Origin: Synechococcus sp. AG-683-C23
Lineage (GTDB): Bacteria > Cyanobacteriota > Cyanobacteriia > PCC-6307 > Cyanobiaceae
DNA length: 52,063 bases
NCBI GenBank assembly: GCA_003208835.1
Contig: QCVD01000013.1
Coordinates: forward strand, 1 to 52,063
Direction of reading: 5' to 3'
This document shows, one piece after another, positions 1 through 52,063 of this stretch. The notes beneath the pieces are model-generated. The model did no database searches. It saw only the letters and a list, made by a program, of their open reading frames with translations, and was not told the origin of the DNA. How positions within the stretch are numbered: position 1 is the first letter of the stretch; each line of letters starts with the position of its first letter. A program made the position numbers and the translations under genes.

Positions 1-1
1 A

Positions 2-847
2 AAAGAAACACTCGAGGGCAATTTAAGGGGCGTCATGGCGAGCCTTACCCCTGAGCAACTCAATGAAGACAAAGTTACTTTTGCACGAACTTTGCTTGAA
101 GAAGCCGAGGATGATTTGCAAAAACTTGGATTAATCCTTGACACCCTGCAGATACAAAATATCTCGGATGATGTTCGTTATTTAGATTCAATTGGCCGCA
201 AACAATTGGTCGAACTCAAGCGAGACTCCCGTATTGCCGAAGCTGAAGCAAAGTCACAATCATTGGTCAAACAAGCTGAAAACGAGCGAATCACCTCTCT
301 GCGCCGGCTGGATAAGGACCTCGCCATTGCCACGGCCAATGCCAACAAACGAGTTCAAGATGCACTCACTCGACGTAAAGCTCTTGTCGCGGAAGTTCAG
401 GCCCAAGTTGGCGCTGAATTAGCACGAGCCGAAGCCGAAGTACCTGTGCAAGAGGAGCGAATTAAACAAGTTACGCAACAGCTTCAGGCCGACGTAATCG
501 CACCGGCTGAATCGGAATGCGAAACGATGATCGCGGCCGCGAAAGGCGAAGCCGCAACGATCATTGAGCAAGGTCGATCCCAGGCCGAGGGACTTCAAGA
601 ACTCGTGGGGTCTCTCAAACGTTCAGGAAATGATGCAAAACGACTCTTTATTCTTCAAAAACTGGAACCACTTCTCACCATGCTGAGCGACACCGTGCAG
701 CCCATCGAAGTGGAAGAGGTGAGTCTGATCGGGGAACGCCAGGGAGGCACGAGTCTCTCCCTAGCCACGTTGCTCCGTCAACTACAAGACAGCACAGGAA
801 TTCGTCTTCCCCAAGCAAATGATGACTCCACACCCCCTCCCGCTTAA
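2..847 (+). CDS. Flotillin/SPFH-domain protein, C-terminal part (5' end outside window)
   Basis: The frame is open from base 2, so the first in-window ATG (base 35) is internal and about 280 residues of the C-terminal part are visible. Just before that ATG it reads ETLEGNLRG and continues ASLTPEQLNEDK, which I recognise as the end of the Band-7/SPFH domain of bacterial flotillins. The rest is a long Ala/Glu/Lys-rich coiled coil (AEAEAK-type runs, about residues 70-200), as in the flotillin domain, then a low-complexity tail. Flotillins assemble on membranes and organise microdomains. No same-strand neighbour is visible, and the downstream ABC importer genes run convergently. Confidence 0.85.
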   Translation, partial: KETLEGNLRGVMASLTPEQLNEDKVTFARTLLEEAEDDLQKLGLILDTLQIQNISDDVRYLDSIGRKQLVELKRDSRIAEAEAKSQSLVKQAENERITSLRRLDKDLAIATANANKRVQDALTRRKALVAEVQAQVGAELARAEAEVPVQEERIKQVTQQLQADVIAPAESECETMIAAAKGEAATIIEQGRSQAEGLQELVGSLKRSGNDAKRLFILQKLEPLLTMLSDTVQPIEVEEVSLIGERQGGTSLSLATLLRQLQDSTGIRLPQANDDSTPPPA

Positions 848-1035
848 GAAGAAGTATCTAGCAAATCCAAGCCATCAGAGCTCATGCAAGTTGAAGTGAA
901 TCAAGCCGCATAAATTTAATCCAGCCATTCGCACTGATTGGAATTAATAACTTTAATTGGATTCGCATTAGAATAGCCGAGGACTTGCCATCTTGAACAT
1001 GCGCACGCCCACAAGGAAATATCAATCCACAAAAA

Positions 1036-1803
1036 CTAATTCAAAGGCTCAATAGAATCACCTGCAGAGCTGTTACCCATTAACAGATTAGGAGGGAAGC
1101 CCCCAAAGGTCATAGCAAGATTTTCAGGAGTAAACACCTCAGATGTTTCACCATAGGCCAGTACAGTTTTATTAATTAGAACCACAGAATCACAGAAATC
1201 ACGCACATGACTAAGGTCATGAGTCGAAATCAAGATCGTGCGGCCTTCTTCACGAAACTGAAGAAACAACTGTGCCATTAATTTCTCAGTTCTTACATCA
1301 ACTCCATTAAAAGGTTCATCCAACAAAAGGACATCAGCTCTCTGGGCAATAGCGCGAGCCAAAAAGGCACGCTTGCGTTGTCCGCCGGAGAGGGTACCGA
1401 TCGGTCGACTGCGAAGGTCCAACAACTCCACTCGCTCAAGGGCATCTCGAACAGCAACGCGATCTGAACTGCGGGGGATCCTGAAGAGGTTCATCGCTCC
1501 ATAGCGACCCATCATCACCACATCCCAAACCGAGACAGGAAACTGACAATCGATCCCCTCGCTTTGAGGGACGTAGGCGACAGCTTGCTCGCGCTGAGCA
1601 TCTTTGACACTTCGGCCATTGATGCGAATCAGGCCTCGAGAGGGGCGGACAAAACCAGTAAGCGCCTTAAACAACGTGGACTTGCCAGCCCCATTCATCC
1701 CGACCAAGCCACAAATGCAACCCGCAGGCAAATGGAGGCTGGCGTCATAGAGCGCCACCGTGCCGTTGTAATCAACACAAAGTTGATCGGCGTCGATGCG
1801 CAT
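1036..1803 (-). CDS. mntA: Metal ABC transporter, ATP-binding subunit (Mn/Zn type)
   Basis: ATPase of an ABC importer, 255 aa. Walker A is GMNGAGKST, the signature is LSGGQRKRA, Walker B is VLLLDEPF, and the switch histidine follows in ISTHDL. Length and motif order fit the ATPase of manganese/zinc importers (MntA/ZnuC type). The start ATG overlaps the stop of the upstream solute-binding gene (TAATG), so the two are translationally coupled. No permease gene follows: the next feature downstream is the convergent flotillin gene. The metal assignment rests on the partner protein, which looks manganese-type. Confidence 0.85.
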   Translation of the reverse strand: MRIDADQLCVDYNGTVALYDASLHLPAGCICGLVGMNGAGKSTLFKALTGFVRPSRGLIRINGRSVKDAQREQAVAYVPQSEGIDCQFPVSVWDVVMMGRYGAMNLFRIPRSSDRVAVRDALERVELLDLRSRPIGTLSGGQRKRAFLARAIAQRADVLLLDEPFNGVDVRTEKLMAQLFLQFREEGRTILISTHDLSHVRDFCDSVVLINKTVLAYGETSEVFTPENLAMTFGGFPPNLLMGNSSAGDSIEPLN

Positions 1804-2750
1804 TAACCGCCCCCCCCCGTTCCTGTTAAACCATCACGTATCAGTTTCACATTGTGACGCTGCAAGTCCAACAGTGTTGGCGCCGGACCATCAGGCTTCG
1901 AAAGCGAATCAACATAAAACGTACCCCCAAACTGAGAATTAGCTGCGGCAGCAACCTCTCGTTGGGCTTTATCACTCACGGTGCTTTCGCAAAACACCGC
2001 AGGCACAGCACGTTCACGCACGGTGTTGATTAATCGAGCCATACGTTTTGGTGTGATCCCACTTTCAGCATTCACAGGCCAAAGGAAGGCCTCCTCGAGG
2101 CCGTAATCCGAAGCAAGGTAAGTGAATGCACCTTCACAGCTCACCAACAGCCGATGTTTGGGTGGAATTGTTTCAAGGGCATCGCGCAATTCACGATCTA
2201 AGGATTGGAGCTTCTTGTTGTAGGCCGCAGCATTGCTGGCATAAGCATCAGCACCGTCGGGGTCCAATGTGGTGAAAGCCTCCCGTAGGCGATCGACATA
2301 CACCATGGCCCGCTTGGGCGACATCCAGGCATGGGGATTTGGCTTTCCGGCATAAGCGTCTTCGTTGATGAGTAGCGGCACCATCCCTTCCGACAGAGTG
2401 ACGGTGGGGATATCTCCTGCTGCGGTCGTAAAGCGGCGCGCCCAAAGCTCGAGGCCCAACCCGTTCTCAATCAAAAGATCTGCACCAACAGCCCCCTCGA
2501 TATCACTGGGAGTGAACTGATATCCATGAATTTCCGCTCCCTCTTTCACGATCGAATGCACCTGAAGACGGTCGCCAGCCACGTTGCGAGCCAAGTCGGC
2601 AAGCACCGTGAACGTGGTGAGAACCCGTGGCCGCTGGTCGTTTCGAGACATTTGGGGACGATCAGCGCAACCAGCCACCATCACCCCAAATCCCAACACA
2701 ACCGCAGCAGACCTTGAGATCAGACCGCTTCTCATCGACTCGCTTCTCAT
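1803..2750 (-). CDS. mntC: Metal ABC transporter solute-binding lipoprotein (manganese type)
   Basis: Periplasmic cluster A-I binding protein, 315 aa. It starts with a lipoprotein signal ending in a VAGC lipobox (Cys about residue 28). Likely metal ligands are His in IHGYQFTP, His in NPHAWMSP, Glu in SCEGAFTY and Asp in FYVDSLS. The Glu at the third ligand position and the lack of a His-rich loop are typical of Mn/Fe-binding MntC/PsaA proteins; ZnuA has a third His. Start ATG 2750 has a GAGGAG Shine-Dalgarno seven bases upstream; an in-frame ATG at 2735 is possible but less well placed. It forms an operon with the downstream ATPase. Confidence 0.83.
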   Translation of the reverse strand: MRSESMRSGLISRSAAVVLGFGVMVAGCADRPQMSRNDQRPRVLTTFTVLADLARNVAGDRLQVHSIVKEGAEIHGYQFTPSDIEGAVGADLLIENGLGLELWARRFTTAAGDIPTVTLSEGMVPLLINEDAYAGKPNPHAWMSPKRAMVYVDRLREAFTTLDPDGADAYASNAAAYNKKLQSLDRELRDALETIPPKHRLLVSCEGAFTYLASDYGLEEAFLWPVNAESGITPKRMARLINTVRERAVPAVFCESTVSDKAQREVAAAANSQFGGTFYVDSLSKPDGPAPTLLDLQRHNVKLIRDGLTGTGGGG

Positions 2751-2839
2751 TAAATAGCTCCTCTAACTATGTCTGGCGAATACACGCGACGTGAATCAAC
2801 TTGTCGTCACTTCAGCATAGGCGCACAAAAACGTAACGA

Positions 2840-2852
2840 TTTCGATACGAAA
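2840..2852. promoter_or_regulatory. Possible operator upstream of the metal importer
   Basis: TTTCG-ATA-CGAAA is a short inverted repeat about 90 bases upstream of the importer start, inside an AT-rich divergent region shared with nth. The position would suit a metal regulator site, but five-base arms can occur by chance and I match it to no known consensus. Confidence 0.2.
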
Positions 2853-2923
2853 ACGACAATATATTGCCCATTTCATGGATGGAGCTTGGCTGACTAAGTT
2901 GCCATTTGTGATGCGGCAACACC

Positions 2924-3577
2924 TTGCGCAAAGCCGAGAGGGTTCAGGTTGTGTTGGAGCGACTCAATCATCGCTACCCAGAAACACCCATTCCCCTTGA
3001 CCACTCCGATCCGTTCACGCTTCTGATTGCTGTTCTGCTGAGTGCTCAATGCACAGACAAAAAGGTGAATGAAGTCACCCCGGCACTCTTTGCTGCAGGG
3101 CAAACACCGAAAGCAATGGCATCCCTTGATGAAACGGAAATTTGGAGCTTGATCCGACAACTCGGCTTGGCAAAGACAAAAGCCAAACACGTTCGTCGTC
3201 TTTCAGAACTGTTATTGAGCGAGCATGACGGGGCTGTACCGGATAGCTTCCAGGCCCTTGAGGCACTTCCAGGAGTAGGACATAAGACAGCCAGCGTTGT
3301 GATGTCCCAAGCTTTTGGGGTCCCGGCCTTTCCAGTCGATACACACATCCATCGTCTTGCCCAACGCTGGGGATTGAGCAATGGATTATCCGTCGCCGCC
3401 ACCGAACGGGACCTGAAAAGACTGTTTCCCAAAAAACATTGGAATAAACTTCACCTGCAAATCATTTTTTACGGAAGAGAATTTTGCTCAGCCCGTGGAT
3501 GTGATGGAACGGTTTGTCCGATATGCAGAGAACTCTTTCCTCTGCGACGCAAACCCGTCATCACGCGCAAGGCATGA
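2924..3577 (+). CDS. nth: Endonuclease III (DNA glycosylase/AP lyase)
   Basis: Base-excision repair enzyme that removes oxidised pyrimidines and cleaves the AP site, 217 aa (family about 210). The helix-hairpin-helix is LEALPGVGHKTASVV with catalytic Lys121, and catalytic Asp139 lies in FPVDTHIHR. The C-terminus has four cysteines (188, 193, 198, 201) spaced C-x4-C-x4-C-x2-C, differing from the C-x6-C-x2-C-x5-C of E. coli Nth, so the 4Fe-4S loop is a variant. The start is TTG 2924; a stop lies five codons upstream and there is no earlier ATG or GTG. The stop abuts the convergent ferredoxin gene. Confidence 0.92.
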   Translation: MRKAERVQVVLERLNHRYPETPIPLDHSDPFTLLIAVLLSAQCTDKKVNEVTPALFAAGQTPKAMASLDETEIWSLIRQLGLAKTKAKHVRRLSELLLSEHDGAVPDSFQALEALPGVGHKTASVVMSQAFGVPAFPVDTHIHRLAQRWGLSNGLSVAATERDLKRLFPKKHWNKLHLQIIFYGREFCSARGCDGTVCPICRELFPLRRKPVITRKA

Positions 3578-3862
3578 CTAATTCAAATCATTTTGAATAT
3601 CAGACTTGATGGTGCAATTGGATGTTGGGTAGCTAACGCACAGCAAGGCATAGCCCCGCTCCATCTGATCTTCATCGAGAAAACTTTGATCGATTTGATC
3701 CACAGAACCTGTGAGAATTTTTCCAGCACAAGCTGAGCAAGCACCGGCACGACACGACGATGGCAAATCGACACCAGCAGCCTCGGCAGCATCCAACAGG
3801 TAAACGTCGTCAGCGCAATCGAAGCTTTCACCACCTTCGATGCTGATCGTGTAAGAGGCCAT
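3578..3862 (-). CDS. Plant-type 2Fe-2S ferredoxin
   Basis: Soluble electron carrier, 94 aa. The cluster motif is CRAGACSAC with the fourth Cys in ALLCVSY, the usual C-x4-C-x2-C-x29ish-C plan, and the N-terminus [10 protein letters not shown] matches PetF-type ferredoxins. ATG 3862 is chosen over an upstream in-frame TTG because family members begin at this point. It ends one base from the convergent nth stop, leaving no room for a terminator. Which partner enzyme it serves cannot be told from the sequence. Confidence 0.9.
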
Positions 3863-3886
3863 GATCAAAAACCACCTAACTGGTTG

Positions 3887-4618
3887 TTAGCGGGGCCCCG
3901 TCATTCGCGCCAAAACAGCATGGCAACCCGCAACAGGATCACGCACAACAACGTGAGCCTGCTGGCGTAACGGGTGAATGAAGCGGCGCTCTCCAGGAAG
4001 CATTTGCCACAGCATCTGATGCAGCACAGACATTGGAGAACGGCCGCGCTTTTTAACATCACGGGGAAGACGTCGCCAAATGCGACGCCAAAGCGGTGTT
4101 TCGAGATAAACAACGGCCTCGATCGAGTACTTGGAAAGAATGGCTTGGGGGCCGTAAGCGCCCTCCACAAGAATCAGGTCATAGCCGGCAGCAGGCATGG
4201 ATCTGAAATCAATGGTCCTGTAGCCAACCGCACGCGACCCCATGTCGTATTGGCGCAAACGAGTGAGCGTCCCCTTTCTTGCAGCATGCAAATCGGCAAG
4301 AAGAGCATCAACATCAATCGCATCGATCGTGTCAAACCCATAAATCGGATCTGGCGCGTACGCACTCCGGTAGTAGTTGTCGCATTGCAAGAGAAGAGCG
4401 GTAAGCCCGACAGCTTCGAACTGGCTAACGAGAACATTCGCGAAATGACTCTTACCAGAGGCCGATGCGCCACAAATACAAACGATGGGACAGTCTCCAT
4501 CGTCATCAATCTGAACGTTCGAGTTGTTCTTCGGGGAAAGTTCCACCCAGTGCCCTCGCCCTTTACCCGGTCTACTCATACCAGCGTGTTCCATCAGATC
4601 TTCAGGCCGTGAACGCAC
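3887..4618 (-). CDS. Uridine kinase/phosphoribulokinase-like P-loop protein
   Basis: Probable small-molecule kinase, about 243 aa. Walker A is GASASGKS near residue 50. A region reading LLQCDNYYRS follows, where uridine kinases have a DxFY substrate motif, and then DLILVEGAYG, the usual second carboxylate segment. The C-terminal half is Arg-rich (LWRRIWRRLPRDVKKRGRS), as in the lid of this family. It lies just upstream of the ferredoxin gene on the same strand (24-base gap). The start is uncertain: GTG 4618, ATG 4594 and ATG 4579 are all in frame. The substrate is unknown. Confidence 0.7.
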   Translation of the reverse strand: MRSRPEDLMEHAGMSRPGKGRGHWVELSPKNNSNVQIDDDGDCPIVCICGASASGKSHFANVLVSQFEAVGLTALLLQCDNYYRSAYAPDPIYGFDTIDAIDVDALLADLHAARKGTLTRLRQYDMGSRAVGYRTIDFRSMPAAGYDLILVEGAYGPQAILSKYSIEAVVYLETPLWRRIWRRLPRDVKKRGRSPMSVLHQMLWQMLPGERRFIHPLRQQAHVVVRDPVAGCHAVLARMTGPR

Positions 4619-4840
4619 TGCTGTGCCAAACAGATCGGTCAGCCCCTTTGGACCTGGTCATGATTTCACCAGGGGTGCCCAAAACCAGGATCACCTCAGC
4701 AAGGACCAGAACAAAACGAGTGATAACTCCAATGTTTGTTGTGCCCAGGATCGTGTCCTATCCATGCCACAGCAATAAAAGCGAGAAAAAAACCCGGGTA
4801 TGCCCATAGACAGGCCATAGCAGTGAGTCGGAAGTGCAGG

Positions 4841-4917
4841 ATTGGATCGACCTCGTCATGAGCATGTGGCGAGGTGTTGTTTTGTCCCTTGGGGGTGATG
4901 TCTCAGGGACTTTTTTC
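4841..4917 (+). ncRNA. Candidate small RNA, copy A (paralogous to copy at 16343)
   Basis: Two hairpins in a row: CCTCG (4851-4855) with CGAGG (4870-4874), then GTCCCT (4884-4889) with AGGGAC (4905-4910), followed by six T, a Rho-independent terminator. A near-identical element at 16343-16413 changes one outer or closing pair in each stem from G-C to A-T on both sides, so pairing is kept. Loop sequences (TCATGAGCATG and GTGATGTCTC) are identical. It has no open reading frame of note. I do not recognise it as Yfr1, Yfr2 or 6S RNA. Confidence 0.72.
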
Positions 4918-4978
4918 TTACTGTTGTGGAAGCTTGATCAGCTCTGAAGAATTAGGCGCAGGGCAGCGCAATCAATAG

Positions 4979-5155
4979 ATGCAACCACTGAATAATAAAA
5001 AGATCTCCGGCATCAGTGGAGCACGTCTCTGCAGAGGGAAGCACAACAAAGAAATTAGAAAAAACGGTGTTCACCTCGCCGAGCCAATGAACTTGGCAAT
5101 GCCACGGTATGGATGCCACTTGATCGAAACAACTGGTAAAAATTTCTGCGGCTGA
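4979..5155 (+). CDS. Possible small protein (58 aa), unknown
   Basis: Open frame of 58 codons starting ATG, between the small RNA and a convergent small membrane gene (stop-to-stop gap of three bases). The product is basic with four Cys (ends KNFCG). It shows no recognised motif and no clear Shine-Dalgarno. It could be chance. Confidence 0.3.
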   Translation: MQPLNNKKISGISGARLCRGKHNKEIRKNGVHLAEPMNLAMPRYGCHLIETTGKNFCG

Positions 5156-5158
5156 CGA

Positions 5159-5290
5159 TTAGTTTTTACGGCGCTTCAACTTGGAAAGCCTGAAACGACT
5201 AGACAACACCCCAGCAAGTTGAATGAGCCCCATGAGCACAACAACCAAGTAGACAAGCTCAACCGTTGTAAGCCAGGTATGGGTCTCCAT
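5159..5290 (-). CDS. Small single-helix membrane protein A
   Basis: 43 aa: a short N-terminus (METHTW), one hydrophobic helix (about residues 10-30, ELVYLVVVLMGLIQLAGVL) and a basic tail ending LSKLKRRKN. The next gene upstream on the same strand (5308-5418) encodes a shorter peptide with the same kind of helix and tail (IKLKRIKN), so the two look like tandem paralogues. The positive-inside rule puts the tail in the cytoplasm. Function unknown. Confidence 0.6.
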   Translation of the reverse strand: METHTWLTTVELVYLVVVLMGLIQLAGVLSSRFRLSKLKRRKN

Positions 5291-5307
5291 AGAGCTGGAC
5301 TCTCAAT

Positions 5308-5418
5308 TTAATTTTTGATGCGCTTCAACTTGATCCGTGATGGAGAGCGCTGAGCCATCACACTGTCGAGCTGATAAAAACCAAGGGCTGCAAGGACCAC
5401 ACAAGCAATTTCGACCAT
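5308..5418 (-). CDS. Small single-helix membrane protein B
   Basis: 36 aa starting MVEIACVVLAALGFY, one membrane helix, then a basic tail SRIKLKRIKN. It is 17 bases upstream of its probable paralogue at 5159-5290, so they likely share a transcript. A GGAG about 26 bases upstream is too far to set the start firmly. A longer reading frame over the same bases (minus strand, 5303-5515) gives an implausible Cys/Trp-rich product and is rejected. Confidence 0.55.
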   Translation of the reverse strand: MVEIACVVLAALGFYQLDSVMAQRSPSRIKLKRIKN

Positions 5419-5757
5419 CAATGACTAACCATGAACGGCAATTACTCCTTTCATATCTGGCACCAAAATCAAAATCCAGTGCATTTGCTACCAGATCCGG
5501 ATCTAAATAGAACAAAAACCAAATAAAAGCAGATCAATCCATTAAAAGAGCAATCCAGTGCATTAATCACAAGACTAAGTCGATAAGCTCAGCCAAATCG
5601 TTGCTGTCATTCAAAAGCACACTTGATAATAGCCTTCAATGAGAGCCGAAGGCCATTACAAGCAATTAACCCAAATTCAATAAAAGAGAAGATGGGCAAC
5701 AATATATTACTTAGCAATTAAAATCCAAGGCGAGAACCATATGCAAGAAGAGAAAAT

Positions 5758-6654
5758 TTAGGTTGCAACAGCCGAAAAAGCAACGATGGCAATCACCCGC
5801 GTGACTTCTATCAAGCCAGCGATGGTTAAAATAGTAGCAATTTTTGTAGCAATCTTGGGAGGCTTGCCACCACTCCAGGCCATAGATGCTTGCATATAGA
5901 TTAAATCACTTCCAGCTGGAAATATGATGCTGTTGATAGGTTGAGAAGAGAAGGACTGATTTAATTGACTAGCAGTACCAATCGCTTTATCTGAAAATGT
6001 ATAACCAAGCAACATTGAGGCGGTTCGATTAAACGTAACCTGTGGTGCACCTGCAGACGATTTCCAGGAGCGCATATATGGAACAATGTACTTACCAAAT
6101 GTTTCTAAGTACTCAGCGGAATCAACCATTGCATCAACAACTGCTCCATGCCCAGACTCAGCCTGAATAGTAATAAACTTAGAAATCTCTGATTGACTGT
6201 AGGGGACCCTACCCAGGAGATGCTTAAAATCCAATTCGATTGTTCGAATCGGAGAACAATTGGAGTAGAAATTACTATTATAGAAATCTGATTTAGCAAT
6301 ACCTTTGACAAAATCTTTAACTGCTATTTCACCATTAAAAAGCTGCGATTCTAACTCAGTTGAACGTTCATAGTCCATGAGATGGGCATTACCATAAACG
6401 TGGGAGTAAGCGGCGTGGATAGCTTGTCGACAAGCCTCTGCAGATGAATCAACAAGCTCTCCTCTTTGAACTTTGGTGCCACATTCTTCATGTAGGCGTG
6501 GCCCCGAAGGGAGATTCATCTTGTCGCAGGAAGCTTGAAGGTACTCAGATCTAGTTAACGCTATTTTCAATAACGGATTTCGATCAAATTTAATTGGGCT
6601 ACCAGTTGTACGTTCTCCACCAAACTTTGTAATTATCGATTGAGAAGAGATCAT
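5758..6654 (-). CDS. Phycobilisome linker-domain protein with C-terminal membrane helix
   Basis: 298 aa. Residues about 75-205 match the phycobilisome linker domain (PF00427): AIHAAYSHVYGNAH, then a DFVKGIAKSDFY block, then IELDFKHLLGRVPYSQSEI and SAEYLETFGKYIVPY. About 75 residues precede it, including ALTRSEYLQASCDKMN. After a Gly/Ser/Pro spacer the last about 30 residues are hydrophobic (ATILTIAGLIEVTRVIAIVA), a likely membrane anchor. Ordinary rod linkers lack such a tail; ApcE and CpcL are the known membrane-associated ones. It has no phycobiliprotein gene neighbours. The partner pigment protein is unknown. Codons are AT-rich compared with the 1-4.6 kb genes. Confidence 0.8.
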   Translation of the reverse strand: MISSQSIITKFGGERTTGSPIKFDRNPLLKIALTRSEYLQASCDKMNLPSGPRLHEECGTKVQRGELVDSSAEACRQAIHAAYSHVYGNAHLMDYERSTELESQLFNGEIAVKDFVKGIAKSDFYNSNFYSNCSPIRTIELDFKHLLGRVPYSQSEISKFITIQAESGHGAVVDAMVDSAEYLETFGKYIVPYMRSWKSSAGAPQVTFNRTASMLLGYTFSDKAIGTASQLNQSFSSQPINSIIFPAGSDLIYMQASMAWSGGKPPKIATKIATILTIAGLIEVTRVIAIVAFSAVAT

Positions 6655-7326
6655 TTATCGATTAAATTAAAATCGATCAGACCATAAAGCATTTATCGAT
6701 AACGCAACAAAAAGCACACAAATTTGTAAGCTAAGCACAAACAAATATACACATGTTTACGCTAAAGCGTACAAAATATGTCCATTCTTGAAGCAGAGTG
6801 ACCAAATTTTACTTTTTATAGATTAAAAAACGACATCCATTCGTCCAGAAGAATCTGTGCTCAACCAATCAGTGACAACAATGCATGGATGAGCTCATTA
6901 ATCGTAAAATTCACCATATCGATGGAACAACAGAAAGCAGATCCATCAGCACGTTATTAAGAACTAAAAATCCTATAGATAAAACTGTTAGCAAATAGTG
7001 CAAGTTATCATATTCAAAAGAGTGTATCAACTCATAAACCAATTGAAAAGAGCGAGACATAAGTGAAAGTTAGTTAACTTTTGCATTAGTACTAAAGCAG
7101 CACTGCAACAATAAACGCAGGCAATAAAAGCAAAAAACAACTCACAAGATCATAGATAGAAATAGAATTTAAACAAGTTACGACAATAAGCGAGCTTAAT
7201 ATGTACAGACCTACCAACAAAAGCGAACCAAAACAAAAATCAATGAACTAATAAGATCGATTCTTGCGAAATGCTCTAAAAACTAAAGTTATAAATTATT
7301 CGAGGATATCAGAATGAAAATAATGC
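6655..7326. other. AT-rich intergenic stretch
   Basis: 672 bases with no convincing gene. The best small frame is 6885-6998 (+), 37 codons starting MDELINRKIHHIDG, without a ribosome site. The region is strongly AT-rich and probably holds the promoters of the two divergent flanking genes. Confidence 0.5.
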
Positions 7327-7605
7327 ATGATAAAGATGAACTTAACCTCATCTGTCATGCTAAGAGAAGTGCCTCCGTTTTTGTTTTACCATACATCGGA
7401 ACGACGCAAACAAGCGATGGCATTCCTAGAAAAAGTTAGCAATGATCATAGATTACGCGACAAAATTAGAATTGCAAATAATGATAGTGATGTTGTAGAG
7501 ATTGCTAAGCAAAGTGGATTTACTTTAAGCACCGATGAAATTTGGCTCTATGAAGATCGCACCTTCAAAAGGAAGGTTGGAATTCGCGGATGGTACACCA
7601 GTTAA
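7327..7605 (+). CDS. Nif11-domain small protein
   Basis: Up to 92 aa. The stretch AMAFLEKVSNDHRLRDKI followed by VVEIAKQSGFTLSTDEI fits the Nif11 domain, which often serves as the leader of ribosomally made modified peptides in cyanobacteria. Here the tail after the domain is short (ends GIRGWYTS) with no Gly-Gly cleavage site and no Cys-rich core, so it is probably not a lanthipeptide precursor. The start is uncertain: ATG 7327, 7336, 7357 and 7417 are in frame. No maturation enzyme is in the window. A second Nif11 protein is at 43451. Confidence 0.7.
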   Translation: MIKMNLTSSVMLREVPPFLFYHTSERRKQAMAFLEKVSNDHRLRDKIRIANNDSDVVEIAKQSGFTLSTDEIWLYEDRTFKRKVGIRGWYTS

Positions 7606-7813
7606 TCAATACCCGTTCAACACATAAAGTCGACTAAATACATCCCACTGGATGTAAGCACGTCAAGCAATACGAAGACCAAGGCTTAATAGGGACAAGT
7701 CTAAGAAGAATTCCTCTAATATCAATTCTAATGTTCGCCAATAGTGCCATCACAAAATGGCAAAAGCTAAAAAAGGATAGTATAAAAAAACAATCAAGTC
7801 TATTTTACTGCAA

Positions 7814-8254
7814 TCAATGAGGTTTAACAGAAATCTGATTCGGCATTCCTTCGACACTGGCGAAGGTGACCAAACTCACGGCAGGTATTGAACCCTTATT
7901 AATCACATAGTGGGGCTCCTCTGGATGGCCTTCAAGAAAGCCCCCGCCTGCCTCAATGATGTCTGATACTTCAACGCCATCGACGATGCGAACATTGCTG
8001 AGACGTCCCTGCTCAACAATCACAACAACGGGCGAGGGATGGATGTGCAGGGGAATCTTGGCGCCAACAGGTATCGTGATCCGATAAACGCGCATCTCAG
8101 GAGTCCCCTCTGGATACGCAACAACTCGGCCGCCAAGGGTCCGATTAGCAGTGAGAAGCTCCTCAATAATTGGCTGTGGTGTAGCCAGGGCTTGCGCCGA
8201 TAACAACAACAACGACGAGGCGACAATGCCGAGGGGTTTCAACAACATAATCAT
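7814..8254 (-). CDS. Exported cupin-domain protein
   Basis: 146 aa with a signal peptide (LLKPLGIVASSLLLLSAQALA, cleavage near residue 25) and a single cupin barrel. Metal-site motif 1 is IPLHIHPSPVVVIVEQG; a second His-containing stretch is EGHPEEPHYVINKG. The likely location is periplasmic. Cupins of this size range from enzymes to binding proteins, and the substrate cannot be inferred. ATG 8254 and ATG 8248 are both possible starts. Confidence 0.75.
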   Translation of the reverse strand: MIMLLKPLGIVASSLLLLSAQALATPQPIIEELLTANRTLGGRVVAYPEGTPEMRVYRITIPVGAKIPLHIHPSPVVVIVEQGRLSNVRIVDGVEVSDIIEAGGGFLEGHPEEPHYVINKGSIPAVSLVTFASVEGMPNQISVKPH

Positions 8255-8312
8255 TCTAAAAAAGCGGAAATTAGTTTTAACGAGTCAACAAAATGAGCTG
8301 TTGTATGGCCAG

Positions 8313-8654
8313 TCAAGCAGAAGCCGCGGAAGACTGCACTCCTGGCCACATGGCAGCGAACTCTGCATCAGATACAACGGGGGTCACATCGAAATGAATG
8401 CCAAACCCTGCGATCCAGGGTGCGAGATGAGTCCAAACCTTACCGATATCGTTAGCAACCGCAATTGCCATTCCCTTCCCACCAATAGGATCACAAACGC
8501 GATATTTCAGCTCAAAACCTTCAAAATGATCGCCGGGACCTCCTGAATTGATATACCCAGCAAATGAGGGGCAGGCTTCCCAAGACCCTTGAACTGTTGG
8601 GAATTTCCAAACGATGAGGTAGTGCTGCACAAAGCTTAGGGAGAAACTTTTCAT
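8313..8654 (-). CDS. DUF3303-family protein
   Basis: 113 aa, beginning KSFSLSFVQHYLIVWKFPTV and continuing FEGFELKYRVCDPIGGKGMAI and WTHLAPWIAGFGIHFDVTPV. This layout (IVWKF strand, GFEL, HL.PWI.GFG, final VSDAEFAAMW) matches my recollection of cyanobacterial DUF3303 proteins, small ferredoxin-like-fold proteins of unknown role. It lies upstream of the cupin gene on the same strand with a 58-base gap. Confidence 0.7.
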   Translation of the reverse strand: MKSFSLSFVQHYLIVWKFPTVQGSWEACPSFAGYINSGGPGDHFEGFELKYRVCDPIGGKGMAIAVANDIGKVWTHLAPWIAGFGIHFDVTPVVSDAEFAAMWPGVQSSAASA

Positions 8655-8942
8655 CTCTAACAGCGCTCAATGCATGGCGGTGTGACTGATCAGACAGATC
8701 GATGAATGACAAAAATGACCCGTTTTAATCCACCATCGCTGCAAAGAAGGTGCTGAGGGAGAGGAACTAGGCAGGCGAAGAGCCTTGGTCTGACGCTATG
8801 AACGCCGGAAAACGCAACGAAAGTTGCAATTAGGTAGCGGTTGATACAGAAACGCTATGATGTGTCCACGTTGAGCTTCTCATCGAAGCTGCAGTCAGAT
8901 CCATGTCAGGCAACGGGGGCGTGGGCAATGAAGGAGTGCTTT

Positions 8943-9188
8943 ATGAACACGCTTCAACTGATCAAAGCCCGCGCCGTAAAAAGTCGGGCCGTTGACCATG
9001 CACGTTCCGCCATGGCCCGTGCCTTTCGAAATCCCGATTACACCGATACGCAACACACACCGTTAATTCGACTACGCAAACCGCAATTGCGGTACCGCGG
9101 GGTTGCCTACGAACCGATTGGACAACAACAAGAAGCTACTGGTGGCCGCGATCTTCGCTATCGCGGAGTGAGCTACGGCCTCTACTAG
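8943..9188 (+). CDS. DUF4278-type small protein
   Basis: 81 aa. The start is set by a perfect AAGGAG six bases before ATG 8943; upstream in-frame codons are ignored. Two copies of the LRYRGVxY motif occur (LRYRGVAYE and LRYRGVSYG), typical of cyanobacterial DUF4278 proteins. The N-terminal half is basic and helical (LIKARAVKSRAVDHARSAM). A strong terminator follows 23 bases after the stop, so it is monocistronic. Function unknown. Confidence 0.78.
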   Translation: MNTLQLIKARAVKSRAVDHARSAMARAFRNPDYTDTQHTPLIRLRKPQLRYRGVAYEPIGQQQEATGGRDLRYRGVSYGLY

Positions 9189-9211
9189 ATCCAGTTAGAG
9201 ACCATGATGTT

Positions 9212-9238
9212 GGCGGGAGTTAACTCCCGCCTTTTTTT
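9212..9238 (+). terminator. Rho-independent terminator after the DUF4278 gene
   Basis: A perfect ten-base-arm palindrome (GGCGGGAGTT paired with AACTCCCGCC, 9212-9231) followed by seven T. Confidence 0.9.
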
Positions 9239-9252
9239 ATGGGGAGGCAATC

Positions 9253-10656
9253 ATGCCGCGGGTCTTTGGTCGCACTGTGCAAAGACGAACGCTCGTTATT
9301 GGTGGTGTTGTTCTGGGTGTTGCAGCACTGAGCATTCCTTATGCGCAAAAGACTTTTACCCTTGCCCGGGCAGGCACGGCTTACAGCGCCAAAATTCTTT
9401 GCTCCGGCGTTTTGATGGCCGGAATGAATGCAGAACAGCTCAAAGGCGAGGAGCTATCACTAGCCCCGGGATTGATCAAAACCAAAATTGATTTAAATCA
9501 GGGTGTCGTCCACGCGTGGGCGTTCGCTGGATTGGTGCGAGGTGCAGCTGTACGTCAAGGAAATCTTGGTTGTAGTCAAGTTATTGCCAATAAACAAGTT
9601 GTCAGACTGCCCAATCAGACCAGACAACAACCCACAGATCCAAATACAACAAAAACTCCCTGGAAGCTGTATCCCGATGCATCGGAAACGCCACCCAGAA
9701 TTGACCAAAACAAACTAGAAACAGCAATCAGCCAGGCTTTTCAAGAGTCGACACCCTCGGCACCAAAACGCACCCGCGCCATTGTTGTCGTGAAAGACGG
9801 CTGGGTCGTTGCTGAACGCTATGCAGTTGGCATCACACCGAAAACGCCATTAATCGGTTGGTCGATGACCAAAAGCTTGACCCATGCGCTGATTGGAATT
9901 GTCGTGCAAAAAGGTGCATTGCAGCTCAACGAATCGCTGTTGTTACCGGAATGGCGTACAGACAACGACGCCCGACAAATGATCACTCTGGATCATCTTT
10001 TAAGAATGAACAGTGGGCTGGCCTTTGATGAACAGACACAAAGCCTGGATTCAGATTTGGTGAAAATGCTCACCCAAGAGGCCAACACGGGACGATTCGC
10101 CTCGAACAAACCACTGACTGGAAGAATAGGTCTCGATTGGTCGTATTCATCAGGAACAACCAACATCCTGAGCCGTGGATTACGTTTAGCGATCAATAAT
10201 GATCGCGACTACTGGAGTTATCCCTATGAAGCACTCTTCAAGCCACTAGGAATGGCATCGGCTTACTTAGAAACCGATTCGTCAGGAAACTTTGTAGCAT
10301 CATCATTGGGTTGGGCTAGCGCAAGAGACTGGGCTCGTTTTGGCTTGCTATATCTCAATAAAGGTGCATGGAATGGCAAACAAATTTTGCAAAAAGGTTG
10401 GATTCAACACGCCACTACACCATCCAAAGGCTCAAAGCAGGGATATGGTGCGCACTGGTGGCTGAGCTCCAAACGACGCCGACCAGACTTGCCACGAGAC
10501 AGTTATTCAGCAGAAGGATATGAAGGACAACTCATTCTTGTCGTACCAAGCTCAAAAACGGTAATTGTCCGGCTAGGACAAACACCAAAACGCAGCAGCT
10601 TCAATCCAAACAATTTTGGAACCTTGATTTTGTCGGCTCTTAACGCTCAGACATGA
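9253..10656 (+). CDS. Serine hydrolase, class C beta-lactamase/esterase family
   Basis: 467 aa. An N-terminal membrane anchor (TLVIGGVVLGVAALSIPYA) is followed by about 130 poorly conserved residues, then the serine hydrolase core. The nucleophile motif is S204-M-T-K207 and the second catalytic motif is Y298-S-S. YGAHWWLS near residue 400 takes the place of the third (HxG/KTG) motif. This resembles the EstB/penicillin-binding-protein-like group, membrane-bound on the periplasmic side. It may act on esters or peptidoglycan-like substrates; nothing points to drug resistance. The start follows the upstream terminator by 14 bases, with GGGAGG nearby. Confidence 0.8.
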   Translation: MPRVFGRTVQRRTLVIGGVVLGVAALSIPYAQKTFTLARAGTAYSAKILCSGVLMAGMNAEQLKGEELSLAPGLIKTKIDLNQGVVHAWAFAGLVRGAAVRQGNLGCSQVIANKQVVRLPNQTRQQPTDPNTTKTPWKLYPDASETPPRIDQNKLETAISQAFQESTPSAPKRTRAIVVVKDGWVVAERYAVGITPKTPLIGWSMTKSLTHALIGIVVQKGALQLNESLLLPEWRTDNDARQMITLDHLLRMNSGLAFDEQTQSLDSDLVKMLTQEANTGRFASNKPLTGRIGLDWSYSSGTTNILSRGLRLAINNDRDYWSYPYEALFKPLGMASAYLETDSSGNFVASSLGWASARDWARFGLLYLNKGAWNGKQILQKGWIQHATTPSKGSKQGYGAHWWLSSKRRRPDLPRDSYSAEGYEGQLILVVPSSKTVIVRLGQTPKRSSFNPNNFGTLILSALNAQT

Positions 10657-10684
10657 GCACGTCAAAAACAAGACTCGCTGGAGA

Positions 10685-10810
10685 TCAATCCTGATCACCA
10701 CCCTTGGGGACAAAAAGTTGAGAGGCTCCAATCAACAACCCTGTGATTAACAGAGCTGGAAGGATTACTGAAGGACCACCCTGAGCCGTCTGGGATGCGA
10801 AGAGCAACAT
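10685..10810 (-). CDS. Small single-helix membrane protein (41 aa)
   Basis: MLLFASQTAQGG then a hydrophobic helix (VILPALLITGLLIGASQLFV) and a short polar tail. It is convergent with the serine hydrolase gene. The composition is credible for a membrane peptide, but there is no clear ribosome site. Confidence 0.5.
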   Translation of the reverse strand: MLLFASQTAQGGPSVILPALLITGLLIGASQLFVPKGGDQD

Positions 10811-10892
10811 GAAAGGACAGAGAAAGACAAGCAATTAGACTGGCAGATTTAAGGACAATCGCACGAGTCTGCAAACGTTCTTCGCAGACTGG

Positions 10893-11084
10893 TCAACAGG
10901 GGAGAACCACAGGAAACAGGAATAGTTCTCCTTGGACGGCCTGAGAAGGACGGTGACGAGGCAATCCTCTCGAACGCTTGCTCTGCGGAACAACCGAAGC
11001 GGCAAACAGCTTGCGAGGACGAATCAAGGATTGACGCATCCAGGCATCGGCCTGAAACGTTGCGTAGGGAGAGCTCGGCGACAT
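10893..11084 (-). CDS. Possible SOS-regulated small protein (63 aa)
   Basis: Open frame from ATG 11084, basic, with RPRKLFAASVV and a hydrophobic end GELFLFPVV. The frame can extend to ATG 11105. A LexA-box-like sequence lies at 11113-11126, 29 bases upstream of ATG 11084, where an SOS operator would sit. An overlapping frame (10849-11100, same strand) is an alternative reading. No family recognised. Confidence 0.4.
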   Translation of the reverse strand: MSPSSPYATFQADAWMRQSLIRPRKLFAASVVPQSKRSRGLPRHRPSQAVQGELFLFPVVLPC

Positions 11085-11112
11085 GACGCTTGACGACCAA
11101 TACATACGTTCT

Positions 11113-11126
11113 AGTGCAAGTGTACT
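11113..11126. promoter_or_regulatory. LexA-box-like operator
   Basis: AGTGCAAGTGTACT differs at two positions from the cyanobacterial LexA consensus as I recall it (AGTAC-N4-GTACT with preferred inner bases). It sits between the divergent 11084 (-) and 11372 (+) sides, closest to the small gene at 10893-11084. Confidence 0.4.
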
Positions 11127-11139
11127 AGTACGTCAAGGC

Positions 11140-11322
11140 TCAAATGCCGCAACCGCCCTCCATCTCATCGCTTGGCAAGTTGCGCAGCTGTTGCAGGCGA
11201 TTAAGTAGATCTGCATCACCAACAATGATGCGACGGCAACCGTCAGAGCCGATGTACGTCAGACGACCGTTAACGTCAACGATCAAAGCGGTCATGGGTG
11301 TAACCGGGGGGAGTCCATCCAT
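11140..11322 (-). CDS. Conserved-looking small protein (60 aa)
   Basis: ATG 11322 is chosen because GAGGTGG lies six bases upstream; longer in-frame starts lack one. The product begins MDGLPPVTPMTALIVDVNGR, has an alternating strand pattern (RLTYIGSDGCRRIIVGD) and ends with Cys near the C-terminus (GGCGI). It is upstream of and on the same strand as the LexA-box gene. No family recognised. Confidence 0.6.
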   Translation of the reverse strand: MDGLPPVTPMTALIVDVNGRLTYIGSDGCRRIIVGDADLLNRLQQLRNLPSDEMEGGCGI

Positions 11323-11371
11323 GGCACACCACCTCAACGCCATCCCACCATGACAGAAAGCACAATCCAAC

Positions 11372-11701
11372 ATGGGCAAAAAACGCCACATCAAACTCAA
11401 GTTGTCAAAATCACTTCAATTAGCCCTGAAAAGCGAGAAACCTGAAGGAGATCTGCTCCAGCGCCTTTCATCGATTGAACAACGCTTAAGCAAGGTGGAG
11501 CGAGCCCTAGAAGCAAACCCAGGTGTCCGCGAGGACATTGAGATGTTTTTTACAGACGCAGACCATTCCTCGTCTCAAACCCAGGAAGAGTTGTATCGGA
11601 GCTGGCTCAGCCACTACGAGAGTGAGCCGGACGCCATTGAACCAGGACGTACAGCCCATGAGATGGCCGCTCTTGCCGCCTCCAAGTTTTCTAAACAATA
11701 A
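11372..11701 (+). CDS. Small coiled-coil protein (109 aa), unknown
   Basis: A basic N-terminus (MGKKRHIKLKLSKS), then a predicted coiled coil (LLQRLSSIEQRLSKVERALE, residues 28-47), then an acidic Ser-rich C-terminal half. Probably soluble. It is divergent from the 60-aa gene at 11140-11322, their starts 50 bases apart. No family recognised. Confidence 0.6.
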   Translation: MGKKRHIKLKLSKSLQLALKSEKPEGDLLQRLSSIEQRLSKVERALEANPGVREDIEMFFTDADHSSSQTQEELYRSWLSHYESEPDAIEPGRTAHEMAALAASKFSKQ

Positions 11702-11751
11702 AACAACTAAGTAGCAAATAAAATGATTAGGTTTAGCCCATAAGCAGTGGG

Positions 11752-11773
11752 TGTTCATGCGATTGCATGAACA
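11752..11773. promoter_or_regulatory. Perfect inverted repeat downstream of the coiled-coil gene
   Basis: TGTTCATGC and GCATGAACA flank a GATT loop. A stable nine-pair hairpin without a T-run; it could be a transcript-end stabiliser or a protein site. Confidence 0.45.
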
Positions 11774-11911
11774 TTGAACTGTTCAGATCCATTGAAAATT
11801 GATTTCATAGAGCGAACTAAGATTAGCTAATTAATCCACAATCGATCAATGACATAATGACTGTGACAACTTAATAATGTGTCTCTGTTGCAATTTTTGA
11901 CCGCATCAGCA

Positions 11912-12178
11912 CTAATTGGTCTTATCAATGGGATGACCTTGATCGGGCAGACTGACTCGGTGAAGTGCATCACCGATCGGCTTCCACTGCACAAGATGAC
12001 GGCGATCGATCTTGTTGGTGTCGAGACAGTCCCATATATCCTTACCAACTAATGTTGATTGAGACCAATTATCTCCTTCACTCTTCATTTGCTTTCTATT
12101 GCGATCTTTCCAGTCAGTCCAATCAATGCCCTGGTAAGTAGAAACATATTCACTGAGAATCACCACGGTAAAATCCAT
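11912..12178 (-). CDS. Small hypothetical protein (88 aa)
   Basis: ATG 12178 starts MDFTVVILSEYVSTY, then a Trp/charged stretch (GIDWTDWKDRNRKQMKSEG) and DIWDCLDTNKIDRRHL. It has the residue mix of a folded soluble protein and no membrane segment. Isolated, with about 240 bases before the next minus-strand gene. No family recognised. Confidence 0.55.
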   Translation of the reverse strand: MDFTVVILSEYVSTYQGIDWTDWKDRNRKQMKSEGDNWSQSTLVGKDIWDCLDTNKIDRRHLVQWKPIGDALHRVSLPDQGHPIDKTN

Positions 12179-12419
12179 TGTCAAAATCATTAGCACACTT
12201 CATTATAGGAATTATTGATTCGAACGATCGGTGGGTTCAAGCGACGCATTCATCACGGTTTCTGCAATCAACCTGTTATCGATGAATTGCTGTGTGAGCA
12301 ATGTTGGCTCCGGGCCATAATCCGTGATGGAGTGATGCCCCTTTAGCTACTACCGAATTGAGTGAGCGGTCAGTTGATCATTGACGAACCCGTCATTGCA
12401 GCCAGCCATTGCTTTGCGA

Positions 12420-12629
12420 TCAGTCGATGAAAGTGGCGTCAGGCGAGGCATCCATCGTTCTCGCATGACTGACTTCTCTCATTTCAAATCGTCCTTTGTC
12501 CAAAAGAGTCGCTCTACCCTCTGCCGTATCGAGCAACTTGTTCAAGTCTCTCGCGTTGATGATTGTCTTCAGCCCGTTAAGTGTGCCTTTGATGGTCAGT
12601 TTCAGCGTGACTTCTTGTGAGTATCTCAT
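12420..12629 (-). CDS. Small hypothetical protein (69 aa), coupled to upstream gene
   Basis: The ATG at 12629 overlaps the stop of the upstream gene (TAATG), supporting translation. It begins MRYSQEVTLKLTIKGTLNG, then NARDLNKLLDTAEGRATLL. The KLTIKG-x-NARDLNKLLD layout resembles a small alpha/beta domain. No family recognised. Confidence 0.5.
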   Translation of the reverse strand: MRYSQEVTLKLTIKGTLNGLKTIINARDLNKLLDTAEGRATLLDKGRFEMREVSHARTMDASPDATFID

Positions 12630-12907
12630 TAGTTCGTAGTGGTTGATAGCTGGCGAATACTCGTCACCACCGAATCTGCTATGACCGCCGCTTCGATGCA
12701 AAAACAGAAAGCAACTGTCGGTTGTTTGCAGGGGTAGAGGACGATGAAAGCATCGGATGTTTTGAAATCAATCAGATCTTTCATCCCATAACGCTGACTG
12801 GTCATGACATTCGTGGCAACACCAAATTGGTACGAATCAAGCAATTTCCCAGTATCCACTCGTCTTAGCCAGGGTCTTGTCAACCTGTCCAGCAAATGAT
12901 CAAGCAC
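12629..12907 (-). CDS. Hypothetical protein (92 aa), first of a coupled pair
   Basis: Starts MLDHLLDRLTRPWLRR and includes a Cys-containing hydrophobic stretch (TVAFCFCIEAAVIADSVV). Its stop overlaps the next start. It may form a three-gene run with the membrane peptide at 12942-13160. No family recognised. Confidence 0.45.
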   Translation of the reverse strand: MLDHLLDRLTRPWLRRVDTGKLLDSYQFGVATNVMTSQRYGMKDLIDFKTSDAFIVLYPCKQPTVAFCFCIEAAVIADSVVTSIRQLSTTTN

Positions 12908-12941
12908 AGTTCGTTTGAGTGAGCTTTGATGCGTTGTCAGC

Positions 12942-13160
12942 TCACCTTGAGCAACCAGGTCGTAAGCAACGCTGCGAAACGCCGAACCAAGTATCCCATT
13001 GATGGGATGAACCAGCAGACAAAATCACTCGGATGGGTGATGTGGCGAGAAGTATTACCAGCGATAGTGTGTTCATTAGAGGAATAACCACAAAAATCAC
13101 CACCAAAACAATGATTAATACCATATTGATCGTCACTTGGATCTTTGCCTTGTAAACCAT
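12942..13160 (-). CDS. Possible membrane protein (72 aa)
   Basis: From ATG 13160: MVYKAKIQVTINMVLIIVLV, then a second hydrophobic run (TLSLVILLATSPIRVIL), suggesting two membrane helices. It is 34 bases upstream of the next minus-strand gene. An overlapping frame (12937-13197) has similar length, so the reading is tentative. Confidence 0.4.
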   Translation of the reverse strand: MVYKAKIQVTINMVLIIVLVVIFVVIPLMNTLSLVILLATSPIRVILSAGSSHQWDTWFGVSQRCLRPGCSR

Positions 13161-13456
13161 GGCAGACCCGAAACCGTGTAACAACTAGATATGCCATTCA
13201 ACAAAAATATCCAAATCAAGCGGCCCGTTACGCCTAGCCACTCATCAAGAATACTGGAAATCTTCAAATTTCAGGGCTTAAATTTATGTATTCAACAAGC
13301 CCGCAAATAAGATCTTTAGACAATATATTCATTCGAACCGTAAAAATAGAGGAAGTAGATGAAGATCGCAAACCATAATCTTTATGCGGTGGCTGGAGGA
13401 ATGAATTCAATACAATTGCAATTTCCATAAAAATAGATAATGCTCCATATAAAAAA

Positions 13457-13532
13457 GAGTGTCACAAGACACTCAAAGCTTCGCCACAAAAATGCTTCTG
13501 GAAAGCCGCAGGGTTTGCTGCACACAGCAAAC
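13457..13532. other. Two adjacent short hairpins
   Basis: GAGTGTC-ACAA-GACACTC (13457-13474) and GTTTGCTG-CACA-CAGCAAAC (13513-13532) are both perfect with four-base loops. No T-run follows either. They may be part of a structured transcript; nothing else in 13161-13673 looks like a gene. Confidence 0.4.
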
Positions 13533-13673
13533 GCCCACCTCTCTCAGCCGTGCTGACAACATCTTTTCGTGCATTCGTTACCTAAACCACTGCCCTTCAC
13601 CGGAGGTTCTTAAGGTTTTCTCCGTTGTGCTTGCCCTTTATGCCCATATCGTGACAATAGATACGACAAACTG

Positions 13674-13853
13674 ATGAGTATTAATTCTCAGGAACATGTC
13701 TTTTCCATGAAGTGGGAAGAGAATGGCGAACTATCGTCACATGACACAAATTTATTGGTTGCACGAATAGCAGGAGCTGAAAAATCTAGAAGAGGTTTTC
13801 TTAGTCATCACTTACAGCGAAGATCAAGACAACGTAGTATCGAATTCATATGA
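13674..13853 (+). CDS. Possible small protein (59 aa)
   Basis: Open frame MSINSQEHVFSMKWEENGEL with a basic C-terminal third (HLQRRSRQRSIEF). No ribosome site and no family recognised; weakly supported. Confidence 0.3.
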   Translation: MSINSQEHVFSMKWEENGELSSHDTNLLVARIAGAEKSRRGFLSHHLQRRSRQRSIEFI

Positions 13854-14029
13854 ATGCATGTCTTTGCAGACGCTGGGATATTCCAAAGATTCTGCCCGAT
13901 CAAAAGGTCAACATCGATTCAGAACCACAAAATAACTAATTAAAATAGAAGCACAAATAATTATATTCTTTACGTTTATCCCAACTCAATCCTCGCGTCC
14001 AAACGAATTAGTTCCACCGATGCATTGTT

Positions 14030-14650
14030 CTAAAGATGTGGATTAACTAAGCCATAAGTTAATGCAAACACGGCTGCCTGGGTCCTGTCTCGTACGCCCA
14101 ATTTCTAAATCACTGTACTGACATGGCTCTTGACGGTTTCAGCTGAGATAAACAGTGCTTCTGCAATTTCCAAGTTCTTCATACCTTCATTAATACAGGG
14201 GATCACCTCTAGTTCGCGCTCTGACAATGGGTCTGCAATGACTGGAGCTGGCCTGAGTTTCTTACTGACAGCTTCTCTAACTGCCATTGGGTAGTAGATC
14301 CCACCTCCAGCAGTTGTCGTTAATGCCTGAATGAAGTCTCCATTTCCTGTACGAATAGAGCTGGTAAACATCACTCCATCAGCACCTGCTTCCATTGCTT
14401 CTTGAACAACCTCTGGAGTTTAACGCTGCAGGAAGATCAATGCCTTTAGACCTGGCGTCCTTTTTTGATGGTTTCAACAAGTCTTATTCCATAACCTTTC
14501 TCAAGGTCTTCGCTGGTGATTAGGAGATCTGGTTGACATTCCTGTTGGATTTCAAGAGCTTCATCTTCAGTGGTCGCTCCACCAACTAATGATTGAAATA
14601 TTGGTGTGCAGAGAAGTAAAGCGGTAAGTATTAGTTAATTTTTGGAGCAT
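14030..14650 (-). pseudogene. Decayed LuxR-type response regulator
   Basis: Reading across frames recovers a receiver-like half (VGGATTEDEALEI, LLITSEDLEKGYG, VETIKKGR), then VVQEAMEAGADGV, and a C-terminal LuxR helix-turn-helix (PLSERELEVI, NLEIAEALFISAETVKSHVS). The gene is broken by a TAG in the recognition helix region (HVSTVI-stop-KLGVRDRTQ), a TAA before TPEVV, a frameshift near the GR of KKGR and probably another near the start. An intact member of the same subfamily is at 38431-39117. Confidence 0.8.
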
Positions 14651-14662
14651 ACTAATACTTTT

Positions 14663-15181
14663 TTATTTGCCAGCAGCTTCTGGCAAGTATTTGCTGCCTT
14701 CTGTAGTGTTCGGTAGGATGGGTTGAGTCTCACCAGCTTTCGCTTGTTTTGAGCAATCTAATGGTGATTCCTATGGCTCACAACAGATTCAATCTTGGTT
14801 CATCTTTGTAGCTCTTTTCATTAAAAACGACTTCTCTAATCTCTCCTTTCTTCCCTCTCCATTCACTGACTACACCTTCCTTATTGGCGGCCCTTACCTC
14901 AATGGTTTTGAAAAGGCCATTTTCTTCAATGATGAGGTCATATGACGGAAACATTTTAGTCGTCGCATTGACACCATGATCGTTCACCTGTTCGATTTCG
15001 CATTCCCCCATGAGAGGGATAAATTTTGGAAATAGACGGCTCTTGCGAGGGATGTGGTGAGGAGCAATAAAAACCAGTTAGGAAAAGAGGGATAGGCACT
15101 CAGGCAGCCGGTTTCTGGGAGATGTTTTGCGATCACTGTCACGCTTGCTTTGAGAGACAAAGACAGTGCATCGATTTTCAT
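14663..15181 (-). pseudogene. Decayed secreted protein of unknown family
   Basis: Three consecutive frames each carry part of one protein: a signal-peptide-like segment (NWFLLLLTTSLARA), then FPKFIPLMGECEIEQVNDHG through EVVFNEKSYKDE, then CSKQAKAGETQPILP to a stop at 14663. At least two frameshifts separate them. The original was probably a periplasmic protein of about 120 residues. Direct neighbour of the LuxR pseudogene. Confidence 0.6.
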
Positions 15182-15274
15182 GAACGAACCTGGCGCAGAA
15201 TGATCAACGACTGCTCATGGTTATGCAGCAAGGTGTAGCCCCAGAGCCGTCCGGAGCTACAACCTTTACCCGAA

Positions 15275-15400
15275 CCCACCAAAGACCTACATCCTCAGTG
15301 GACCCTATTCATCGTCTGGAATCGATGAACTAAAACAACTCTGATCAGGTTTCGGACCCACTTCGCATCACAACCAACAGGTGGACGCATCGGATGAGAC
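15275..15400. repeat. Dispersed repeat, copy R1 (diverged)
   Basis: Shares the order CCACC... TATTCATCG... GATGAAC... AACTCTGAT... CGCATCACAACC... CGCATCGGATGAGA with copies at 19103, 20975, 27249 and 28951. Confidence 0.6.
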
Positions 15401-15624
15401 CACAGCCTCGATCACTCAGCACCGATCACCCCCAAAGACCGACTGGGTGGACTGGTAGGAACCAATAGTGGCTTTTCACAACCCTGGAGAACTGAGGAGC
15501 ATAGGGTCGTTCATTGCAAATCAGGGTGGGAGGGGCATCGAGATGGGCGGACAAAAACGTCCTCTCCACGTTTTTTTTACACAGCTCATAATCTCCTGTA
15601 TTCAGCACTTGAGAGGCGATAATT

Positions 15625-15762
15625 TCAGGGTTCAAGAGGATTAAAGCTTGTTTTCTGATTCACCTTTATCATCATCCCGATCAGCATTGAAAATGCGAGC
15701 AATAAAATGATGCCTATTACATACGTAATTAATGCTTGATTGGCCGGCGAAGATTCACTCAT
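15625..15762 (-). CDS. Small single-helix membrane protein (45 aa)
   Basis: MSESSPANQALITYVIG then a helix (IILLLAFSMLIGMMI) and a polar tail ending NPLEP. Length and layout resemble photosystem-associated one-helix peptides, but I cannot name it. An overlapping frame downstream (15426-15635) was not accepted. Confidence 0.55.
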   Translation of the reverse strand: MSESSPANQALITYVIGIILLLAFSMLIGMMIKVNQKTSFNPLEP

Positions 15763-16342
15763 ATTCAGTACAGTTAAGTGCAGAATTTTTCGACGAAGCC
15801 AAGTAGAATGTACAACACATTTTCGGTCGAGCTACTGCCAGCACAAAATATTGCAGTTCCACATACATGTTTGCATTAAATATTACGAGCCTTGAAGTCA
15901 CGTATATTTAGGCAAAGGTGCAAGAAGTGGACCATTCATCACTGCAATTAACTAGATATTTAAGTTAAAGGCTTCAGTGACATTGTTGGCAAAAGAACTG
16001 TGTCTTGGCCTTTGAGAAAGCACAGGAAGGATCTGGCGATGCTGCCGCGCGAATAGCAGCAGACCCTATGTACAAAGACTCCAAGCCGTAGCCAGATTCA
16101 TTAGCTGAAACTCCACTTCGTCATCAACCCACTGATCGAAGGCTGAGCAAGCAATCGATTGACTGCTCGAATCCAACAGGGTATGGGGTTAAAAAACCAA
16201 GCCAGTTCAACAATTTTCAGATTTGACCTGTGAGGCATCGATATCCATGCAGCTGGGCAGACGAGGCAGTCAGCGCCGAAAAGAAAAGATAAATTAGTTT
16301 CAATAGATACGCAACAGCAGCCCGTCGCAATTGCAATGTTGT
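15763..16342. other. Long stretch without an intact gene
   Basis: One coding-like remnant is visible at about 15981-16091 (+), reading VLAFEKAQEGSGDAAARIAA to a stop, without a start codon other than an internal TTG. The rest shows nothing recognisable apart from leading into the small RNA at 16343. Confidence 0.4.
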
Positions 16343-16413
16343 ATTGGCCTCATCATGAGCATGAGTGAGGTGTTGTTATATCCCTAAGGGTGATGTCTCA
16401 GGGATTTTTTTTT
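16343..16413 (+). ncRNA. Candidate small RNA, copy B
   Basis: Paralogue of 4841-4917. Stem 1 is CCTCA (16348-16352) with TGAGG (16366-16370); the terminator stem is ATCCCT (16380-16385) with AGGGAT (16400-16405), then eight T. Compared with copy A, the last pair of stem 1 and the first pair of stem 2 change G-C to A-T on both sides. Loops are conserved. ATTGG precedes stem 1 in both copies, suggesting the conserved unit begins there. Confidence 0.72.
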
Positions 16414-16440
16414 GTTTGGTCCCGACCGAGGGCGCTGCTA

Positions 16441-17299
16441 TTAGCGGCGCAGGGCTTCTAGCTCCAGGCTGCAATTTGTATTGCCTTGACCGTTATTTTT
16501 TCGTAGTGCCTCCACTTCTCCGGCTGCAGCTCGAAGATCAGCCCTAAAAACTGGGTTGCTGTGCAGTCGCGCAACGGTGGCTGAATCCATCACAAGTCCT
16601 GCCTGGACATCACTGTTCCAATGGAGGTTGCAAACACTACGACTTTGCCATAGGCAAGGCCGCGAGACAAGATTTGGTTCTGTCTTTCAGGTGCAATCTC
16701 ATTGAGAATCAGCGCCCAGGCCCAGCCAACCGAAGTATGCCCAGAGGGGTATGAGCCATGATTTCTCAGACCAGCCTCCATTTCGGGCGTGCACATCGGT
16801 TTATCATTTTGTGTAAACGGGCGTGGGCGTTGATAGTGATTCTTCGCATGATATGTAGCCATACCGGCATCAGTTAGTGAGCGTCTTGGCAGGGTGTATA
16901 GCTTGGGCGTATCTTCCTGGCTAATTTAAATCCCCAAAGCGCAGGAATAAATCCCAGAAGCTGCTGGGAAATCAAGGTCTGCGTCGCGTCTAGCCAGCTT
17001 CCAATGCGAACTTCCTTGAAGTAGAAAAGTATCTTCTGCAGTGGCAACATCAAGGTCAAAGGCTGCTGAATCTTTTTCGGTGGAGCAGCTAGAAGTTTTA
17101 GAGAATCAGGTAGTGAATCAGGCTCGAGGTAGCCCTTCAAAAGGCCCTTGTGTGAGCCTGCCTGGATTTCTTTTAGATAGGTGGGAGAGCCACTCCCTAA
17201 CTAACAGTCTGTGCTGGATTCAGCGGAAGCTGAAGATCCAAGGAACGTCGTGACCATGGCCAGAGAACAAGCAACAAGGCTGATCCGGAACCGATGCAT
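16441..17299 (-). pseudogene. Decayed PAP2/class A acid phosphatase
   Basis: A full phosphatase can be read across frames: signal peptide (LVACSLAMVTTFLGSSASAE), GYLEPDSLPDSLKLLAAPP, FDLDVATAEDTFLLQGSSHW, then KNHYQRPRPF (motif 1), SYPSGHTSVGWAWA (motif 2) and SRSVCNLHWNSDVQAG (motif 3), ending LELEALRR at 16441. It is disabled by a TAG just after the signal peptide, a TAA in the middle (LGI-stop-ISQED) and frameshifts after APPKK and before motif 3. Intact enzymes are periplasmic and release phosphate from organic esters. The catalytic motifs are still legible, so the loss is fairly recent. Confidence 0.85.
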
Positions 17300-17355
17300 G
17301 AAGACGCGTCGAATTCTTTTTTTACAGTTGCTCAGTGTTCGGATATGTGGTGGGT

Positions 17356-17460
17356 TTAATCCAGCTCAACATGCTTCCTGCGGAACTCTTCCAACATCCC
17401 CATAAACTCTGATTCCTCTGGAGGATCAGCAAACCGCAGGGGACATTGCTGTTGGCCATG
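17356..17460 (-). pseudogene. 3' fragment of a duplicated small gene
   Basis: Reads QCPLRFADPPEESEFMGMLEE then FRRKHVELD-stop, closely matching the C-terminus of the intact protein at 18201-18467 (QCATRFDEPPEESEFLSVLE). The 5' part is missing or unrecognisable. Confidence 0.7.
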
Positions 17461-17543
17461 CAAGGCATGGCCAGGAACAGAGGTATCAAACCCTGGAGTC
17501 GAATAGGTTTTGTCATCGTCTCTTAGCCATTCAGCTCCACTTC

Positions 17544-17696
17544 ATGGGAACGGACCTCACCGCCATCCTCATCTCATCAGTGTTTCTCGGGGTTGGCTCT
17601 GTGGTGGCCAAGTTCTTCCCTGAGGCATCTCTGATGGCTGGTGTGTTCCTGGTGGGGCTGGCACTCGTCAACATCACCTTGTATTTCGTGTCCTAA
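17544..17696 (+). CDS. Small two-helix membrane protein (50 aa)
   Basis: MGTDLTAILISSVFLGVGSV, a short polar turn (AKFFPEA), then a second helix (GVFLVGLALVNITLYFV). It is hydrophobic throughout, a credible membrane hairpin. It is convergent with the minus-strand run of small genes that ends at 17701. No family recognised. Confidence 0.55.
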   Translation: MGTDLTAILISSVFLGVGSVVAKFFPEASLMAGVFLVGLALVNITLYFVS

Positions 17697-17700
17697 CGTC

Positions 17701-17784
17701 TTAGGCCCATGGGACGATGTGGGGCATCAGATCAGCGTTGACCCAACGCACCACTCCCGAATCAACGTCGGCGACTTGAATCAC
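17701..17784 (-). CDS. Short peptide gene (27 aa), last of a four-gene run
   Basis: From GTG 17784: VIQVADVDSGVVRWVNADLM, ending VPWA. It lies 15 bases after the upstream stop. A paralogous stretch (MVQVADRDSGVVRG) starts at 30111 on the minus strand, which argues that the sequence was coding. Confidence 0.45.
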   Translation of the reverse strand: MIQVADVDSGVVRWVNADLMPHIVPWA

Positions 17785-17799
17785 GGATGAGTGATCGCT

Positions 17800-17952
17800 T
17801 CAGTCTTTGAACTTCTCTATTTCAGCTTTTAGCTCTGTGAGGTGTTGCTCCAGCTTTGAGTAGTTATCAGGGTCTTCATCCCAAGTCTCGATGAGCTTTT
17901 GAGCTGTCTCGATAAAGCCCTTCAAGTCGTCACAAGCCCGCAGGAGATCCAT
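17800..17952 (-). CDS. Small acidic helical protein (50 aa)
   Basis: MDLLRACDDLKGFIETAQKL then WDEDPDNYSKLEQHLTELK, ending EKFKD. It is strongly helical and charged, a likely coiled coil. Its ATG is two bases after the stop of the upstream gene (TGACTATG), a coupled arrangement. Confidence 0.65.
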   Translation of the reverse strand: MDLLRACDDLKGFIETAQKLIETWDEDPDNYSKLEQHLTELKAEIEKFKD

Positions 17953-17954
17953 AG

Positions 17955-18098
17955 TCAGAATTCCTTGTCGCCGAGCTTCAATAACTTCTCAAGCTTGAGA
18001 ACCTTTAAAAGCTTCACCCCCCAACCAGCAGCAGCAGGCTTCACCAACGTTTGCTCAACACGTAGCTGATCTTCTGGAGTCATTCCGGTTTTGGTCAT
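17955..18098 (-). CDS. Small basic protein (47 aa)
   Basis: MTKTGMTPEDQLRVEQTLVK then an amphipathic Leu/Lys helix (LLKVLKLEKLLKLG) ending DKEF. Tightly coupled to the next gene. The basic amphipathic helix could contact membrane or nucleic acid; its acidic neighbour might be a partner, though that is inference only. Confidence 0.6.
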   Translation of the reverse strand: MTKTGMTPEDQLRVEQTLVKPAAAGWGVKLLKVLKLEKLLKLGDKEF

Positions 18099-18200
18099 AG
18101 GTACTGCATCGCCACCAACTGACAACTGGAACAACGGTGCAAACGCTTATTGCGGGCAATTGGGATGAGCTGGAGCTGTTTGATCTGAGTCCAAAAGTCA

Positions 18201-18467
18201 TCAAGCTCCAACGTGCTTCCGATTGAACTCCTCCAACACCGACAAAAACTCTGACTCCTCTGGCGGCTCATCAAACCGGGTGGCACATTGCACGCAGAAC
18301 CTGATCCAGGTGGTGGATTGGATACCACCGGCAGCAATCACTAAGGAATAGGCGTTCTCAAATTCAGCCCCCTCCAACAACATCTCCCCATTGGCGTCAT
18401 AGAGACGATCCATCCCATCGATCTGGGGGGCAGAAAAGGCAGCGCGGATGTCTTCTCTCGTTGCCAA
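18201..18467 (-). CDS. Small hypothetical protein (88 aa)
   Basis: MATREDIRAAFSAPQIDGMD, then GEMLLEGAEFENAYSLVIAA and QCATRFDEPPEESEFLSVLE. Two Cys in CVQC. First of a run of small same-strand genes. A decayed copy of its 3' end lies about 850 bases away at 17356, so this gene was duplicated locally. No family recognised. Confidence 0.65.
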   Translation of the reverse strand: MATREDIRAAFSAPQIDGMDRLYDANGEMLLEGAEFENAYSLVIAAGGIQSTTWIRFCVQCATRFDEPPEESEFLSVLEEFNRKHVGA

Positions 18468-18520
18468 GGTTGCTGATCAAAGCCGTTTCGTTGTCGTTGT
18501 TCCCCCCATTGGGGCAGCAA

Positions 18521-18543
18521 TAGAGGAGCGGTCCACTCCTCTA
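18521..18543. promoter_or_regulatory. Inverted repeat upstream of the small-gene run
   Basis: TAGAGGAG and CTCCTCTA flank a seven-base loop. It is 54 bases upstream of the 18467 start, so it could be an operator or 5' leader hairpin. Confidence 0.4.
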
Positions 18544-18683
18544 GGGATTTGGATTTGATTAAATCCGGATCTGGGGTGTTCACATGATACTTACCACGCC
18601 AACAGCCGACGAGCCGACATGCTCCATTGCAACAACCCTCTGCAGCTAAGCCGCTCCCAGCGTCCTTTTGAGAACCTGATCGA

Positions 18684-19061
18684 TTGAAACCACTCACCGC
18701 CATTGCTGCTGCTGTGCTACTGCAAGGCTCTCTCGCAGCAAATGCAGACCCCACATATTTACGATGTGATTTCAAGGATCACAAGGGCACAAGCCCAAGT
18801 AAAGGGGCCATAGACCTAACTCTTAATGAGGCCAAGGGAAGCGTTGAGACCAGGGTTTTGAGCTTCGACAGTTTCACGGACAACGGCTATTACGGACCTA
18901 ACACCATTGAATTCGACGCTGTAGAAACCGGTATTCCGATGGTCCTAGATCGGACAACAGGCTGGGTGGTGGCCAAAGGCCAGAACAACGTCAGGGTCTG
19001 CAAGCCCCTATCAACGTCTCAGCCATTAAGACGGAGTGATAAACCGATCCGCGGGCAGTGA
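18684..19061 (+). CDS. Exported small protein (125 aa)
   Basis: TTG start; signal peptide KPLTAIAAAVLLQGSLAANA with cleavage near residue 22, then DPTYLRCDFKDHKG and a beta-rich body (YGPNTIEFDAVETGIPMVLD) with a second Cys in VRVCKPL. Two Cys suggest a disulfide in the periplasm. No ATG alternative exists upstream of the signal. No family recognised. Confidence 0.6.
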   Translation: MKPLTAIAAAVLLQGSLAANADPTYLRCDFKDHKGTSPSKGAIDLTLNEAKGSVETRVLSFDSFTDNGYYGPNTIEFDAVETGIPMVLDRTTGWVVAKGQNNVRVCKPLSTSQPLRRSDKPIRGQ

Positions 19062-19102
19062 ACATGCCGGGCACGACAACCGAGGGTCAAGCAACTTTGT
19101 TG

Positions 19103-19240
19103 TGGAAGCCACCGGGGATCGCTTCCCGATGGCAACCTTATTCATCGCATTGCAGAACGATGAACAACATGAACTCTGATCAGTCGTCCGACCCGGTTCA
19201 CAACAAAACTGACGAATCGACGCACCGCATGCGACAAAAG
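19103..19240. repeat. Dispersed repeat, copy R2
   Basis: GGAAGCCACCGGGGATCG..CCGATGG..TTCATCGC..GATGAAC..AACTCTGAT..ACAAAACTGACG, the same order as R3 and R5 but with substitutions. Confidence 0.6.
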
Positions 19241-19431
19241 ATGGGAATGAATAATCAAAGACGATGTTATTCGTAACACCAGGCTGAGAACGAATCGATA
19301 GGGCTGCCCGTAAACAGCGGGACGGTGCACGCCACGCCTCCGAAGAAAGTGAATAGGAATCCATCAAGGCGTTGCTGGATTCTCAACAAGTTGCTGGCGG
19401 CCACTGCACGGTCGCTTCTTGTTGACCTAAG

Positions 19432-19635
19432 TCAAATCAAGCCGTACGCCTGGAGGACATCGACGCGTATGCCGCCAAGTTTTTTCCAGGAATTCAGTGC
19501 ATCCTGCTTGGTTTTATAGGGGAGCCAATCGTCTTCTCTGATTCGTCTCTCCATATGGGCTGAGATTCTTCTGGCCACCGCCAGATCGCTTTTTACCTCG
19601 ACCCGAATGGTTGTCCCGTTGATCTGGAGTTCCAT
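19432..19635 (-). CDS. Small hypothetical protein (67 aa)
   Basis: MELQINGTTIRVEVKSDLAV, then ARRISAHMERRIREDDW. It reads like a strand-strand-helix domain. The start overlaps the upstream stop (TGATG), so it is third in a coupled run. No family recognised. Confidence 0.6.
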   Translation of the reverse strand: MELQINGTTIRVEVKSDLAVARRISAHMERRIREDDWLPYKTKQDALNSWKKLGGIRVDVLQAYGLI

Positions 19636-19856
19636 CAGTCGTAACTCAGCTCAGCGGCCATTGCATCGAGGGTGAGCCGTCGGCAGCAAGCGACCTCCAA
19701 GCTGGCACCGATGTGCAAGGTCTCGCGGATATTCATCTTGGCTCGATAGAGCACTTGGGGGAACTTTTCCAATTCGTTCAGCATGGCATCCATTGCATGG
19801 GTCAAAGCCGAAATTGTGACAATGAAACGGGTGAGCCTTTCAGTCACAACAGCCAC
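19635..19856 (-). CDS. Small helical protein (73 aa)
   Basis: GTG start; TERLTRFIVTISALTHAMDA, then LNELEKFPQVLYRAKMNIRE and a Cys pair (VACCRR). Overlaps both neighbours. No family recognised. Confidence 0.55.
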   Translation of the reverse strand: MAVVTERLTRFIVTISALTHAMDAMLNELEKFPQVLYRAKMNIRETLHIGASLEVACCRRLTLDAMAAELSYD

Positions 19857-20034
19857 CCTGCTGAAGAGGTACCACTGTCACCCCACTGACGACATTGGCG
19901 TCCATGAGAACACGCATTTGAACACCACCATTTGGGTCTTCTGCCAACTCAACTACCAGACCAACCAACTCTTGACCGCTGGCATTTGTGTAATTCAGCA
20001 ATTCAATGCGCTGAAGGTCTTTTGGGTTGGCCAC
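19840..20034 (-). CDS. Small hypothetical protein (64 aa), first of a three-gene run
   Basis: MANPKDLQRIELLNYTNASG, then LVGLVVELAEDPNGGVQMRV, ending GGCCD. It overlaps the next gene by 17 bases. It has the look of a short beta-sheet domain. No family recognised. Confidence 0.58.
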   Translation of the reverse strand: MANPKDLQRIELLNYTNASGQELVGLVVELAEDPNGGVQMRVLMDANVVSGVTVVPLQQGGCCD

Positions 20035-20121
20035 AGAAATTCCCTAATCGATACGACGAATAACAGCTAAACTAGCCTGATAAGCAGTCATTGCTCACTA
20101 TGAGCGATTCCATTTGGTTGA

Positions 20122-20343
20122 GTCTGTCGATCCTCTACTAAAAAAGATACTCGCTCCTATGTTGCTGATCTCACCAGATTGAGCTGCGAGACTTCAGAGC
20201 TGATCAGATCAGCTCCCATTCCATTGCAAAAAGTTTTAAAGCCATTGCTAGATGCAAGTAGCAAATGCGATGACCTGAAAGAAACCATTCACAAAATAAA
20301 GACTCTAATTGTATCAATACTGCTTTGGAGGATCGAGAACTAA
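20122..20343 (+). other. Coding-like frame without start codon
   Basis: Seventy-three sense codons reading RSYVADLTRLSCETSELIRS through LLDASSKCDDLKETIHKIK to TAA. There is no ATG or GTG at its 5' end, and an ATG 22 bases upstream is in a different frame, so this is probably a frameshifted relic of a small helical protein. Confidence 0.35.
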
Positions 20344-20521
20344 CTTATAGCGTCAGCACTCGGGTTCAAACGTTGCAAAGACCTTTTAAATCAGATTACT
20401 GAAGTGGGTGAGGTATTAGATCCTTGTTGAGATAGACAGCTGGATCGCTTCAAATGTCAGCAATGCTCCAATCAGAAAAATCATCACAAAGACAATTAAT
20501 CCTTCGCGAGAAGTATTTTTG

Positions 20522-20552
20522 AAACCCCTGCTTTGGCGGGGGTTTATTTTTT
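20522..20552 (-). terminator. Terminator hairpin, likely bidirectional
   Basis: AAACCCC with GGGGTTT around a short loop, flanked by T-rich sequence on either strand. It follows the minus-strand gene ending at 20614. Confidence 0.65.
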
Positions 20553-20613
20553 AAAATCAGAGAATACCCAGAGGGCCTTTCTTCTTCTTGCAGTACCCGG
20601 CGCTGATATTCAC

Positions 20614-20805
20614 TCAGCCTAATTTACAGGCTTCCCCGTTGGTGGGATCCACCTCATAGTAAATCGGAGAAACACAAGTTGTACCAAGGTGTTCACGTAA
20701 CCCATTGGACATTGATCCTGCCCTGAGGACTTGGGACTCCTTTTGAGCAAGGGCCGCAACAGGAGCTATCAGAAGGGGCAAGAGAGCCAGAAGGATTGGA
20801 CGCAT
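20614..20805 (-). CDS. Small exported protein (63 aa)
   Basis: MRPILLALLPLLIAPVAALA signal peptide, then a 43-residue mature part with two Cys (TTCVSPIYYE and GEACKLG), likely one disulfide. A terminator follows. The size suggests a periplasmic peptide; function unknown. Confidence 0.65.
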   Translation of the reverse strand: MRPILLALLPLLIAPVAALAQKESQVLRAGSMSNGLREHLGTTCVSPIYYEVDPTNGEACKLG

Positions 20806-20974
20806 AAAAAAGTAATAGACATGTATTGTTCTAGCTTGTTCAGCACTTAATGGGGTACGAAAAAAGCACGATCGTCTGAGTCTCTGACGGAATAAGCGTT
20901 AACAAACGAGGATGATTAAAGGATGCAAGGCGAGGACCACTCCCTGGAGGAATGAGTGGCCCACAACCCTGATA

Positions 20975-21115
20975 CGAAAGCCATCGACGGAGAAGGTCGC
21001 CGATGGCCTCCTGATTCATCGCGATCTCCAAAGCGGTGAACTTTAAGAACTCTGAATGACCCGGTATTCCTCCCCTCATCACAACTGACGGATCGATGTA
21101 TCGGATGAAAGCCGT
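20975..21115. repeat. Dispersed repeat, copy R3
   Basis: Nearly collinear with R5: CGAAAGCCA, CGCCGATGGCC, TTCATCGCGATCTCC, AAAGCGGTGAACT, AACTCTGA, CATCACAACTGACGGATCG, ATGTATCGGATGA. Confidence 0.8.
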
Positions 21116-21938
21116 AATAGAGCTGTTCTGTCACACCCTCGCCACGACGGGAAGCATCGACCGATGTTGTCCCATCGTCCAACCGAAAGAAGAGAAGGAT
21201 CGAAGCGTCAGCGATTAAATAAGCCTGAAAACGATCTGAGAGGCTAGTTCAACAAGACTTCATCGTGGTGGGACACGACTAAGCCCAGGAGGATTTAATG
21301 CCTTGAGGGTGTGTGAAGAAACATAGCGACAAACCATGAACATAGTCAGGACTTTTAGCTTACAACGAGTGAATCTCTAAGCCAGCAAACAAGAGCAACT
21401 AAAGATATCAATCATGGAACAGAATGGAGACAAACATCAAAAATTTATTTGAGCAATGTTGAACTTCACTAAATCAAAAGAGATAGTCCAGAAAGCCTGC
21501 TCTCAAATACATCTCTCAGAGTTGAAGCTCCGAGCTGAGCACAAGCTTACCTGGTGTTATGTCGCTCGACTCAATCCAGTGCAAGAGACATCCAAACAAT
21601 CAATCAACGTTCGAATTATAATATTTTAATGAACTCCGACATATTCCACACGCCGTTGACGAACGTGTCTGTCTCAACAGGATATCGGTATCCTCAAAAT
21701 ACATTTCATTCTTGAACGGGATCGAAGGTCAAAATTTCAATCACTCTTGCTGCATTAAGGATGGATGGAGCCAAGGTCTACAGAGACAATGAACATAGGA
21801 CTTCATAGAATCAAGTCGGATAGTGATATTAGATACTGCATAATTACATCAAAACAACTAAATCCAACTCAAATGAAGCCTAGAAAAATACATACTCAAC
21901 ACAAATATTTGCCAACCGACTAATGACTAAAATATAGC
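21116..21938. other. Sparse stretch with one possible small gene
   Basis: Apart from the 57-codon frame at 21456-21629 I see no gene, RNA or terminator here. Confidence 0.5.
21456..21629 (+). CDS. Possible small basic protein (57 aa)
   Basis: MLNFTKSKEIVQKACSQIHL, then LKLRAEHKLTWCYVARLNP. Amphipathic and credible but unsupported by a ribosome site or known relatives. Confidence 0.4.
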   Translation: MLNFTKSKEIVQKACSQIHLSELKLRAEHKLTWCYVARLNPVQETSKQSINVRIIIF

Positions 21939-22301
21939 TCAGAAAATCCCAATACCATTAAAGAGACCTTTACTAAGAACAATGAGAATAGAAATTGATG
22001 TAAAAGCGATTAAGCTCGCATTGACTAAACTAAAAATAAGCGGACTTCTTTTTGATTGTTCCTGCCCATCAAAGGACTCTTCAGGCTCCCCCCAATATCC
22101 ATAGACCAAAACTCTTTGCGGCTTAAGACTCTTGGCAACAGAAATAGATTCATAACCATATTTTTCAATTCTATATTGTTGGAAGTCGATCTTCTCTATT
22201 TCACCCAAGAATGTACCCGCAATCCAGGACGCGTGCATTCTAATTCCAATGAGAACCCAGATTGCCAAAGAAAAACCGATAATGACGTTTAGAAAGTCCA
22301 T
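21939..22301 (-). CDS. Two-helix membrane protein (120 aa)
   Basis: The N-terminal helix (NVIIGFSLAIWVLIGIRM) and C-terminal helix (NASLIAFTSISILIVLS) enclose a charged loop of about 60 residues (EIEKIDFQQYRIEKYGYESI). By the positive-inside rule the topology is ambiguous. AT-rich codons match the surrounding island. No family recognised. Confidence 0.65.
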   Translation of the reverse strand: MDFLNVIIGFSLAIWVLIGIRMHASWIAGTFLGEIEKIDFQQYRIEKYGYESISVAKSLKPQRVLVYGYWGEPEESFDGQEQSKRSPLIFSLVNASLIAFTSISILIVLSKGLFNGIGIF

Positions 22302-22612
22302 AAAATAAGTCTTTTAAATACTCTAGTTTTCTACCATTTGCCAATAGATAGGATGCTGCTTATGTGCTTGTCAAATGAGACTACGGATTACCCAATATCT
22401 ACACAGAGAAGCATCAGAGGATACAGACGTCCAAAAGCGAGTTACAACAAAATACTGAGATTTTATACACATCTACAGATAATTAGAGTAACAATGTCAA
22501 CAAATTACACCATTAACCTCTAAAGCAAGATTGAGAATAAATTATATAAATATATCTCCATCGCCAACGCTTAGCTGTATACGAAGCGACCCAAAGTACA
22601 GTTAAGGAAAGA
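22302..22612. other. Intergenic stretch
   Basis: 311 AT-rich bases between two minus-strand genes. I see no supported feature. Confidence 0.4.
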
Positions 22613-22987
22613 TTAAAGCTTAGAATCTGGAACTTCTGAGGTTACATCTTTAGTATTTTCCTTCGGCTCAACAGAATCTTGAACGTCCAAAGCCTTCTTA
22701 GAGTCAATCGGATTTTTCTCAGCAGTGCTATTCTTAATAGTCGCAGATTTGTCCTCCGCTAAACTCTTTTTCAAATCACTATCTTTTTTAGGTTCGACAA
22801 CCTTTTTAGATTCAGACGTCACTTTTGTGGGCTCAGCTTTCTTAGCCTGAGCAGGTTTCTTAGGCTTAAACTTCGAAGCATCTAAATTTTTCTCCCCAAA
22901 AGTTTTATATCCCAGAAAAATAAGACCCCCCGTAACAGGAATAGACGTGATACCACCTATAGCGATTTCGAAGCCGGATAGTGCCAT
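22613..22987 (-). CDS. Membrane-anchored Lys/Ala-rich protein (124 aa)
   Basis: From ATG 22987: a hydrophobic N-terminus (FEIAIGGITSIPVTGGLIFLG), then about 90 residues of low-complexity charged sequence rich in Lys, Ser, Glu and Pro (KPKKPAQAKKAEPTK, KKVVEPKKDSDLKK). Such tails are usually disordered spacers or binding platforms. A TTG six codons upstream is an alternative start. Upstream of and divergent from the CpcL-like linker. Confidence 0.6.
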   Translation of the reverse strand: MALSGFEIAIGGITSIPVTGGLIFLGYKTFGEKNLDASKFKPKKPAQAKKAEPTKVTSESKKVVEPKKDSDLKKSLAEDKSATIKNSTAEKNPIDSKKALDVQDSVEPKENTKDVTSEVPDSKL

Positions 22988-23280
22988 TGCAATTAGTACG
23001 ATCAAGACAATTTACCATCTAGCAACGATGCCAATGGCAGAAACTTATCAGTCATTACTTAGTATAAAATTGTCAATTTGAAAGCAAAAAATAAAATAAA
23101 TTATTTGATTCAACCATTTATTATAGAAGGTTAATTTATAATCCATAGAGTATAAAATTAAACTATTTCAAGTTCATAGCAAGAAGAGTAAGTGACATAT
23201 AATCTACTTTTATGATAAATATTGTCAGTCTATCGCGGCTGGATGCGCAATTATAGATTCTAGGTAGACAAGTAATCAGC

Positions 23281-24033
23281 ATGAAAAATCTTTCATCGAC
23301 CAACAGATTAGATTTTAACTATACAACTCAGAATTCTCGAGTAGAAACAATTTATGCTTCCAACAATGATTCTCGAAGAGAGTCATCCGTGAATTCTTCT
23401 GCAGAATTAATAGAAAGATGTTATCGGCAGATATTTTTTCACTCAATGACTTACGACCGTGATTTATTCCTTGAGTCACAGTTTAAAAGCGGCAGTATTG
23501 AAACAAGAGATTTCATTAGAGGGTTACTCCTGTCGGATCGTTTTTATAGAGGCTATGTTGCTTGCAATAACAATGATCGACTCGTAGAGCAAGTGATTGG
23601 AAGAGTTTTAGGTAGACCTATTTATAGTATACGAGAAAGACTTGCTTGGTCTATTTTAATCGCTGATAGAGGATTTACCTATTTTGTAGATACTGTCTTA
23701 GAAAGCAATGAATATATGGGGAGATTTGGATATGATGATGTACCGAGACAAGTTAACAGGATTCTTCCAGGCAAAGCCATAGGAGAGATTCCTATCTATC
23801 AGAGGTTGCCAAGGTATGGCGACAGTTGGAGAGATCGTTTAATTCAAGATAACATGATGATGTCTATTAAGGCATTTAATGTTGCCAATAGACCACGCAC
23901 ATCTGTCGATGATTTAATTTATAATGAGCCAAAGGGGAGAGCCTTAATAATCTGGAGGATATCTCTATCCGTTGGAATTATTTCAAGCGTCATAATTATA
24001 CTATCTATCTTTAATGCTATGTTTAACTCTTAA
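23281..24033 (+). CDS. CpcG-type rod linker with C-terminal membrane helix (CpcL-like)
   Basis: 250 aa. Residues about 40-170 are a PF00427 linker domain in CpcG style: IERCYRQIFFHSMTYDRD, LESQFKSGSIETRDFIRGLL, RLVEQVIGRVLGRPIYSIRE, NEYMGRFGYDDVPRQ, then LPGKAIGEIPIYQRLPRYGD, the CpcG-like post-domain segment. Instead of the CpcG core-binding tail it ends in a hydrophobic helix (WRISLSVGIISSVIIILSIF). That combination defines CpcL (CpcG2), which anchors rods without a core to the thylakoid near photosystem I. I infer the same role here. No phycocyanin gene is adjacent, and codons are AT-rich. Confidence 0.82.
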   Translation: MKNLSSTNRLDFNYTTQNSRVETIYASNNDSRRESSVNSSAELIERCYRQIFFHSMTYDRDLFLESQFKSGSIETRDFIRGLLLSDRFYRGYVACNNNDRLVEQVIGRVLGRPIYSIRERLAWSILIADRGFTYFVDTVLESNEYMGRFGYDDVPRQVNRILPGKAIGEIPIYQRLPRYGDSWRDRLIQDNMMMSIKAFNVANRPRTSVDDLIYNEPKGRALIIWRISLSVGIISSVIIILSIFNAMFNS

Positions 24034-24283
24034 CGAGAAAACTACAGCAATCCAAACATTGATTGTCCAAGATATCACTCAAAGACAACATAGGAATCAA
24101 AAAACTTATACGCATCTTATCATGACCCTACGCCGAGCAAAACTAAGATTCCAGAGCAATAATCTTGAAGACCATTGAGTTGAATTGACTATTATTTATT
24201 TTAACATAATAAGCAATGGTAAATTATGCACGAAAAGATGAATGGGGAGGGGGATAACTTACCTTGACGGGACAGCATCGTGC

Positions 24284-24421
24284 TTAGCGATAAAAATCCT
24301 CCCTTTTGAGTGGAGTTTTCCTGTCATTATTACGGATATAGAAGAATATTGTGCCAGCAACAACAGCGAGGGGTATTGCTGTCAGTAACATCAGTAAAAT
24401 TGCCGTGTAATCTTGGTACAT
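24284..24421 (-). CDS. Small single-helix membrane protein (45 aa)
   Basis: MYQDYTAILLMLLTAIPLAV continuing through VAGTIFFYI, then a basic tail RNNDRKTPLKREDFYR. It is the size of thylakoid one-helix subunits. It is 251 bases from the convergent CpcL-like gene. Not assigned to a named family. Confidence 0.6.
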   Translation of the reverse strand: MYQDYTAILLMLLTAIPLAVVAGTIFFYIRNNDRKTPLKREDFYR

Positions 24422-24625
24422 GATGATGCTTATTTATTAAATTTTAATCCTTGGAAATTTTTATTCGTAGCCATTGACTCATTTGAGCAGCCGAAAAGAA
24501 TCACAGTTTTGCTTTTATTGTCTCAAGGTAGATAGCATTTGACAATTGGCCAGGTTTCATTATGAATGCAAGCCCATGAAAAAGTGCATACATTTACGTT
24601 ATAAGCTTTAAGTATAGTTAACACA

Positions 24626-24721
24626 ATGATTCTTTGGTTTGATTTATGTTCGAAAGTCATGTGCTATGGATTTATCTTAGGGATCATATTCTCCTTAGTT
24701 ATTGATTATGAAATTGAGTAG
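24626..24721 (+). CDS. Possible one-helix peptide (31 aa)
   Basis: MILWFDLCSKVMCYGFILGI then FSLVIDYEIE. Short and hydrophobic, so possibly a photosystem-type peptide, but too short to be sure. Confidence 0.3.
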   Translation: MILWFDLCSKVMCYGFILGIIFSLVIDYEIE

Positions 24722-24737
24722 CAGTTTAGGCGGACCT

Positions 24738-24968
24738 TCATAGGCTCGCTTTAGCTCTAGCAACACGACGACCATCGAGAAAGGCTTCTAGGTCATGTTT
24801 CGCAAGTCTCCAAGTTTTGAGACGTTCTAGCGTTTGCTGTTCCATCCAATTTGCCTCTCCAGCAATCACATGAGCATAAAGTGCCCGCTCTGTTTTTGTT
24901 TCGAATCGAATCGTTCCACTGTCAAGTGGCTCATTAATGAAGTAATCCCAGTTCGGTTCAACCATCAT
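24738..24968 (-). CDS. Small hypothetical protein (76 aa)
   Basis: MMVEPNWDYFINEPLDSG, then KTERALYAHVIAGEANWMEQ and a helical end (LAKHDLEAFLDGRRVARAKA). Soluble and charged. Starts at 24968 or 24965. No family recognised. Confidence 0.6.
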   Translation of the reverse strand: MMVEPNWDYFINEPLDSGTIRFETKTERALYAHVIAGEANWMEQQTLERLKTWRLAKHDLEAFLDGRRVARAKASL

Positions 24969-25205
24969 GTTGAAAAGCTTTCTTCTCCATTTAACAAACT
25001 CTGGTGATTGGAGATTGTTGTATTACAAATAAGTCAGTGTTTTATATTATACTGCGCACCAGAAATTATTTTGCTGTACTGAATGCTGTCTAAATTTGAA
25101 TCATATCTTCCCCGTAAAGGAACCTCAATATTGCTCTATTTGTAGCTATGGGTAAGGTTTATCACTTTCGATTGATGATACTGGTGAATCGTCTCGGAGT
25201 CGTTA

Positions 25206-25340
25206 ATGGACTTTAGAATTCTTCTGGTTTTTGCTCCCATATTTTTAGCCCTGGGCTGGGCTGGGTACAACATTGGCCGAGCAGCTCTAGGCCAAATTCA
25301 GTTAGCCATTCGCACGTACAAACAAAATACTTCAAACTGA
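25206..25340 (+). CDS. psbY: Photosystem II protein PsbY-like
   Basis: 44 aa: MDFRILLVFAPIFLALGWAG then YNIGRAALGQIQLAI. The MDWR/MDFR start, single helix, GWAxxNIG turn and AAxxQ after the helix match cyanobacterial PsbY, a peripheral single-helix PSII subunit next to cytochrome b559. The tail is a little longer than usual. The membrane gene at 25351 follows after ten bases, so they are likely cotranscribed. Confidence 0.72.
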   Translation: MDFRILLVFAPIFLALGWAGYNIGRAALGQIQLAIRTYKQNTSN

Positions 25341-25350
25341 AAAGAATGCA

Positions 25351-25557
25351 ATGAATTGGAAAGCATTTCTATTTTCGACTGCATACATTTCCATGTGTGT
25401 TGCGGTGTTTATTCTCGCTCGGCATGAATCTACGATTCAACCCGTTGGGCTTCTCATCGTTGCAATGGTCTTTACACCGCTAATCATTTCAATTGTTGGA
25501 GGACTTCGTCTAGATTCTTTGCCACTGATCAAAGCAAAAGAAGCAAATCTGGATTAG
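25351..25557 (+). CDS. Two-helix membrane protein (68 aa)
   Basis: MNWKAFLFSTAYISMCVAVF is helix one, GLLIVAMVFTPLIISIVGG is helix two, and the tail is charged. It sits ten bases downstream of psbY, followed by a shared bidirectional terminator. No family recognised; the context suggests a thylakoid role. Confidence 0.65.
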   Translation: MNWKAFLFSTAYISMCVAVFILARHESTIQPVGLLIVAMVFTPLIISIVGGLRLDSLPLIKAKEANLD

Positions 25558-25641
25558 TGGTCATTGGTTATCTTTAATCATATTGTCGAGAATTTCTTCA
25601 TCGAAAAGTCTTAGTCTTAGCATATAGTTATTCCCACAATA

Positions 25642-25673
25642 AAAAGCTCCTCAAGTTTCCTAGAGGAGCTTTT
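25642..25673. terminator. Bidirectional terminator between psbY operon and isiA
   Basis: AAAAGCTCCTC and GAGGAGCTTTT flank a ten-base loop, giving an A-run/T-run on both strands between convergent genes. Confidence 0.88.
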
Positions 25674-25709
25674 GGTTTGCGAAAGTGCAAACTGATTCTT
25701 GTATGGATT

Positions 25710-26744
25710 TTAGCTTACTTTGGCCGTATCCATTGTTTCTAACGCTTGAGATACACTCTTAAAATTAAATCCCATACTGCGTAGTGCATGCCAAAAATGG
25801 CCTTGAAGGAAGAAGAATGCCAGATAGAAATGCGTATTTGCTAACCAGGCTCTTGCTGTGTGTCCATCGTTTAAGACTGCAGCAGTATCACTGAAGTATG
25901 GCGAGAATGCGAAATTGAGCTTCAGTGCCTCTCCGTAAAACTCCACCGGATAGATCAGAGTGTTCTGTGCACACCAGATACTGGTAACAAATCCCATGAG
26001 AGCAATGCCTGCCAATGAATAGGACAGGATGGCTTCACCGGAATAAATCAAAATCTTTTTGAATGGCCCAAATGGGCTTGAAATAATATGCCAAACCCCA
26101 CCAATAGTGAGGATGAATGCCAGAACGGCATGTCCTCCCATCACGTCCTCAAGGCTACTAATCGAGAGAAAATTCGTCTGATAGCCCCAGACCATACCTA
26201 GATCAATGTTGGGCTCAACTTGGCGAACGGCACCGATTGCAGTGTCATAGATGCCATGGTGTTTGGCCCATTCAACAAATGCAATAACACCCAATCCAAG
26301 AAAGATCAGATGATGGCCAAGGATAAATGTGAGTTTCTTTGCGTCGTCCCATTCAAAGTGAAATTTTTGTGCTCGTCCCTCTGCGACGGATAAGTCTTTC
26401 GGGGCTCTGAGCGTATGCCAAATGCCAGCGGCTCCCAACACTGCGGAAGAGACCAAATGAAAGGCAGCAATAGCAATATATGGCTCTGTATTGGCAATTG
26501 TTGCACTCGCGTCGAGGCCTAAGCCTAAAGACGCCATATGAGGTAACAGAATTAATCCTTGGTCTCCCATAGGCAATGCACTGTTGTAGCGAGCCAACTC
26601 AAAGAGAGTGAATGCACCGGCCCAAAACATGATGAGGCCAGCATGGGCGGCATGCGCCGCAATAAACGAGCCAGATCGTTTGGCTACTCCTGAATTTCCT
26701 GCCCACCAGTCATAGCTGACTGATGAATTCCCATAGGATTGCAT
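25710..26744 (-). CDS. isiA: Iron-stress chlorophyll-binding protein (IsiA/Pcb, CP43-like)
   Basis: 344 aa, six-helix CP43-type antenna. Diagnostic stretches are SYDWWAGNSGVAKRSG, HAGLIMFWAGAFTLFELARY, FHFEWDDAKKL, NFLSISSLEDVMGGHAVLAF and LAFFFLQGHFWHALRSMGF; the His residues bind chlorophyll. It lacks the large lumenal loop of true CP43. IsiA rings photosystem I when iron is short. ATG 26744 (MQSYGN) fits family N-termini better than the in-frame GTG at 26768. No flavodoxin gene follows. Convergent with psbY. Confidence 0.9.
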   Translation of the reverse strand: MQSYGNSSVSYDWWAGNSGVAKRSGSFIAAHAAHAGLIMFWAGAFTLFELARYNSALPMGDQGLILLPHMASLGLGLDASATIANTEPYIAIAAFHLVSSAVLGAAGIWHTLRAPKDLSVAEGRAQKFHFEWDDAKKLTFILGHHLIFLGLGVIAFVEWAKHHGIYDTAIGAVRQVEPNIDLGMVWGYQTNFLSISSLEDVMGGHAVLAFILTIGGVWHIISSPFGPFKKILIYSGEAILSYSLAGIALMGFVTSIWCAQNTLIYPVEFYGEALKLNFAFSPYFSDTAAVLNDGHTARAWLANTHFYLAFFFLQGHFWHALRSMGFNFKSVSQALETMDTAKVS

Positions 26745-26797
26745 GTAAACAAACCATTGTGCTTCCACAGAGTACGAATCAACAAACCTTTTGCTTC

Positions 26798-26815
26798 AGT
26801 GGTGTTAACACTACT
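26798..26815. promoter_or_regulatory. Palindrome 54 bases upstream of isiA
   Basis: AGTGGTGTTAACACTACT, symmetrical except one pair, with the perfect core GTGTTAACAC. Well placed for an operator of isiA. Confidence 0.45.
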
Positions 26816-26945
26816 TTTCGTCCCTGAATCATCTGTTCTGCATTTTTTGGCAATTGATACATTTCAAGGCGTCTTGCTGCACATAGATAAACAAGTGATC
26901 CATTCTGCGAAGTGCAGCTAGTGATTTTTGTCACGCCCGACCAGC

Positions 26946-26965
26946 ATTATTGATACCACAATAAT
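26946..26965. promoter_or_regulatory. Inverted repeat upstream of isiA, possible Fur-type site
   Basis: ATTATTG and CAATAAT flank six bases. The arms resemble AT-rich Fur-box halves and the site lies 200 bases before isiA. The spacing differs from the classic 7-1-7 box, so Fur is only a guess. Confidence 0.35.
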
Positions 26966-27035
26966 TCATTAGTTTTTTGCTTAGTTCGGCTTGGTTGCAT
27001 CGCGTATGTATATGAAAAATTCAAGAATATTTAAA

Positions 27036-27200
27036 CTAATGATCCAAACCTGTTTCCCATTCCATAAATAAAGCCCGGGCTTCTTCCGACTTTGAAATCG
27101 CTGACAGGCAGGCGATTCGACTACGCCACCAAACACCATAATCATCATACGCAAACTCTAAAAATATTGGCTCTGCCCATTTCTCAGGAAATGATTGCAT
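27036..27200 (-). CDS. Small hypothetical protein (54 aa)
   Basis: MQSFPEKWAEPIFLEFAYDD, then YGVWWRSRIACLSAISKSEE, ending WETGLDH. It has the strong look of a folded small protein (Trp/Phe-rich, amphipathic helix SKSEEARALFMEWE). This coding reading also explains a tRNA-like patch at 27071-27135. Confidence 0.6.
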   Translation of the reverse strand: MQSFPEKWAEPIFLEFAYDDYGVWWRSRIACLSAISKSEEARALFMEWETGLDH

Positions 27201-27248
27201 TTTTGTAGGTGTCAAAGAAAAAATGTATGTGAACTATGAAGAGTCCTT

Positions 27249-27316
27249 CGCCCTGCTCCGCATCACAACCGACAGATCGATGTATCAGATGCGAACAGAG
27301 CTGGAAACGAATGAAC
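27249..27316. repeat. Dispersed repeat, copy R4 (3' half only)
   Basis: CTCCGCATCACAACCGACAG through ATCGATGTATCAGATG, then GAAACGAATGAAC shared with R5. Confidence 0.7.
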
Positions 27317-27552
27317 GAACTCATCCATCTAGATCATGTGAGTGATTGTGTTGCTGAACTGCATATGCAGAGTTCTTCCATGCGAGGATCCGGTCAAGAA
27401 TGCCTGATCTCAAATGGCTCTCAGCCTTGAAGATCTGAGCCGAGTATCGGCTCCCCTGAAGGTTAGTCGTGGCTGAACAGATCTAAGCCTGAAAAATCAA
27501 AGCAACAGACATTTGCGTTCCATCGCGAAAAAATAGTGAACCACTAGTCACT

Positions 27553-27597
27553 ACCCCTGTCCCTGTCACTGTCCCTGTCACTCTCCCTGTCACTCGT
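27553..27597. repeat. Short tandem repeat, period 12
   Basis: About three units of CTGTCCCTGTCA, one with CTCTCC in place of CTGTCC. Not within a gene. Confidence 0.85.
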
Positions 27598-27756
27598 ATG
27601 ACCAGGCAAAAGCAGTGATCTCGATCGACTCGTAACTATTGCAGCACCCTTGGACACATTTGCCACACTTATTGCGAACGTATATCACTCTCAATAGGCC
27701 ATCCGCAAGCCATTGTGCCCTTGTCGTCCTCGGACGGGATCGACAGGTCAAGCAAA

Positions 27757-27790
27757 CATCCATCCCTGTAGGTGAATGCAGGGATGGATG
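27757..27790. other. Perfect 12-pair hairpin
   Basis: CATCCATCCCTG and CAGGGATGGATG flank a ten-base loop. No T-run. It lies 83 bases before the strong terminator at 27873, so both may belong to one untranslated transcript. Confidence 0.6.
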
Positions 27791-27872
27791 GGCCTTTCAA
27801 AAGGTTGTAGCTTTCGTTCTCACAATTCGCAATGACGACCTTCCACAAGTTATAAATGGTTATCCCGTCCAA

Positions 27873-27916
27873 GGACAGTAAAAAGCCCCGGCCAGCACCG
27901 GGGCTTTTTACTGTCC
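27873..27916. terminator. Strong bidirectional terminator
   Basis: Nineteen perfect pairs (27873-27891 with 27898-27916) around a six-base loop, GC-rich core GCCCCGG, with A-run and T-run arms. It ends a transcript for which I find no convincing gene. Confidence 0.88.
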
Positions 27917-28340
27917 TTCCTTCGACAAGCATTTTTCCCGCCTCAGCGCTTTAATCCTTAAGGGCAGGTCAAAAAACACTGATGTTTAAAGAATCTGAAT
28001 CATCAAAAGCAGAAATATAGAAAACTGATCGTTCGTTAACAAAATGCAAAAACCAGCGAACTAGAGCATCTTTCCGAAGAAAGGGAAAAGCTTCCTCTTG
28101 GCGACGTTCAAATCCACAAATGCAAACAACTCAAGGTTGTCCCTCGCCAGACAGCACCGGCAACGCTGGCGCAAACATTGAGTCACCGAAGCTCGTTAAG
28201 CACTCATCCAAAAACCCCCTATGGGTTCCCAAAGCCACAAGGACAGAATCAATCGTGACGGAGAAGGTGGGTGATGAGCATCAATCACACCAAAATCCGA
28301 ACAGCAAACTCAGCAAACAGAACGAAGGTTTTCTTCCAAT
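27917..28340. other. Stretch without supported gene
   Basis: An open frame at 28120-28374 (+) gives a low-complexity product and runs into a terminator, so I do not accept it. Nothing else seen. Confidence 0.5.
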
Positions 28341-28368
28341 AAAAAAACCCCAGCGAATGCGGGGGGTT
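28341..28368 (-). terminator. Terminator of the hli operon
   Basis: On the minus strand AACCCC..GGGGTT is followed by seven T. It lies about 120 bases after the last gene of the hli pair. Confidence 0.7.
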
Positions 28369-28485
28369 GGTTAACTCAGCAGGATGTGAGTTTTGTTGTC
28401 TGAAAAAGAGCTTTTAAATCAATAGGAGAACCGAACAAGACCGACATTATGCCGATTCAATGTTTTTGTAATTCCTATAAAAGCC

Positions 28486-28650
28486 TCAGAAGTAGTTGTT
28501 CATAGCATTAACTGATGCCCAAAGATAGTGAACAACAGTATTGGCTCCTACCCCGAGTACTGAGATGAAAGAACCAAAGAAGAAGAGCCGGTAATATCCG
28601 GCTTTAGTCTCAGGTACCCAGACGTCTGGTTCCTGCACGTTTTCAACCAA
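28486..28650 (-). CDS. Membrane protein following hli (about 54 aa)
   Basis: From TTG 28650: VENVQEPDVWVPETKAGYYR, then a helix LFFFGSFISVLGVGANTVVH and YLWASVNAMNNYF. There is no ATG in frame; GTG 28638 is the other option. The start overlaps the end of hli by eight bases, so it is translationally coupled to it. It is probably a thylakoid protein acting with Hli, but not a family I can name. Confidence 0.62.
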   Translation of the reverse strand: MVENVQEPDVWVPETKAGYYRLFFFGSFISVLGVGANTVVHYLWASVNAMNNYF

Positions 28651-28780
28651 GGCCGATTTGATGAAGGATGCCTTGGCCAGTCAGCAGCTCAGTGCCAAGG
28701 CCAATGACAAATCCCATCATTGCCAAGCGGCCATTCCACTGTTCTGCGAAGGAAGAGAAACCGAACTTTGCGTCACCCAT
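28643..28780 (-). CDS. hli: High-light-inducible protein (Hli/Scp)
   Basis: 45 aa single-helix member of the light-harvesting superfamily. The chlorophyll-binding motif is EQWNGRLAMMGFVIGLGTEL, followed by TGQGILHQIGLG, a standard Hli end. Hli proteins bind chlorophyll and carotenoid, stabilise photosystem II assembly and dissipate energy in strong light. It is first of a two-gene operon. Confidence 0.9.
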   Translation of the reverse strand: MGDAKFGFSSFAEQWNGRLAMMGFVIGLGTELLTGQGILHQIGLG

Positions 28781-28950
28781 GGGTCAAAAAATGAATTTCA
28801 ATTAATGTAACAGAACATTACGCTTCATTGCGGAGTGCTGTGACTAAAGCTACTCGGCTTGAGCAAAGGGCCTCTGTCGCGTCCTTGTCTTGTTGGGAAA
28901 GCAACCCCGCAGGCATCGCGCTTTTTGGACGCAGCACGCAGCCCTGTTGC

Positions 28951-29107
28951 GAAAGCCACCGACGTCGTCATTCGCCGATGGCCCCCTAATTCATCGCGAT
29001 CTCCAAAGCGGTGAACTGAGTCAACTCTGATTACCCCTCTGACCCTCTCCGCATCACGGCTGACGGATCGATGTAGCGGATGAGAAAAGAGCCTGAAACG
29101 AATGAAC
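28951..29107. repeat. Dispersed repeat, copy R5 (best preserved)
   Basis: GAAAGCCACCGACG, CGCCGATGGCC, TTCATCGCGATCTCC, AAAGCGGTGAACTGAG, CAACTCTGAT, CTCCGCATCACGGCTGACG, GATCGATGTAGCGGATGAGA, then GAAACGAATGAAC. Lies upstream of the hli operon. Confidence 0.8.
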
Positions 29108-29447
29108 TCCCAAAACCTCTCTAAGTTCGCCGTATCAACGGCTTTTGATACTGCGATATGCAGTTGAAATCACTAGCGGCAGAAGGGCGACGACGGAGAC
29201 TTAACTCGAGGTTGTCGATTGGCCTAACTGCCAGGTGCGGGCCAATATGCACCGACAACTTCGCAAGAGGAAGGCAGCTAACGGTCCTTAACTGACCTTC
29301 CTCTTCCACAACTCTTAAGGCTCAACGATCCAGCTCTCATCGCGAGACTGCGGAAGGGTTTGATCCTTCGGAAGGATGAATCGGGCAAAGGCTTCAGTTC
29401 GTTCTTCAAAAGCGCCGAGGGGTAACTCTCAAGCGACAGCCACGGCT

Positions 29448-29585
29448 ATGAGCCAGAGAATTTCAACGCAAGCCAACACCCCAGCCTCACGAACGTCACA
29501 GCGACATATCCAGAAGCGTTGTTCAGTAGATCCTTTCAGCCCTCCCGAAGACGATTTCATCGAGAAATACCAAGACAAGGGGTAA
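29448..29585 (+). CDS. Possible small protein (45 aa)
   Basis: MSQRISTQANTPASRTSQRH, then CSVDPFSPPEDDFIEKYQDK. The acidic C-terminus looks protein-like. A longer in-frame start at 29376 exists. Weakly supported. Confidence 0.35.
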   Translation: MSQRISTQANTPASRTSQRHIQKRCSVDPFSPPEDDFIEKYQDKG

Positions 29586-29643
29586 AGAACATGGCAGGGA
29601 TCTGATCGATATGTGGAGAGGAGGTAAGTCCTTCCACCTTTCA

Positions 29644-29808
29644 ATGAAGAATTGGATCGTCAAGTCCATTCGTGCTGTCGTCTTTGCTGACCGAGATGCC
29701 TTCCTGTGGATTCAGCACAAGCTTGGCTTTAGCGGTTACCAAATGGCAGCTCTGGCTTGGTTCAAAGGAATCGTTCTTGGCCTACTTCTTGGCTGGTGGC
29801 TTTTCTAA
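29644..29808 (+). CDS. Small membrane protein (54 aa)
   Basis: MKNWIVKSIRAVVFADRDAF, then GYQMAALAWFKGIVLGLLLG and WWLF. One C-terminal helix. AGGAGG at 29621 is 17 bases before this ATG, so an upstream start at 29611 (MWRGGKS) cannot be excluded. No family recognised. Confidence 0.55.
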   Translation: MKNWIVKSIRAVVFADRDAFLWIQHKLGFSGYQMAALAWFKGIVLGLLLGWWLF

Positions 29809-29883
29809 TGCGATCAACGCAGCAAGTTACAGGCCATCTGCATACCCGGAGCCCCCTGAGGTGACTCAGTCGATCATTGTTTG

Positions 29884-30111
29884 TCAGTCATTGCTTGAGA
29901 CACAACAGCTGTTAGTGCGACAAAACCGACAACGATCAGGAAGCCCACGTGAATGACTTGAAGACTCTCCACCCTTGACCAACATGGCGCTAGCCGCCTG
30001 TCTCCGTCGAGACCAAACGCGAAACTGGTAAGTATTAATCCACGCTGTACTGATTAGATGAACTTCCATTCCGCGAACCACGCCTGAATCTCTATCGGCA
30101 ACCTGAACCAT
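29884..30111 (-). CDS. Doubtful small protein with a segment paralogous to 17701-17784
   Basis: Starts MVQVADRDSGVVRGMEVHLI, matching the peptide at 17701-17784 over about 13 residues, then becomes Arg/Ser/Cys-rich (RFCRTNSCC) and unlike a folded protein. It may be a coding fragment with a random tail. Confidence 0.3.
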   Translation of the reverse strand: MVQVADRDSGVVRGMEVHLISTAWINTYQFRVWSRRRQAASAMLVKGGESSSHSRGLPDRCRFCRTNSCCVSSND

Positions 30112-30596
30112 GGTCGGAACCCTCAGCTCCAGGCACCGCCATCGACATCGATCTCGACGGCCGTCCACCAGCGCCTTTCGATTGGCCATTCAATAACACG
30201 ACTCGACTGACAAGACTCGGATTTGCACCGCTCTTGAGGAGCGGACTTGGTCACCGATGAAAGGAATGGTCTCTCTCAGCCTAAAAACCCCCTTCAATCC
30301 AAGAGAGGGCGAAGCAGCCATCAAGGCCACACAGTGAGGCCAAAAGCTCATCACGAGGGCTTTTTCACAGCTTTTCCACAGAGTGATGAAAACCTCACTT
30401 ACGGGGGCATGGAGTGCACAACGACAGCCGGTACGCAGTGAGCAAGTTCAATAATTCAGTGATCGCAGCCGACGACTTAATTCTGTATCTTTAGTCACAC
30501 TGTAGTGATAGCAGTGGTTTTTAGTTGACCAGGCTCGAGGGATAACTCCAAGGCCAAGGGCCACTGGCTTCTATCCGTTGTGGAGTTCTTAGACCC
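30112..30596. other. Stretch without a supported gene; contains a DnaA-box match
   Basis: TTTTCCACA at 30372-30380 matches the DnaA box, and a second match on the other strand is at 30656-30664 inside the next gene. No other origin features (no dnaN nearby, no AT-rich 13-mers noticed). Confidence 0.35.
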
Positions 30597-30854
30597 ATGA
30601 ATCTTGCCCATCATCAACCGATCAAGCCAGTAGACAACAGAAAGCAGCCAAAAACTGTGGAAAACCAGCAGCAGCAATGTGATGTCTGTCTTTGCTCTGG
30701 CGAGACTCATTTCCGGGTGACGAGTGACAAGCGAAAAGGTTGGTTGTTTATTTGCCCCAGCTGCTGGCTAATACTTGCTGAAGAAGTGGGATATCGCTAC
30801 GGCGGAACGCGGAAGGCAAACAGACGAAAACGCCAACAATCGAACCATCGCTAG
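30597..30854 (+). CDS. Small zinc-ribbon-like protein (85 aa)
   Basis: A polar N-terminus, then CDVCLCSGETHFRVTSDKRK and FICPSCW, two C-x2-C knuckles about 26 residues apart, and a basic tail (RKANRRKRQQ). It likely binds one zinc and perhaps nucleic acid. The 3' end overlaps the convergent glycosyltransferase gene by four bases. Confidence 0.55.
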   Translation: MNLAHHQPIKPVDNRKQPKTVENQQQQCDVCLCSGETHFRVTSDKRKGWLFICPSCWLILAEEVGYRYGGTRKANRRKRQQSNHR

Positions 30855-32071
30855 TCCGTGGCAAGCGCTCTCCCCTTCCAAGTCCATCCACGACCAGTCA
30901 GGCTTCTCCATACCGATACAGGAGCTATCGCTCCAACCAAAAGCCCACCAACACCCATGAGCCACCAAAACTTAACGGGGACTCCAAAACGATTTTTAAT
31001 CCAAAAACGCAGAAGGATTTGTAGGACTACTGCTATCGCAGCAAGTAGTGAAGACGCCGCAAAAATCACCGTTTTCCCAAACGACATTACAGCGAAAGCA
31101 GCGCAAATGGGTAAAAAAATCCATGGAGCTGCAAACATCAAAACCACTACTCCGCCTGCCGCTAAAGCCTTGGGGATATTGCGATCAAGGCCGAGAAACC
31201 AATTTTTTGTCCATCCTTCCCAAAGAGCAGAGAGATTTGGATACATCTGCAGATCAACAGCATCTAGACCCAGCACATAGCTAAGACGAAAACCTGACGA
31301 TTTGATGGTTCGAGCTAAGGCAAGATCTTCAACCACTTCCCCTGCCAAAGCTCGATGACCACCAATGGCTTCGTAGGCAGAGCGGCGAAACAACATGAAC
31401 GGACCAGCTGCGAATGCCACATCCGAGGTGGGGTCGTTGGCCTCAACAATCGGGAATCCAAGCCCCAACAAACTGGCCATGATCGGCTGCACCATCCATT
31501 CAGCAAGACAGGTACAGACGAGGCGGGGAGCCAGGCTGAATAGATCTGCCTGTTCATCAATGGCCTGAAGAAGTGCACGACGCAGGGCAGTGGGCCGCAA
31601 CTCCACATCGGCATCGATAAAGAGAACCCAAGAACTCTTCACATGATCCATCGCTGTTGCGCAGGCCCAATTTTTGCCAACCCACCGTTCCCGAGGGGGA
31701 CGAGGTCCCGCCTGAATCAAGGTGAACCGATGTTGTTGATCCATGGCTGTGGCACATTGATGCGCTAAATCCGCAGTGGAATCAGTTGACATGTCGTCGA
31801 CAACAATCACATGCCAATCGCCACAGGGCGGCAGAGATTGAAAAACACTCCCAAGGCTGCGTTTGATGTTGAGCGATTCATTGAACGCAGGAATCACAAC
31901 AGTGAGACTGATGTCCTCAGCATTAACAAAGTCACCGTTGGATACAACAGAGGGATTGAGCTGCGGGGCAGCCTGAAACACCCGCTGTAGACCAACCCAG
32001 AGGATGAGCAGTCCAAGGCATGAAGACGCCGTCAGCACTAAGCAATTCAGCGATACGATCCAATTGGTCAT
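30851..32071 (-). CDS. Membrane glycosyltransferase, family 2
   Basis: 406 aa. An N-terminal helix (VLTASSCLGLLILWVGL) precedes a GT2 catalytic domain: VVIPAFNESLNI, HVIVVDDMSTDST, WVLFIDADVE (DxD), AGEVVEDLALA (ED general base) and WEGWTKNW. Three C-terminal helices follow (GVVVLMFAAPWIFLPICAAF onward). The layout resembles carotenoid or lipid glycosyltransferases such as CruG-type proteins. Carotenoid context (crtW at 45.5 kb) makes that attractive but unproven. The start is 10 bases from a divergent GTG start at 32082. Confidence 0.8.
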   Translation of the reverse strand: MTNWIVSLNCLVLTASSCLGLLILWVGLQRVFQAAPQLNPSVVSNGDFVNAEDISLTVVIPAFNESLNIKRSLGSVFQSLPPCGDWHVIVVDDMSTDSTADLAHQCATAMDQQHRFTLIQAGPRPPRERWVGKNWACATAMDHVKSSWVLFIDADVELRPTALRRALLQAIDEQADLFSLAPRLVCTCLAEWMVQPIMASLLGLGFPIVEANDPTSDVAFAAGPFMLFRRSAYEAIGGHRALAGEVVEDLALARTIKSSGFRLSYVLGLDAVDLQMYPNLSALWEGWTKNWFLGLDRNIPKALAAGGVVVLMFAAPWIFLPICAAFAVMSFGKTVIFAASSLLAAIAVVLQILLRFWIKNRFGVPVKFWWLMGVGGLLVGAIAPVSVWRSLTGRGWTWKGRALATD

Positions 32072-32081
32072 GGTGCTTTAA

Positions 32082-32405
32082 GTGAGTTCGTCCAATCCAA
32101 AAACGCCAACGCGTGATCAGATCTTGGCGGCTTCCTCGGCGTGGGTGGCAATTGTGCTCAATGTTTTGCCTGGTCTTGGCACGGGATACCTGTACCAACG
32201 ACGCTGGCGTGCTTACTGGATCACAGCCAGCGCTAACGGAGCGTGGCTGTTGTCCGGCAGCCTTTTTAGCCAAGGTGACAACACGGCGATGAATCCAACA
32301 ACACAATTAATCGGCCTCATCGGGTTAACAGTCTTGGGTTTGTTAACAGCGACCGAGGCGGGATTGGCTGTTAAAAAAGTGCGTCAGGCAGGTTCACAGG
32401 AATAA
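32082..32405 (+). CDS. Membrane protein (107 aa)
   Basis: GTG start. TRDQILAASSAWVAIVLNVL, PGLGTGYLYQRRWRAYWITA, a third helix in LIGLIGLTVLGLLTATEAGL. The GLGxxYLYQRRWRAYW stretch resembles small TM2/DUF-type cyanobacterial membrane proteins. It overlaps the end of the convergent gene by 22 bases. Confidence 0.65.
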   Translation: MSSSNPKTPTRDQILAASSAWVAIVLNVLPGLGTGYLYQRRWRAYWITASANGAWLLSGSLFSQGDNTAMNPTTQLIGLIGLTVLGLLTATEAGLAVKKVRQAGSQE

Positions 32406-32737
32406 CGGGTGATTTCACCACGGCGTTCAAAAAATTCTGGATGCTGGGGGTCCTCTTCACGCCACCACCATCTGCCATCGGTGTAACTCGGTGTGCCAGC
32501 GTTATTGGTTCGAGGAAGCTGCAAGGTCAGCTCTCGCCAACGGAGGAGAATCCCATCCCCAGGCAGGGTTCCATCCAGCTGGTTGGGCAATTCTTGAACC
32601 AAACCACGCGGGTCCACGGCTCCTGAAATTCGTTCAACCGTGAGTAGATCACCTTCACAACGCCAAGAAGCCATGGCTGTTGTGGCCCCCACAAGGTTGA
32701 TCAAGAGCAGTAAACCCACCACCAAAAGTGAACGCAC
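32384..32737 (-). CDS. Exported protein (117 aa)
   Basis: GTG start; signal peptide LLVVGLLLLINLVGATTAMA, then SWRCEGDLLTVERISGAVDP and a Trp/Arg-rich body (YTDGRWWWREEDPQ) ending RYSCEPA. Two Cys likely form a disulfide. Probably periplasmic. Divergent from the DCC gene. No family recognised. Confidence 0.65.
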   Translation of the reverse strand: MRSLLVVGLLLLINLVGATTAMASWRCEGDLLTVERISGAVDPRGLVQELPNQLDGTLPGDGILLRWRELTLQLPRTNNAGTPSYTDGRWWWREEDPQHPEFFERRGEITRYSCEPA

Positions 32738-32751
32738 GGCACAATTCCTCG

Positions 32752-33126
32752 ATGACCCTCACCCTCCTCTACGACGGCGGCTGCCCGTTTTGCCGAAATT
32801 TTGCAGCACGGAGCGAATTAAGCAGTGGGGTACGTGGTCTTCAAATCATTGATGGTCGAGAAGATCACGTTCAAAGGCAAAGCCTTAGCGAGCGTGGGTT
32901 TTCTCTCGCCAAGGGAGCCGTACTGATTGAAGGGGAGACCGTGTGGCATGGCAGTGCGGCTATCGCCGAATTGTGTCGACGTATGGAGCCAAGTGATCAA
33001 CTTTTAGGTCTCCTCAAAGGAGTCTTCCGCGATGACGCCAGATCAAAAATCCTTTATCCAGCCTTACTTTTGGCCCGACAAGTGGCTCTGAACTTCCGCG
33101 GCCTCAACGTCGATCCCGATCACTAG
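32752..33126 (+). CDS. DCC-family thiol-disulfide protein (DUF393)
   Basis: 124 aa beginning MTLTLLYDGGCPFCRNFA. The YDGxCPFC motif defines DUF393/DCC proteins, thioredoxin-fold-like redox proteins. Later conserved parts are GAVLIEGETVWHGSAAIAEL and SKILYPALLLARQVALNFRG. ATG 32752 is chosen because it puts the motif at the N-terminus; a GTG at 32728 is in frame. Substrate unknown. Confidence 0.82.
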   Translation: MTLTLLYDGGCPFCRNFAARSELSSGVRGLQIIDGREDHVQRQSLSERGFSLAKGAVLIEGETVWHGSAAIAELCRRMEPSDQLLGLLKGVFRDDARSKILYPALLLARQVALNFRGLNVDPDH

Positions 33127-33271
33127 GGGTGGCATAAAGGCCCAACACGGGGCTACGGTCATAGCAGGTCTTCAGATTTTCTTAATTATCGAAACGAACC
33201 CAGCTTTCCCAGACGCCCTGAGCCATGACCAGCTCAAGCAACTTCTGCAGGATGCCATTGACGATCAATCA

Positions 33272-33478
33272 ATGGCCTGGCCTGGAATCGAAGAAGACGA
33301 ACTGCTTCGTGCAGCTTTAAGTGCCTGGGCAGACCAAACGAAAGAATTGATCCAGTGGATTGAAAACCGAGGAGATACGCTTGGAACCACAAGATCACCA
33401 AAGCAGTTGATGGCACTCGGAAGCTTTAGGACCCACATGGTGATGGGTTTAAAAGCCCTCAAATTTGCAGAGCGTTAA
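33272..33478 (+). CDS. Small helical protein (68 aa or longer)
   Basis: MAWPGIEEDELLRAALSAWA, then DQTKELIQWIENRGDTLGTT and LMALGSFRTHMVMGLKALKF. The frame stays open and protein-like upstream (NPAFPDALSHDQLKQLLQDA) with no ATG, GTG or TTG back to the previous gene, so the true N-terminus may use a rare start such as ACG at about 33200. No family recognised. Confidence 0.6.
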   Translation: MAWPGIEEDELLRAALSAWADQTKELIQWIENRGDTLGTTRSPKQLMALGSFRTHMVMGLKALKFAER

Positions 33479-33564
33479 AAATCAAAAATTGAAATCAGTT
33501 TCGAGCGTAAAAACACTGGCATGAGTAAAATAAAATCAAAAAATCAAAACAAAGAGAACAGCGA

Positions 33565-33696
33565 TCAAATAACTCCTTCCAGCTCAACCAAAGAGGTTTG
33601 ATCGATCTGCTCAGCAAAATCTTCTAACTCGGCATTCAACTCAATCAGCATAATTGCCAAAGAGGACGCAAACTCAATACAAAAATCTTCCGTCAC
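33565..33696 (-). CDS. Small acidic protein (43 aa)
   Basis: GTG start: TEDFCIEFASSLAIMLIELN, then AELEDFAEQIDQTSLVELEG. Helical and acidic. Its C-terminal pattern (AEL.DFA..ID) recalls the 66-aa protein at 40380 (AELLDFAASMD). Unnamed. Confidence 0.5.
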   Translation of the reverse strand: MTEDFCIEFASSLAIMLIELNAELEDFAEQIDQTSLVELEGVI

Positions 33697-33900
33697 AGGA
33701 TTCCAGAGCGGAACCCATACGTTCTAATCAGCTCGACCGGATCAACGTGGCTATAAGCAACATCGGTTTACAAATCAAAAAATTAGCAGGCAGGATCATG
33801 ATGAAATTACCTAAAAACCATGTGACCAGCTACATAAATCTTGGTGTTCAAAACACAATATAAGAAGTGTTAATTCTCGAACAAACGAGCGTTGACCGAC

Positions 33901-34131
33901 CTAGACAGCAATGAGCTGATGAACCAGCAACCCAGCGTCTACGGCATCGGACAACAAATGATCAGGACAATCCGCACTAAAACAAGCCTGATCCTGTAAT
34001 AAAGCACCCCATTCCGAAGATGGAAAGTGGGTTTGCAACCAAAGCACCCCATGAATACTCTGCGGGTACAAACGGCGCAGACCTTCAACATCGGCGGGAG
34101 TCGTCACCAAGTCCACAGTCATGACCGTCAT
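33901..34131 (-). CDS. Small hypothetical protein (76 aa)
   Basis: MTVMTVDLVTTPADVEGLRR, then YPQSIHGVLWLQTHFPSSEW and a Cys-containing middle (ACFSADCPDHLL). Soluble alpha/beta look. Separate from the epimerase operon by 77 bases. No family recognised. Confidence 0.62.
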   Translation of the reverse strand: MTVMTVDLVTTPADVEGLRRLYPQSIHGVLWLQTHFPSSEWGALLQDQACFSADCPDHLLSDAVDAGLLVHQLIAV

Positions 34132-34208
34132 CTGAAACCATTAGGCCTCAAGCGCCCAGCCATGAATGTTTGCGATGATACAAAACTAAAATTGTGTGGC
34201 TTTAAATG

Positions 34209-34382
34209 TCAAATCAAAAATATGTCCGATTGATTACGGTTTTTTGAGGGCACAGCTGGTCTTGAAGGAGGTTCAGAAAATGGCACGATGCGATAACGGA
34301 AACGAACTCGCGTCGATGAAACACAGTGCGTTAAAGCCGCAAGGCCAACGATGATGAACCAGATGGTCAATCGTTGCGTCAA
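34209..34382 (-). CDS. Small membrane protein (57 aa) after the epimerase gene
   Basis: TTG start 21 bases after the epimerase stop: TQRLTIWFIIVGLAALTHCV then a basic, Pro-rich tail (RVRFRYRIVPFSEPPSRPAV). One signal anchor or lipoprotein-like helix. Likely cotranscribed with the upstream gene. Confidence 0.5.
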   Translation of the reverse strand: MTQRLTIWFIIVGLAALTHCVSSTRVRFRYRIVPFSEPPSRPAVPSKNRNQSDIFLI

Positions 34383-34403
34383 AAATCAGACCAGAACGAA
34401 GAT

Positions 34404-35267
34404 CTAAGCAGCAACCACGGGGTCCAGCATGGAGCAAACGGATGGCTGGAAACCCAGCTTTTTAAGTTTCTCATTGCTTACACGAGCATTAAAAATACGA
34501 GCCTCAGGCCGATCGTGATTGTCCCAAATCACAGGCGCTAACCCATGGTCGTCACAAAGCAAGTTTGAAAGATCTCTTCGGGAAACCTGAAGATCATCGA
34601 CCAAATTAAAAATGCCATGCAGACGATTCTCAAACGCGAAATTAATTCCATGAACAATGTCATGAAGATGAACCCATGCGTTGATATGACTCCCATTCTT
34701 GGGAACCATTTGGCCTGAGGCACTTCGGATATAAGAAGCAATGTCTTTGTTAGGACCATAAATACCTCCCAAACGCAAAACACAAGCCGACGTGCCGAAG
34801 TTGTTCAATGCGAGGACAGCATTTTCCGCATCGGCCAAGAGTGCGTTTGCAGAATTGGAACGATCAATGGGAGAAGATTCATCGCAAATCTCTCCGAACT
34901 GATTGCCGTAGACACCAGCGCTACTCAAGTAAGACACATGAAGAGGACGGTCTGATTGCCTAGCTTTGATGGACTCAACAAGGGCAGAAACACCAGTTCC
35001 ATAAACAGAACGGTATTGATCCTCCTCCATACTCATCGTTGTAGGTGCGATGGCAATTAAGAGCCCATCAAGGGAATCCAAAAAACTTGCATCAGAACGA
35101 GAATCTCCAGCCCGATAGATCCGAGGATGTTCGACAATCCCGCAAAGTTCTTGCAAACGAGAGGGAGACGTAGTGGTTCCTGTGACCTCAAGGCCCATTA
35201 GACCAAAATGACGCGCTGCCGCTGATCCGACATAACCGCAGCCAATAACTCCGAATCGACCAGCCAT
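34404..35267 (-). CDS. NAD(P)-binding sugar epimerase/dehydratase-like protein
   Basis: 287 aa. The Rossmann motif is FGVIGCGYVGSAAARHFG at the N-terminus, then LSSAGVYGNQFGE (SSxxVYG of extended SDRs), LRLGGIYGPNKD and WVHLHDIVHGINFAF. This is the YeeZ-like group of NAD-dependent epimerases. ATG 35267 puts the Rossmann motif first; longer in-frame starts add an unlikely Cys-rich leader. Substrate unknown. Confidence 0.8.
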   Translation of the reverse strand: MAGRFGVIGCGYVGSAAARHFGLMGLEVTGTTTSPSRLQELCGIVEHPRIYRAGDSRSDASFLDSLDGLLIAIAPTTMSMEEDQYRSVYGTGVSALVESIKARQSDRPLHVSYLSSAGVYGNQFGEICDESSPIDRSNSANALLADAENAVLALNNFGTSACVLRLGGIYGPNKDIASYIRSASGQMVPKNGSHINAWVHLHDIVHGINFAFENRLHGIFNLVDDLQVSRRDLSNLLCDDHGLAPVIWDNHDRPEARIFNARVSNEKLKKLGFQPSVCSMLDPVVAA

Positions 35268-35399
35268 AGGAAAGCAACTAACTTTTAGACAACGTAACGA
35301 ATTGTGAGGCTTGTCGGCAGAAACCTGTCGAGCGTGATTTCCATCGAACAATGGTCGGAACCCCCTTGGCGCGGTACTAACGGGTGATCGGAATGCACA

Positions 35400-35600
35400 T
35401 CAGTAGTGGAGCAGACATCCGCGCAGGAGGCCTAGGCCTAATGGGCAGCGTGCCATATCAGCAATGCACTTGCCTCTTTCATCCCAGCAAATACGGTTCC
35501 CATATTCATTCAAGATCTCAAGTTGGCGACAATTGAGTAATATCCACACTGGAATAGCTCTATCAATTACAAGCGTTATCGCCTTCAAATTCCCGGACAC
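35400..35600 (-). CDS. Possible small protein (66 aa)
   Basis: AITLVIDRAIPVWILLNCRQ, then EYGNRICWDERGKCIADMAR and four Cys overall. Protein-like, but no ribosome site or family. Confidence 0.35.
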   Translation of the reverse strand: MSGNLKAITLVIDRAIPVWILLNCRQLEILNEYGNRICWDERGKCIADMARCPLGLGLLRGCLLHY

Positions 35601-35714
35601 AGCATGTAGTCGAACCAGATCCGGCCTAAAATATTGACAACGAACACAACAGACATCTAAGTCAAATTGTCAAGCACGTAAACAACACAGGACTGACATG
35701 AGAAACCAACTACA

Positions 35715-36035
35715 CTAAAAGAAAGCATTGATCAGGCCCCACAAAAGAAAAATTAGGGCACTGGTCAAAAGCAAAGAACCCAGAAGACAAACAACGATTG
35801 CGACGACTCCAACACGGGTGATTGTTTTTGGGAAAAGCAAATAAAGGGTTAAGCCAAGTGCGAAAGGCCAAAGAGGAGGCAATAGGACACAAATGCCAGT
35901 GAGGACGATCAATTTGGAGCGAAGCGCCTCACGTTGCTCAAGGTCTTTCCGCTCTTCATCACTCAGCCAACGGCCCTGATCTTTTGCAATTTCAAATTCG
36001 CGCTCAAGTTTATTGCTGGGATTAATATTAAACAT
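35715..36035 (-). CDS. Membrane protein with cytoplasmic helix (106 aa)
   Basis: A charged N-terminal half (NKLEREFEIAKDQGRWLSDE), then two helices (LIVLTGICVLLPPLWPFALG and VGVVAIVVCLLGSLLLTSAL). A membrane hairpin with a cytoplasmic helical head. No family recognised. Confidence 0.7.
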   Translation of the reverse strand: MFNINPSNKLEREFEIAKDQGRWLSDEERKDLEQREALRSKLIVLTGICVLLPPLWPFALGLTLYLLFPKTITRVGVVAIVVCLLGSLLLTSALIFLLWGLINAFF

Positions 36036-36155
36036 CTAAGTAGCGGAGAAAACAAAGATAACTCAAACAATAAAAGTTCTGTTCACAAACAGAACGCTGC
36101 ATGTCGATTAACGAAAGGATTAAGCAGCGAAATCAATGAAAGCATGCTGTAGCCA

Positions 36156-36392
36156 TTACTTCGCTCGTTTGAACGTATAACAGCCTCCGTGGTACCCCGT
36201 AAATGGCTGGGCATAGGCCACTAATTCCCAACCTTGCTGCCCAAGTTCATTCATGAGGCCAACCAAACTCACATCTCGTTGAGGCTGGCTTCTTGAAATC
36301 AGTTGTTGATCATCCAGCCAAAGCTCCTCGATTTCACCGGTCCAAGACTTTCCCCTTGGGACAAAGCGCAATTGGGTGTATTCCCACGTCAT
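36156..36392 (-). CDS. DUF4177-like small protein (78 aa)
   Basis: MTWEYTQLRFVPRGKSWTGE, then LNELGQQGWELVAYAQPFTG and YHGGCYTFKRAK. The WEY start, LNELGxxGWELV middle and FKR end match the DUF4177 pattern. Function unknown. Confidence 0.72.
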   Translation of the reverse strand: MTWEYTQLRFVPRGKSWTGEIEELWLDDQQLISRSQPQRDVSLVGLMNELGQQGWELVAYAQPFTGYHGGCYTFKRAK

Positions 36393-36559
36393 GAATGGCA
36401 CCAGGGGGCATCAAGGACGCCAATCTGAGCAGCATCCTCCCAGACAATCTCCAAAATCTGACCACCACAGCTTTTCAGAGTGAGAAAAATCTACAGGATG
36501 CGTCGTGACCCAATGGGCAGGTGCTCCCATGGCCGAGCTAGCACAACAAGCGCTTATTG

Positions 36560-37123
36560 ATGCCGACACAATGGACAAGCCTGGTCGTTTCACCCGTGCA
36601 GCTTCTCATCACTTTTCTCTGCCTGCTCTGCTGGCTCATCGTTACACCGATAGCCAACGCGGAACTGATTCAAATCACCATGCGAAGCATCAACGCCTAT
36701 GGAATTGGTGACGTGATCGGTTCGGTATCAGCCAAAGATAGCGACCAAGGATTAGTGATTTTCCCTGATCTGACCACCATCGCCACCGGAGAGCATGGCT
36801 TTCATCTTCACAGCAATCCAAGTTGTAAAGCTGCACTGAATCCAGAAGGGGAATCTGTATCCGGACTAGCCGCAGGAGGCCACTGGGATCCAGACAATAG
36901 TGGAACTCACCTTGGACCCTTTGGGAATGGACATCGCGGCGACCTCAGCAAACTGATTGTCGATGCAAATGGAACAACGACGACGAACATCGTTGCACCG
37001 CGCCTCACCACAAACGACCTCAAGAACCATGCCTTAATTGTTCACGCCGGAGGTGACACCTACAGCGACACACCAGCTCTAGGAGGAGGAGGCGCACGCA
37101 TTGCTTGTGGCGTGATCAATTAA
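36560..37123 (+). CDS. sodC: Cu/Zn superoxide dismutase
   Basis: 187 aa with a signal peptide (LLITFLCLLCWLIVTPIANA), so periplasmic. Metal-site stretches are GFHLHSNPSC (two Cu His and the disulfide Cys), AGGHWDPDN, GPFGNGHRGDL and ALIVHAGGDTYSD; the second disulfide Cys is in ARIACGVIN. All ligands are present. It removes superoxide outside the cytoplasm. The ATG at 36560 directly follows an in-frame TTG. Confidence 0.93.
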   Translation: MPTQWTSLVVSPVQLLITFLCLLCWLIVTPIANAELIQITMRSINAYGIGDVIGSVSAKDSDQGLVIFPDLTTIATGEHGFHLHSNPSCKAALNPEGESVSGLAAGGHWDPDNSGTHLGPFGNGHRGDLSKLIVDANGTTTTNIVAPRLTTNDLKNHALIVHAGGDTYSDTPALGGGGARIACGVIN

Positions 37124-37281
37124 CGAATCAAGCAACATGAGGAGCTTGAATACAATTCAAACCCGAATAAATTTTTCAAAAATAGTAATATGATCAAACT
37201 TTTTACTAATTAGCAAAAAGAATGAGTGATCAAAATTTCTAGCAGAAAAGCTTATCCATGCGTAGTTAACACGTCAATCGA

Positions 37282-37500
37282 CTACCTCTTCTGAAGCGAA
37301 AGAAACATCGACTGAGGGCTGCCGTAGTGATGGGGCATGGCCTCATGCAAACTCAAAAGCCTTTTCCAGCAAACACTCTTACGAGCCTCAGACTCCTTGA
37401 CCCCATCGGCGACAAGCCAGCGAAGTGCTTTGACGTACACGTTGTATGTCTGCTGCAACTCTGCAAGAGACGGTTGATTGGTGAAAGTGATGCTTGACAT
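37282..37500 (-). CDS. DUF3136-type small protein
   Basis: 72 aa from ATG 37500. LAELQQTYNVYVKALRWLVA then ARKSVCWKRLLSLHEAMPHH and YGSPQSM. Clear paralogue of 39539-39769 (same spacing of ELxxxY, SVCWxRL, LPxxYxSP). Small helical family recalled from marine picocyanobacteria; function unknown. Confidence 0.72.
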   Translation of the reverse strand: MSSITFTNQPSLAELQQTYNVYVKALRWLVADGVKESEARKSVCWKRLLSLHEAMPHHYGSPQSMFLSLQKR

Positions 37501-37637
37501 CGCCGAACTGGCGGGCAACAACCATTAAGACAAACAAAACAAAATTTCAATACCCCCTTATGGGGTATTTCAAACTCAATGAACCCAGCACTGAAGTATC
37601 AGAGTCAAAACTCTCTTGCACTAGAAAGGAGGCCATG

Positions 37638-37742
37638 ATGAGCAATCAAGACCTCCTAAAAATCCTTTGGGGAGTTAGCCAGGGGTGCTCATCAGCACAT
37701 GACATCGCCCACAACAAAGAATTCTGTAACCATGACTTCTAA
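37638..37742 (+). CDS. Small peptide gene (34 aa) with strong ribosome site
   Basis: AAAGGAGG ends five bases before ATG 37638 (another ATG is three bases upstream). Product MSNQDLLKILWGVSQGCSSA, then a polar end with a second Cys (EFCNHDF). The strong Shine-Dalgarno is the main support. Confidence 0.55.
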   Translation: MSNQDLLKILWGVSQGCSSAHDIAHNKEFCNHDF

Positions 37743-37829
37743 AGGGAGACACTACGATTGAGGAATTGTCTGAAAACTAGAACAGATTTCAGAGTCAAAA
37801 ACCCAAACGCAGTTCTGGATGAGCGATGC

Positions 37830-38075
37830 TCAGCGGCGGGGCTCAGCAACGCGCACGGAGATGGCACGTCCCATCCATTCGACATCCTGAAGATCGTCGA
37901 TGGCTTTTTTTTCTTCGTCAGCGCTGTTGAGGTCAACGAAGGCGAAGCCACGCTTACGACCGGTCTCACGGTCGAGGGGCATCGAGCACTTGCTGACTTC
38001 TCCGTACTGGCTGAACAAGTGGACCAGGTCTTCCCTCTCTGCGTCCCAGGAGAGATTACCAATGAAAATCGTCAA
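37830..38075 (-). CDS. rbp: RNA-binding protein, single RRM
   Basis: 81 aa. RNP2 is IFIGNL at the N-terminus and RNP1 is RKRGFAFVDL, then KKAIDDLQDVEWMGRAISVR. One RRM without the Gly-rich tail seen in cold-induced cyanobacterial Rbp proteins. It binds RNA in the cytoplasm and may affect mRNA stability or localisation. Confidence 0.9.
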   Translation of the reverse strand: MTIFIGNLSWDAEREDLVHLFSQYGEVSKCSMPLDRETGRKRGFAFVDLNSADEEKKAIDDLQDVEWMGRAISVRVAEPRR

Positions 38076-38179
38076 AAAATTAATCCAAAAGGGATACCTT
38101 CTCCATTTTCACACATCGCCACAAGGATTGGCGACATGGAAATGTCTTCGTGGGGACTAGCGGACATAGTCAACACAAA

Positions 38180-38290
38180 ATGCAGACCACAGAACTCAGG
38201 AACGAAGCAGAATTTAGGAGACGTGCCGTTTTCGAAAAATGTCGTCTGCAGACTCGTCACCCCAGTAAGAACCTGGACTCTTGGCCATAG
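38180..38290 (+). CDS. Possible small basic protein (36 aa)
   Basis: MQTTELRNEAEFRRRAVFEK, then Arg-rich to a TAG. The same frame reads on in a protein-like way after the stop (QLDTTGCCRANRSRYGQ), so a nonsense-truncated longer gene is possible. Confidence 0.38.
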   Translation: MQTTELRNEAEFRRRAVFEKCRLQTRHPSKNLDSWP

Positions 38291-38430
38291 CAGCTCGACA
38301 CGACGGGATGCTGCAGAGCAAACCGAAGCCGTTATGGCCAAACCTTTCGCCGTAAATCCAGTTAAGACAACGGAAAGAACGAAAAATCCTTACGGATTCG
38401 GACCGATCTAAACCGAAGTTCCGTAAACAA

Positions 38431-39117
38431 TCAAAGTTGAACCATGCCGCATCGCATCCCCTTCAAAACGGCCTGCACGCGGTTGTTGACTTCAAGGGTT
38501 TTCAACAGACGCTTGGTATATGTCCTTGATGTTTGCTCACTCACCACCAAAGCCTCAGCTATTTCCTTATCAGTCATCCCACGGGCAAGACGATCCAGCA
38601 CTTCGTACTCACGGGGGGTAAGACGCGGGCAGCTGAGATAAGGCAACACCCCACCACGCAAAGAAGGACTGCGATAGGAGTGATTGCCCAGCACAGCCAG
38701 CACAGCAGCTTCGAGTGGTTTTTGGTTTTCAATAAGATCGGCCTCAGCAACAACAGCTTCTAACCATGGGGCGTTGTCGTGTTCGACAGGGATCTCGTCG
38801 GTTAGGGCAAGAACAATAATTTTGAGATGTGGATGTTGTTTCTTGGCTTTTCGCACCAGTTCATAACCATTACCTCGCTCAAGTTGATCTGTACAAATCA
38901 ACAATTCGAACTCATCGGAACGCAAGTATTCCAAACAACGGTCCTCGTCAGTGACAGCACAGCCGATATGAGATTTTTCGCTGAAACTCTCGCAAAGGCA
39001 CCGTAGAAAAAAACGCCCTCTCATCGCCAATGCAATTTTGCCGCTGACAGCTACTGAAAGCAACGCGTCATCAAAACCTGATGAAGATTGATCATGAATA
39101 TATGGCGTGAGGTCCAT
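38431..39117 (-). CDS. LuxR-family response regulator
   Basis: 228 aa. The N-terminal receiver-like domain (about residues 25-140) holds LLICTDQLERGNG and HLKIIVLALTD but lacks a clear acidic pocket, so phosphorylation is doubtful. The C-terminal LuxR helix-turn-helix reads LTPREYEVLDRLARGMTDKE, IAEALVVSEQTSRTYTKRLL. It is a DNA-binding regulator of unknown target. A decayed relative is at 14030-14650. Confidence 0.85.
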   Translation of the reverse strand: MDLTPYIHDQSSSGFDDALLSVAVSGKIALAMRGRFFLRCLCESFSEKSHIGCAVTDEDRCLEYLRSDEFELLICTDQLERGNGYELVRKAKKQHPHLKIIVLALTDEIPVEHDNAPWLEAVVAEADLIENQKPLEAAVLAVLGNHSYRSPSLRGGVLPYLSCPRLTPREYEVLDRLARGMTDKEIAEALVVSEQTSRTYTKRLLKTLEVNNRVQAVLKGMRCGMVQL

Positions 39118-39450
39118 GCGGTCTCAAAACGCCGGACAACCATCATTACAACAAGAAAGCCTGTACTGAGGATGACGTTGTCAGTTGTCATAGACAACAC
39201 CGGCCGTGACATTAAGTACAAGCGACAGCAAGCACCTGGATGCGGTAAGTATTTTTACTCTAAAGGGAGTTATTTAGAGATACTTGTGACCCACTCAAGA
39301 TAGCGAAATGGAGGGTATTTAAAGTGCTGGCGGATCACCAAAGTGGTTCAAATACCTACCAGGGTCTTGGAAGAAAAGGATCGCTTATTTTGAATAGCTC
39401 CAACCAGAAACCCCAGGGTTTCACTGCAATGTAGGATGATCGGGTACTTC

Positions 39451-39485
39451 CCCAAAAGGGGACAACTCAACTGTCCCCTTTTGGG
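39451..39485. promoter_or_regulatory. Long perfect hairpin upstream of a DUF3136 gene
   Basis: Fourteen pairs (CCCAAAAGGGGACA with TGTCCCCTTTTGGG) around a seven-base loop, 53 bases before ATG 39539 and directly followed by AGGAGAG. It could be an attenuator, a 5' leader stabiliser or the end of an upstream transcript. Confidence 0.6.
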
Positions 39486-39538
39486 AGGAGAGACAATCCA
39501 GGTTTAGCGAGACAGTACACAAATGAAAGGGTTAACGC

Positions 39539-39769
39539 ATGCAATCCACAACACTGACAATCGGCGAACTTGAAGCGAAGTATCCGCTTTATTGCAAAGC
39601 GATGAAACTTCTTCTTCATGATGGTCAAACGCCAGAGCGGCTGCGTAGATCAGTGTGCTGGGAACGGTTGGAAAAATTACATCACTCACTGCCGAGACAA
39701 TACAAATCGCCTGAACGTCTCATGCAGATCATGCAGAGCGAAATCACATCAAAAAAGTTAAACCCATAA
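39539..39769 (+). CDS. DUF3136-type small protein
   Basis: 76 aa: LTIGELEAKYPLYCKAMKLL, then RLRRSVCWERLEKLHHSLPR and QYKSPERLMQIM. Paralogue of 37282-37500. Preceded by a long hairpin that may control it. Confidence 0.72.
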   Translation: MQSTTLTIGELEAKYPLYCKAMKLLLHDGQTPERLRRSVCWERLEKLHHSLPRQYKSPERLMQIMQSEITSKKLNP

Positions 39770-39843
39770 AGACTTCGCTGAGCGAAAGATAAGAAAAACT
39801 TCAATCGATTCAAGACCAAAACATTTATCCAGGACAAAATTCA

Positions 39844-40017
39844 TTGCAAAACATTAAAAGAACATCTTCGCAAATAGCGCTTAGACAATTACTCACGCGA
39901 ACTATTTGGAAACAGATTCATAAACTTGACAATCTTGAGTTGTTTGAAGAGAGCTATGCACTGACGCAGGAATGGCGAGAATGGATACTCGATCCGCAAA
40001 TCAACAACAATTTCTAA
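39844..40017 (+). CDS. Small protein (57 aa), TTG start
   Basis: QNIKRTSSQIALRQLLTRTI, then WKQIHKLDNLELFEESYALT and QEWREWILDPQINNN. Convincing amphipathic, Trp-rich sequence. The frame opens at about 39793 with no ATG or GTG, so TTG 39844 is the best start. No family recognised. Confidence 0.5.
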   Translation: MQNIKRTSSQIALRQLLTRTIWKQIHKLDNLELFEESYALTQEWREWILDPQINNNF

Positions 40018-40137
40018 CAAAAGCGAGCAACGGCAAATCATATTATTCGTCACAACAGAAATCCTTCGCGCATGAGCATTTACTAGCAGGCGAAAGACTG
40101 GCAATAAATTCAGTTATTTTATTGTAAATAAAGAGTC

Positions 40138-40373
40138 GTGAATACAAAAGACAAACAGTTTGTCGAAACGGAGATTGACAATGACCGCGTGTTGATTATT
40201 TAACGACCGATACAAACCACGGACCTGCACAAGATCAACAGCAAGACATCGTCAAAGCACTTGTCATACAACAGGATCCAGTGGGATTTGTCCCAGGCTC
40301 GTGTTGGAGAATCCTCATTGAATACAATGCATCAATCGACTGGACAGAGCGATTGGTACATCGACCGCAATGA
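40138..40373 (+). pseudogene. Frameshifted small gene
   Basis: The GTG-started frame NTKDKQFVETEIDNDRV stops after 21 codons. The +1 frame continues protein-like as DYLTTDTNHGPAQDQQQDIV, GFVPGSCWRILIEYN, ASIDWTERLVHRPQ to TGA. Together they would give about 78 residues. One frameshift, or a sequencing error, explains it. Confidence 0.45.
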
Positions 40374-40379
40374 CTCAAC

Positions 40380-40580
40380 TTAATGGTCCTCACTCTCCTC
40401 AATCTCTGAAAAATCCATGGAAGCCGCAAAGTCCAATAGTTCAGCAGCTAAGACGGCGTCACCTTCAAGCATCAATGTCTTGTGAAGGCTGATAACCATC
40501 TCGTAGCTGGATGACGCCGAACCATTGATCAAGCTGCGCGCCGTGCCGCGAGCGACAACTAATTCAAGACTCATGCTCAT
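40380..40580 (-). CDS. Small acidic protein (66 aa)
   Basis: MSMSLELVVARGTARSLING, then MVISLHKTLMLEGDAVLAAE and an acidic end (FSEIEESEDH). Helical. C-terminal similarity to 33565-33696 suggests a small paralogous group. Divergent from 40750. Confidence 0.6.
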   Translation of the reverse strand: MSMSLELVVARGTARSLINGSASSSYEMVISLHKTLMLEGDAVLAAELLDFAASMDFSEIEESEDH

Positions 40581-40749
40581 GACTCAACCATGGCCTTCTT
40601 CACACGCGATTGGGAGTCAACTTCGCTTTTACAGCTGATTTTGATCACAAAACAACATCAAAGCCAACGCTACGCATATGCGTTGCGACAACTGACTGTT
40701 GAGCCGAATTTGAAGCATCTGGCAGCGTCCGCAGAACAAAACAGCCATA

Positions 40750-40947
40750 ATGAATTCGAACCATGGCTCCGAGGGCCAAGCGCGCAGTCTCAAAAACCAC
40801 ATTGCAGAGCTCGAATCGCGGTTAGCTCATCCGCAACACTGGACAGAAGGCGAAAACAATCAAAATGCTGAGAAATTGCGACAACTCGTTTTTGAACGTC
40901 AGAGATTAATTTCCATCCAAGACATTGACCTCAGTGACTTCAACTGA
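40750..40947 (+). CDS. Small coiled-coil protein (65 aa)
   Basis: MNSNHGSEGQARSLKNHIAE, then LESRLAHPQHW, NAEKLRQLVFERQRLISIQD. Two helices with coiled-coil heptads. Soluble, unknown. An overlapping frame at 40590-40871 is less protein-like. Confidence 0.58.
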   Translation: MNSNHGSEGQARSLKNHIAELESRLAHPQHWTEGENNQNAEKLRQLVFERQRLISIQDIDLSDFN

Positions 40948-41006
40948 CAACGATTCGTTATTTTTACTTTTTAAAGTGTTAGGATATTAGCTTATACTTC
41001 TATATC

Positions 41007-41126
41007 ATGACTGATTACTCAACGGCTATCATTGCCCTAGTTGTCGTCGGCATTGTTTTTACTGTCGCTGTCGTTTATGTTTTAGCCCAACCATCTGACC
41101 TGCCAGTTGACAACAAAGACAAGTAG
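41007..41126 (+). CDS. Small single-helix membrane protein (39 aa)
   Basis: MTDYSTAIIALVVVGIVFTV continuing VVYVLAQ, then an acidic/basic tail (PVDNKDK). Classic one-helix thylakoid-size peptide; I cannot assign it to a photosystem subunit. Confidence 0.62.
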   Translation: MTDYSTAIIALVVVGIVFTVAVVYVLAQPSDLPVDNKDK

Positions 41127-41294
41127 TTGTTCAAGTTTCAATGGCAATTAAAACTACATATCGATATGTCCGGAGCACATAATAAAGGAATCCAATAACT
41201 AATACATCCTTTTATCAATGTTGATCTTATTTGTTTTACATTATTCACATAAAATTGTTTGACTGTTTTTAACATATAACTAGTTATGTGGCTT

Positions 41295-42098
41295 CTAAAG
41301 CAACAGCAGCTGATAAGCCTCATTGATCTGGCAAAAAGCCTCGGCGGAGCCACCTATGTCGGGATGATGTTGTTTAACGAGTCGACGATGAGCTTGCTTA
41401 ATTGCATGCTGAGAGGCGCCGTACTCAAGCCCCAAAATCTCAAAAGCCATCGTGCGAGCATCCGAGGATCCGTCTCGCTTTCGATCGGTCGAGCGTTGAT
41501 CACTTCTCGTTCTGCGACCAGATCGAACGGGCTCCTGACGATTGAGAAACTCATGAACGACTCTCTGAGGCTCTTCATTGAGCCATTCACTCGCTCGGAC
41601 GCCATAAAACGCAAAAGCAGCCAAAACAGCGAAGCGCTTTTTGGTCATGGAACCGCTCATGACGGCGAATAGCTCACGACCAAAACCTGGCAACAAACGA
41701 TCTAATCGTTGATAAAGGTTCAGCTGAGGGTGAAAGCTGCTGCGATTCAATCGCTCAATCAAGTCACTAAGACTGCGAAGCCGAAGGTCACCCCATCCGA
41801 CTTGTTGTGACAGGCTTTGCCCCCATGCGTCGATTTGGGACGCGGTAATTCTTGAATCATCGGCCTTGTCAGCTGTCGTGTCATCAATCGATTGGCCTGA
41901 CGGGTACCGCTTCTCTCGAAATTGGTGCGTTCGGAGCCGTTGTATCTGTTCACGCAACCGACGCACTTCATGGCGGAGATCATCATTCTCTACCAGTAAA
42001 GCCTCTACATTGCTGGTCACGCGTTGGCGTTGACTGGGCTTTGAGGCGGGTGACCATTGGCGGGGATCAAAGCCCATGAGCCGGCTAAATCCCCACAA
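41295..42098 (-). CDS. J-domain protein (C-terminal DnaJ domain)
   Basis: 267 aa. The N-terminal third has a coiled coil (ALLVENDDLRHEVRRLREQI, residues 33-52). The middle is hydrophobic in part (MTKKRFAVLAAFAFYGV). The C-terminal J domain is FEILGLEYGASQHAIKQAHR with HHPD near residue 243. It recruits Hsp70; the position at the extreme C-terminus suggests a specialised co-chaperone. Immediately downstream (25 bases) of the SDR stop lies its gene end region, on the same strand. Confidence 0.82.
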   Translation of the reverse strand: MWGFSRLMGFDPRQWSPASKPSQRQRVTSNVEALLVENDDLRHEVRRLREQIQRLRTHQFREKRYPSGQSIDDTTADKADDSRITASQIDAWGQSLSQQVGWGDLRLRSLSDLIERLNRSSFHPQLNLYQRLDRLLPGFGRELFAVMSGSMTKKRFAVLAAFAFYGVRASEWLNEEPQRVVHEFLNRQEPVRSGRRTRSDQRSTDRKRDGSSDARTMAFEILGLEYGASQHAIKQAHRRLVKQHHPDIGGSAEAFCQINEAYQLLLL

Positions 42099-42123
42099 AA
42101 AAGCAATCTAGAGCTGAGAAGGA

Positions 42124-42789
42124 CTACCAAGGCAGTTCTTCCCCGTTGGCATGCCAAAACGAACCAGACGTTTCCAGAGTTAACGCATCAATTCGATTTA
42201 AAAGACCTTCAACCGACTGTTGAGGACTGATGCCATTGGGATTGAAATTAATCATCCGAGTCGCCACCAAACCTGGATGGAGAATGACGACTGAGATGCC
42301 CTTTGGTTTGAGATCAACCGCTAAAGACCGACCTGCCATATTCAAGGCAGCCTTGGACATCCGATATCCATAGGAACCACCAGAAGTGTTGTCGGCAATC
42401 GATCCCATACGACTGGTCATCAATGCAATCCAGGAGCCTGATGAGAGATTGCGCGTCAGGACACTGGCAAGTCGCAGAGGAGCGAGAGCGTTGACCTCAA
42501 ACTGCCGACGTATGGCATCAGCGTCCAAATCGTTTAATCCAGTGGAATGCAAGATACCGGCGTTCAGGATGGCACCATCAAGGGACTGATGCAGCAGACG
42601 GGACATCAGTTCATCGATCGCTGACGAATCAGTGAGCTCAATTCCGGCCTCGATTCGTATCCCTAGAGATTCAAGTTCTGGACCGGCCTCACGGCAAACG
42701 GCAATGACGTCGTCACCACGAACACTCAGCTGTCGGCAATACTCAAGACCAATCCCACGATTCGCACCCGTCACGAGAACCGTTGCCAT
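42124..42789 (-). CDS. Short-chain dehydrogenase/reductase
   Basis: 221 aa. Cofactor motif VTGANRGIGLEY, NAGILHS, and active-site YGYRMSKAALNMAGRS (YxxxK). A C-terminal segment PGLVATRMINFNPNG is typical of C-factor-like SDRs. Oxidoreductase of unknown substrate. Upstream of the J-domain gene on the same strand. Confidence 0.85.
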   Translation of the reverse strand: MATVLVTGANRGIGLEYCRQLSVRGDDVIAVCREAGPELESLGIRIEAGIELTDSSAIDELMSRLLHQSLDGAILNAGILHSTGLNDLDADAIRRQFEVNALAPLRLASVLTRNLSSGSWIALMTSRMGSIADNTSGGSYGYRMSKAALNMAGRSLAVDLKPKGISVVILHPGLVATRMINFNPNGISPQQSVEGLLNRIDALTLETSGSFWHANGEELPW

Positions 42790-42865
42790 AAGTAATCCTT
42801 TGAACGAAGAGCATCCTCTCCTGACGTCGACTTGCGATCATGGACGGAGAAATCAAGACTGAACG

Positions 42866-43054
42866 ATGACCAGTGAGGGAGATGAGACAGGGACTGGGAT
42901 CAGCTTTGACCCTCTGTCCATGATCGAGATGTGGCAAGACCTTCACCAACTGATCGAACAATGGACTGCCAAGTACGGAACGCCTCCAGATTTGGCCGCA
43001 ACAGCTCTCAGCGAATTCGCAAAAACACTATCAAACCAACCGCCATCGAAATAA
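42866..43054 (+). CDS. Small hypothetical protein (62 aa)
   Basis: MTSEGDETGTGISFDPLSMI, then MWQDLHQLIEQWTAKYGTPP and DLAATALSEFAKTL. Two amphipathic helices. Divergent from the SDR gene. No family recognised. Confidence 0.6.
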   Translation: MTSEGDETGTGISFDPLSMIEMWQDLHQLIEQWTAKYGTPPDLAATALSEFAKTLSNQPPSK

Positions 43055-43450
43055 GAAAACATATCAATAAACCACGAATTCCTTGAGCAGAGAGCAGGAC
43101 AGGTAATCAACATTGAGCATTAAGTTCTCGCATTAACAATTAAATTTTGAAAAGGTGATGCTGCGCCGAGACCAAATACATCCGAGATAGGTAAATAAAA
43201 TTCAACCTATGAAAACAAAGCCCCTTGTTTGTGAATATTTTTGTGTTGATAGAAGTGGACCAATAAGAAATGACTTCCTTCAAGTGGCCCAAGCACAACG
43301 CGTATGAGACAAAGGCAAGCGAATTCCAATGAAATCACAATACACAAATCATACGAAGTCGACTCTGCACTAGTAAACCGGATCAAGCGATAAAAAAGTC
43401 CAAAATTGAATAGTTCCAAAATGCCTATTCAACAACTAATACATTATTAA
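43055..43450. other. AT-rich stretch without a supported gene
   Basis: A frame at 43207-43419 (-) gives a hydrophobic, Cys-rich product with no ribosome site; I do not accept it. Nothing else seen. Confidence 0.45.
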
Positions 43451-43702
43451 CTAGTAATAACGACCAGGATATTCGCCAGGATGATCAACACGAGTGATCG
43501 TTACACCGTGCTCATGTCGACCCGAACACAACAAGAGTTGATCACCCGTCACAGCAAATCCACATTGCTGTGCGATTACAGCAACCTCGTCGGCAGTGAT
43601 ACAAGCACGCACTAAAGCCTGAAGCTTGGAATCGTGCCCCAAGAGTCGAAGGAACCGCCCAAACTCGGTTCCAAACGAATCCGTGCCAGACGAGTCAGTC
43701 AT
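43451..43702 (-). CDS. Nif11-domain small protein
   Basis: 83 aa. FGRFLRLLGHDSKLQALVRA followed by ADEVAVIAQQCGFAVTGDQL is a Nif11 domain. The tail VTITRVDHPGEYPGRYY is short, ends in Tyr residues, and has no GG site or Cys-rich core. Like the protein at 7327 it is probably not a peptide-antibiotic precursor. No modification enzymes nearby. Confidence 0.75.
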   Translation of the reverse strand: MTDSSGTDSFGTEFGRFLRLLGHDSKLQALVRACITADEVAVIAQQCGFAVTGDQLLLCSGRHEHGVTITRVDHPGEYPGRYY

Positions 43703-43918
43703 CCAAAGGATTTAAACACAAGAGCAGCCAGAGGAGGGCTGAGAAAAATCAAAGCTCAGCGCGATTCATCGGAACCATTTCCAAAGCTTCTGAAAACGAT
43801 GCAAAACCCAGAAAATCTCAACAAAACTTTTTATTCTTGGTAGTCATATCGAACTGAAACATTTTCTGGCGGCAGGTGACCAATCGGACTTAAACCAAAG
43901 AACAGAGCACGAGGTCCA

Positions 43919-44083
43919 ATGTCGTTTATCAGCAGAATTTGTGCCACGTCAAAGGGTTCCACCATTGATGCCGTTGGCAACGGCCGCTATCGGGTGTGCA
44001 ATAAACAATCCCATTGCGCCGAAGTCGTCGGACTTTGGCAAGCCTATGAGGCACTGCGTATGCAAGAACAACGAATAAGTTGA
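43919..44083 (+). CDS. Small protein (54 aa)
   Basis: MSFISRICATSKGSTIDAVG, NGRYRVCNKQSHCAEVVGLW, then QAYEALRMQEQRIS. Three Cys and a Trp in a compact layout. GAGGTCC precedes the ATG closely. No family recognised. Confidence 0.5.
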   Translation: MSFISRICATSKGSTIDAVGNGRYRVCNKQSHCAEVVGLWQAYEALRMQEQRIS

Positions 44084-44141
44084 GACTGAAATAGATCAAA
44101 AGTCCTAAAAAAAGTAAAAAAATGATTAATGTTGAACTATC

Positions 44142-44288
44142 ATGAATATCAAAGCCCAGATCAACAATAAAGTGTTATTCAGAGGAGCAACTTTTGAGCC
44201 TAAAGCGATAATAAGACCATATGAGCTCGGATCAAGCCGATACCGAGGAGCACAAGCAAAGGGCTTCTCGTCAGTTCGGTTCTCCTAG
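44142..44288 (+). CDS. DUF4278-like small protein (48 aa)
   Basis: MNIKAQINNKVLFRGATFEP, then SSRYRGAQAKGFSSV. The two FRGATFE/YRGA units recall the YRGVxY motif of DUF4278, as in the protein at 8943. Another frame (44221-44547) overlaps its 3' end but gives a Pro/Cys-rich product. Upstream of ocp on the same strand. Confidence 0.45.
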   Translation: MNIKAQINNKVLFRGATFEPKAIIRPYELGSSRYRGAQAKGFSSVRFS

Positions 44289-44578
44289 GCCGCAGGGTGT
44301 CGGCAATGGAACGACTGATGTCGAGGCTGGTTCCGATCTTCACTCAACAGGGCGAAAAACAATTCACTTTGTAATTCTCACAACAACAAACAGCTACTGC
44401 AAAAAAACCGACTTCACCCGGACAAAACCCAATCGCTGCCCTCAGCCGCCGCCGCCACAAGGGCCTTTCAATATGCTAGCGCATAGCACAAAACACTCTC
44501 AAAAGCCAGAAATCAACCAAAACAAGAAACAAGCGTTTACATGGTGATAACCTCATCACATCACATCACCGGGAAGCG

Positions 44579-45535
44579 ATGTACACGATCGACAAAGCGC
44601 GACAAATTTTCCCTGACACGCAAACGGCAGATGCTGTACCAGCCATTACAGCCCGCTTCAAGCTGCTGAGCGCTGAAGATCAGCTGGCTTTGATCTGGTT
44701 TGCCTACCTCGAGATGGGACAAACGATCACAGTCGCCGCGCCTGGGGCAGCAAGGATGGCTTTGGCCAAACCAACGCTCGACGAGATAGTCGCATTGAGC
44801 TTCGACGAGCAGACGAAGGTGATGTGCGACTTGGCCAGCAAAATCAATGCACCAATCTCGACGCGCTACGCCTTTTGGTCGATCAACGTGAAGCTCGGCT
44901 TCTGGTATGAGCTTGGAGAGCTCATGCGCGCTGGAAAGGTGGCGCCTATTCCACCTGGATACAAGCTCTCAGCCAACGCGTCATCTGTCTTAGATGCTGT
45001 TAAAAAAGTTGAGCAAGGTCAACAAATCAGCTTGCTGAGAAATTTCGTATCCGATATGGGATTTGACCCAGAAGTCGTTGAAGATCAAATTATTGCAGAA
45101 CCGATTGTTGCTCCAACACCGAAAGATGAAAGGGAGAAAGTCTTCATACCTGGTGTACTTAACCAGACAATTCTGAGCTACATGGAGCTACTAAATTCAA
45201 ATGATTTCGATCAGTTAATCGAACTATTTCTTGACGACGGTGCCTTACAACCACCCTTCCAACGTCCGATCGTGGGTCGAGAAGCCATTTTGAAATTCTT
45301 CCGCCGCGATTGCCAAAATCTTAGGTTGATGCCGCAGGGTGGTTTTGGAGAACCAGCCGACAGCGGATTCAATCAAATCAAAGTGACCGGCAAGGTCCAA
45401 ACACCATGGTTCGGCCAGGAAGTTGGCATGAATGTAGCTTGGCGGTTCCTGTTGGACGAAAACGACAAAATTTATTTTGTCGCAATCGACTTGCTCGCAT
45501 CTCCCGCAGAACTACTAAAGCTTGGTGGCAATTAA
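44579..45535 (+). CDS. ocp: Orange carotenoid protein
   Basis: 318 aa, full length. The N-terminal all-helical domain (FAYLEMGQTITVAAPGA, LGFWYELGELMRAGKVAPIP) and C-terminal NTF2-like domain (GALQPPFQRPIVGREAIL, GKVQTPWFGQEVGMNVAWRF) are both present. Ketocarotenoid hydrogen-bond residues Tyr201 and Trp288 fall at the canonical numbers, with Trp277 and Arg154 (Arg155 equivalent). It senses blue-green light and quenches phycobilisome excitation. First gene of ocp-crtW-frp; overlaps crtW by 14 bases. GGGAAG precedes the ATG. Confidence 0.96.
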   Translation: MYTIDKARQIFPDTQTADAVPAITARFKLLSAEDQLALIWFAYLEMGQTITVAAPGAARMALAKPTLDEIVALSFDEQTKVMCDLASKINAPISTRYAFWSINVKLGFWYELGELMRAGKVAPIPPGYKLSANASSVLDAVKKVEQGQQISLLRNFVSDMGFDPEVVEDQIIAEPIVAPTPKDEREKVFIPGVLNQTILSYMELLNSNDFDQLIELFLDDGALQPPFQRPIVGREAILKFFRRDCQNLRLMPQGGFGEPADSGFNQIKVTGKVQTPWFGQEVGMNVAWRFLLDENDKIYFVAIDLLASPAELLKLGGN

Positions 45536-46313
45536 GGCCGAACAAGGGAAGAATCAACGTCAAGGCCTATTTTTAGCAGCCGTGATTTGCTCAGCATGGA
45601 TTGCCACGTTAGTGGTATCTATGCAGATTAACGTCCATTCATGGACGACATCTGGCATTCTTGGTTTAATTCTGCTGAGATCTTTCCTTCATACTGGTCT
45701 GTTCATCGTTGCCCATGATGCCATGCATCACAGCCTGGCTCCACTCAACGAAAAGCTGAATAACAATCTCGGTAGGCTCTGTTTATTTTTATATGCAGGA
45801 CTTTCTTACAAGTCTTGTTCAAAGAAACATGGTCTTCACCATCGATACCCAGAATCCGAAGCAGATCCAGATTTTCATTCGCCGAACAACTCCAAACCAA
45901 TCATTTGGTACTTTAGATTTCTAAGTAACTATCTTAATTGGAGACAGTTTTGTACGTTAGCCTTGGTTTGGTTGCTCATGCTGCAAATGACAACTTTGGT
46001 GAATCCAAATGCCTTCGAGAATATTATTATTTTCTGCCCACTACCGCTAATCCTTAGTTCATTTCAACTCTTTTTGGTGGGCACATGCCTTCCTCATCAA
46101 AAATCGAAAGCAGATCCAGGGAGGCAACTTCCACGAAGTCTTTCATTACATCCATTGATTTCGTTCGCAGCTTGCTATCACTTTGGCTACCATCTAGAAC
46201 ACCATTTGAGTCCAAACACACCCTGGTTCAAACTTCCAAATCTGCGCGTCGAACCACTCCAACGTGATCGAGCCAAGATTAAACATTCTCACTACACCCA
46301 GAGCTTTTTATGA
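45522..46313 (+). CDS. crtW: Beta-carotene ketolase CrtW
   Basis: 263 aa membrane di-iron enzyme that adds 4-keto groups to beta-carotene, making echinenone and canthaxanthin. His boxes are VAHDAMHHSL, KHGLHHRYPESEADPDFH and YHLEHHLSP. Several hydrophobic helices. GTG start within the end of ocp; its stop overlaps frp (ATGA). Its product is the chromophore of the upstream OCP. Confidence 0.92.
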   Translation: MVAIKAEQGKNQRQGLFLAAVICSAWIATLVVSMQINVHSWTTSGILGLILLRSFLHTGLFIVAHDAMHHSLAPLNEKLNNNLGRLCLFLYAGLSYKSCSKKHGLHHRYPESEADPDFHSPNNSKPIIWYFRFLSNYLNWRQFCTLALVWLLMLQMTTLVNPNAFENIIIFCPLPLILSSFQLFLVGTCLPHQKSKADPGRQLPRSLSLHPLISFAACYHFGYHLEHHLSPNTPWFKLPNLRVEPLQRDRAKIKHSHYTQSFL

Positions 46314-46630
46314 CGCCCGCTGACTGGTCATCCCAAGAAGAACAAGTTGCACGCCACGTGTTTGACAATGGGAGAAAGCGTTCCATCGAACTGCTTATTT
46401 CAACGCTTCAAGACAAATGCAAAGCCTTGAGTACTGATGAATCGGTGTGGAACATGCATGATTATCTCAGCACCGAAAGGCATACATTTGAGGGAAGATC
46501 AGAATTCGATTACAACAATATTCTCTTTACACTCGCAGATTTGCTAAAACAGCAATTGATAACATTGGACGAGCTTAAAGGGCTAGATCCGAAAAAGCTT
46601 GCCAAAATCAAAGCAATGTCAATGTTTTAA
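46310..46630 (+). CDS. frp: Fluorescence recovery protein
   Basis: 106 aa, helical. Active-surface residues W47, H50, D51 and R57 (in VWNMHDYLSTERHT) correspond to W50, H53, D54 and R60 of Synechocystis FRP with a constant offset of three. It binds the OCP C-terminal domain, speeds return to the orange form and ends quenching. Overlaps crtW by four bases. Confidence 0.92.
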   Translation: MTPADWSSQEEQVARHVFDNGRKRSIELLISTLQDKCKALSTDESVWNMHDYLSTERHTFEGRSEFDYNNILFTLADLLKQQLITLDELKGLDPKKLAKIKAMSMF

Positions 46631-46635
46631 CTAAA

Positions 46636-48117
46636 TTGGTTTTCGCTGCACATTTACCTGTCCTCAAAGATTGCCCTCCGATCAGCGGGCGCGAGTCAGA
46701 ATTACTGGAACAGGTCAATCAAGCTTCAGATAATTGGAAAGGATCTACGAATATCAGAATCGATCAGCTGAATGCTGGTTATGCCTGTGCATTACACATG
46801 CACCAACCGACTATCCCTGCTGGAGATCAAGGCGAGTTGATTTCGCATCTTCAGCATATGTTTAACAATTTAGGTGAGGGCGATAATCACAATGCTGAAC
46901 CATTTGCACAATGCTATAAACGTCTCGCTGACATAATTCCAAACCTAATTAAAGAGGGTTGTAATCCTCGTATCATGCTTGATTACTCCGGAAATTTACT
47001 TTGGGGAGTCAAGCAAATGGGCAGGACTGATATTACAGAAGCACTTAGATTTTTAGCTTGCGATACGCAAATGCAATCTCATGTTGAGTGGCTAGGTACA
47101 TTTTGGAGCCATGCAGTCGCACCATCAACACCAATTCCAGATCTCAAGCTTCAGATCAGTGCGTGGCAACATCAATTTGCAAACTTGTTTGGGACAGCAG
47201 CACTTCAACGAGTAAAAGGATTTTCTCCCCCAGAGATGCATCTACCAAACCATCCTGACACCCTGTATGAATTCATAAAAGCCTTAAAGGAGTGTGGATA
47301 TCAATGGTTATTGGTTCAAGAGCACAGTGTCGAGAAACTAAACGGCACTCCACTCAACCATGAACAAAAATATATACCGAACCAATTGATCGCAAAAAAT
47401 TCTCATGGGGAAATTATCAGCATCACAGCGCTAATAAAAACACAAGGATCGGACACAAAGTTAGTCGGTCAAATGCAACCTTTTTATGAAGCACAAGGAC
47501 TTGATCGACAGGAAATAAACAGCAAAAAGATTCCATCCTTAGTTACACAAATTGCAGATGGTGAAAATGGTGGTGTCATGATGAATGAATTCCCAGAGGC
47601 TTATTTACAAGCCAATCGTCGAAGCAGAGACAACGGCGAAGCTGTTATGGCTATCAATGGAAGTGAATATCTTGAACTTATTGCCACATCAGGCATCAAT
47701 GAATCGGATCTTCCAAAAATTCAAGCAGTACATCAATATCGGATTTGGAAAGAAATGGGTCAAAATTCGGGACGCGAGGCGGTGTCTACTGCCATTGCTT
47801 CGCTTACAAGCTCTGATTCTAATTTCAATATTGAAGGAGCATCATGGACCAACAATTTAAGCTGGGTTGAAGGATATGAAAATGTTCTCGAACCGATGAA
47901 ACAATTGAGTGCTATGTTCCATATGCGCTACGACCTCGAACTTTCCAAAAATCCTGGATTAACCCAAACACCTCATTACCAAGAAGCTTTGGTTCATTTA
48001 TTACTCACTGAAACCAGCTGTTTTCGTTACTGGGGGCAAGGGACCTGGACAGACTATGCACGTGAAATACATCGACGTGGTGAGTGCTGCCTTAACGAAG
48101 CTTCAACAAGCCTTTAA
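46636..48117 (+). CDS. Glycoside hydrolase family 57-like protein
   Basis: 493 aa, TTG start five bases after frp. ACALHMHQPTIPAG near residue 50 matches the HxHQP first motif of GH57, and the pattern MLDYSGNLLWGV, WLGTFWSHAVAPS, FSPPEMHLP, ILxEPM-like VLEPMKQLSAMFHMRYDLEL runs in GH57 order. FSPPEMHLP would hold the nucleophile Glu. GH57 enzymes act on alpha-glucans; the exact activity is unknown. Position at the tail of the photoprotection operon suggests shared transcription. Confidence 0.75.
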   Translation: MVFAAHLPVLKDCPPISGRESELLEQVNQASDNWKGSTNIRIDQLNAGYACALHMHQPTIPAGDQGELISHLQHMFNNLGEGDNHNAEPFAQCYKRLADIIPNLIKEGCNPRIMLDYSGNLLWGVKQMGRTDITEALRFLACDTQMQSHVEWLGTFWSHAVAPSTPIPDLKLQISAWQHQFANLFGTAALQRVKGFSPPEMHLPNHPDTLYEFIKALKECGYQWLLVQEHSVEKLNGTPLNHEQKYIPNQLIAKNSHGEIISITALIKTQGSDTKLVGQMQPFYEAQGLDRQEINSKKIPSLVTQIADGENGGVMMNEFPEAYLQANRRSRDNGEAVMAINGSEYLELIATSGINESDLPKIQAVHQYRIWKEMGQNSGREAVSTAIASLTSSDSNFNIEGASWTNNLSWVEGYENVLEPMKQLSAMFHMRYDLELSKNPGLTQTPHYQEALVHLLLTETSCFRYWGQGTWTDYAREIHRRGECCLNEASTSL

Positions 48118-48194
48118 TTTGTTGCATCTCATGGCATTCACTCGTCAAAGAACCAGTTCCGACCTTTCATAAGGATCTTCAGGGTATCGAATTG

Positions 48195-48374
48195 ATGTCT
48201 TACGAACCAGGCTCCGGCGAATGCCGTGTGTTGATCAGCAGCAAGGAGCAACTTGAAACGATGCTGTTGAATCTTGGGAAGCTCGAGGGGACAACAGAAA
48301 TCCTCCAACAGCTTCGCGACGTTCATGGACAACTCGAACTTTTGCACGACCAACGCCGAGGCGAGTCCAACTAA
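48195..48374 (+). CDS. Small hypothetical protein (59 aa)
   Basis: MSYEPGSGECRVLISSKEQL, then LGKLEGTTEILQQLRDVHGQ and LELLHDQRRG. A strand followed by two helices. The ATG follows an in-frame TTG. No family recognised. Confidence 0.62.
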   Translation: MSYEPGSGECRVLISSKEQLETMLLNLGKLEGTTEILQQLRDVHGQLELLHDQRRGESN

Positions 48375-48399
48375 AAGCAGTTTACAAACAGTTACACTT

Positions 48400-48513
48400 A
48401 TGCCAAAGTGGAGCGATTACACATCAGAACTTCAGAATCAGCTGGCATTGAAGCCCTTTACGATTTCAGCTGACTTGAGGCAACAAAAACAAAGCCATGG
48501 GAATCCAAATTGA
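48400..48513 (+). CDS. Possible small protein (37 aa)
   Basis: MPKWSDYTSELQNQLALKPF, polar tail. Overlaps the next small membrane gene by 17 bases. Weak. Confidence 0.35.
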   Translation: MPKWSDYTSELQNQLALKPFTISADLRQQKQSHGNPN

Positions 48514-48592
48514 ATTGTTCATTGCCGCTGCAGATATTGCACTAGCTCTGTTAGTGGCTGTATCTCTTCCAACTCGAGAAGAATCAACTTAA
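48497..48592 (+). CDS. Small single-helix membrane protein (31 aa)
   Basis: MGIQIELFIAAADIALALLV continuing AVSLPTREEST. One helix with a polar C-terminus. A photosystem-sized peptide, not assigned. Confidence 0.5.
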   Translation: MGIQIELFIAAADIALALLVAVSLPTREEST

Positions 48593-48604
48593 ACTGAGCA
48601 TTTT

Positions 48605-48763
48605 TCAGTTGTCTCGTATCGTAAATTCTTGATAAACACATTTAGCATCTACATTGCGATCCGATTCAACAAGTGTTGTATATCGATCTTGCATCCAATA
48701 CTCAGTCTCAACCCATATATTGAGTTGATAACGTCGTTCAAGAGATTGACCTAAACCATCCAT
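48605..48763 (-). CDS. Small protein (52 aa)
   Basis: MDGLGQSLERRYQLNIWVET, then EYWMQDRYTTLVESDRNVDA and KCVYQEFTIRDN. Charged and Tyr/Trp-rich, a credible soluble domain. Convergent with 48497. No family recognised. Confidence 0.52.
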   Translation of the reverse strand: MDGLGQSLERRYQLNIWVETEYWMQDRYTTLVESDRNVDAKCVYQEFTIRDN

Positions 48764-48868
48764 CGTTCGAAAAGTCTTGATAATTCACCATAGTGAATAT
48801 CCTTAGTGACCGTGAATTCATTCAGGCATGCGTAGAGTTGTTATCAAACAACAAAAATAGTGGTGAAA

Positions 48869-49063
48869 CTATCGCATTTTAAGATCATTTTTATTTCCAC
48901 CATCACGCTGCCAGGATTTCTCAAGCTTTTGTCGAAACTGCGCAGGATTGTTGTGAGTTGATTGAATTTTTGTACGGTATGCCCCGGTTAAGCGCCAAAA
49001 TTTCCATGCAGATGCTGCAGCAACAACAAGCCAGGCAAGGAGAAACCAGGCAGAATGTCCCAT
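48869..49063 (-). CDS. Small membrane protein (64 aa)
   Basis: MGHSAWFLLAWLVVAAASAW (one helix), then a basic tail (AYRTKIQSTHNNPAQFRQKL, KSWQRDGGNK). No family recognised. Confidence 0.62.
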   Translation of the reverse strand: MGHSAWFLLAWLVVAAASAWKFWRLTGAYRTKIQSTHNNPAQFRQKLEKSWQRDGGNKNDLKMR

Positions 49064-49156
49064 CCATCAAACGACGTTGAGTTCCATAATGACTATCTTT
49101 CCTAGTAGCCGTGGACAACCAACACTGATCCATCGCTTAAAGATACAATTCGATTC

Positions 49157-49261
49157 ATGTCATTGAATCAACCCCAACGACCAAGCTCAACAACGATTTG
49201 GAACACGGGGATCATTTTGATCACTGTGGTCGCTGGAATCATGGCGATGATCCGCCGTTGA
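49157..49261 (+). CDS. Small single-helix membrane protein (34 aa)
   Basis: MSLNQPQRPSSTTIWNTGII then LITVVAGIMAMIRR. One helix ending in Arg-Arg. Lies 40 bases upstream of the DUF1499 gene on the same strand. Confidence 0.5.
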   Translation: MSLNQPQRPSSTTIWNTGIILITVVAGIMAMIRR

Positions 49262-49301
49262 AAGACAGTAGGGATCGCAACACTCACTTCAAATCATCAC
49301 C

Positions 49302-49715
49302 ATGTTCATCATTTCAACTCTGCTGATCCCCCTTTTAATGTTGTTCCATTTCATTGGACCGATCCCTGCTGATTTAGGGGTCCATGGAAGCGAACTCAGT
49401 CCATGTATAAGTACAGCTCATTGTGCACGGCAGGATTGGCTCAGTAGCAATCCTCAATCAGACCTACAAACCCTCATCGCGGCAGCAAGAGAAACACCCC
49501 GCACCATCATTGTTCAAGAAGACGACGACTACATTCATGCAGAAGCCAGTAGTGCCTTGTTCGGCTTTGTTGACGACCTCGAATTACTCGCTGTACCATC
49601 CACCGGAATGATTCAGTCTCGATCTATATCGCGTTTGGGAGACTCTGATCTTGGCGTGAATGCAGCCAGACTAGACAGACTTAAAATTCTGATCAACGAA
49701 AAGGAGCAAAATTAA
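49302..49715 (+). CDS. DUF1499-family exported protein
   Basis: 137 aa with an N-terminal signal/anchor (FIISTLLIPLLMLFHFIG). The DUF1499 pattern is present: LSPCISTAHCARQDW (conserved Cys pair), RTIIVQEDDDYIHAEASSAL, FGFVDDLELL and MIQSRSISRLGDSDLGVN. Likely periplasmic or lumenal; function unknown. Confidence 0.85.
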   Translation: MFIISTLLIPLLMLFHFIGPIPADLGVHGSELSPCISTAHCARQDWLSSNPQSDLQTLIAAARETPRTIIVQEDDDYIHAEASSALFGFVDDLELLAVPSTGMIQSRSISRLGDSDLGVNAARLDRLKILINEKEQN

Positions 49716-49792
49716 ATTTCAATCTAGTTTAAAGTAATTTACTCAATATAAAGCCAACCAACCATTTAAATCAAATCGATCCTTATTACACA

Positions 49793-51163
49793 ATGAACGA
49801 CATTATCTGTCCACACTGTAATACCGCATTCAAAGTGGATGGATCAGGATATGCAGATATTCTGAAACAAGTTCGGGATCGGGATTTCGAAAAGCAATTG
49901 AATCAACGATTAGATCTTGCTGAGAATGACAAGCGGAACGCCATTGAGCTTGCTATGGCGAAAAAGACCTCTGAGCTTCAATATTTAGAGAGTCAGTTGA
50001 GAGATAGAGATTTAAAACAGCAACTTGCTATCAAGGATGCCGTTACAACAGCAGAGAAGCAACGCGATTTAATCGCAAAGGAATTAGAGCAAAACCGAGA
50101 CAATCAGCAACAAGAACTAAGATTCACTGAAACACGTTTTGCTCAGGAATTGCAGACTGTCACCATGCAAAAGCAAGCTGAACTACGTGATCTACAGTCA
50201 AAATTAGATGCTACTGATATTCAGCGTAAGCTCGCTATTAATGAAGCAGTAAATTTTGTTGAAAAAGAGCGTGATGCTCTAAAAAATCGAATCAGTGAAT
50301 CAGAACTAAAGCATCAACTCGAATCCCAATCGCTGAAAGAACGATATGAAGCACAAATTTATGATCGTGATGAAGCCATCGTCAGACTTCGAGATATGAA
50401 AGCACGACTTTCTACGAAAATGGTCGGAGAGACTCTGGAACAACATTGTGAAACCGAATTCAATCGGCTTCGAGCAGCAGCATTTCCTAGAGCCTATTTC
50501 GAAAAAGACAATGATGCCAGCTCTGGAAGCAAAGGCGATTATATTTTCCGTGATTTTGATGATTCTGGAAACGAGATTATCTCCATCATGTTTGAGATGA
50601 AAAATGAAAATGATACAACATCTACCAAGAAGAAAAATGAGGACTTTTTTAAGGAGCTCAACAAGGATCGACTCGAGAAAACTTGTGAGTATGCAGTTCT
50701 TGTTTCACTATTAGAACCAGAGAGTCAACTCTACAATTCAGGGATCGTTGACGTATCCCACCGGTTTTCAAAAAGCTACGTTATTAGACCACAATTTTTT
50801 ATTCCATTTATTACTCTTCTGCGCAATGCCGCCCTTAAATCGATTGAATACAAGGCTGAACTCGCCTTAATCAAAGCGCAAAATATTGATGTGACTCATT
50901 TCGAGGAAGATCTTGAGTCATTCAAGAGCGCTTTTGGGAGAAATTATGATTTAGCATCACGCCGATTCCAAACAGCAATTGATGAAATTGATAAGTCAAT
51001 TGATCATTTACAGAAAACGAAAGATGCTCTAATGGGAGCGGATCGAAATTTACGCCTTGCAAACGACAAAGCACAAGATGTAACCGTTAAAAAGCTAATA
51101 AGACAGAACCCCACAATGAGCAACAAATTCATGGAACTTAAAAATAAAGATTCATCAGATTAA
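49793..51163 (+). CDS. DUF2130-family protein
   Basis: 456 aa. N-terminal CPHCNTAF zinc-knuckle half, then about 180 residues of coiled coil (Glu/Gln/Lys/Arg heptads), then the DUF2130 core: [37 protein letters not shown] and [12 protein letters not shown]. The D..FEMK arrangement recalls a PD-(D/E)xK nuclease site. A second helical segment ends the protein. Proposed DNA-processing role by family only; no partner nearby. Confidence 0.82.
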
Positions 51164-51230
51164 TAGTTTTTATGAATGCCACAATGGCAATTTTGAACTT
51201 TGGTTGGCGCCACAAAGTGAATGATTGATT

Positions 51231-51482
51231 TCACTGACTCCAGTGAGCAGTGCAGCGGAATCGTGATGAAAAACCAACATCTTTCTCCTCGCAATCCAAA
51301 GCGGTGATCGTGGCTCCTTTGGGAGCCAGCCGCATCGCCTGAGCCCTTGCCATCTGCTCTGTAGCAGCCTCACCTGAGCTTGTATTAGCCATGCTCATCG
51401 AGCCAAGGCTCCAAAAGGCAAGTCCGATGGACAGCCCTATCGAAAGCCTGACGCCTCTCAACATCGTCTTAAAAAAAGCCAT
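51231..51482 (-). CDS. Small exported protein (83 aa)
   Basis: Signal peptide LSIGLSIGLAFWSLGSMSMA, then a mature part of about 50 residues with two Cys (ALDCEEKD and RFRCTAHW) likely disulfide-bonded. Starts at ATG 51482 or 51464. No family recognised. Confidence 0.65.
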   Translation of the reverse strand: MAFFKTMLRGVRLSIGLSIGLAFWSLGSMSMANTSSGEAATEQMARAQAMRLAPKGATITALDCEEKDVGFSSRFRCTAHWSQ

Positions 51483-51591
51483 ACCATCAACGGAGCAACC
51501 ATACGTCTTCAACAACATTTAAATTTTGACAAAAACTTGGGAATCCCTCGAGGATGTACGAGCAATATGATGGGATACAACATCATTCGCG

Positions 51592-52063
51592 ATGCCATCG
51601 ACTCCCCGCAACCGTGTTGGAGACGTATATGGACAGCTCACCGTTGTCGCACCGTCTGACCGACGTACAAAATCGGGAAATGCCTATTGGTGGTGCCGTT
51701 GTAGCTGTGGGAAAGAACGAGAAGTTGCTGGGGACAAACTCTCTCTCAATGTTACTAGACGCAAACCAACTGTGACGGCTTGCGCGGAATGCTCAAGAGA
51801 GCATCAAATCGAAGCTGTTTGTTTTAAACACGATCGGGAAGAGCGTGATAGACGCAAACAGGCCGAGCGTGATCGAGAAATTCTTAAAGGAATCGTTCCC
51901 GATCGTTGGCTAAGACTTCCGTTCACCGATGCCCATGCAAGAGAACTTGGACAAACACAATTTTTCAGAGGACGTAAGTGTTTACGTGGTCATCTAGCGC
52001 CCTACAGAATTAATGGAGGTTGCCTTATTTGCGCTGGACAGATTCCGTCCGCGGAAGATTTGC
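51592..52063 (+). CDS. Cys-rich DNA-binding-like protein, 3' end outside window
   Basis: From ATG 51592 the frame runs open to the window edge (157 residues). MPSTPRNRVGDVYGQLTVVA then GNAYWWCRCSCGKEREVAGD,  with TACAEC next, matches the start of AP2/HNH-type homing or phage-like proteins (VYGxLTVV..CxCxCG). A long charged helix (HDREERDRRKQAERDREILK) follows, then a second Cys set (RKCLRGH, GGCLICAGQ). Possibly a mobile-element or regulatory protein. Confidence 0.6.
   Translation, partial: MPSTPRNRVGDVYGQLTVVAPSDRRTKSGNAYWWCRCSCGKEREVAGDKLSLNVTRRKPTVTACAECSREHQIEAVCFKHDREERDRRKQAERDREILKGIVPDRWLRLPFTDAHARELGQTQFFRGRKCLRGHLAPYRINGGCLICAGQIPSAEDL

Follow-up and report, generated by a model that had tools for sequence, protein, structure and literature searches.

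Two copies of an element composed of two hairpins, a linker between them and a terminal T-run were recognized in the window, that is, in the whole 52,063-nt stretch of Synechococcus sp. AG-683-C23 DNA analysed here. The element very probably represents a real RNA structure under selection, and its sequence points to a free-standing small RNA (sRNA) as its most likely identity. The fuller explanation, an sRNA about 75 nt long that terminates at an intrinsic terminator and probably acts by base pairing, also appears rather likely. The features of both copies are as follows.

4804-4845, + strand: conserved block upstream of copy A, weakly structured, putative promoter or regulatory DNA
4846-4917, + strand: copy A of the two-hairpin RNA element (direct reading, BLAST, alignment)
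4850-4875, + strand: hairpin 1 of copy A, its loop region containing GAGCATG (fold, alignment)
4876-4883, + strand: linker of copy A, containing GTTGTT (alignment)
4884-4916, + strand: hairpin 2 of copy A with the GGTGATGT loop region, then the T-run; resembles an intrinsic terminator and was picked up by a simple terminator scan
16301-16342, + strand: conserved block upstream of copy B (alignment)
16343-16412, + strand: copy B of the two-hairpin RNA element (direct reading, BLAST, alignment)
16347-16371, + strand: hairpin 1 of copy B, with a 1-nt deletion and one unpaired cell (fold, alignment)
16372-16379, + strand: linker of copy B (alignment)
16380-16413, + strand: hairpin 2 of copy B and its T-run; missed by the simple terminator scan
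17544-17696, + strand: ORF of 50 amino acids downstream of copy B

A sequence-only reading of the window had proposed that the two copies share their loops, differ by compensated base changes in both stems and end in T-runs, all of which was borne out by direct inspection. The loops TCATGAGCATG and GGGTGATGTCTC are present in both copies, one G-C pair of each stem is replaced by A-T on both sides (CCTCG/CGAGG in A versus CCTCA/TGAGG in B in stem 1; GTCCCT/AGGGAC versus ATCCCT/AGGGAT in stem 2), and by eye the T-run flanks hairpin 2 on one side only in A and in B. Copy A is best placed at 4846-4917. The proposed extent needs correction in that A and B resemble each other from about 40 nt further 5', with 4806-4866 and 16303-16363 being 74% identical. 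BLAST of copy A against its own genome (assembly 77% complete) retrieved copy B with an E-value of 8.1e-14 and, at E up to 1, nothing else. With at most one mismatch, TCATGAGCATG alone was unremarkable (3 matches versus 2.02 expected), the third match lying at 40572-40582 on the - strand with no GGGTGATGTCTC nearby, and GGGTGATGTCTC was found twice versus 0.25 expected, a count equalled in 2 of 100 shuffles. The joint similarity of A and B is beyond chance.

Searches of 34 genomes of the genus revealed one homologue in each of two congeners, at 888527-888597 (- strand) in G003 and at 1406152-1406222 (+ strand) in G001, bringing the clear loci to four. Their consensus structure consists of two hairpins of 8 and 9 pairs. 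In the four sequences together these make 68 pair cells, and 66 of them (97.1%) can pair, versus 36-54% in six slid controls; both broken cells are in copy B, one each in two pairs. Three pairs changed on both sides, compared with none in five of the slid controls and one in the sixth: the G-C to A-U exchange of copy B in each hairpin and a new C-G to U-A exchange in G001. The selected RNA structure in a small family that had been proposed from the two copies is thus upheld by two homologues that keep both stems, the G001 locus adding a compensated pair of its own. Eight of the 17 pairs never vary. When the 3' letters were shuffled, 12 of 500 shuffles equalled the observed pairing and covariation together, and the count of further pair types was no higher than in the shuffles, being equalled in 500 of 500.

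The alignment folded with a consensus energy of -27.52 kcal/mol, to which folding contributed -26.02 and covariation -1.5, and none of 1000 column-shuffled alignments was as good (mean -12.67, sd 2.69; z -5.52), nor was any of a second set of 1000 in energy. The covariation term alone was equalled by 75 of 1000 column shuffles, indicating that stability carries most of the z-score and slightly reducing our confidence in the explanation as a base-pairing sRNA; covariation adds moderately to this test. Folded as separate alignments, hairpin 1 gave a z-score of -3.97 and hairpin 2 one of -5.98. Copy A folded alone reached z -2.57 (1 of 200 shuffles as good), and the result for copy B was modest (z -1.42; 18 of 200). 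Loops and linker are 85-93% identical and stems 67-88%, with higher identity for loops and linker in all six pairwise comparisons, and GAGCATG in loop 1 and GTTGTT in the linker are invariant across the four sequences.

Conservation extends over about 42 nt 5' of hairpin 1, where AGCAG and TGCA occur in all four sequences, so that the conserved unit, block included, spans about 115 nt. Treated as RNA, this block gave z -1.13 with all four sequences and z -2.25 (26 of 1000 shuffles as good) without copy A; a GACACA/TGTGTC hairpin within it forms in G003, forms partly elsewhere and is broken in copy A. We prefer to regard the block as promoter or regulator-binding DNA rather than as part of the RNA. 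A consensus scan detected no sigma-70-type promoter in 4600-5000 or in 16100-16500.

The succession of a hairpin, a U-rich single-stranded linker, a terminator-like hairpin and a T-run is the anatomy of a trans-acting sRNA, as judged from the predicted fold. The conserved upstream block would hold the promoter, transcription would start at or shortly before hairpin 1, and termination at hairpin 2 would yield an RNA of about 70-80 nt, or of about 115 nt at most if the block were transcribed. Base pairing is the favoured mode of action: GAGCAUG in loop 1, GUUGUU in the linker and GGUGAUGU in loop 2 may bind mRNAs in trans by pairing and alter their translation or decay, much as Yfr1 and Yfr2 do, steps that we propose with less certainty than those concerning the transcript. 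Copies A and B would be paralogues, perhaps partly redundant.

The element does not appear to be coding or an obvious leader. No reading frame is shared among the four sequences: an indel in copy A shifts its frame relative to the other three, and the four have no start codons in common. Translated in one frame, B, G003 and G001 give short peptides that resemble each other, as expected of conserved DNA. No shared same-strand ORF of at least 40 amino acids starts within 400 nt downstream of the element.

Antisense searches of three genomes for candidate mRNA partners returned no convincing conserved target. Matches to the linker antisense numbered 99, versus 102 for the reversed pattern, and were thus not enriched, and those to the loop-2 antisense were in modest excess (49 versus 25), although the 49 include four in the elements themselves. 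Forty-one of these 49 sites fall in a stretch that is open on one strand for 100 codons or more; among the remaining eight, two are elements and the other six were read. A candidate target upstream of the start of a 44-aa ORF, for which Pfam and NCBIfam provided no name, was rejected: the site is intact in G000, G001 and G025, broken in the element-bearing G003 and absent from the other 25 loci read. Another site, found in G000 only (L244), precedes a 329-codon frame by 60 nt. As an exact 12-nt match, the loop-2 antisense has a single occurrence outside the elements in the three genomes, within an open frame of G003. An 8-nt match to loop 2 was seen by eye inside the 50-aa gene, and the duplex energies computed with this gene, which permit long bulged duplexes, carry little weight.

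Neither copy was matched at gathering score by any of the 4227 Rfam models, the two matches in the window lying elsewhere, and lax scans of both loci gave sub-threshold matches only. A match to anti-hemB (RF02837) at both copies was discarded, since its scores of 14.2 and 15.3 bits are below the gathering score of 49.5 and its E-values (0.59 and 0.28) are at chance level. These scans are consistent with the earlier statement that the element is not Yfr1, Yfr2 or 6S RNA, provided that those families have models in Rfam.

Yfr1 is placed between trxA and guaB in three strains (PMC1242208) and called almost universal (PMC6778093). The element is also small, but its copies in the window are not beside trxA or guaB and lack an Rfam match, and by BLAST it was matched in only 3 of 400 family genomes. 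Yfr2-5 of strain MED4 are RNAs of 89-95 nt in several copies at differing genome sites, with a GGAAACA repeat in the 5' hairpin loop (PMC1242208). Small size and several copies at differing sites are common to both, whereas GGAAACA is absent from A and B, in which loop 1 is TCATGAGCATG, and no Rfam match was obtained. In Synechococcus CC9605, Yfr103 has seven paralogues that are 290-328 nt long, and many other strains carry homologues (PMC5069720). It resembles the element in being a marine picocyanobacterial non-coding RNA with paralogues; the conserved unit of the element is about 115 nt and is found in 3 of 400 genomes, a contrast drawn by description and with predicted ends only. The element probably represents a new sRNA family, set apart from Yfr103 by description. 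No account of it was found in the literature consulted on Yfr103, on non-coding RNAs of Prochlorococcus and on sRNAs and islands, and one may exist elsewhere.

Copy A is flanked by a PRK-like ORF on one side and a phycobilisome-linker ORF on the other, and copy B lies near a PAP2 ORF. Copy A lies just past a break in conserved gene order: with a query starting at 3001, window positions 3001-4608 align with G003 and 3001-4485 with G001, and the PRK-like gene is distant from the elements of both genomes. The genes beside copy A and beside the G001 copy are on the opposite strand. The notion that all four loci are unlinked was rejected, since B, G001 and G003 have the 50-aa gene as a common neighbour, on the same strand downstream of the element by 1.13 kb (B), 2.75 kb (G001) and 5.47 kb (G003). 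Its presence came to attention only afterwards, among stretches that the regions around the elements have in common. It has one match in each of the three element-bearing genomes, with order and strand kept, as expected of an inherited locus. It is present in 20 of the 34 genus genomes, and the model, run with filters off over about 1.5 kb around the gene in seven element-less genomes, gave no convincing match (best E 0.27).

Over 80 kb around their elements, G003 and G001 have in common only stretches of up to 909 nt. In G001, an ORF of the integrase family (PF00589; 26.1 bits, cut-off 27.1) is about 0.7 kb from the element. A capsid-like fragment (PF05065) adjoins the G003 element (L033 8083-8430, - strand) and recurs in G001 about 6 kb from the element in the opposite relative orientation (L034 14133-14351, - strand), which suggests an inversion or other rearrangement; a further integrase-like ORF and an ATPase-like ORF were read by eye in G003. 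In view of the short common stretches and the integrase-like and capsid-like remnants, we describe these surroundings as island-like.

The family looks narrow in distribution. BLAST over 400 family genomes gave matches in three, all from this genus, and a covariance model, scoring 12 candidates per genome, gave matches in six at E up to 0.01, weak ones in G031, G077 and G171. Within the genus, the model returned matches in 25 of 34 genomes at E up to 1. In both model searches, scores outside the four clear loci were 25.7 bits or less, versus 87.5 bits or more for the clear ones; eight of the weak matches were read by eye and dismissed as homologues, resembling plain terminators or coding DNA. 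These searches did not show the element to be widespread in picocyanobacteria. The weak matches in G077 and G171 (24.4 and 23.3 bits) represent a single locus, present in two genomes that belong to a different genus.

L009 1501-1564 and L010 1501-1564: locus with two hairpins, TCATGAGC and an AGGGA terminator

This locus could be a distant relative of the element or a chance match, its E-values of 0.004-0.009 per genome being non-significant over 400 genomes. No match was detected in phage records, and the model applied to 89 pattern loci of viral contigs (leaving out L160-L167) gave a best E of 0.027, off the pattern site and unconvincing. A scan of a contig collection, which may omit near relatives, returned 13 stretches, none cyanobacterial by title. 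In eight congeners, BLAST repeatedly matched positions 47-75 of the copy B query, which was attributed to another conserved locus; the second loop was present in none of the eight, each read over about 150 nt. The 44-aa protein is 95-100% identical among G000, G001, G003 and G025 and 73% or less elsewhere, and judged by this one protein the four genomes look like one clade; the element was not found in the G025 assembly (65% complete).

Alternative explanations of the element were weighed against the base-pairing sRNA. A structured RNA acting mainly via protein, for instance by sequestering a regulator or a ribonuclease with its loops as binding motifs, would account for loops that are near-invariant in the face of no convincing mRNA targets, yet no known protein-binding family was recognised at gathering score in either copy and the linker appears U-rich and unpaired like that of pairing sRNAs; we consider this explanation unlikely.

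It seems somewhat less probable still that the element is a conserved terminator, 3'-UTR or leader module spread with island DNA rather than an independent RNA. The terminator-like hairpin 2 and T-run of copy A, the integrase-like and capsid-like remnants near the relatives' copies and the short stretches common to G003 and G001 are compatible with such a module, but the upstream block, both hairpins and the linker are conserved as a set, copy A and the G001 copy lie next to genes on the opposite strand, and a common same-strand ORF start is lacking within 400 nt downstream. A short mobile or repeated DNA element, in which the palindromes matter as hairpin DNA or as an attachment site, is very improbable: copy A is unlinked to the neighbours of the congener copies and mobile-element genes occur near the G001 and G003 copies, but each genome has just one or two copies, partial duplicates were not seen, the exact loop-2 antisense is almost confined to the elements, and B, G001 and G003 are followed by a common gene whose order and strand are kept.

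To our knowledge, few marine picocyanobacterial sRNAs have been worked out in function. The preferred reading as an sRNA, if true, would mean that the matched stem changes and near-invariant loops in three close genomes mark a young regulatory RNA on which selection acts, and would make the element a compact test case for how regulatory RNAs arise and travel with genomic islands. That the sRNA arose recently, is specific to this clade and resides in hypervariable island-like DNA, tying island genes to host regulation while a second copy edges conserved gene order and the 50-aa gene may belong to the same circuit, is a tentative and rather doubtful extension.

The two Rfam matches in the window were an IsrR antisense RNA (RF01419, 65.6 bits) at 26180-26351 on the + strand, opposite an ORF at 25710-26768 (- strand) that is presumably isiA-like given the described role of IsrR, and a Glutamine-II riboswitch (RF01704, 48.8 bits) at 8866-8925 on the + strand, overlapping the start of a 115-aa ORF. 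Nif11-domain ORFs occur both close to the G001 element (L034 8927-9238, + strand) and at 7327-7605 (+ strand) of the window. The window also contains four copies (at 15323, 19158, 27218 and 29009) of a dispersed 83-88-nt repeat, 63-71% identical to the 83-nt reference copy, and a pair of 150-nt repeats at 20959 and 28934 with 79% identity.
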